Source: Isosphaeraceae bacterium (GTDB taxonomy: Bacteria; Planctomycetota; Planctomycetia; Isosphaerales; Isosphaeraceae). Taken from it: a stretch of 32,231 nt of DNA. Made by a program: the position numbers and the translations under genes. The DNA lies in assembly GCA_025356475.1 (NCBI GenBank), contig JANXSX010000123.1, forward strand, positions 1 through 32,231, written 5' to 3'. The notes under the pieces are model-generated. The model worked only from the letters and a program-made list of their open reading frames with translations, was not told where the DNA came from and searched no databases. Below are positions 1 through 32,231 of the stretch, piece after piece (within the stretch, counting starts at the first letter, position 1; every line of letters begins with the position of its first letter).

Positions 1-93
1 GTTGGTGTATTGAGGCTTCTCGAGGCTCAGAGGAGCGTTTGGCGGGATGTGCGATTGAAAATTGATCAAAGAGTGCTTACGCGAGCGGCTTGA
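1..93 (+). CDS. C-terminal end of an unidentified protein (cut by window edge)
   Basis: Frame 1 is open from the first base to a TGA at 91-93 and encodes 30 residues ending LKIDQRVLTRAA. The composition (Arg, Leu and Val rich, with an amphipathic LRLLEAQRSVWRDVRLKI stretch) looks like a helical protein tail. It resembles the last helix of TolC-type outer-membrane factors, but this is only an impression. No overlapping frame looks better. Thirty codons cannot establish a function. Confidence 0.35.
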   Translation, partial: VGVLRLLEAQRSVWRDVRLKIDQRVLTRAA

Positions 94-551
94 GCGGAAA
101 AACGAGGTCGCGAACAATTGGTTTTGTCGCGGACGTCAATATTGGCATAATCTGGGAGGGCTGGTGAATTTTTTGGTCGAGTCGGGTCTTGCTGCATCGT
201 TCGGTCTACCTGCCTTGTTCAGTCTACCCAACCAGCACAGGGGATGCAAAAGTCGAGGCGACAGGACGCCGTTAGAACTCTTCATTGCATGCATGGGTTC
301 GTGGAGCGATTTAGCAAGACTGATCAGATGAGTCAGATGTAGCTTGCCGGCGTCAAATTGATCCGAATACTGCCCAAACTACGCAGTCTGCGTTCGGCAT
401 TAAGATTGTCCCCCTGGGGCACCCCATCGACCGACCTGCAAAAAGTGCGCTGGCCCGGGTAAAGAGACATGGACTTAGCCACGCCGTCGTTTGCCGTCGA
501 GGTCAGGCGGCTCGCAAAAAAAAGAGAAAAAAACGGAAGTTAGAAGAAGTA
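94..551. other. Gene-poor stretch left of the IS630 element
   Basis: About 460 bp without a convincing gene. An open frame at 62-331 has no recognisable motif, no clear ribosome binding site and overlaps the tail of the edge gene in another frame, so it is not called. The right part is A-rich, with two poly-A runs around 516-533, and runs into the left end of the insertion sequence. No tRNA, terminator or promoter with good consensus was seen. Confidence 0.5.
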
Positions 552-577
552 TCAGCGGGATCAGGGCGTTATATACC

Positions 578-1243
578 TCACGCGGTCATGAGTGAGACGT
601 CGTCGAATTGTTGAAACTTCATGGTCATCAACGTTTTTAATGGATCAGCATAGGTGGTGGAAAGTCTGTCGATCGTTTCTTCGATGGCAGCTCGAAACCC
701 TGTGAACGTGGCGTGGTAGCGACCATAGAGGGAACGACGCTTGATGAACTTCCAGAGTCGCTCGATCAAGTTCAGGTTCGGCGAATACGAGGGCAAGAAT
801 AACAACGTGATTCCCAACTCCTTCGCCAGATCCTGCACTGTGGCGTTACGTTGATATCGGGCGTTGTCCAGCACGATCGTGATCGGTCCTTCGAGCCCAA
901 CTGCGGCGATCTTTCTCAGGAGTTCGCACATCGTCTCGGTGTTGACAACGGTCGTGTTGGTCACGCTGATCAATTCACGCGTGACAGCATTCCACGCACC
1001 CAACACGTTAAACCGCTGACGACCCGAAGCCGAACGGATAAAAAGTCGCGTGAATGACCACATGTTGCACAAATATGTTCCATGTACGAAATGAGCCGCG
1101 TCGACGAACAAGACATGGCCGTTCCCCGCTTGGGCGACGTCGAGCTTGGGTTTTAGCTCTTTGTCGAGAAACTCGGCTTGGGTTTCGATGTGTTCGTCCA
1201 AGTTTTTTTTGGCGGCACGGGGATGGCGCGGACGCTCCGCCAT
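578..1243 (-). CDS. IS630 transposase, downstream frame (DDE catalytic part)
   Basis: This frame holds the DDE catalytic domain that cuts and joins DNA ends. Visible motifs: LFVDAAHF (D48), VLDNARYQ (D126) and PNLNLIERLWKFIKRR (E161). Numbers count from the nominal ATG; translation probably enters by frameshift instead. It overlaps the upstream frame by 91 bp in the -1 register. Joined at the A8 run the product is about 354 residues, normal for IS630. No internal stop or missing catalytic residue is visible, so the element may still be active. Confidence 0.88.
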   Translation of the reverse strand: MAERPRHPRAAKKNLDEHIETQAEFLDKELKPKLDVAQAGNGHVLFVDAAHFVHGTYLCNMWSFTRLFIRSASGRQRFNVLGAWNAVTRELISVTNTTVVNTETMCELLRKIAAVGLEGPITIVLDNARYQRNATVQDLAKELGITLLFLPSYSPNLNLIERLWKFIKRRSLYGRYHATFTGFRAAIEETIDRLSTTYADPLKTLMTMKFQQFDDVSLMTA

Positions 1244-1644
1244 TTCATGCCCAGATCTTTGAGGAACTTGCGGACTTGGCTGGGACCACGCCGCAGTCCG
1301 GTCAGTTCAAAGATGCGCTCGCCCGCTTCGGCGACAGTGCGGGCGGGTTGATTCTCGAAGGATTGACGGATCAACTCGCGGTAGGCCACCATTTCGCTTT
1401 TGGGGCGATTCAGGTTCCACCGCCTTAGCCCGTCCAAGCCTCCCTCGCGGAAGGCGACCACGTAACGCTGGACTGTGGCCCGGCCAACACCAACAATCTC
1501 AGCCGACTTCCAGCGTGTAACGCCATTGTGTAACAACCACAACACGAGCATCTTTTCACGGATGCGCAGATTAGGGTGAGAGGAGCGTTCCTCCTCAACG
1601 ATCTGCTGCTGTTCTTCGGTCAGTTGAATACGAAGCCAAGCCAC
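1153..1644 (-). CDS. IS630 transposase, upstream frame (helix-turn-helix part)
   Basis: This is the 163-residue N-terminal frame of an IS630-type transposase. Residues about 10-75 form a helix-turn-helix that should bind the element ends: a KMLVLWLLHNG helix, then WKSAEIVGVGRATVQRYV, then a GLDGL turn. A second helical segment at about 85-135 contains the family-typical ELTGLRRGPSQVRKFLKDLG. The frame continues past the slippery A8 tract for about 15 residues of low-complexity sequence before stopping. That is what is expected when ribosomes must shift -1 to make the full enzyme. The unshifted product would bind DNA without the catalytic part and could act as a repressor (inference). Start codon chosen at the ATG before AWLRIQLTEEQQ. 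Confidence 0.85.
   Translation of the reverse strand: MAWLRIQLTEEQQQIVEEERSSHPNLRIREKMLVLWLLHNGVTRWKSAEIVGVGRATVQRYVVAFREGGLDGLRRWNLNRPKSEMVAYRELIRQSFENQPARTVAEAGERIFELTGLRRGPSQVRKFLKDLGMKWRSVRAIPVPPKKTWTNTSKPKPSFSTKS
1203..1210 (-). promoter_or_regulatory. A8 slippery site for -1 frameshifting in the transposase
   Basis: On the minus strand the sequence reads GCCGCC, then eight A, then CTTGG. In the upstream frame this is CCA AAA AAA ACT; one base back it is GCC AAA AAA AAC. The second reading is the frame of the DDE part. An A-AAA-AAA heptamer is a classic -1 slippage site in insertion sequences. The two frames are offset by exactly -1 and overlap across this site. Confidence 0.65.
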
Positions 1645-1696
1645 GGTGTACGTCCGTGCAATGCGAAACCAGTTGTATCAACATCCCTACCGCTAA

Positions 1697-1895
1697 TATC
1701 ACAAATGTACCACAAACGTCCGGAGCAGGAAAGTCTCATCCAGTTCCGCGCGGAGTATATCGAAAGGCCGACAAGGTAGTCACTTGTGATTACGAGATGC
1801 TCAAGAAATTTGCTCAAGGAAGGATTCCAGTCGAGCAAATGCCTGATATTCCCGATGACAGCGACTCCAAGCAGGGGTCGCTTTTCGACACCTAA
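1697..1895 (+). pseudogene. 3' part of an unknown ORF interrupted by the IS630 element
   Basis: Just right of the element one frame encodes a coherent hydrophilic tail: VPRGVYRKADKVV, then DYEMLKKFAQGRIP, then a DIPDDSD acidic run and GSLFDT before TAA. The nominal start at 1656 lies inside the element. If the element is removed with one TA copy, this frame continues leftward without a stop to 479 through a Lys/Glu-rich segment (KKEKKTEV). The insertion may therefore have split a small charged protein. The original start codon is not clear and the function is unknown. Confidence 0.3.
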
Positions 1896-2065
1896 CCCGT
1901 TGGGCAAACCCAGTGCGATGCCCGTGGGCTGATTTGTCTCGGTCCGTTTGAGGCTAGGATATCCGGGGCGACTGGTCTCCTTGCGTCACGTTGTAAGACA
2001 CTCGTCTCTCGTCTGATCTTCTGGCTTCCTTAAAGGGAGATCATGGCCTCGCTGCGATCGATCGG

Positions 2066-2081
2066 CTAAGATCATTCTTAG
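2066..2081. promoter_or_regulatory. Small palindrome upstream of the protease gene
   Basis: CTAAGA-TCAT-TCTTAG is a perfect 6-bp inverted repeat with a 4-nt spacer, 27 bp before the protease start codon. It could be an operator or a leader hairpin. No regulator is known for it and the match is short. Confidence 0.2.
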
Positions 2082-2108
2082 ATCTCATCCTCTGAGGACT
2101 CAAGAATC

Positions 2109-2900
2109 ATGCGGCGTGTTCTCCTGATGGGGCTGACGCTGGTGGGTCTGGCGGTCGGTGCGGATCCGATTGTTCCGGTCGATAACGCGACCTTTCGACC
2201 GACCGTGCTGGTTCATCGGGGTAATAGCCGAGGCAGTGGAACGTTAATCGCCTCGGTGGATGATGAGTCACTGATCCTGACCGCTGCGCACGTGATCGAT
2301 GACTCGGCCCAGATCTTCATTGAACTCCATCGCTACAACCTCGGGGTCGAGAGCAGCCGGTCGGGGACAGGCTGGCCGCGTCGTGTCCCTGCGGAACTCG
2401 TTGACAAAGATGTGGCGGCCGATGTCGCACTCTTGCGAATCAAGGGAATGGTTGCCCTCCCCTATGTTGCGCAGTTGGCGATTCTTACCGACCCGAAGCC
2501 GGGCGACGAAGTGATCTCCCTGGGGATCGACCACGCGGTCAAGCTGAGTAGCTGGCGGACCACCTTGCGGGGTCGAGCGATCATCGACCTTGAAAAAGGG
2601 GGAGGCGAACGGCTCTTTCTGATTACCGCCAAGCCACCCGACTTTGGCCGTTCGGGGGGTGGTCTCTATAATAAGGATTGGGGGCTGGTGGGGGTCTGCG
2701 TCGGTCGTGCTGAGTTTCAAAAGGGACGTCGGGATGGGATCTTCGCCTCGTGCCTGAGCCTGCGGCGACTGATCGCCAAGGACGAGATCCTCGACGTGAT
2801 CGCCAAATCCGACCGGGAACACGCCAACCGCGAGGCCATGAACGTTCGGCCCACCCAGGTGGCTCCCACTCAGGCTGCGAAGCCGCGACCCAAGCCTTGA
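2109..2900 (+). CDS. Secreted trypsin-like serine protease
   Basis: A 263-residue protein with an N-terminal signal peptide (residues 1-18, ending VGLAVGA) followed by a chymotrypsin-fold domain. Catalytic residues are visible: His61 in LTAAHVI, Asp105 in DVAADVALLRI, and Ser182 in GRSGGGLYN. The GSGTLIA segment before the His is typical of the S1C/HtrA-like group. No PDZ domain follows; the tail after residue 235 is Pro/Ala/Lys-rich and ends KPRPKP. It is therefore shorter than DegP-type proteases. It probably acts outside the cytoplasmic membrane; the substrate is unknown. A GAGGA ribosome binding site precedes the ATG. The next gene starts 84 bp downstream on the same strand and may be co-transcribed. 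Confidence 0.85.
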   Translation: MRRVLLMGLTLVGLAVGADPIVPVDNATFRPTVLVHRGNSRGSGTLIASVDDESLILTAAHVIDDSAQIFIELHRYNLGVESSRSGTGWPRRVPAELVDKDVAADVALLRIKGMVALPYVAQLAILTDPKPGDEVISLGIDHAVKLSSWRTTLRGRAIIDLEKGGGERLFLITAKPPDFGRSGGGLYNKDWGLVGVCVGRAEFQKGRRDGIFASCLSLRRLIAKDEILDVIAKSDREHANREAMNVRPTQVAPTQAAKPRPKP

Positions 2901-2984
2901 TCTTGAACATTCGTGGCGTCGGCAACGAATGATTTTGATACGATGGTCTTACCGAACCAAACGATCCGCCCAGGAGATAACGTG

Positions 2985-3743
2985 ATGTCCCAGCTTCCCA
3001 TGACTTCCAGCAACCCTGCATTCTCGGGCGGGGCCTTTTCTGGTTATGACCAGGTTTACGGCGTCGGTCGCAGCACCACGATGACTGTCATGGGGACGGT
3101 CGGCAAGACTTTCGCCATGCTGGCGATCTTGTCGGTCACAGCGATGTGGTCATGGGACGCCGCGCGTCAGGGAGAGTTGCCACCGATCGCCTTACCCGGC
3201 GCTGCGATTGTTGGGTTCATCATCGCGATGATCACGATCGCCAAGCCGACGTTTTCGCCGATCACCGCTCCGCTCTACGCTGCGGTCCAAGGGGTCTTCC
3301 TGGGAGCAATCTCGCAGTACTTCGAACTCAAATTCAAAGGAATCGCTACCCAGGCGACGATGTTGACGATCGGCGTAACCGCCAGCATGCTCACGGTCTA
3401 CGGGACCGGTTTGATCAAGGTCACAAACCAACTGGCGACGGGGATCACGGCGGCGACGGGTGGGATCGCGCTGGTCTACCTCGTGTCGATGATCGCGCGG
3501 ATGTTCGGCATGCCCCTACCGTTCATTCACGGCGGCGGAGCCATCAGTATTGGCTTCAGCCTCTTCGTCGTCGGCTTGGCCTCGTTCAACCTCTTACTCG
3601 ACTTCGAGGTCATCCGGACCGGGGCGGAACGCGGCGCTCCCAAGTGGATGGAGTGGTACGGAGCCTTCGGTCTGATGGTCACCCTGGTCTGGCTCTACCT
3701 GGAGATCTTGCGACTGCTATCGAAGCTCCAGCGTCGCGATTGA
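2985..3743 (+). CDS. Bax inhibitor-1/YccA-family integral membrane protein
   Basis: A 252-residue protein with about seven membrane segments (roughly 41-57, 68-87, 94-113, 123-143, 155-175, 187-206 and 223-245) after a polar N-terminus. The C-terminal signature LLLDFEVI, then WYGAFGLMVTLVWLYLEILRLL, is characteristic of the BaxI_1 branch of the Bax inhibitor-1 family. These proteins are thought to act as membrane ion (calcium) leak channels or stress modulators. The frame opens at 2913, but the ATG at 2985 has a good AGGAG 9 bp upstream, so that start is preferred. It follows the protease by 84 bp. Confidence 0.88.
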   Translation: MSQLPMTSSNPAFSGGAFSGYDQVYGVGRSTTMTVMGTVGKTFAMLAILSVTAMWSWDAARQGELPPIALPGAAIVGFIIAMITIAKPTFSPITAPLYAAVQGVFLGAISQYFELKFKGIATQATMLTIGVTASMLTVYGTGLIKVTNQLATGITAATGGIALVYLVSMIARMFGMPLPFIHGGGAISIGFSLFVVGLASFNLLLDFEVIRTGAERGAPKWMEWYGAFGLMVTLVWLYLEILRLLSKLQRRD

Positions 3744-3860
3744 TCAAGCTTAGGGATTGGTCTCAAGTCGTCCATGCAAGCGGTCGATTTTCGTGGTATT
3801 CTCTAGGCAGCTAGCCTAGATTGCCCGAACGGCCTTATTCCCTAAATCGCTTGGGACGCC

Positions 3861-4511
3861 ATGGACGACGCCTCCTCCCCTGATCTCGCATCCTATCTAC
3901 CCGCACTTGTGGCTGACCTCCGGCGTGTTGCGATCCGCGACCGCTGGGGGCTCGGCCTCATGGCGATCGGCTGGGTTCACCTTGGCTTCTTCCTGGTGAA
4001 CCAGTACTTCTACGTCCCCAATGATAGCCACGCGAACATCTCACTATCGCTCTGGGTCGCTGAGGTCTTGGCGATCTGGTATGTCTTTCGGGCCGTCTGT
4101 GGTAAAGGGTGGTCGAAACAGACGCCACTCGCGGGGATCATTTTCAAGGTCTGGATGACATTCTTGATCCTGGCTTTCAACTCGGCCTCGCACAATGCCT
4201 TGACGGGCTGGAGCGTCGACTGGTTTAAGCTCACCTGGATGACCTTGAGTTCGTTCGGTTTCGCGACCATGGCCTGGCTCATCAGCCCGTGGTTCCTGGT
4301 TGTGGCCGTGCAGATGTATCTTACCGGCCTGCTAATGTACCGGTTCCCCGAGTGGGCTTATGTCTGGCACGGAGCCTCGTGGTGGGTAGCGCTGCACGGG
4401 ATCGGGATCGTCCTGGAACGGATGCGGGCTCCGGTTCCTGTACGACTGAGGGCGGTCAAGTACCCTCGCCATCACACCTCGGTCATGGATGCGTCCGTGG
4501 CTCGTTCATGA
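3861..4511 (+). CDS. Unknown integral membrane protein
   Basis: A 216-residue protein not matched to a named family. It has a short polar N-terminus (about 1-30) and roughly five hydrophobic segments near 31-50, 62-80, 92-112, 128-155 and 165-182. The C-terminus is Arg-rich and cytoplasm-like. It is rich in Trp and Tyr, with many aromatic residues within the membrane segments, and has a histidine at SASHNAL and another at YVWHGASWW. A GGGA stands 5 bp before the ATG as a weak ribosome binding site. It lies between the Bax-inhibitor gene and the DisA_N-like gene on the same strand, with gaps above 110 bp, so an operon is not assured. Confidence 0.7.
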   Translation: MDDASSPDLASYLPALVADLRRVAIRDRWGLGLMAIGWVHLGFFLVNQYFYVPNDSHANISLSLWVAEVLAIWYVFRAVCGKGWSKQTPLAGIIFKVWMTFLILAFNSASHNALTGWSVDWFKLTWMTLSSFGFATMAWLISPWFLVVAVQMYLTGLLMYRFPEWAYVWHGASWWVALHGIGIVLERMRAPVPVRLRAVKYPRHHTSVMDASVARS

Positions 4512-4747
4512 GCTGATTGAGTTGAAAAACCAAGGCTCAGTTCGCCACGTAATCGACTTCGTGTCGTTATTTGCAACGATTTCGATATCAGAGTTTGACT
4601 CACAAGCTCAATCTAATGACAATTGGATTCGTTTGACTCGAGATTGCGGATTTTGTGGGTTCCCGATTCCGGCGAACCCTGGTATTGTGCAAGTTGTCTT
4701 ACCAAGGAGGGTGGGGATGCTGGGTTTGCCACGGAAGGATTGCCGCC

Positions 4748-6169
4748 ATGCGACCGAGTTTCCACCGAGCGGCAGCACCACAGGGGCTCCCTGGTCCTCA
4801 TCTCACCGCTTTGAGAGACCCTCGCCCGATCGTCGAACTCTTCTTAGGAGTCTTCCGGCGCGATGTGCTGGGCTTCTATCCCCAGTGCCGCCTCGAACTC
4901 GATCTCGAGATGGAACCCAGGCACACGAACGGACCTGAGTTCCACGTTGCCGAGCACGATGGTCAGAGCCTGGCGGTCGAGATCTTTGGACTCCGCCACA
5001 TCCTCACGTCGGGCCGGGGCCATGGATTCAGCAGGAATGACCTCCGATTGGTCAACGCCGTCGGCGCAGTTGCCGGCCTACGTTACCACCACCTCTTTCA
5101 GATGGCCCATGCCCCCAGGCTCGAACTCTTCCGAGGTGGTTCCGAAGACCACTACGTCGCCGCCTACATCGAGCCCGAATTCTACACCCCGAAGGGGACT
5201 GAGCCGAGTCGGATCGCCTCAACGGTCCAGACACTCCGGACCGCTGCCCTCTCTACCTATGAGAACCGGCGGGTCTCGACCGGAGCCTTGCTGATCGGTG
5301 ACGACTGCAAATCGGGTCCCAAGACAGCGACGGATGCTTTACCATATGGCGTGGAATTAACCAGCCTCAAGAGTATCCATCGACTCTGTGACGGGCGTCG
5401 GACGCTGTTCCGGGTCGATCGCCAGGGGAGGCTCGCCGAGATCGTCGACATTGAGCGGTTCGCTGCGGAGATGACCGACGCTGATGGTCCCGAGGTCCCG
5501 TGCTCACAAGCTTATGTAGCTCATGCGAGAGCGACTCGGTCGGGGGGACATGTCTGCCTGGTTCTGAGTCCTAACCAGGAGATCAAGCTCTTTGCCGGCG
5601 GTGTCCAGGCCTTCGTCTTCGCCCATGGACGTTGGCGGATGCTCGACCCCGCGACGAAGTTCGCCATGTGGTGCGAGGCGGTTGGCAATCCCGAGGTGGC
5701 AACCTCCCTATTTCAGGCTGCACTCGACCTGGCGGAAAGTCGTCAAGGCGGGCTCTTCGTGGTCGTTGACCACCCCCAAGACGCGGTCGGGCGGCTGATT
5801 TCACCCCACGACATTATCGAAGATGATACCGAGGTAGGCCCTCCTCCCGAGTTAATGCCCGGTGACCCACTGGCGAAGCGTGCCCTTCACTATCTGGCTC
5901 GGGGACGCCGGCTTGTTGATCTGGACCCAGCGGTCCTCGAATCCCTGGCGGGTCTCGACGGAGCCTTGGTCGTCGATCGGCCGGGGCGTCTCCTGGCCTT
6001 CGGCGCGATCCTCCGACACGACGCGTCGAGCCTTCCCACTACCTTTGCCGCCGAAGGGGCCCGCACCACTGCCGCCCTCGTCGCCAGCCGGTTCGGGCCT
6101 GTCCTGAAAGTCAGTGAAGATGGCATCATCTCCTGCTTCCTTGACGGATCGAAAGCCTGGGACTTGTAA
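4748..6169 (+). CDS. Protein with C-terminal DisA_N (diadenylate cyclase)-like domain
   Basis: A 473-residue protein. Its last 150 residues follow the layout of the DAC domain that makes c-di-AMP: an AALDLAESRQGGLFVVV helix and strand (324-340), LDGALVVDRPGRLLAFGAIL with the DGA motif at 404-406, then EGARTTAALVAS (436-447), then VLKVSEDGIISCF (452-464). In active enzymes the second motif is GTRHRAA; here RHR reads RTT, so cyclase activity is doubtful and a nucleotide-binding role is possible. Residues 1-320 are unfamiliar, with an internal CDGRRTLFRVDRQGRL stretch. The frame opens at 4655, but the ATG at 4748 follows GGAAGGA and is preferred. It is convergent with the sigma factor gene across a shared terminator. 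Confidence 0.72.
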   Translation: MRPSFHRAAAPQGLPGPHLTALRDPRPIVELFLGVFRRDVLGFYPQCRLELDLEMEPRHTNGPEFHVAEHDGQSLAVEIFGLRHILTSGRGHGFSRNDLRLVNAVGAVAGLRYHHLFQMAHAPRLELFRGGSEDHYVAAYIEPEFYTPKGTEPSRIASTVQTLRTAALSTYENRRVSTGALLIGDDCKSGPKTATDALPYGVELTSLKSIHRLCDGRRTLFRVDRQGRLAEIVDIERFAAEMTDADGPEVPCSQAYVAHARATRSGGHVCLVLSPNQEIKLFAGGVQAFVFAHGRWRMLDPATKFAMWCEAVGNPEVATSLFQAALDLAESRQGGLFVVVDHPQDAVGRLISPHDIIEDDTEVGPPPELMPGDPLAKRALHYLARGRRLVDLDPAVLESLAGLDGALVVDRPGRLLAFGAILRHDASSLPTTFAAEGARTTAALVASRFGPVLKVSEDGIISCFLDGSKAWDL

Positions 6170-6188
6170 GATCCCAAGACATCAACAG

Positions 6189-6230
6189 AACAAGGGCCGA
6201 CTCTCTGTAAATCGAGAGCCAACCCTTGTT
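6189..6230. terminator. Bidirectional hairpin terminator
   Basis: AACAAGGG (6189-6196) pairs with CCCTTGTT (6223-6230), with an inner CTCTC/GAGAG stem. It lies between the stop codons of the convergent DisA_N-like and sigma-factor genes. The T-run on the right and the A-rich left side suit termination in both directions. Confidence 0.7.
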
Positions 6231-6252
6231 TGTTGGAATCGAAGTGGATTCG

Positions 6253-7926
6253 TCAGAACATCGGGAGTTCCATCCGCTCGTCGCGGGCGATGCGCTGGAG
6301 TTTTTGTTGGGCTCTCGACTCGATCTGGCGGACTCGCTCCTTGGTAATCCCCAGCTCGCGGCCGAGTTGCTCCAATGTGAGTTCGCTCGACCCATTGAGA
6401 CCAAAGCGACTGACGATGATCCTTCGCTCACGATCGTCGAGCCGTCCGAGCATCCCCTTGACCGCCTCTTGCATGCGTTTCTGTGCCGATTCGTACTCAT
6501 GTTCATCACTGCGATTGTCGGCGGCGGCCTCAAACATCTCTTCGTGACCCGTGACGAATCGGTCGCGACGGTAGTTCTCCTCCGGGATGGTCCGGGCGAA
6601 GTTCTTCATGATCGCCCAGCTTGCATATGTGCTGAACTTGTTCCCACGTGAGTAATCGAACTTCTCGACGGCGCGGATCAACGACATATTTCCGTCGCTG
6701 ACCAGCTCGAAGAAGTTGTTCGTGGCAATCACGTGTCGCTTGGCGATCGAGACAACGAGGCGAAGGTTTGCCCTGATGATCAAGTTCTTGACCGCGAGAG
6801 CCTTTTCTTGCAATTGTTCGATGCGATCAAGGTCGCTGGACTTCACGGTCGTGGGATCGATCGTCTCACGAAGCTTGATCGCTTGATGCTTGAGGAAGTT
6901 CATCTGTCGGAACAGATGGGCCTCCTGCTCCCGGGCCAAGAGCGGTACCTCGTACAAGCTACCGAGGTAAGGAGGAAGTCCTTTAGGCGGCTTCGTCTTG
7001 CGAGCCGACTTCTTGTCGGCGGGTTCCGGCATTGGGGCCATGATCTCGTCGAAGCAGGCGGGATCGTCGAAGCTGGCGTGTGGCATATGTTCAAGCTTGA
7101 CCGCGAGGATGCTGTGGGCACGCATCTCGTTGATCACGCGATAGATGCTCGAACGTGTCCGACCGAACTGGGCAACGAGAACCTCGACCGACACGCCGCG
7201 ACGCGTGTCTCGATAGATCGAGGCCTTGGCCTCTTCGTCGAGCGGTGCGACTGGAGTCGAAAAGATCGCGCGATCCGGGTGCTCGCGATCATAGGCTTTT
7301 AGCGTCATCCGGACCGTTTCGGTGGAGCGTTCCATTTTTCGTCCAATCCTTCTAGCGATCTCGGTCAGATTGCCCTGAGGAACCACGGCCATCCGCCGGG
7401 CACGGCGGACAATCTCATCACGTTCCGCGTCACTCAGATGCGTGAATTTCGTCCCACGCTCGACCTGTTCTTTATGAGCTTCCACGAAGCGTTCGACGCT
7501 CGACGTCAAGAAGCCAACCTGAGTTCGACCACCGATCTTGAACCGGCGAGCGATCAAGCCTTGGCGCCTCCACCGGGTCACGGTGCGGGTCGAGACATTG
7601 AACTGTTTGCTGACCGCCTGAACCGTCAACACTGGCTCGGTGGCGGCCTCGACCGGCTGGGTGACGGTTTCGGCAAGTTCCTCAACGAAGAGCCGTAGGT
7701 CGTGAGCGACCTCGTCGCCGTCGAGTACCAGAGCCGGCGCGTTCTCGGGCCGGAAGCCCGTGATCCGGAAGACCAGGTATTCGTAGGGGTAACGCTTGGT
7801 CGGGTCGATCTCGGCAAGCAAGACCTCAGCACGGTCGATCTGCTCGACCCGACGTTCGCGAGGAGCGAATCGGGTCTGCTGATCGCCAAGCTGCTTCAAC
7901 GCCGGATTGCGATATGCTCGGCTCAT
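6253..7926 (-). CDS. Sigma-70 family RNA polymerase sigma factor with N-terminal HTH modules, no region 3
   Basis: A 557-residue protein. Residues 99-150 form a MerR/excisionase-like helix-turn-helix (LTVQAVSKQFNVSTRTVTRW). Two further helix-turn-helix-like segments lie near 186-212 and 244-270, followed by a Lys/Pro linker (300-318). Region 1.2 is seen at 318-350 (LPPYLGSLYEVPLLAREQEA). Region 2 spans 381-455 and includes NLRLVVSIAKRH, SDGNMSLIRAVEKFDYSRGNKF and STYASWAIMKNFARTIP. Region 4 spans about 488-550, with LTLEQLGRELGITKERVRQIE. Only about 30 acidic residues separate regions 2 and 4, so the usual region 3 seems absent. The frame opens at 8109, but the ATG at 7926 follows GGAGG and is preferred. 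It is probably an alternative sigma factor whose activity is tuned by the N-terminal modules (inference). Confidence 0.88.
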   Translation of the reverse strand: MSRAYRNPALKQLGDQQTRFAPRERRVEQIDRAEVLLAEIDPTKRYPYEYLVFRITGFRPENAPALVLDGDEVAHDLRLFVEELAETVTQPVEAATEPVLTVQAVSKQFNVSTRTVTRWRRQGLIARRFKIGGRTQVGFLTSSVERFVEAHKEQVERGTKFTHLSDAERDEIVRRARRMAVVPQGNLTEIARRIGRKMERSTETVRMTLKAYDREHPDRAIFSTPVAPLDEEAKASIYRDTRRGVSVEVLVAQFGRTRSSIYRVINEMRAHSILAVKLEHMPHASFDDPACFDEIMAPMPEPADKKSARKTKPPKGLPPYLGSLYEVPLLAREQEAHLFRQMNFLKHQAIKLRETIDPTTVKSSDLDRIEQLQEKALAVKNLIIRANLRLVVSIAKRHVIATNNFFELVSDGNMSLIRAVEKFDYSRGNKFSTYASWAIMKNFARTIPEENYRRDRFVTGHEEMFEAAADNRSDEHEYESAQKRMQEAVKGMLGRLDDRERRIIVSRFGLNGSSELTLEQLGRELGITKERVRQIESRAQQKLQRIARDERMELPMF

Positions 7927-8577
7927 GGAAAATCGCGCCTCCGACTGATAGTACGCCGCGACCGATCCTCCCCACTCCGAGCAGCCCCGAGCCGTCGAAG
8001 TTCGCTCACTAACTTGTCTTACGTCCGCCGAAGGGTTCCGGAAAGGACTATCTCCAAAAACCCACAACCCATGTTGATCGACATTCCTGACCACTCCCCA
8101 ACAATTCATACGCTTGCTTTAATCAAACGTTTGAAACCGATCCATTGTTCGTTTTTCGGTCCAGTTTCACTAGGATTCTTCGACATTTCCTCGCCAACCA
8201 ATCGCCTATCTCCGATTTCCTTCCGTAGATAAACGCGCCTCTTGCTAGTTCGTGACACACAATGCTGCATGCATGCTATTAATCGAAAACCAATCCCATT
8301 GACCGACTCAATTCAAAAGTCGAAAATTGACAACGGGACCTCCTCCTTTTTAGGATCTGATCATCGGGTTCGTTGAGTTAGCACCGATGGTTGATGTCAG
8401 AAGTGCTGGTTGATTTTTCGCGTGTGCGGTCACGAGAGAATGCAATTCAGAGGCCCAAGAGGCAGACTGGACCTTATCAAGGAGCCAGGCCCGGGTCGGT
8501 ACTCCCTCGACACGCCCATGTTGTCTGGCCCAAGCTAGGAATGAAACGGCCCTGTCCCATGATATAGGAGGCTACGG
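7927..8577. other. Long divergent intergenic region (about 650 bp)
   Basis: This separates the sigma-factor gene (minus) from the first secreted-protein gene (plus). An open frame at 7702-8232 is mostly antisense to the sigma gene and has no motif, so it is not called. The region is more AT-rich than its surroundings (8100-8360) and contains a perfect GCATGCATGC palindrome at 8267-8276 and a sigma-70-like promoter at 8327-8356. It probably holds control signals for both neighbours. No structured RNA could be assigned. Confidence 0.5.
8327..8356 (+). promoter_or_regulatory. Candidate sigma-70 promoter
   Basis: TTGACA at 8327-8332 and TAGGAT at 8351-8356 are separated by 18 bp. The -35 box matches the consensus exactly and the -10 box at four of six positions. 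It points toward the gene starting at 8578 and would give a 5' leader of about 215 nt. It is called from sequence pattern only. Confidence 0.4.
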
Positions 8578-9930
8578 ATGGCCGAGAACATGCGAGTGGT
8601 CGTTGTCTACCTCATTCTGGCGACAACAATGGTGACAGGAGCAAGGGCGGAGCTTCTCCGTGAAGTTCCACAGCCTGACGTTGCGACCAAGGTACGTATC
8701 GAACTCAAGGCCGAGGGGAAGTTTCGGGTGCAGTCGGCCCCCGAGACCGCACCGGCCAAAGATAAGCACGAGCCTAGGCCGCTGGCACTCAAAGTCGAGT
8801 CGCGTTACCTCTTCCTTGAACGCGTTCTTGACCAAGTTGAGGGCCGCCCTGCTCGGGTGGGTCGCAAGGTGCTCCAAGCGGTGTCGGTCGTCAAGGGTGA
8901 GGTCCGACCGTTTGAGACCTCGATTCGACCGGAGGTGATGATGATCATCACCGAGCCCAAGGGGGCGGGTTACGAGTCCTTTAGCCCGGGCGGACCTCTA
9001 AACCGCTCGGAGTTGGAACTCGTCCAGGGGCCAGGCGATCCCATGTCGTTCTGGGGGCTGTTCTCAACCAAAGAGGTCAAGGTCGGCGATACCTGGACGG
9101 TCGCCGACGAGGTGGCCAGGTCCTTGAGCGGCTACGATTCCTTGGTTCAAAACCAGCTTGAGGTGACCCTAAAGTCGCTCGACGAGGCTCAAGCCGAGCT
9201 CACGATCAAGGGCCAAGTTCGCGGGTCTGCGCTCGGAGGAGATGGGGCGATGGGCTTGATCGGCTCGGCGGTTTTCGATCGGAAAGCCAATCAGGTGAAG
9301 AGGTTGCGGGTTGATCGCGCTGAGATTCGTCAGCCGGGACCTGTGGAAACAGGCCTCGACATGCAGAGCACCCTGACCATTGACCGTGAACCCGTCGCGA
9401 TCCCTGCCGAGCTTTCCGACTCAGCGGTCGGAGCCTTGCCGAAGCTTGCGCAACTTGGCTCGGAACTGCTGATATTCACCAGCCCAGACGGGACCTATAC
9501 TTTCCTTCATGACCGAGCGTGGCACCTCGCGAGTGACGACATTCGGCAGGTTGTCTTCAAGAAGCTCGATCGCGGCGATGTCGTTGCCCAGTGCAATCTC
9601 GTCGTGGGTCCGAACGCGGGCAAGGGACGGCATCAGGATGTCACCGAGTTTCGTGAGGACGTCAAGAAAGCACTCGGAGTCCGATTTGTTAGCATCCTGG
9701 GCGCTGGTGAAGTTGAAGGGGCTCCCGCAGGCAACTATCGCTACAAAGTTGCAGTCCAGGGGCGTGAGGGAGAACTCGGGCTCGTCTGGTACTATTATCT
9801 GGTTGCCAGCCCCGCAGGCGATCAACTGCTTGTGACATTCACGTTGGGCCAAGCCAAGTCTGAAACGTTCGGCGAGGCTGACCAGCAACTGATCGGTCGC
9901 CTGGAATGGACGGGAAAGCCCCGGCGCTAG
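8578..9930 (+). CDS. Secreted protein of unknown function (first of a tandem pair)
   Basis: A 450-residue protein with a signal peptide (about 1-24, ending TGARA). The middle part, about 90-290, is rich in beta-strand patterns (VKVGDTWTVADEVA, then AELTIKGQVRG, then MQSTLTIDREPV), like secreted proteins that score the conversion of polar repeats. From about residue 295 a separate C-terminal domain starts with FTSPDGTYTFLHDRAWHL. The same kind of domain ends the next gene (DPKGRFQFRHPQDLIPEP), so the two are likely ancient paralogues. An AGGAGG stands 6 bp before the ATG. I do not recognise a named family. It probably works in the periplasm or envelope. Confidence 0.75.
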   Translation: MAENMRVVVVYLILATTMVTGARAELLREVPQPDVATKVRIELKAEGKFRVQSAPETAPAKDKHEPRPLALKVESRYLFLERVLDQVEGRPARVGRKVLQAVSVVKGEVRPFETSIRPEVMMIITEPKGAGYESFSPGGPLNRSELELVQGPGDPMSFWGLFSTKEVKVGDTWTVADEVARSLSGYDSLVQNQLEVTLKSLDEAQAELTIKGQVRGSALGGDGAMGLIGSAVFDRKANQVKRLRVDRAEIRQPGPVETGLDMQSTLTIDREPVAIPAELSDSAVGALPKLAQLGSELLIFTSPDGTYTFLHDRAWHLASDDIRQVVFKKLDRGDVVAQCNLVVGPNAGKGRHQDVTEFREDVKKALGVRFVSILGAGEVEGAPAGNYRYKVAVQGREGELGLVWYYYLVASPAGDQLLVTFTLGQAKSETFGEADQQLIGRLEWTGKPRR

Positions 9931-10007
9931 ACAGCTCAAGCTCGCTTTTCTGTAGAATAAGTACGATTGATTTTTTCCTTCGCCGAATTCCGACGCGAGA
10001 CTGCATC

Positions 10008-11648
10008 ATGAGGCGATCCACGGCCTTTTTCTTGACCACGACCTTGAGCACCCGCGTCTGGGTCGGGATTGCCTTGGGTGTCATCTCGTCTTTGATGGCG
10101 ACCGATTCCACTCGAGCCCAAACTCCGGTGGCGGCACCCGCTCAGGAGAAGGGAAAGACGCCGGAAAAGGACAAGACGCCGGAGAAGGGGAAAGCTCCTG
10201 AGACCAAGGCCGAACCGAACGACCTTGGCAACGGTGTTGTTCGGATCAGTGATATCACGAACCGCTATCATTTCTCCGAGAAGTACAACCCCCTGGCAAC
10301 GCAAAGCTCAACGAATCAGATAGGCCAGTATCGCGTTGCATCCAAGTTCACGATCAAGACCGCAACGGATCGCCCCGAGGGGTCGCCTGAACGGACAGAA
10401 GGCTCGACGCAGGTCATCTACACGGAGCGGCCTGCGATCATCGGGGTGAATGGCCAGGTCCTCAAGACGGTCCGGCAATTTGAGAAGATCCGGGTCAACC
10501 GGCTCGCTGCGAATAAGCAGACCCAGATACCGACCGCCGCCGATGGCCTTCTGATCTGGTACGAGTCACGACTGGGTGTTCCCCCCTTGATCCTCTCGAT
10601 CTCGCCGAATCGCCAACTCCAGGAACTCGAATATCAGATCGCAACAACTCAGGTCTTCATGCCCGACCTGACCGGCGTCCTCCCCAACGCCCCCAGCCGC
10701 ATCGGCGATTCCTGGCGAATCACTCGTCCGGCAGTCCAGGCCTTCCTGGGTGAGCGTCAGATCCGTGGCGATAACCTGCTCGGTAGGTTCGTTGAACTTC
10801 GCAAGGACACAAAGACTGGGATCTTCGTCGCCGTGATCTCGATCCAAGGGACAGTGACCAACCAGGCGGCCAATACGGTAATCAACGCCGAGGTTCGCTT
10901 CACATTCGTTCCGCCAACCGCGTCGAATGATCCGAACGTCAAAGCGGCTGAGACGATTGTTGGTAAGATCGAAGCTCAAGGCTCAATCACCGATGTTCGG
11001 ATGGGCCTTGTGACGACCGTGTCGGTCGCTCGTGGCAACACCCGTCTCAAGCAAACCGATACCCGCGAACTCATCCTGGAACGTCGGCCCGCCTACGACA
11101 CAGTTCAGCTTCAGATCCCGAACCCAACTCCGACTCCAACCGATCAGAACTCATGGATCACGTCGATCGACCCCAAAGGGCGGTTCCAGTTCCGCCATCC
11201 TCAAGACCTGATCCCCGAGCCCGCCAACGACGATCCCGATAGCATCATTCTTAAGAAGATCAACCCGGAAGGGCCAGACATCGTCGTGTTGCGATTCTCC
11301 CCCGACGACGAAGATCAAGACGATATGTACAAGAAGCTCAAGGCCGATTGGGAAGGTTTTGAACTCAAGAAGGTTGAGGTTCGCAGGGGAGAACCGAAGT
11401 ACCTCCTCGAAAGTGACTGGCCCGACAAACGGACCTATCACGTCGACGCCGCCATCATCGCCAGACTACCAGGAAGCGCTCGGACTCAGACAATCTTTAA
11501 TAACTATTACCTAATTCGATTTCGCCAAAAGGGAAGCCTGATCGTTCAAGCAACGACCATGAAGGACCCCTCATTCAGATTCCGGCGTGAAGTTGAGGAC
11601 TTCCTCAAAACCTTCAAGCTTAGTGTTGACGCCGCCCCGAAGCTTTAG
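10008..11648 (+). CDS. Secreted protein of unknown function (second of a tandem pair)
   Basis: A 546-residue protein. The frame opens at 9906, inside the previous gene, but the ATG at 10008 begins a clean signal peptide (MRRSTAFFL, then a hydrophobic core ending STRAQ), so that start is chosen despite a weak ribosome binding site. A Lys/Pro/Glu repeat (KTPEKDKTPEKGKAPE) follows, then a beta-rich central region (about 110-380) containing IGDSWRITRPAVQAF, the counterpart of VGDTWTVAD in the preceding gene. The C-terminal domain (about 395-546) begins DPKGRFQFRHPQ and ends EDFLKTFKLS. It probably forms an operon with the preceding gene (77 bp gap). Function unknown; the shared plan suggests partners or duplicates. 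Confidence 0.75.
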   Translation: MRRSTAFFLTTTLSTRVWVGIALGVISSLMATDSTRAQTPVAAPAQEKGKTPEKDKTPEKGKAPETKAEPNDLGNGVVRISDITNRYHFSEKYNPLATQSSTNQIGQYRVASKFTIKTATDRPEGSPERTEGSTQVIYTERPAIIGVNGQVLKTVRQFEKIRVNRLAANKQTQIPTAADGLLIWYESRLGVPPLILSISPNRQLQELEYQIATTQVFMPDLTGVLPNAPSRIGDSWRITRPAVQAFLGERQIRGDNLLGRFVELRKDTKTGIFVAVISIQGTVTNQAANTVINAEVRFTFVPPTASNDPNVKAAETIVGKIEAQGSITDVRMGLVTTVSVARGNTRLKQTDTRELILERRPAYDTVQLQIPNPTPTPTDQNSWITSIDPKGRFQFRHPQDLIPEPANDDPDSIILKKINPEGPDIVVLRFSPDDEDQDDMYKKLKADWEGFELKKVEVRRGEPKYLLESDWPDKRTYHVDAAIIARLPGSARTQTIFNNYYLIRFRQKGSLIVQATTMKDPSFRFRREVEDFLKTFKLSVDAAPKL

Positions 11649-11674
11649 AAGCTGCCCAACGAAGCTTTCGTCCT

Positions 11675-12118
11675 TCACGACCGGAGCATCTGCCAGACGA
11701 TCCCCAAACAGACGCTGCAATGCCCGGTCCACGTGATACAACGCAGCCAGTTGGTCGTCACGAGAAGTGCCTGCGTAGAGAGGTTGAACCCACTCGCCAG
11801 TCGACCATGCAACGGGACTTGAATAAGCCCCGTTGACAGCCACGAGAGCCCCGCCAGAATGGCTCCTGCCCACAGAAGCCACGCGGAGACATGTGCGGGT
11901 CGCTCGACCAAAAGTAGCAGGCTCGTGAGCAGTTCCAGAACCATCGGCACGAAAACTACGAAGGTCGTGAGCCGGGAGTGTTCTGCGTGATAGGTGGAGA
12001 AGCTCGCCTGGTCAACCCGTTCAAAGAGCGGGTAATGCACGACCTGGACGAACCAGATCAACCCGGTCATGAAGCAGCTCGAAGCGAGAGCGACCAGTAC
12101 TAACATCTTCGGATTCAT
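11675..12118 (-). CDS. Small four-helix membrane protein of unknown function
   Basis: A 147-residue protein with four hydrophobic helices (about 5-27, 52-71, 79-99 and 124-144). Conserved-looking pieces include WFVQVVHYPLF, then YHAEHSRLTTFVVFVPMVLELL, then STGLIQVPLHGRLASGF and TNWLRCITW. This pattern (paired His residues near the first helix, QVP-H-L before an NW-R) recurs in a family of small bacterial membrane proteins usually left as hypothetical. It is convergent with the tandem secreted genes, with 26 bp between stop codons. The ribosome binding site is weak. Confidence 0.7.
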   Translation of the reverse strand: MNPKMLVLVALASSCFMTGLIWFVQVVHYPLFERVDQASFSTYHAEHSRLTTFVVFVPMVLELLTSLLLLVERPAHVSAWLLWAGAILAGLSWLSTGLIQVPLHGRLASGFNLSTQALLVTTNWLRCITWTGHCSVCLGIVWQMLRS

Positions 12119-12228
12119 GGATCAATGACTCACGGCCACAGCGGATGTCTGAGAATCCACTATAGCCGTGCTGGTGACGTTCGATCAGATCAGATCAGGC
12201 GAACGCGACATCAAGTAAAATTTCCCTA

Positions 12229-12371
12229 GCGCCCGCCAGTTGGTGCGCGAATCTGGGTAAAGATCGCTGTTTGGAAAGGCAATCTACGCCCTGAACTGGT
12301 AGTTTGGGGAGTCCTAGAGGCCTTGAGCAACCCCGGACGAATTCGAACGTGCGCACCAACTGCCGGTCGGC
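12229..12371. repeat. MITE-like element with terminal inverted repeats
   Basis: CCGCCAGTTGGTGCGC at 12233-12248 is repeated inverted at 12351-12366 (GCGCACCAACTGCCGG) with 15 of 16 bases matching. Similarity continues outward more loosely, and both outer edges abut TA (12227-12228 and 12372-12373). The 143-bp span is non-coding. These features match a small non-autonomous TA-targeting element. Its inverted repeats do not match the IS630 ends in this window. The right end lies 12 bp before the next start codon, so it may supply that gene's leader. Confidence 0.45.
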
Positions 12372-12383
12372 TAAACTCATCCC

Positions 12384-12830
12384 ATGACCAAACCGCCCTC
12401 AGACCCAGCCGACCATGCCGAGGAGTTCTCCCATCGTTGGGCAACTAAGCTCGAGGAGCTTGCTGGCGTTCGGATGGATGAACTGGGAATCCCCACTAAC
12501 CAGATCGGCTCGAAGGTGCCCGGAAGGGTTATCTCAGCCTTCATTCCCGATGAACGTACCGCCGGTGGCAATGACGCCGTGGGCGGACTGTCGGTCGATT
12601 CAGGGATATTCAATCCCGAGGTATTGGTTACACTGCCGGGTAGTGAGGAATGGGCGAAGGCGCGAGTCCGTGATCGTATGGACGCGATTATCGCCCATGA
12701 GTTCGAAGAGGCCCTAAGAGATGGCAGCCATGTCGAGGCGTTGCGACACGCCCCGACCACCGAATTGCCAATCAGCCATAAGGCCCGACAGATTCTCCGG
12801 GCCATGAACTCTGAGGAGCCAGAGCGATGA
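12384..12830 (+). CDS. Unknown protein with HEFEE motif (first of a coupled pair)
   Basis: A 148-residue soluble protein without signal peptide or membrane segment. The most distinctive part is the C-terminal RMDAIIAHEFEEALRDG followed by HAPTTELPISHKARQILRAM. The HEFEE stretch sits in a predicted helix and recalls metal-binding HExxE helices, although no third ligand can be assigned. The stop codon overlaps the next start in ATGA, so the two proteins are probably translated together. No good ribosome binding site is seen before the ATG. The position beside RHS and toxin-type relics suggests an accessory gene, possibly a leftover of a polymorphic toxin locus (inference). Confidence 0.6.
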   Translation: MTKPPSDPADHAEEFSHRWATKLEELAGVRMDELGIPTNQIGSKVPGRVISAFIPDERTAGGNDAVGGLSVDSGIFNPEVLVTLPGSEEWAKARVRDRMDAIIAHEFEEALRDGSHVEALRHAPTTELPISHKARQILRAMNSEEPER

Positions 12831-13141
12831 TCCATGATCTCACCATCGGCCATCTTGATCCTGCTTTGATCCGCAACCGAGTGGCTTTTGCCAGCGAACC
12901 GCTGAATGCAAGCATCACTGCACGCATCCTCGTTGACTTTCCTGGCCTGAAGGTTGAACAACGAGATGGATATGTGGTAGTACCCTGGCATGGGAAACCC
13001 GACGCTATGCGGGGAGAAGCTTTCGTCGCTCGCATGCATGCAGAGACGGGTTGTCTCATCGCCGACCGTCGCAACGGGAAGATGATTGACCCGTTGACAC
13101 TGAGAGAGGTAGAAGAATCCGCACGCGCTTCAGCCAAGTGA
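12827..13141 (+). CDS. Unknown small protein (second of a coupled pair)
   Basis: A 104-residue soluble protein, coupled to the preceding gene through a 4-bp ATGA overlap and preceded by GAGGAG. Residues about 25-60 form alternating strands (ARILVDFPGLKVE, then GYVVVPWHGKP), followed by a helix and a DRRNGKMIDPLTLREVEE end. I do not recognise the family. Its size and coupling would fit a partner or immunity-type protein for its neighbour, but nothing in the sequence proves that. Confidence 0.6.
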   Translation: MIHDLTIGHLDPALIRNRVAFASEPLNASITARILVDFPGLKVEQRDGYVVVPWHGKPDAMRGEAFVARMHAETGCLIADRRNGKMIDPLTLREVEESARASAK

Positions 13142-13218
13142 ATATCAGAATTGTCGAGACCGAAGGTTCTGTTCAGTATACTGAGTTGCGGAAATAGAGA
13201 GGGCAGTAGGAGAGCAAA

Positions 13219-13323
13219 ATGCCTCGCTGTTTTGTAATTCAGCCATTCGACAAAGGCGCGTACGATAGTCGGTACGACAATGTATTGACTCCAGCGATAA
13301 AGGCCGCTGGCCTCGAAGCCTAG
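13219..13323 (+). pseudogene. N-terminal fragment of a TIR-like/nucleotide-binding effector-type protein
   Basis: A 34-codon frame with a good start (AGGAG 6 bp before ATG) reads MPRCFVIQPFDKGAYDSRY, then NVLTPAIKAAGLEA, then TAG. This matches the usual opening of a bacterial family that begins with CFVIxPF, a Tyr/Asp-rich loop and a PAIxxAGLE helix, related to TIR and nucleoside deoxyribosyltransferase-like folds and often found as immune effectors. In intact members the next residues are typically Tyr or Pro, Arg, Asp and so on. Here a stop falls exactly there, and the following sequence belongs to a different family. It is a truncated remnant; the family match rests on recall of the motif. 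Confidence 0.5.
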
Positions 13324-13509
13324 CAAATCCGCTACCATCGACGACGAAGATTGGCCCTGGTCAAGGACTACTCTTGGTAGGCGGTCTATTATCCACGCGA
13401 TAAGAAATGGTACGCGATTGCCCGCGCTTGGGATTAGGATCAAAAGAAGGGGATCAAGGTCAAGTTACTCAACGTCATCCTTGGTGCTACACCGGGAGTG
13501 ATGGTCGAC
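13324..13509 (+). pseudogene. HNH/AP2-type homing endonuclease relic with in-frame TAG codons
   Basis: In the same frame as the preceding fragment the translation reads RLALVKDYSW-stop, then AVYYPRDKKWYAIARAWD-stop, then KVKLLNVILGATPGVMVD. Intact HNH endonucleases with an AP2-like front end read ALVDDED(Y/F) and W, then KWYA, then a MHR(x)ILGAxPGxxVDH motif and an NGDGLDN core. The relic stops at VMVD, just before the catalytic His. TAG codons at 13321, 13378 and 13435 interrupt it. It is a dead 5' portion of such a gene. Confidence 0.5.
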
Positions 13510-13620
13510 AGGGGTGAAGGGCCGGGTCGCCCTGGGTAGTTGCCCACCCAGGGCTCCCACAGATCCGTACGTGAACGTATACGGTTCCTCATGTCATGCA
13601 GGCGCTACGCGACGGTACAC
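13510..13620 (-). mobile_element. Group II intron relic (ribozyme domain fragment)
   Basis: On the minus strand this reads GAGGAACCGTATACGTT, then CACGTACGGATCTGTGGGAG, then CCCTGGGTGGG and CCCAGGG. A GAGCCGTATGCG / CGTACGGTTCTG hairpin followed by a purine run is typical of bacterial group II intron RNA near the intron-encoded protein. Two hairpins are seen: 13530-13553 (8-bp perfect stem) and 13565-13584. No reverse transcriptase gene and no domain V are found, so it is a fragment. The identity is from pattern memory. Confidence 0.4.
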
Positions 13621-13714
13621 TGACTGGATCGCAACCGCAGGCGAGAGCGGATGACGCTCGAGAAACCTGCGAAGGCGAAGGGCCACTCTTATTCCTCAAC
13701 GCTGACGACGGGGT

Positions 13715-14278
13715 TTGGGTGCTTACGGCAACGAAGATAACCTCGCTGACGGCAACCTGATCCAGAAAGTCAGCATCGCCTCGTCGCAGGAGACCGACTA
13801 CACCTGGGATTTCCGCCATCGCCTCGTCGAGGTCATCAAAAAGAACGCAGCCGGAACCGTTTCGCTTGATGAAGTCTTCACGTATGACGCGCTCGACCGT
13901 CGGATCGCGGTGAGTGTCTCGACTTACGACGCGAACGGAACTCCCTCGGTCTCGGCCACGTATACCGCCTACGACGGCACCACCAATCTCCCCTACGCCG
14001 ACTTCAATACGGCGGGCATGCTCACCACGCGGTATCTCTGGGCCGACACCGGCTTGGTGGACCTCCTGCTGGCTCGGCTCGACGGAGCGACCGGCGTCGC
14101 TTGGTACCTCACCGACGAGGAAGGCTCGATCCAGGAGATCGTCGATCCCAACGGCAACGTCCTGGACCGGATAGACTACGGGCCGTTTGGCGAACTCGTG
14201 TCTGAAACCAACCCCTCGGCGGGCGACCGGTTCAAATATGCCGGAGGTGCCTACGACCCCAACACCGGCTTGATCTAG
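13715..14278 (+). pseudogene. RHS-repeat protein, 3' fragment
   Basis: The translation carries YD/RHS repeats: GNLIQKVS, YTWDFRHRLVEVI, EVFTYDALDRRIAV and YLTDEEGSIQEIVDPNGNV, then DYGPFGELVSE and FKYAGGAYDPNTGLI. Normal RHS proteins continue from the last motif with a YYDP-type end of the core and a variable toxin tip. Here a TAG follows GLI directly. The 5' part is also missing: the frame begins in the last third of an RHS protein, with a non-ATG start and no ribosome binding site. It is best read as a relic of a large RHS or polymorphic toxin gene. Confidence 0.7.
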
Positions 14279-14315
14279 TAAGGAATCGGAAGGATCTCAA
14301 TTCCCGATTTCTTAC
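14278..14315. repeat. 12-bp hairpin at the RHS truncation point
   Basis: GTAAGGAATCGG (14278-14289) pairs with CCGATTTCTTAC (14304-14315) with one G-U pair and a 14-nt loop. It begins on the last base of the RHS stop codon. It could be a terminator, although no T-run follows, or the end of a mobile element that cut the RHS gene. The 160 bp to its right, up to ruvC, hold no gene. Confidence 0.4.
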
Positions 14316-14475
14316 CGACGCACGACTCAATCTGAATTACGAATCACGCTCCAACACTCGTTCCCCACACGACCGTGGGTACGTGTTTGATCAGCTAAAA
14401 GAACGCTTATCACCTAAGCTAACGATGCAAATATTCTCGACATAACGATATGAGTCTCTCAATGCATTTGATTTC

Positions 14476-15024
14476 TTAGACCAATCCATCAAACACTTGG
14501 CGATTCTTACGGATTTGATAATGACAGAGCGCAACTGCGCAGGCATCGGCGACGTCGTGAGGCTCGGGAAGGAGCTCGAGCTTCAACTCGACCTGAACGG
14601 CGTGCTGCATCTGGGACTTGGGCGCCTTACCACTGCCAGTGAGCGTCTTCTTGATCCGAGTCGCAGCGTATCCGTGGACCTCAATCCCGCGAAGGGCGGC
14701 GGCTAGCATGATTACGCCGCGAGCGTGGGCCATCAAAATCGCGGTCCGTGGATGTCGGACATGGCTGTGGACCTGCTCTAAGGCGAGAGCGCCCGGAGGG
14801 TAAGCGTCGAGTACTTCGAGAATCCCAGTATGCAGCATTGCGAGCCGGCTTGCGAGCGACTTGGTGGTCGAGCGGGGTCGGATGACCCCCGCCTCAACGA
14901 TATAGGGACCTCGACGGGCAGGGTCGAGCACCGCGTAACCTGTGACCGTCAGACCGGGGTCGATCCCGATCACGCGAAGTGGGTTGGGCAGGGGGGGGAC
15001 TTGGAGGATCGGGGCTGTCGCCAT
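14476..15024 (-). CDS. ruvC: Crossover junction endodeoxyribonuclease RuvC
   Basis: A 182-residue Holliday-junction resolvase. RuvC cuts four-way junctions in recombination repair together with RuvAB. Motifs: VIGIDPGLTVTGYAV (catalytic D22), ALEQVHSH (E83), and PEPHDVADACAVALCH (D157, D160). The KKTLTGSGKAPKSQMQ segment (125-140) is the usual DNA-contact stretch. Length is normal, with a 15-residue N-terminal extension before the first strand. GGAAGG lies 10 bp before the ATG. It is the last gene of a minus-strand run after ispF and cysS, 105 bp after cysS. Confidence 0.95.
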   Translation of the reverse strand: MATAPILQVPPLPNPLRVIGIDPGLTVTGYAVLDPARRGPYIVEAGVIRPRSTTKSLASRLAMLHTGILEVLDAYPPGALALEQVHSHVRHPRTAILMAHARGVIMLAAALRGIEVHGYAATRIKKTLTGSGKAPKSQMQHAVQVELKLELLPEPHDVADACAVALCHYQIRKNRQVFDGLV

Positions 15025-15129
15025 AGTCGAGAAGCCTTCCCTAGACTGGCTCGCCTCTCCCCAGAAGTGGAGAAAATCGCCGTCACTATGCGTTTGCTAC
15101 CGGTACTGAATGTCGCTGGTCAGTTGCTT

Positions 15130-16599
15130 TCAACCGAGCTTCCAACCGGTGCCATCGGGTCGGTCTTCGAGGGTCACACCGAGTGCGGTCAGCTTATCGC
15201 GGATCTCGTCGGAAAGGGCAAAGTTCTTGGCCTTGCGGACCTGGGTTCGTAAAGTCACCAACAGGTCGAGCAGCTTGCCGGTGAGTTCGTCGCTACCCGT
15301 CGCAGACGTAACGGGTGCCTTTCGGAAAAGCCCCAAGATATTGGTCAGCTCACGAAGAACGATCGTACCGTTCTTGAAGATCGAAAGCTCCGTGGGATCG
15401 CCAGCCGATTCAAGCTTGCCGGTATCGGCATGCCGGTTCAGACTTCGGGCTAAGTCGTAGAGAATCCCCAGAGCACCACCGGTATTGAAATCATCGTCCA
15501 TCGCGTCGAGGAACTTCTGGCGAAGCTCCCAAACCTCGGTCGGAACGGGCATATCACCGAAATCATGGTCGCGATGGGTGGGGGCTTTCAGAGTGTAGAA
15601 TGATTGGCCGGTGAGTCGTTCGTAGCGATGGAAGAGGTTGTCGAACAAGTGAAGTCCGCGTGCCAACTCGTCGAGTCGGTCGGGGCCGTAGTCGATCGGG
15701 CGTCGATAGTGACTCGTCAGAAAGAGTGCCCGTAAGACATCGGGAGAGTGGGTCTTGAGCAGGTCACTCATCAAGATGACAGTGCCAGGATCACTCTTGG
15801 AGATCTTTTTGCCATTTTTCGTGAGTAAGCCGTTATGCATCCAATAGGTGGCGAACGGCTTGCCGCTGAACGATTCCGATTGGACGACTTCGTTCTCATG
15901 GTGGGGAAAGACCAGGTCGAGTCCCCCCCCATGAATGTCGAAGTGTTCACCCAAGAGCTTTGAACTCATGGCTGAGCATTCGATATGCCAGCCGGGCCTT
16001 CCAGGTCCGAACGGACTCTCCCAGGACGGTTCGCCCGGCTTGGAACCTTTCCAGAGGGCGAAGTCCGCCGGGTGCCGCTTGATGGCGGTTGGCTCGATGC
16101 GGGCCCCGGCCTGAAGCTCCTCGGGGTCGCGATGGCTGAGCTTGCCATATTCAGGGGCTTTGGTCACGTCGAAGTAGACGTCTCCGCCGGAGGCGTAGGC
16201 GAAGCCCTTGTCGACCAGTCCTTGAGTCATCGCCAGGATCTCGGGGATGTACTCCGTGGCGCGCGGCATGTAGTCGATCCCATCGACACCGAGAGCCTCC
16301 ATGCAGACGACATAATCGGCGGTCACCCTTTCGGCGAGTTCCTTAACCGTCGTCCCATCTTTCTGGGCCTGGACGATCAATTTGTCGTCGATATCCGTGA
16401 TATTCACCACCCAAGTGACGTCGTAGCCCAAGTAAACGAGATACCGCTTCACCGTGTCGAAGATGACTGGCCCGACCATGTGGCCGATGTGACTATTGGA
16501 GTAAACGGTCGGCCCGCAGACGTACATCCCCACTTTGCCGGGAGTGACAGGCAGGAACGGTTCCTTGGTCTGCGAGAGCGTGTTGTAAAGACGAAGCAT
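15130..16599 (-). CDS. cysS: Cysteinyl-tRNA synthetase
   Basis: A 489-residue class I aminoacyl-tRNA synthetase that charges tRNA-Cys. The HIGH motif is at 37-40 (SNSHIGH) and the KMSKS motif appears as KISKS at 265-269. Zinc ligands expected from the family are present: C28 (CGPTVY), C208 (HIECSAMS), H233 and E237 (FPHHENEV). The DALR-type helical part lies at about 340-470 and the C-terminus ends DGTGWKLG. The frame opens at 16638, but MLRLYNTL at 16599 is the usual start of the family. It lies 55 bp after ispF. Confidence 0.96.
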   Translation of the reverse strand: MLRLYNTLSQTKEPFLPVTPGKVGMYVCGPTVYSNSHIGHMVGPVIFDTVKRYLVYLGYDVTWVVNITDIDDKLIVQAQKDGTTVKELAERVTADYVVCMEALGVDGIDYMPRATEYIPEILAMTQGLVDKGFAYASGGDVYFDVTKAPEYGKLSHRDPEELQAGARIEPTAIKRHPADFALWKGSKPGEPSWESPFGPGRPGWHIECSAMSSKLLGEHFDIHGGGLDLVFPHHENEVVQSESFSGKPFATYWMHNGLLTKNGKKISKSDPGTVILMSDLLKTHSPDVLRALFLTSHYRRPIDYGPDRLDELARGLHLFDNLFHRYERLTGQSFYTLKAPTHRDHDFGDMPVPTEVWELRQKFLDAMDDDFNTGGALGILYDLARSLNRHADTGKLESAGDPTELSIFKNGTIVLRELTNILGLFRKAPVTSATGSDELTGKLLDLLVTLRTQVRKAKNFALSDEIRDKLTALGVTLEDRPDGTGWKLG

Positions 16600-16654
16600 G
16601 GGCCGGTTCTTTTCGAGGGAAGGGAGAAGGAGGGACAAAACGTCGCTCGGCTGC

Positions 16655-17140
16655 TCAAGTAAGGACCTTATTTTGCTCGATCAGGATCACCGCATCGCAG
16701 CCGATTGCTTCGGCCCGACCTATCGGTCCGACGTGTTCGCCGGTCTTGGCCTTGATGTTCACCGCTCCTTCATCGAGCCCGAGCAAACGCGCGACACTCG
16801 CCTTGATCGCGGGCTTAAAGCTCAACAACTTGGGCGATTGGGCGTGGATGGTCAAGTCGCAATTCACCGGCGACCAACCCGCCCGAGCCACCAGGCCCAC
16901 CACCTCCGATAAGAGCCGGGCACTATCGACCCCCTTCCACTGTGGGTCCGTGTCGGGATAGTGTTCGCCGATATCGCCGAGGGCGGCGGCTCCCAGAAGC
17001 GCATCAGAGACCGCATGCAGGACGACGTCGGCATCGGAGTGACCGATGAGACCGCGGTCGTGGGGGATGGAAACCCCTCCCAGGATGAGTGGTCGGCCCT
17101 CTCCTAGCCGATGTGTGTCGTGCCCTAGCCCCACTCGCAC
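16655..17140 (-). CDS. ispF: 2-C-methyl-D-erythritol 2,4-cyclodiphosphate synthase
   Basis: A 161-residue enzyme of the non-mevalonate isoprenoid pathway, which cyclises CDP-methylerythritol phosphate. Metal ligands are D8 and H10 (LGHDTHRL) and H42 (VVLHAVSDALLGA). DIGEHYPDTD and the NIKAKTGEHVGPIGR loop are family signatures. The start codon is GTG, placing MRVGLGHDTH at the N-terminus as in relatives. It is the first gene of the run ispF-cysS-ruvC. Confidence 0.96.
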   Translation of the reverse strand: MRVGLGHDTHRLGEGRPLILGGVSIPHDRGLIGHSDADVVLHAVSDALLGAAALGDIGEHYPDTDPQWKGVDSARLLSEVVGLVARAGWSPVNCDLTIHAQSPKLLSFKPAIKASVARLLGLDEGAVNIKAKTGEHVGPIGRAEAIGCDAVILIEQNKVLT

Positions 17141-17537
17141 GTCGTCTGCCTCGGTCTCGTCGAAGTTGGTCTGCGGGAACCGTCATGAATGACTGGATCG
17201 TACCTTCCTCGCCCCGATCTCGCTAGCCAGAGGACATGATCGGCAACGGACTTCCCAAGTCTTGCACACACTTTGTCATTTTGGGATCGACATTACCTTC
17301 TCGTGGACAAAATGTCCCTACTCGGTGAAAACTCTTCGGAAGTTGAAGAATTTTTTGTCACAACATGCCAGCGACTTACGTCAAATCGATAGAAAACACG
17401 GTCGCCTTGGTACGCTCCGTGCTCTACGTTTCTTTCGTTCGACGCGAACAGACTGAGACGACCAGTCGTAACAGTCATGACGTCGAGACGGATCGACAAG
17501 CCCGAACTATCAGCACACAACACGGAAGGTCCTCCCC
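17141..17537. other. Divergent intergenic region and csrA leader
   Basis: About 400 bp between ispF (minus) and csrA (plus), AT-richer than its surroundings. It contains a GGACAAAATGTCC hairpin near 17305-17318 and a weak stem (TCTTC/GAAGA) followed by six T at 17333-17356 that could be a leader attenuator or terminator. No protein-coding frame is convincing. The last 20 bp hold the csrA ribosome binding site (GGAAGG at 17524-17529). Confidence 0.4.
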
Positions 17538-17738
17538 ATGCTGGTTCTAAGCCGCAAGTTGAACGAGAAGATCGTGATCGACGGTGGAATCGTGATCACG
17601 GTTGTGAAGATCGACCGGAACCAGGTTCGGATCGGCATTGAAGCCCCCGGCCACATTCCCGTCTATCGCGAAGAGATCCTGGTCGGTCGCGAAAAGGCCC
17701 GCCTCGAAATGGAATCACGTGAGCCAGTCGCTGTCTGA
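17538..17738 (+). CDS. csrA: Carbon storage regulator CsrA
   Basis: A 66-residue RNA-binding protein, full length for the family. MLVLSRKLNEKIVIDGGIVITVV and NQVRIGIEAPGHIPVYREEI are the standard strands, with the GIEAP loop and R-containing VYREE near the RNA-contact surface. CsrA dimers bind GGA motifs in mRNA leaders and block or protect them. The ribosome binding site itself reads AACACGGAAGG, close to a CsrA target, so autoregulation is plausible (inference). Confidence 0.96.
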   Translation: MLVLSRKLNEKIVIDGGIVITVVKIDRNQVRIGIEAPGHIPVYREEILVGREKARLEMESREPVAV

Positions 17739-17874
17739 TCTCGAGGCTTCGGTCGCCTGATGGGCTCCGATTCCGAAGGGATGTTGCTCGACACTTGCTG
17801 TGCCAGGGTTTAACCTTGGAAGGGATGTTGTCGATGACAGATTCGGATTCTCAGACCCGTCGGAGATCCTGCTC

Positions 17875-19113
17875 ATGATTGATGGTGAGACTACGGCTTC
17901 AGCCATAAATCGTCGTGGCTTTCTTCAGGCAAGCACCGCTTCGGCGGTTGCCTTGGGTGCTGCAACCCACCTGAACGCCGCAGATGACAAGGCTCCGACA
18001 GCTCCGATCAGTGCGAGTATCCCCAAACGGATGCTGGGCAAGACCGGTGTTGAAGTGTCAATCCTCAACTTGGGGACTTGGAAGAGTCCAGGGCTCGACC
18101 GCTTGCTTAGGTTCGCCTATGCCAACGGTGTTCGCTACTACGACACCGCCAAGAGCTATGGGTCCGAGCCCGGAATCGGCAACTGGTTCCAGGCCCAGCC
18201 GGAAGTTCGCAAGGAAGTCTTCCTGGTCACGAAGGACCACCCGCGCTCGGTGAAGGACCTCGTCGCCAGCCTTGATCAGCGGCTCGAAGCGCTCAAGACC
18301 GATTACATCGATCTCCTGTTCTTGCACGGGATTGGCGGCGGTAACTCCGTTGATCTGCCCAAGAGCAAGGAATTCAAAGAGACGGTCGAGGCCCTCAAGA
18401 AAACAGGCAAGTGCAAGTTTGTGGGCTTCTCATGCCACGACCCCAAACGCGCGGAATACCTGATGTCGGCTGCCGAGGGGGGATTCATTGATGTCGTCAT
18501 GGTTCAGTACACTCCCTGGCTCGATAAAGATCATCCCATGCAGAAAGCGCTCGATGCTTGCCACAAGGCGGGTATCGGCCTGATCTCGATGAAGCAGGTT
18601 GCTGGCCAGGGTGCAGGGCTCAACGAAGCCGACCCGACTAAGCAGGTGTTCGACAAGGTTCCACTCCTCAAGGAACGCGGCCTTACGCCTTACCAGGCGC
18701 TCCTGCACGCGATCTGGTCGGATGAGCGGATTTCCTCGTGCTGTGTCTCGATGAGAAATACCGCCCAGATCACTGAGAACTCGATCGCCGCCAAGACTTA
18801 TCAACCCCTCAAGACTGCTGAGATCCAGCAGTTGCGAGACGCCTTCCTGGCAAAGGGCCCCACCTTCTGCGCCGATTGCGATGGTCGATGTTCCATCGCG
18901 GCCGGGACCGAGGCCGCCCTGTTCGACCTGACTCGCTTCCTCACCTATCACGAGCACCACGGCTATCGTGGCGAGGCTAAGAAGCTCTACGGGGAATTGA
19001 CCGAGTCTGCACGCAACTTTGAAGGTGCGGATCTCGCCGCAGCCCAGCAGGCTTGTCCGAACCACCTCGACTTTGCCAAGCTCTTGCCCAAAGTCCAAGA
19101 ATTGCTCGCCTAA
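17875..19113 (+). CDS. Tat-type aldo/keto reductase with C-terminal cysteine cluster
   Basis: A 412-residue protein. The N-terminus INRRGFLQASTASAVALGAA looks like a twin-arginine export signal (R13 R14). The AKR barrel follows with the catalytic tetrad D90 (YYDTAKSYG), Y95, K120 (LVTKDHP) and H151 (FLHGI). The C-terminal domain has CADCDGRC (C332, C335, C339) and a distant C394, a layout used for a 4Fe-4S cluster in a branch of aldo/keto reductases. The substrate is unknown; it may act outside the cytoplasm as a redox enzyme. The frame opens at 17800, but the ATG at 17875 follows CGGAG. Confidence 0.88.
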   Translation: MIDGETTASAINRRGFLQASTASAVALGAATHLNAADDKAPTAPISASIPKRMLGKTGVEVSILNLGTWKSPGLDRLLRFAYANGVRYYDTAKSYGSEPGIGNWFQAQPEVRKEVFLVTKDHPRSVKDLVASLDQRLEALKTDYIDLLFLHGIGGGNSVDLPKSKEFKETVEALKKTGKCKFVGFSCHDPKRAEYLMSAAEGGFIDVVMVQYTPWLDKDHPMQKALDACHKAGIGLISMKQVAGQGAGLNEADPTKQVFDKVPLLKERGLTPYQALLHAIWSDERISSCCVSMRNTAQITENSIAAKTYQPLKTAEIQQLRDAFLAKGPTFCADCDGRCSIAAGTEAALFDLTRFLTYHEHHGYRGEAKKLYGELTESARNFEGADLAAAQQACPNHLDFAKLLPKVQELLA

Positions 19114-19147
19114 CTCTGCCGTTTCCACATTTCAACTCATTCCAAAC

Positions 19148-19178
19148 CGACCCGGAAGGCCATCCGCCAGCCGGGTCG
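19148..19178 (+). terminator. Hairpin terminator after the aldo/keto reductase
   Basis: CGACCCGG (19148-19155) pairs with CCGGGTCG (19171-19178), with a further inner GGC/GCC pairing. It lies 35 bp after the stop codon and is followed by TCTTCGATTTCG, a weak T-rich tail. Confidence 0.6.
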
Positions 19179-19299
19179 TCTTCGATTTCGAAACTTCGGT
19201 CGGAACTCGGAAGAATTTCCTTGTTGCATGCTCGCATGCGTGCTAGTGTCAGATTTGTCGATTTTGTCTCATCTTCCTGCTAATGGCGGAGACTTCATC

Positions 19300-19938
19300 A
19301 TGCGGTACTGGCTTGGAACTTTGCTTGCGTTCGGGTGCGTTGTGGCAATGGGGTCGCTCAGTTCGGCCCAGGCTGGCTCGGGACTACTGACGCTGACCGG
19401 GACGAATTCGGACGACGTCATCCAGATCTTGCCGAACGGGCATACCGGGGGCGTGGAAGTGGTGGGCACGGTCGCGGGCCGTAGTATTTATCTCACTTTT
19501 AAAGGGATCCGTCAGATCGTCGTTTATCTCTACAGAGGCGACGATTATGTCGAGAACCGAACCTCAATCCCAATGACAGTCTACGCCGGAGCCGGGGACG
19601 ATGTGATCGCTGGAGGGTCGGGTAACGACGTCCTCTATGGCGGGGATGGGGACGACATCATCAGTGGCGGTGCCGGTAACGATTACTTATCGGGCGATAA
19701 CGGCAACGACATCTTGGGCGGTGATTCAGGGAGTGATCGGCTCGACGGCGGCAATGGGAATGACGTCCTTGACGGAGGGCTCGATGGGTTCACCGACTTC
19801 CTGACCGGGGGTCCGGGGGCTGACGTCTTTTATGTCGAAACTTACATATTTGTCCATCAGATTCGCCAGCGGGACGTGATGCGGGACTACAACCTCTTCG
19901 AGCAGGATCTCTACTACATGGACAGCCCGACTCCGTGA
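19300..19938 (+). CDS. Small secreted RTX (calcium-binding repeat) protein
   Basis: A 212-residue protein with a Sec-type signal peptide (about 1-25, ending SSAQA). Residues about 100-175 hold roughly seven glycine/aspartate nonapeptides of the hemolysin type (GAGDDVIAGGSGNDVLYGG and so on), which wind into a calcium-binding parallel beta-roll. A short C-terminal part, DVFYVETYIF to YYMDSPTP, follows. Most RTX proteins are far larger and leave through type I secretion; this one has an N-terminal signal peptide and no visible passenger domain. The frame opens at 19228; the ATG at 19300 with GGCGGAG upstream is chosen. Exact role unknown, likely surface or extracellular. Confidence 0.82.
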   Translation: MRYWLGTLLAFGCVVAMGSLSSAQAGSGLLTLTGTNSDDVIQILPNGHTGGVEVVGTVAGRSIYLTFKGIRQIVVYLYRGDDYVENRTSIPMTVYAGAGDDVIAGGSGNDVLYGGDGDDIISGGAGNDYLSGDNGNDILGGDSGSDRLDGGNGNDVLDGGLDGFTDFLTGGPGADVFYVETYIFVHQIRQRDVMRDYNLFEQDLYYMDSPTP

Positions 19939-20013
19939 GCCTGATGATTCATGATCTGAAGTAACGCTTTGTCCTCGGGGTTTTGTCGTCCTGAAAGGGC
20001 GGCCTCAAATCAG

Positions 20014-20032
20014 CTCAGGGCATCGCCCTGAG
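20014..20032 (+). terminator. Hairpin terminator after the RTX gene
   Basis: CTCAGGGC-ATC-GCCCTGAG is a perfect 8-bp stem with a 3-nt loop, 75 bp after the stop codon. There is no long T-run after it. Confidence 0.55.
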
Positions 20033-20101
20033 GGATGACTAAAAGATGAGCATTCACTAAGAATTTGATATCTTCGGTCGCTCACCAAAAAGGATCAGCC
20101 C

Positions 20102-20539
20102 ATGTCTGACGAAACGATCGACCTTTCACGTGATGTCGAAGGCCACGATGGGATCAGTGTGATTCGCGGAGGAGGAGCGGTCCGAGGTTGGAATGGGATC
20201 AAATACAAGGTGGGGATGTCGGCAAAGAATGTGGGCTCGACGAAGCTGTCGATGAACGTGGCGATGATCCCTCCCGGTGGCGTCGCCAAAGCCCACATTC
20301 ATGTCGGGTTCGAGTTGATGCTCTACATCCTGGAGGGCAAAGTACGGCATGAGTACGGGGCAGGGCTGACCAAGGTTGTCGAAAATCAGGCGGGTGATTT
20401 CATCTATATTGAGGCCGACGTGCCTCATGAAGTCTTCAACATGAGCGACACGGAACCCGTCGTCGCTGTCGTCGCTCGGTCGGATGCAAGCGAGTGGGAG
20501 AATATCATCCCGTATGATTGGAATGGGAACGCGGTTTGA
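20102..20539 (+). CDS. Cupin-domain protein
   Basis: A 145-residue single-domain cupin. Motif 1 is PPGGVAKAHIHVGFELMLYILEG (20280-20338), with the HxH and Glu metal ligands. Motif 2 is AGDFIYIEADVPHEVFN, with the third His. Such small cupins bind a divalent metal and act as isomerases, dioxygenases or sugar/ligand sensors; the substrate cannot be told. AAGGA lies 7 bp upstream of the ATG. It stands alone between an RTX gene and the convergent transketolase genes. Confidence 0.88.
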   Translation: MSDETIDLSRDVEGHDGISVIRGGGAVRGWNGIKYKVGMSAKNVGSTKLSMNVAMIPPGGVAKAHIHVGFELMLYILEGKVRHEYGAGLTKVVENQAGDFIYIEADVPHEVFNMSDTEPVVAVVARSDASEWENIIPYDWNGNAV

Positions 20540-20568
20540 GCCAGTCGCGGAGTATGCATGTCTCTGAA

Positions 20569-20617
20569 GAGAGCCCCGAATCTTGAGATGGGTGACATCT
20601 CAAGATTCGAGGCTCTC
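20569..20617. terminator. Long near-perfect hairpin, probable bidirectional terminator
   Basis: GAGAGCC then CGAATCTTGAGATG (left arm 20569-20590) pairs with CATCTCAAGATTCG then GGCTCTC (20596-20617), with one mismatch and a 5-nt GGTGA loop. It lies between the stop codons of the convergent cupin and transketolase C-subunit genes. No long T-run follows on either strand. The 21 paired bases exceed most terminators, so a small transposon relic is an alternative. Confidence 0.65.
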
Positions 20618-20635
20618 AGGAATTTCGAGGATGGC

Positions 20636-21610
20636 TCAACCCTTGGCGGCGAGTACAGCCTTGGCGGCTTCGATGACCTTCTCGGAAGTGAGGCCGAACT
20701 TTTCGATGAGGGCTTCGGGCGAACCCGACTCGCCGAACTGATCGCCAACGTTGATGTAACGGATTGGCACAGGATGCAGCTCGGCGATCGCCATGGCGAC
20801 CACACTGCCGAGCCCACCGTGGGCCAGATGCTCTTCCGCGACCACGAATGCGCCTGTTTCCTTGGCGGCGGCCAGGAGGGCATCCTTGTCGATCGGCTTG
20901 ACCGTATGCATGTCCAGTACGCGAGCCTTGATCCCGCTGGCGGCAAGAGCCTCAGCGGCATCCAGGGCAGGGCCGACCATAAGGCCGTTGGCGATGATCG
21001 TCAGGTCGGTCCCCTCGTGGAGGACGTTCGCCTTACCGATGGTGAAAGGGGCACCGGGGGCGTAGAGCTTGGGGACGTCGGGACGTCCGCACCGGAGGTA
21101 AACCGGGCCCTTATGTTCGAGCATCGCCTTGGTGGCGGCCTTGGCTGACTCTTCGTCCGCAGGCACGATCACGACAAACCCAGGAAGTGAACACATCAGT
21201 GAAATGTCTTCGATCCCCATCTGGCTCGCGCCATCTTCGCCGATCGACACGCCGGCGTGACTGCCGACGACCTTGACATCAAGGTGAGGATAGGCGACTG
21301 CCATGCGAAGTTGATCAAAGGCATTGCACGTGATGAATGCCGCAAAGCTCGACACCAGGGCGGTCTTGCCGCTCGCTGCGAGACCGGCTGCGACTCCGAC
21401 CTGGTTGCTTTCTGCGATCCCGACATTGAAAAACCGGTCGGGAAACTTCTTGCCGAACCACTCGGTTCGCGTCGAGTTCCCCACGTCGGCATCGACAACC
21501 ACGACGTCGGGATGGTCGCCGCCCAGACTTTCCAGAGCCCGACCGAAGGCGTCACGAGTCGCCTTGCCAAGCTCTCGCTTCGATTGCACTGCCGATGATG
21601 CGCCCGCCAT
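20636..21610 (-). CDS. Transketolase, C-terminal subunit
   Basis: A 324-residue subunit with the pyrimidine-binding and C-terminal domains of transketolase. Seen: VVVDADVGNSTRTEWF at the N-terminus, FFNVGIAESNQVGVAAGLA (with the Glu that activates thiamine diphosphate), GVSIGEDGASQMGIEDI, and the C-terminal VVAEEHLAHGGLGS. It moves two-carbon units between sugar phosphates in the pentose phosphate pathway, as a heteromer with the preceding gene. AAGGTGG lies before the ATG; 23 bp separate it from the N-subunit stop. Split transketolases occur in several bacteria and archaea; a DXS-like role is less likely. Confidence 0.92.
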   Translation of the reverse strand: MAGASSAVQSKRELGKATRDAFGRALESLGGDHPDVVVVDADVGNSTRTEWFGKKFPDRFFNVGIAESNQVGVAAGLAASGKTALVSSFAAFITCNAFDQLRMAVAYPHLDVKVVGSHAGVSIGEDGASQMGIEDISLMCSLPGFVVIVPADEESAKAATKAMLEHKGPVYLRCGRPDVPKLYAPGAPFTIGKANVLHEGTDLTIIANGLMVGPALDAAEALAASGIKARVLDMHTVKPIDKDALLAAAKETGAFVVAEEHLAHGGLGSVVAMAIAELHPVPIRYINVGDQFGESGSPEALIEKFGLTSEKVIEAAKAVLAAKG

Positions 21611-21633
21611 ATTCGATCCACCTTGTCTGATAA

Positions 21634-22488
21634 TTACTTTGTGACCGGGGTCAGCTCGGTGCCATCGACTTCGGCAATGGCTTCGTCGAGGTACTTAAGG
21701 GGTACCGGCTTACCGTGGAAGTTGAGGTCGCCCAGCTTGGCGAGCAGTTTGAGGATCCCCTGCCCCTTATGGGTCAGTGAGACGATCGCGGTCGGCCGAC
21801 CTTTGACCTCTTTGGCACGGTTGAGCGCGGTCACGACTTCGCCCATGTCGTTACCGTTGATGATCTGGGTCTTCCAGCCAAAGGCGGTCAGCTTGCCATC
21901 GATCGGGTCCATGTTAAGGACCTCTTCGGCAGCCCCGGTCTGCTGGTAGTGGTTGCGGTCCACAATCAGGGTCAGATTATCGAGACCGTACTTGGCAGCG
22001 GTCGCGGCGGCTTCCCAAATCTGACCCTGGCCAATCTCGCCGTCACCCGTCATGACATAGGTATGGTAATCCCGTTTATCGACCCGAGCCGCCAATGCAT
22101 GGCCCACGCCGAGCGAGAGTCCCTGGCCGAGCGAGCCGGTCGAAGCTTCAACGCCCGCGAGCCGAACCATGTTGGGGTGGCCTTCGAGCGGGCTGCCGAG
22201 CTTCCTCAGGGTCATGATCTCTTCATGGGGGAAGAAACCGAGCTGACCAAGAGCGGCATAAATCACCGGTGCCGCGTGCCCCTTGGACAGGATGAACCGG
22301 TCGCGGTTGGGATCGTGGGGCTTCTTGGGATCAATCTTCAGGAAGCCGCCGAAGTAGAGCGCGGTCACGACCTCGGTGGCCGAGAGCGAGCTGCTCGGGT
22401 GTCCCGAACCGGCCTCAGTGGTCATCCGCAGGATATCTTTGCGGATCAATTTAGCCCGCGCGAGCAGGGCAACCAGATTCTCAGCCAC
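21634..22488 (-). CDS. Transketolase, N-terminal subunit
   Basis: A 284-residue subunit holding the thiamine-diphosphate-binding domain. Signatures: TEAGSGHPSSSLSATEVVTALYFGG, RFILSKGHAAPVIYAAL, and MTGDGEIGQGQIWEAA followed by LIVDRNHYQQTG (GDG to N metal and cofactor motif). The start is GTG with GAGGAG about 10 bp before it. It is translated ahead of the C-subunit in a two-gene operon. The upstream side is a divergent 190-bp region toward the SirB1-type gene. Confidence 0.93.
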   Translation of the reverse strand: MAENLVALLARAKLIRKDILRMTTEAGSGHPSSSLSATEVVTALYFGGFLKIDPKKPHDPNRDRFILSKGHAAPVIYAALGQLGFFPHEEIMTLRKLGSPLEGHPNMVRLAGVEASTGSLGQGLSLGVGHALAARVDKRDYHTYVMTGDGEIGQGQIWEAAATAAKYGLDNLTLIVDRNHYQQTGAAEEVLNMDPIDGKLTAFGWKTQIINGNDMGEVVTALNRAKEVKGRPTAIVSLTHKGQGILKLLAKLGDLNFHGKPVPLKYLDEAIAEVDGTELTPVTK

Positions 22489-22600
22489 GGGCGTCGATCT
22501 CCTCGTCTAGACGTAACGGATCAAGCTCCGTTCGTGCGTTGCGTGCCATAAACTAACGACCAGACGGGTGATCGGGCAAGGGGGTAGCGGGCCAGACCCG

Positions 22601-22629
22601 TTGCCGGAGCGGGCAAATTTGCCTATCGT
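22601..22629 (+). promoter_or_regulatory. Weak candidate promoter for the SirB1-type gene
   Basis: TTGCCG and TATCGT are separated by 17 bp, about 50 bp before the start codon. Each box matches four of six consensus positions. Called from spacing and position only. Confidence 0.25.
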
Positions 22630-22676
22630 GAGAGGAACATTAACGCTCGTCTCACCTGTCTGGAGTGGGAGGAAAC

Positions 22677-23516
22677 GTGCTGCACGCCTCGGCCCCCGAT
22701 CCGGAATTTCAACGTCTCGTCGCAGGAGATCCACGTGCGGATCTGACCCGGATCGCCATTGAACTGGCCCAGGATGCCTACCCTGACCTACGGGCCGAGC
22801 CTCTACTCGCCTTGATCGACGAATTGGCGGACCGTGTTCGTGACCGTTGTCCGTCTGGATCCAAGGTGCGACATGTCTTAGGCCAGATTAACTGGGTTCT
22901 CTATATCGAAGAGAACTACCGAGGAAACACCGACGAGTATTACGACCCGAGAAATAGCTATCTGAACGAGGTCGTCGAACGGAAGACAGGAATTCCGATC
23001 AGCATGGCGGTGCTCTATCGCGCCGTTGCCGAGCGAGTCGGACTTAGGCTCGATGGGGCTAACCTCCCTGCCCATTTTATGTTGCGGCTGGGGGATGTGG
23101 GGGATGAGCCATTGTTCGTCGATGTGTTCGCGAGCGGAGATCTGCTCGATCGACGGGGGTGCCAGCAGCGGCTGGTTGAGCGAGTGGGTCGACCGGTGAT
23201 CTTGACGGAAGGGGAAATTGCCCCGTGCTCTACGTCGACCGTGGTCGGCAGGATGCTTCTGAACCTCAAGGGAATCTATGTTCAGGCGGGCGACTTCGCC
23301 TCAGCGCTTCCTGTGCAAGAGAGACTCGTTCGTCTCAATTCCACAGACCCGGCGGAATCGCGCGACCTGGGGATGATCCATCTCCAACTTGATCAACCCG
23401 GTCGAGCGATTCCACCGATTGAGCGTTATCTGGCCGACAAGCCTGACGCCGATGACGCCCCGGCTGTCCGTGCCTTACTCTCTGCAGCATGGCGTGAAAT
23501 CGCCCGCTTGAACTGA
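22677..23516 (+). CDS. SirB1-family (transglutaminase-like core 2) protein with TPR-like tail
   Basis: A protein of about 280 residues. The core contains LGQINWVLYIEENYRGNTDEYYDPRNS, then LNEVVERKTGIPISMAVLYRAVAERVGL and the NLPAHFMLR segment, the signature of the SirB1/Transglut_core2 family. The cysteine of true transglutaminases is replaced by Ser in GIPISMAV, as is common in this family, so enzymatic activity is doubtful. The C-terminal 90 residues are helical and TPR-like (LVRLNSTDPAESRDLGMIHLQLD). Two GTG starts are possible, 22665 and 22677; the second follows GGGAGGA, though closely. It is divergent from the transketolase operon. Confidence 0.85.
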   Translation: MLHASAPDPEFQRLVAGDPRADLTRIAIELAQDAYPDLRAEPLLALIDELADRVRDRCPSGSKVRHVLGQINWVLYIEENYRGNTDEYYDPRNSYLNEVVERKTGIPISMAVLYRAVAERVGLRLDGANLPAHFMLRLGDVGDEPLFVDVFASGDLLDRRGCQQRLVERVGRPVILTEGEIAPCSTSTVVGRMLLNLKGIYVQAGDFASALPVQERLVRLNSTDPAESRDLGMIHLQLDQPGRAIPPIERYLADKPDADDAPAVRALLSAAWREIARLN

Positions 23517-23561
23517 CGAACGCCAAGTAAAGCGAAGCTGGCTGAGCAGATCATAACCAAG

Positions 23562-24083
23562 CTAGAAGGCTCTGGTACTGAGGCTGTGGTCGGCCCGAAC
23601 GGATCGGCGGCAAGCGTTGCGACCCTGGCTCCCGTCTAGGACCCCGGAGTAGACATTGAACAACGCGATCTTTCCTGGTGAGTACTCCTCTTGACCACCA
23701 CCGAGAGTGTTGTCGAGGAACAAATTGATCGTGTTGGTCGCCGACGTGATGTCCATTATTGTGGTCGTCGTCGAGAGTTTGGCCGACCCATCCAGGTAGG
23801 CCACAGTTGAATTGATACCTGGAGCGACCGTCAAAACGAAGTGGTGATAGACCGACGTCGTGAAGGCCGAATTGCCGCTAAAACCTGGAAAGATGTCTAA
23901 GTTGTTTGAAGGATCAACGTAGAAGCCATCGTCAGTTGTCCGGTCGGCGACGTCGGACGTTTCCGACAAAAGTCCCGAGTGGCAATCTAGAGGAAATAGG
24001 TAGAATGCGGACGATTGGCTATAACTCACTGTCCACAATGGCTTTACGAGGCCAAGAGTATCGATTTTCCCATTAATCTTGTC
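23562..24083 (-). pseudogene. Fragment of a LamG/concanavalin-like secreted protein
   Basis: The open frame (from the stop at 24084-24086) reads like the C-terminal half of a LamG-type beta-sandwich: GKIDTLGLVKPLW, then VYHHFVLTVAPG and STVAYLDGSA, then TNTINLFLDNTLGGGQEEYSPGKIALFNVYSGVLDGSQ. In planctomycete secreted proteins this fold is often followed by a PEP-CTERM anchor. Here the end diverges into RRSVRADHSL, with no anchor, and there is no ATG or signal peptide at the front (only TTG). It is likely a remnant with a shifted 3' end. Confidence 0.5.
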
Positions 24084-24086
24084 CTA

Positions 24087-24416
24087 TGAATATGGACAGG
24101 CGTTCAATTTTGTCGGTGACGTCTGGTGTTAGGAAACGCTGTAAAGACCTAGCGTGGATCAAAAGAATTTGTGACTGTTGAAAAAAAGGGCGTTGTCTTT
24201 CTGCAACATTCTGCACGTCCCTTCTCAAGTTGTCGCAATCTGGGGCCGATACCATTCGATACGGCACCTGGGACTGCACACAACGTCCGTAACCGCGCTG
24301 ATGGTCGGTCAGTCAAAACGTCTTAGGAGTGATGGGCAGGGGGAGTTCCCAGCCTTATTCCTTATGGCGTGGCCGAGTTCCACTAGCAGGTCCTCCCAGG
24401 AGGAGAAACAGACACC
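24087..24416. other. Intergenic region before the thioredoxin-like lipoprotein
   Basis: 330 bp without a convincing gene. A frame on the minus strand at 24073-24279 has no motif. A strong ribosome binding site (AGGAGGAG) ends the region, 13 bp before the ATG of the lipoprotein. No good promoter or structured RNA was identified. Confidence 0.4.
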
Positions 24417-26255
24417 ATGCGACACTCGCCCCGACTCTGGATTGGCTTGCTTGCCGTTGCGCTCGCACCTCTGGGCTGTTCGGCGACTGGGATTGGTAAA
24501 CCGTTTGGCTCACCGATGAAGACGGTCGCCTCGGTGGCTGATCAGCCCCTCCCGGCTGTTACCGGCGAGCCCGGCAGTGCGATCGCCGCCGACGATCCAG
24601 AGCCCGAGATCATTGATCGACGCCCCAAGCTCGATGGCAAGATCTCCGGTCGAGTCGTGGACCACCGTGGTGATCCTGCGGAAGGGGTGATTGTGCGGGT
24701 CGCCGATTCGGGTCTCCGGGGGGGCAAGGTGGTGCGTGCGCGAACGGATCGGGCAGGGGGATTCACCTTGCGTGGCCTTCGGCCTGGAACCGATTACACC
24801 GTCATCGCCGAGCTGGAGGACGAGCAGGGGTTAATGACCGGTCGAGTGGCTGCTCAAGCCCCCGAGACCGGGGTTGAGATCGCGCTAGGCGACGACCAAG
24901 AGACTGACCCGATTGAACCGCGATCCGCTCGGGCTACGAGCCAGAAGAAAGTCGCAACCGTTTCGGATCGTGCCAATCAAGAGCGGACTTCGCGATCTCT
25001 CGTGAATGATGATGATATCATGCCTGCTCGAACAGACCGTGACCCCGTCGTTAAGCCTGCACGTCCTTCGGGGGCTTCCGCCAAGAATGCCTGGCGCAGA
25101 GGTGGAGAAGAGTCCGATCCTCCTGCCGCAGCAGCCCCGGTGCGTCAATCGTCGTCACGCTCGGAAGACGACGACGAGAACCCGTTACCTCCAGCGTTGG
25201 AACGATCCCCCCGCATCGAAGAAGCCCCAAAAACCTCCCGACGCATCAAGAAGTCGGAAGCGAACGGGCAGTTGGTCGCAGCCCCCCCGACCGAAGCCGA
25301 GCCCAAGCCAGAACCTCAGGTCTTGGCTGAGGCTCCTGCCGAGAGCGTTGTGGAATCGACTTCGACTCCGGCAGTGGTCGCTGCGGCACCGGTTGTGACT
25401 GCGACGGTCGTCGAAGCGGAATACGATCCCTTCGCACTCGTGAACGAAGCGGATGCGGTCGTCGCACAGGCAACCGATGCGCCCCGACCTCAGCCGCTCG
25501 GTCAGGTTCAGACTTCAGAGCCTCGTCAACTCGGAGTGTCGACCCGTCAGATCCGTCGAGGTCCTTCTGACGCTCAAGTGATCAACAAGGTCTCACTTTC
25601 CAGCGTGAACGCGAGTAATCCGACCTCGACCGAGGAGCTGTTGACCAAGTCACCAGCGTCTCGGCTGCGGCCGGTTGCGCGGAACCAGCGCTATGCGGGA
25701 AGCAAGACCGGCCCTGGTCCTATGGTCGATAAACTTCCGCTCAACGGCGACACCACAGCCGCATGTCGATTCGATCAGAAGCTAGACCGCCTGATTGACT
25801 TCCGCTTGGTCGATCTCCAGGGCCGCCCAACCCGCTATACCGATATCGACTCGGACTTTGTTCTCCTCGACTTCTGGGGCTCTTGGTGCGAGCCCTGCAA
25901 AGAATCCATCCCCCACTTCCTCGAACTTCAAAAACGATTCTCGACCTCCAAGCTCCAGATCATTGGGGTTGCGTGCGAACGTGGTCCGCTTGAAGGCCAA
26001 GCTGTGACTGCCGCCTCTGCGGCACGAAAGCTCAAGATCACTTACCCCGTTCTTGTCACGGACGCGGACAAAGGGTGTCCGTTGCAACAAGCAATGCACG
26101 TCCAAGCGTATCCCACGATGATCCTTCTTGATCGTCAGGGGCGGATCGTCTGGCGAGCCGCCGGTGCCACCGAAGCGAATCTCGCCCGTCTGGACCGAGT
26201 GCTGGCGTCATCGACAGCGGGAGTTGCCGCAAAGGCGACTCAGGCTCGACGTTGA
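24417..26255 (+). CDS. Lipoprotein: carboxypeptidase-regulatory-like domain fused to TlpA-like thioredoxin domain
   Basis: A 612-residue protein with a lipoprotein signal: LAPLGC places the lipidated cysteine at position 21. Residues about 72-160 (DGKISGRVVDHRGDPAEGVIV, then GGFTLRGLRPGTDYTV) are a beta-sandwich of the carboxypeptidase-regulatory or CNA-B type. A 290-residue low-complexity linker (Pro/Ala/Glu/Arg) follows. The C-terminal domain (about 450-595) is TlpA/ResA-like: LLDFWGSWCEPCKESIPHF with the CxxC pair C491/C494, and QAYPTMILLDRQGRIVWR with the cis-Pro. It probably works as a membrane-anchored periplasmic thiol-disulfide protein. Convergent with the folate enzyme gene, 14 bp apart. 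Confidence 0.87.
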   Translation: MRHSPRLWIGLLAVALAPLGCSATGIGKPFGSPMKTVASVADQPLPAVTGEPGSAIAADDPEPEIIDRRPKLDGKISGRVVDHRGDPAEGVIVRVADSGLRGGKVVRARTDRAGGFTLRGLRPGTDYTVIAELEDEQGLMTGRVAAQAPETGVEIALGDDQETDPIEPRSARATSQKKVATVSDRANQERTSRSLVNDDDIMPARTDRDPVVKPARPSGASAKNAWRRGGEESDPPAAAAPVRQSSSRSEDDDENPLPPALERSPRIEEAPKTSRRIKKSEANGQLVAAPPTEAEPKPEPQVLAEAPAESVVESTSTPAVVAAAPVVTATVVEAEYDPFALVNEADAVVAQATDAPRPQPLGQVQTSEPRQLGVSTRQIRRGPSDAQVINKVSLSSVNASNPTSTEELLTKSPASRLRPVARNQRYAGSKTGPGPMVDKLPLNGDTTAACRFDQKLDRLIDFRLVDLQGRPTRYTDIDSDFVLLDFWGSWCEPCKESIPHFLELQKRFSTSKLQIIGVACERGPLEGQAVTAASAARKLKITYPVLVTDADKGCPLQQAMHVQAYPTMILLDRQGRIVWRAAGATEANLARLDRVLASSTAGVAAKATQARR

Positions 26256-26269
26256 ACGATCGCTTCTGA

Positions 26270-27910
26270 TCAGGTAAGCCCCGTGATCTCTCCCGAATCA
26301 GTCAGGTCGATCCGCTCGGCGGCGGGGCGAACGGGGAGCCCTGGCATTCTCACAAGTTCACCCGTGAGTGCGACCAGGAAGCCGGCACCGGCTGCGATCT
26401 CAATGTCGCGTACTGTGATTGTGAAGTCTTTGGGGCGACCGCGAAGCTTCGGATTATCCGACAGTGAGTCTTGCGTCTTGGCCATACAGATCGGCAGATT
26501 TCCATAGCCGAGTCGGCGGGCTTTGCGAATCTTTGCCTCCGCAGTCGGCAGAATCGTGACTCCGTTCGCCCCATACATTGCAGTGGCAATCCGTTCGATC
26601 TTGGCCTCAATGGGCAGGTCTAACGCATAAAGAGAAGTGAATGGGGTCGGATCACCAGCGGTCGCCGCGACGACCTTCTCGGCGAGTTCTTTCGCCCCCT
26701 GGCCCCCCTGGCCGAAGACGTTGGCCGTCGCACAGGGGATATTCCGGGAGGCACAATATTGATGGATCACACCGAGTTCCTCGGTGGTATCGGTCGCGAA
26801 CTGATTGATCGCAACGAGGGTAGGCTTGCCGAAGTGGGCAGCGGCATCAAGGTGTGCGGCCAGGTTCGCCAGGCCACGCTCAACAGCGGCGGGATCGGGC
26901 TTGGTCAAGGCATCAAGGGGAGTCCCCCCATGCATCTTGAGGGCACGGACGGTCGCGACAATCACAATGGCAGCCGGGTTCAGCCCACCGGTGCGGCACT
27001 TGATATCGAAGAACTTCTCGGCCCCCAAGTCGAATGCGAATCCTGCTTCGGTCACCGCGTAATCCGCGTGTGCCAGCGCCATGCGAGTCGCAAGGATTGA
27101 GTTGCACCCGTGGGCAATATTCGCAAATGGTCCTCCGTGAACGAAGGCAGGAGTTCCTTCCAGAGACTGGACCAGGTTCGGCAAGATCGCCTCCGCCAGG
27201 ATCGCGGCCATCGAGCCGACGACGCCGATCTCGTGCGCGACGATTGGCTTGCCCGCCTTATCGTAACCGATCAAAATACGTTCAAGTCGGGACTTCAGAT
27301 CGCGTGGGCTCTCGGCCAAACACAGGATGGCCATAACCTCGCTCGCAGCAGTGATGTCAAACCCGCTTTCACGAGGGACGCCACCGGAGGAGCCGCCTAA
27401 CCCGATGACAATTTTACGGAGTGCCCGATCGTTCATGTCGAGGACCCGCTTCCACGTCACGCTCAGCGGGACGAGCGCTGTGTCGCCGAAGTGGAGTCGG
27501 TTATCGATGGCTGCGGCAAGCAGATTATGCGCAGCGGTGACGGCGTGGAAGTCCCCGGTGAATTGAAGATTAATCTTGTCGGAAGGGGTCAGACGACTGG
27601 CCCCTCCTCCGGTCGCGCCTCCTTTACGCCCGAAGACCGGGCCCATTGATGGTTGCCGGAGTGCGAGAGCCGCGCGCTCACCGATGGCATTGAGACCCTG
27701 AGCAAGGCCAATCGAGACCGTGGTCTTTCCCTCACCCGCAGGCGTGGGTGTGATCGCCGAGACGAGAATTAACTTGCCCGTGGGTCGCTCGGACGCCTCA
27801 ATCGCATCGAGTCGTACCTTGGCTTTGTCATGTCCATAGGGTTCAAGATGCTCGGGGCTGATCCCAAGGTCGGAGGCAACATCGGCGATCGGACGAGGAG
27901 CAATCGACAT
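26270..27910 (-). CDS. fhs: Formate-tetrahydrofolate ligase
   Basis: A 546-residue enzyme that makes 10-formyl-tetrahydrofolate from formate, ATP and tetrahydrofolate. The nucleotide loop is TPTPAGEGKTTVSIGLAQGL (about residues 53-72). GPVFGRKGGATGGG, FTGDFHAVTAAHNLL and HGGPFANIAHGCNS are family signatures. The length is typical. The frame begins with TTG at 27925; the ATG at 27910 (MSIAPRPIADVA) follows GAAGG at 8 bp and is preferred. It lies 98 bp after the S9 peptidase gene on the same strand. Confidence 0.95.
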   Translation of the reverse strand: MSIAPRPIADVASDLGISPEHLEPYGHDKAKVRLDAIEASERPTGKLILVSAITPTPAGEGKTTVSIGLAQGLNAIGERAALALRQPSMGPVFGRKGGATGGGASRLTPSDKINLQFTGDFHAVTAAHNLLAAAIDNRLHFGDTALVPLSVTWKRVLDMNDRALRKIVIGLGGSSGGVPRESGFDITAASEVMAILCLAESPRDLKSRLERILIGYDKAGKPIVAHEIGVVGSMAAILAEAILPNLVQSLEGTPAFVHGGPFANIAHGCNSILATRMALAHADYAVTEAGFAFDLGAEKFFDIKCRTGGLNPAAIVIVATVRALKMHGGTPLDALTKPDPAAVERGLANLAAHLDAAAHFGKPTLVAINQFATDTTEELGVIHQYCASRNIPCATANVFGQGGQGAKELAEKVVAATAGDPTPFTSLYALDLPIEAKIERIATAMYGANGVTILPTAEAKIRKARRLGYGNLPICMAKTQDSLSDNPKLRGRPKDFTITVRDIEIAAGAGFLVALTGELVRMPGLPVRPAAERIDLTDSGEITGLT

Positions 27911-28008
27911 GCGTGGAGCCTTCAACAGGGTCTTGGGGCGGTGGGCTCAGCGTTGCGCAGTGGAGTCCGAGTCACGGAGATCATGCGCGACGCGTTTGTG
28001 TCGTTTTC

Positions 28009-30042
28009 TTACTTCAGATACGTCTTGAGCCAGCCTTGCATTTCGCTCCACCAAACGATTCGGTTTGCCGGCTTGAGGATCCAGTGTCCTTCGTCGGGGA
28101 ACCAGACGTAACGGCTTGGCACTCCCATTCGTTGCATACACGTGAACATCCCTAAACCCTGAGCATCTGGGACCCGGAAGTCGAGTGCCCCGTGGATGAC
28201 GAGAGTTGGGGTCTTAAAGTTTTCGGCGAACTCGCTGGGCGAGAGCTTCTTGTAAAGCGCGTTGTTCTTCCAGGGAGGGCCACCAAACTCCCACTCGGCG
28301 AACCATAGTTCTTCGGTCGTGCCGTACATGCTCGTCAGGTCGAATACACCGGCGTGGCTAATCAGGGCTTTGAATCGGTTGGAGTGGCCGGCGATCCAGT
28401 TGACCATATATCCGCCGTAAGAGCCCCCGGCCGCCGCCATCTTCGACTCATCCAGGAATGGATAAGTCTTCAAAGCAAAATTGAGTCCAGACATCAAGTC
28501 GGTATAGACCTTGCCGTTCCAGTCTTGAGATATCTGATCAGTGAATTTCTGGCCGTAGCCGGTCGAACCTCTGGGGTTGATGGCCACGACCGCGTAGCCA
28601 GGAGCGGCAAACATGGCGTAGTTCCAGCGTGCGACCCACTCGTCGTGCCAGGCACCTTGGGGGCCGCCGTGGATCATGAAGACAACCGGGTACTTCTTGG
28701 TCGGTTCAAAGCCTGGAGGCTTGATCAACCAGCCCGAAACCTTGTCGCCGTTCGCTCCTTGGAACTCGAAGCCTTCAGCCTTGGTCAAATCGAGTCCAGA
28801 GACAAGTTCATCATTGTGGGAAGTGAGAGCTTTTGGTTCCGATCCGTCAGCCTTACTCAGGTAGAGTTCAGCCGGTCGATTTGCGCTGCTTTTGACAAGA
28901 ACAAGGTCGCCCTTTGAGCCAGTGACCGGTTGAACGCCTGTGTTCGCGCCCCCCACGAGCTTGATTTCGTGATCCGTCGTCGCCCCGATCGTGTATCGCG
29001 AGATCGACTGCCCCCCCTGATGATCGATGACACCGATCAGGCTTTCATTACTCTCCCAGGCATAAGATTGGATCGAACGGTCTTGCGACTTGGAAGACAA
29101 GAGGATGCTACCCGTGTCGATGTTTCGGACCTTCAAGACCGACTGGTCGGCCTCGAATCCCCCGCGAGCTTGCGAGACCCAGGCGAACAATTTGCCGTCA
29201 GGTGAGAACGAGGGCTGGGAATCGGCCCCGAGGTTGTCGGCGGTAAGATTCTTGAACTCGCCTCCACCGACCGGGACCGACCAGACGTCATTATTGGTGA
29301 TCCATGCGAAGTCTTTGGTGGCGGGCTCGGCAGTGAACACAAGGGTTTTACCGTCGGGGCTGAACGCATAGTCGTTCGAACCGCCGAACGGGGCAGGGGG
29401 AGTGTTGCTCGTCAGTTTGGGAGTTAAATCCTTTGCCTCCCCCGTAGCGACGTCCACTACAAAGAGATGACTCTTCTTGCCCTCATCCCAGCTCGCCCAG
29501 TGTCGAATCATCAAATGATCATAGACGCGAGCTTTGCTCTTGGATTCTTCTTTTTCTTTATCCTTGTCTGCGGTCTCGGCTGGGGTCTTGCCAGGATAAA
29601 CTTCGGCGACAAACGCGATGTTCTCTCCCTTGGGAGACCAGATCGGCCCCGAGACGTCGATAGGGAGTTTGGTCAGTTGCCGAGCCTCCCCGCCTGCGAT
29701 TTCGATCAACCAGACCTGTGCGGAGCCGCCTCGTGTGCTTGTAAACGAGATCGACTTGCCGTCAGGGCTCCAGCGCGGGTGAGTATCATTGCCGGCAGCC
29801 GTTGTTAGCCGACGCGAGGGCCCTCCCGCGACGGGCACGAGCCAGAGGTCACTCTGAGCCTTACCCGCCTTGGGGTCATACTCGGAGACTTGGTAGACAA
29901 CGAGCTTGCCGTCGGGCGAGACCTGGGGGTCAGCCACCCCTTTGACGGCGAGCAGGTCCTCGACAGTCATCGGGCGTTTGGCGGCATGCGTTGATGTCGT
30001 CATCATCAAAAGGCCCAACAAGCCAATTACCAGTCGAGACAC
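28009..30042 (-). CDS. Secreted S9-family peptidase (dipeptidyl/acylaminoacyl peptidase type)
   Basis: A 677-residue serine peptidase. A signal peptide (SRLVIGLLGLLMM to STHAA) is followed by beta-propeller repeats (SPDGKLVVYQVS, WSPDGKSISFTS, FSPDGKTLVFTA, FSPDGKLFAWVS) and the alpha/beta-hydrolase domain. The catalytic triad is Ser541 (GGSYGGY), Asp621 (HGALDFRVP) and His653 (DEGHW). The frame opens with TTG at 30078, overlapping the transporter stop. The GTG at 30042 has AGGAG 7 bp upstream and gives a proper signal peptide, so it is preferred. It likely cuts dipeptides from peptides outside the cytoplasm, next to a peptide importer. Confidence 0.9.
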   Translation of the reverse strand: MSRLVIGLLGLLMMTTSTHAAKRPMTVEDLLAVKGVADPQVSPDGKLVVYQVSEYDPKAGKAQSDLWLVPVAGGPSRRLTTAAGNDTHPRWSPDGKSISFTSTRGGSAQVWLIEIAGGEARQLTKLPIDVSGPIWSPKGENIAFVAEVYPGKTPAETADKDKEKEESKSKARVYDHLMIRHWASWDEGKKSHLFVVDVATGEAKDLTPKLTSNTPPAPFGGSNDYAFSPDGKTLVFTAEPATKDFAWITNNDVWSVPVGGGEFKNLTADNLGADSQPSFSPDGKLFAWVSQARGGFEADQSVLKVRNIDTGSILLSSKSQDRSIQSYAWESNESLIGVIDHQGGQSISRYTIGATTDHEIKLVGGANTGVQPVTGSKGDLVLVKSSANRPAELYLSKADGSEPKALTSHNDELVSGLDLTKAEGFEFQGANGDKVSGWLIKPPGFEPTKKYPVVFMIHGGPQGAWHDEWVARWNYAMFAAPGYAVVAINPRGSTGYGQKFTDQISQDWNGKVYTDLMSGLNFALKTYPFLDESKMAAAGGSYGGYMVNWIAGHSNRFKALISHAGVFDLTSMYGTTEELWFAEWEFGGPPWKNNALYKKLSPSEFAENFKTPTLVIHGALDFRVPDAQGLGMFTCMQRMGVPSRYVWFPDEGHWILKPANRIVWWSEMQGWLKTYLK

Positions 30043-30074
30043 GGGAGAACTCCTGGAAGGTTGAGCCAAGGTGA

Positions 30075-31604
30075 TCAAAGCCGACCGTGTGACATCTTCT
30101 TGAGCAGGGGAGTGATTACCAACAAGACGATCCCCGGGATCAAGGAAGTTGCGACCAGGAGCGGGAAAAGTTCGACGTTACTACCGTGGAGCAGTGACTC
30201 CAACTTCCCGGCCAGGTAGTTGGCAATGGCAGTGCAAAGAAACCAAATCGCCATCATGAATGAAGCGACCTTGAGCGGAGCAAGGTTGTTCACCAGAGAG
30301 AGACCGATCGGCGAGAGCAGAAGCTCAGCTACCGTTGCCAGAGAATAGAAACCGACCAGCCAGAGGGGGCTCACCATCTCGTCTGTACCGGCGGCACGAT
30401 CGGCGAAGACCATCACCACGAAGCCAAGTCCCAGAATCATCAGGCCGATGCCTTGCTTCGTTGTGGCCGTGAGCCTCACCTTCGTCCAAAGTACCGATAA
30501 AATCGGCGCAAGAGTGAAGATCAGGAGAGGATTGACGGACTGAAACCAAGACGCCGGCAGTTTCTGGCCCATGACATTCAGGTCAGTTCGCTTGTCGGCG
30601 AAGAGCGTCAGAGTTCCCCCTGCCTGTTCAAATCCCATCCAGAAGACTACGGAGAAGCCTGAAACAATTAAGATAACAATGATGCGTTGCCACTCATCGA
30701 AACTGAGGGGAACTCTCGTTTCCTCCGACGCGTCGGCAACCCTTCCTCCACCAATATGACCGAAACCCAGCCAGACGAAGCTTGCGAGTCCGAGAGTCAG
30801 GAGCGTTCGATAGCCGAGCAGCGCGAGGTCAGACGCTTGAGGAATTAAGGCCGCGACCTTGGCAGGGGACCAGAGACCCCGAAGCTGCGGCCAGATCGCG
30901 ACCAGCCCGACAACAAAGCCAATCCCAATCAGAGCGACGACTGCGACATCGATCCAGTCGCGTGGTTTGAGGCGGAACTCGCCTTCTGATCGTCCAGGCG
31001 GGTATCCATGCCTGCCAAGGTGTCCGCCAAACCGGAGGAACATGGCCAGTCCGAAAAGCATCCCGACACCCGCCGCGCCAAACCCGAAATGCCAGCCGTA
31101 GCGTTCACCAAGTGTTCCGCAGACGAGTGGTGCAAAGAACGCTCCCAAATTGATCCCCATATAAAAGATCGTGTACGCACCATCTTTGCGAGGGTCATTC
31201 TGTTCGTAGAGCTGGCCAACCATCGTCGAGATGTTGGGCTTGAAGAAGCCGTTGCCAAGGATGATCAGACCAAGGGCGTAGTTCAGGAGCGGTTCAAACG
31301 CCATCGCGAAGTGGCCCAACGCCATGATAAGGCCACCCACCAAGATCGCCTTTCTCTGCCCCAGGTAGCGGTCAGCGAGATAGCCCCCCAAGAGTGGGGT
31401 CAAGTAGACGAGCCCCGTGTAGGTCGCGTAGACGTCGAGTGCGTCAGCTCGACTGAAGTTCAGGTGCTTCGTGAGGTAGAGCACCAGAAGGGCTCGCATC
31501 CCGTAATAGCTAAAACGCTCCCACATCTCTGCGCCAAAGAGGACATAGAGGCCCTTGGGATGCCCTTCCTGAGTGGGCAAATCGGCCGAGGCGAGACTTG
31601 ACAT
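30075..31604 (-). CDS. POT/PTR-family proton-dependent oligopeptide transporter
   Basis: A 509-residue membrane protein with about 12-14 helices. PTR signatures: AEMWERFSYYGMRALLVLYL near the N-terminus (the ExxER-type proton-coupling motif), and GNGFFKPNISTMVGQLY with DGAYTIFYMGINLGAFFAPL. It imports di- and tripeptides with protons. The frame opens at 31685; the ATG at 31604 (MSSLASADLPTQ) follows AAGGGA. It is directly upstream of the S9 peptidase (32 bp between stop and the preferred start), suggesting co-transcription and joint use of peptides. Confidence 0.93.
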   Translation of the reverse strand: MSSLASADLPTQEGHPKGLYVLFGAEMWERFSYYGMRALLVLYLTKHLNFSRADALDVYATYTGLVYLTPLLGGYLADRYLGQRKAILVGGLIMALGHFAMAFEPLLNYALGLIILGNGFFKPNISTMVGQLYEQNDPRKDGAYTIFYMGINLGAFFAPLVCGTLGERYGWHFGFGAAGVGMLFGLAMFLRFGGHLGRHGYPPGRSEGEFRLKPRDWIDVAVVALIGIGFVVGLVAIWPQLRGLWSPAKVAALIPQASDLALLGYRTLLTLGLASFVWLGFGHIGGGRVADASEETRVPLSFDEWQRIIVILIVSGFSVVFWMGFEQAGGTLTLFADKRTDLNVMGQKLPASWFQSVNPLLIFTLAPILSVLWTKVRLTATTKQGIGLMILGLGFVVMVFADRAAGTDEMVSPLWLVGFYSLATVAELLLSPIGLSLVNNLAPLKVASFMMAIWFLCTAIANYLAGKLESLLHGSNVELFPLLVATSLIPGIVLLVITPLLKKMSHGRL

Positions 31605-31763
31605 GAAGGGTCCCTTGTTGCGTTGGCGAGCGATCGGTGTACAGACGAGATAGCGGGCCGGCACGCCCTGTGGAGCGTCGAGCATGATCCAGACCTGGGA
31701 TGCGGTCCGGGCGAGAAGATCCCTAGATTAACGAAGGACGGTTCCCAGGCCAAGACCCTAATG

Positions 31764-32231
31764 TCAGGGGTTCGCCTCAGCCCCATTCTTCAGCCACTTC
31801 AAGAGATAGGGCATGCTCACGACTGGCCCAGGCTCCGGATAAATCAGTGGTGCTCGGATCAGTTCCAGGTGATTTGCCCGGATCACAACATGATCCAGGA
31901 CGCCATCAAGCTTTGTCCTGGCCACCGCCATACAGCCATCGCCCAACCCCTCGGTCAACTCGTCGAGCCGACCAGCCTGACTCTTCGTCGCCTGTCGAGC
32001 GAGCCCGCCCAGGAGACCTGCTCGACCAACCATGGCAAGTTGGGCTTCAACTTGCCGACGGGCCGTCGCGGTCAAGAAGCCCGCATTCCCGGCCAAAATG
32101 TGGTAACGAACGCCCGACCGACGGGGCCGGGCGTTCAGAGTCGTCAGGTAACGACTGCCGGGTGTGAGGTCGATCGCTGCTTCGCCAAGACCATCGGCGA
32201 GCTTGGCGAGTGGGTTCGACTTCTTCGACCC
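31764..32231 (-). CDS. Alpha/beta-hydrolase (lipase-like), C-terminal part cut by window edge
   Basis: The frame is open from the stop at 31764 to the right edge (about 155 residues). It contains DLTPGSRYLTTLNARP, SGVRYHIMAGNAG, a helical segment, then GDGCMAVARTKLDGV and DHVVIRANHLELIR. The order of a PGS-LN strand, a GDG aspartate and a final NHL histidine matches the end of lipase-type alpha/beta hydrolases, so D in GDG and H in NHL would be two of the triad. The nucleophile lies outside the window. Confidence 0.7.
   Translation of the reverse strand, partial: GSKKSNPLAKLADGLGEAAIDLTPGSRYLTTLNARPRRSGVRYHILAGNAGFLTATARRQVEAQLAMVGRAGLLGGLARQATKSQAGRLDELTEGLGDGCMAVARTKLDGVLDHVVIRANHLELIRAPLIYPEPGPVVSMPYLLKWLKNGAEANP

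Follow-up and report, generated by a model that had tools for sequence, protein, structure and literature searches.

The window, a stretch of 32,231 nucleotides from an Isosphaeraceae bacterium, carries on its minus strand a coding sequence (6253–7926, ATG at 7926) whose translation is a sigma-70-family protein of 557 residues plus stop, termed P0001. Another in-frame ATG lies at 8109, yet the starts of the orthologues correspond to the ATG at 7926. Pfam recognised Sigma70_r2 at residues 384–440 (48.1 bits, cut-off 24) and Sigma70_r4 at residues 493–544 (54.4 bits, cut-off 24.1), both above the curated cut-offs that place a protein in the sigma-70 family, and TIGR02937 covered residues 383–545 as a single stretch. 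P0001 would thus be expected to associate with core RNA polymerase and to start transcription. Assignment of P0001 as the primary sigma was rejected, since RpoD is a separate gene on another contig; region 1.1, the mark of RpoD, was detected in 57 of 59 relatives' genomes. Orthologues are 547–564 residues long with pI values mostly of 9–9.9, and the RpoD of the same genome has a pI of 6.1. This genome (5.9 Mb) gave 34 Sigma70_r2 matches, many of them in short, ECF-sized frames.

Two probable secreted proteins are encoded divergently from the P0001 gene, one at 8578–9930 on the plus strand with a sub-threshold Pfam match to DUF6263, the other next to it at 9906–11648. In a neighbourhood comparison, 50 of the 75 other sigma loci had homologues of this group next to them. 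By eye, genes resembling those of ribosomal proteins L11, L1 and L10, and perhaps secE/nusG, were seen near the sigma gene on the downstream side in up to about 20 of 76 loci. Two overlapping reading frames at 578–1644 (minus strand) were read, also by eye, as a frameshift-split IS630-type transposase, and a fragment at 13715–14278 as an RHS-repeat protein.

When regions upstream of the sigma genes were searched for spaced word pairs without bias, the motif GAAC-N17-CGT[CA] emerged; GAAC-N17-CGT has the form of an ECF promoter. The window holds a variant of it, the promoter-like site GAAC-N17-CGTT, at 8126–8150 (minus strand) upstream of the P0001 gene. Conserved across Planctomycetia, the motif was present upstream of 40 of 96 dereplicated orthologous loci, compared with at most 7 for any other single spacing, and upstream of none of the 96 on the reverse strand; N16 and N17 combined accounted for 45 of 96 regions, against a maximum of 7 in 200 shuffles. 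Upstream of short paralogues, of deep orthologues and of RpoD, matches were only scattered and at chance level. Genome-wide, GAAC-N17-CGTC gave 379 matches versus 459 for the N14 control spacing; with no excess over the control, a large regulon was not supported, so any regulon is small. Because region 4 of P0001 is RpoD-like, an ECF sigma is favoured as the reader of this promoter rather than P0001 itself. The gene thus appears to be activated from an ECF-type promoter, which would put it below an ECF sigma or make it autoregulated.

The sigma core and its linker

Regions 1.2, 2 and 4, which a sequence-only reading had discerned, were all recovered. Region 1.2 (residues 315–345; 6892–6984, minus strand, as for all features of P0001 below) had no Pfam match and was placed by alignment with HrdB/SigA from residue 317 and by superposition of an AlphaFold model, built on 52 orthologues (mean pLDDT 83), on a solved sigma over residues 315–450 (136 residues, 3.6 Å, Z 13.8, 38% identity). 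Shortly before it, alignments revealed a segment (residues 279–300; 7027–7092) in which F286 is invariant in Planctomycetia and nearly so in the deep alignment, and which is also present in short paralogues and phage relatives without the full helix-turn-helix (HTH) array. Region 2 (residues 378–448; 6583–6795) was delimited by Pfam and alignments, and region 4 (residues 485–546; 6289–6474) by Pfam and alignment to RpoD. Core-contact and melting positions of region 2 are kept or conservatively replaced (N387, E407, D411, N413, F423, R427, F431, Y434, W437 and R445). In place of RpoD W434, Q437 and T440 (E. coli numbering), P0001 has A438, K441 and A444, which are invariant across the 52-sequence alignment, and a −10 element other than that of RpoD is therefore expected. 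Region 2.2 has a serine where Q406 would stand, so affinity for core may be altered. The recognition helix of region 4, TKERVRQIE, is RpoD-like.

The same reading had region 3 missing and some 30 acidic residues joining regions 2 and 4. Profile–profile alignment to the RpoD of the same genome matched regions 2 and 4 at about 39% identity and left one 57-residue gap, at RpoD 392–448, corresponding to regions 3.0–3.1. Neither the listed Pfam matches of P0001 nor the family table for 25 aligned orthologues included a region 3, and residues 445–495 gave no credible match when searched alone. AlphaFold modelled no region-3 domain and assigned pLDDT below 50 to residues 450–473. With neither a Pfam match nor a fold, a region 3 hidden in the linker was rejected. 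The folded region 3 (3.0–3.1) of group 1–3 sigmas is absent from P0001, and a region-3.2-like disordered linker remains (residues 449–484; 6475–6582), placed in the region 3.2 position by RpoD alignment and AlphaFold. The linker is acidic as described (11 acidic and 6 basic of 36 residues), and the loss narrows to regions 3.0–3.1.

N1 and the helix-turn-helix array

Three HTH modules in place of region 1.1 had been proposed for the N-terminal 300 residues. The three modules and the lack of region 1.1 held up, and a further domain, N1 (residues 8–92; 7651–7905), precedes them. N1 is a new domain that the sequence-only reading missed, characterised here with AlphaFold, Pfam, hhalign and fold searches as a mixed α/β unit; residues 1–98 modelled alone reached pLDDT 89 and pTM 0.79. 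N1 was rejected as a region 1.1, since residues 1–98 have no Pfam match and hhalign gave a probability of 0.2% against region 1.1 of RpoD; by comparison, region 1.1 of the RpoD from the same genome scored 65.4 bits. P0001 thus lacks the region 1.1 of group 1 (primary) sigmas. Comparison of N1 with solved structures yielded nothing convincing (best Foldseek E value 2.2, best VIA Z 5.2). At one locus in another genome (L309 in G066), a sigma core is fused directly to an N1-like domain with no HTH between.

HTH1 (residues 99–150; 7477–7632) is winged and excisionase/MerR-like according to Pfam, AlphaFold and phrog_66, and exceeded the Pfam cut-offs for HTH_17 (residues 99–151) and HTH_23. The MerR profiles themselves stayed below their cut-offs (MerR 19.9 versus 28.2, MerR_1 15.2 versus 21.6), which leaves HTH1 outside the MerR family. 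HTH2 (residues 160–215; 7282–7449) has a weak HTH_38 match under the cut-off and was modelled as a tri-helical HTH, and HTH3 (residues 229–275; 7102–7242), HTH_28/HTH_29-like and likewise tri-helical in the model, exceeded the Pfam cut-off for HTH_28 at residues 241–273. Structure prediction gave HTH folds for all three segments, with four N-terminal units in total: N1 (residues 8–92), a winged HTH (99–150) and two tri-helical HTHs (166–215 and 231–275). As no region-3 match appeared either, the sequence-only reading withstood both checks that could have overturned it. Because only sigma factors were listed when the full model was used as a query for similar folds, Pfam and predicted secondary structure are the basis for the HTH folds. 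The overall pTM of the full model was 0.45, so the relative arrangement of the domains is not fixed by it.

In HTH1, T115, R118, G123, L124 and F147 are invariant, deep relatives included, and R200 and R206 of HTH2 are nearly so; residues 97–276 have a pI of 11.2. Together with survival of the array after sigma decay (below), this conservation of the recognition helices and the basic charge indirectly support the proposal that the array may bind DNA at additional sites. Searches yielded no target sites for the array and no match to the N-terminal part of P0001 on plasmids.

Distribution, relatives and decay of the sigma core

The same layout proved to be widespread in planctomycetes, where a survey had been suggested. 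A match covering at least 449 residues of P0001 was found in 56 of 59 related genomes; the exceptions (G009, G015 and G021, two of them incomplete genomes) hold fragments, or matches confined to the sigma parts of unrelated loci's genes. Because orthologues are near-universal and 46–77% identical to P0001 end to end, a chance origin of the architecture is ruled out, and in Pfam all 25 aligned family members share both sigma regions and the HTH families of P0001. The architecture observed in P0001 was thus confirmed as real. When 84,980 species were scanned and the best 80 loci examined, all belonged to Planctomycetota or to records without a phylum name, one being a MAG record labelled Kuenenia, itself a planctomycete. 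The full-length architecture continues outside Planctomycetia at about 23–39% identity, and the array is retained in all full-length orthologues. Within Planctomycetia, mean identity is 44–57% for the N-terminal domains and 55–75% for the sigma parts, regions 1.2 and 2 being best conserved at 71–75% (region 2, 75%). This top conservation and the kept F431, Y434 and W437 argue for working sigma activity in Planctomycetia.

Searches of an open-access library, in which most subscription journals are missing, gave no description of this architecture. In R. baltica, heat, cold and salt stress all repress RB12251, a protein of 567 residues with pI 9.4 described as an 'RNA polymerase specialized sigma factor' (PMC2754498); its length and pI fit the P0001 family, of which it is a candidate member. 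The housekeeping sigma is the sole sigma named in the available text of a P. limnophila essentiality study (PMC10632474).

Paralogues in Isosphaeraceae keep the core with at most HTH2–HTH3 (in the genome that encodes P0001, L056 at 4701–5684). Large-phage contigs of IMG/VR (L198–L204 and L209; 82–459 kb) encode region-3-less relatives of residues 272–545 that are about 300 residues long. In a sigma tree built as a quick tree with some long branches, the phage relatives form one clade (support 98) adjoining short planctomycete paralogues, and all region-3-less sequences of the set lie on the same side of a branch (support 100) from the region-3-bearing sigmas, consistent with a single loss of region 3. 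Since paralogues and phage relatives have this core but not the full array, a sigma of this kind can lack region 3 without possessing the HTHs, and the two traits are separable.

In five deeper families (f11, f54, f63, f64 and f66), N1 and the three HTHs are kept at 19–44% identity to P0001, and the sigma core has decayed. The signature motifs of region 2 are gone, with the Pfam match below cut-off or absent in all six proteins tested; region 4 is either missing (f54, f64) or weakened, its cut-off still being passed by two of the six (L284 and L285). Four of four intact controls passed both cut-offs. In f11, mean identity is 38–48% for the N-terminal domains versus 28–35% for the sigma remnants, the opposite of Planctomycetia. 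Decay probably happened at least twice, because f64 is separated from the other decayed families by a branch with support 99 on the N-terminal tree, where parsimony requires four changes. A separate, intact region-3-less sigma was present in 18 of 20 decayed-core genomes versus 5 of 13 intact-core genomes (read from the match table; Fisher p 0.005, relatedness uncorrected). The fused-or-split rule is broken by two f64 genomes (G329 and G212), which have a decayed core and no separate region-3-less sigma at E 1e-8. As separate region-3-less sigmas also coexist with intact fused genes (for example in G185), duplication may have come first and decay after. The best indication that the array has its own function is that it survives where the sigma core is lost, which suggests a role in choosing transcription start sites.

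Candidate role and comparison with known systems

Sigma factors normally depend on separate activators for extra DNA contacts. We give roughly even odds (about 0.5) to P0001 being an alternative sigma with an HTH array that tethers the holoenzyme to specific sites on DNA. Regions 1.2, 2 and 4 would engage core RNA polymerase, recognise the −35 and −10 elements and melt DNA, the −35 helix being RpoD-like and the reading of −10 unlike that of RpoD. With regions 3.0–3.1 gone, the extended −10 contact would not be usable; the N1-HTH1-HTH2-HTH3 array would bind specific sequences, presumably close to the promoter or upstream of it, and could compensate for the binding energy and selectivity that went with them, acting in cis as an activator acts in trans. 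Array and region-3-less core would form a functional pair, fused in Planctomycetia and perhaps split in several other planctomycete families. Against this anchoring role, HTH domains can also bind proteins, and close paralogues in the same genomes lack HTH1–HTH2, so not every such core needs an array. More tentatively, and with the odds leaning against it, N1, the triple-HTH array and the region-3-less core could constitute one promoter-selection unit of a phylum-wide DNA-anchored system, fused in Planctomycetia, two proteins in several other planctomycete families, and with its sigma half in large phages.

That the N-terminal 300 residues instead form a gate appears unlikely; in the manner of region 1.1 or a fused anti-sigma, they would mask regions 2 and 4 until these were released by a signal or partner, and the HTHs would contact protein. 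The array does occupy the position of region 1.1, N1, which resembles no solved fold convincingly, could be an interaction domain, and HTH folds sometimes bind proteins; however, the best-kept residues are those of the recognition helices (T115, R118, G123 and L124 invariant, R200 and R206 nearly so), the array is strongly basic, and it persists where no normal sigma core remains to be gated. We equally doubt that P0001 is foremost a site-specific DNA-binding regulator or chromosome organiser whose sigma core is a polymerase docking module that need not initiate. Phylum-wide conservation of the array, loss of region 2 and/or 4 in the five decayed families and the altered −10 residues would fit such a protein, whereas the conservation of regions 1.2 and 2 above all other parts in Planctomycetia, with the melting residues kept, would not. 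An ordinary alternative sigma with vestigial HTH domains attached, as the paralogues that have shed HTH1–HTH2 and the array-less phage relatives might suggest, is quite improbable given that every full-length orthologue retains the array, which also outlasts decay of the core.

If P0001 is an alternative sigma anchored by its array, a conserved sigma with built-in DNA binding, present in nearly all Planctomycetia genomes examined, would represent a distinct solution to promoter selection, and its family a candidate global regulator in a phylum whose transcription is poorly understood. Fused versus separate halves across families offer a natural experiment; the N1 domain is new, and the proposed ECF-to-sigma cascade is testable.

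ECF factors are about 200 residues long. Like these group 4 sigmas, P0001 has regions 2 and 4 on a short linker without a region-3 domain; unlike them, it also possesses region 1.2, a −35 helix resembling that of RpoD and a long, 300-residue N-terminal array. The available sections of a review of ECFs with extensions describe regulatory domains and fused anti-sigmas, an HTH array not being among them (PMC8999054). With group 1/2 sigmas (RpoD, RpoS), P0001 shares alignable regions 2 and 4 and a region 1.2 that aligns with HrdB/SigA, but it lacks regions 1.1 and 3.0–3.1 and has replaced −10 residues. MzaA of the MZA anti-phage system (NF041931) was the best NCBIfam match by E value, strongest over regions 1.2–2, yet at 146 bits against a cut-off of 800 it reflects generic sigma parts only, and P0001 is not a member. 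HTH1 resembles excisionase/MerR-type winged HTHs (HTH_17; phrog_66, matching residues 87–158) in fold and sequence, and differs in being fused to a sigma core. Phage sigmas (phrog_351) of large IMG/VR contigs, although only about 300 residues long and devoid of N1 and the HTH array, share with P0001 both the region-3-less core and the segment preceding region 1.2, at about 30% identity over residues 272–545.
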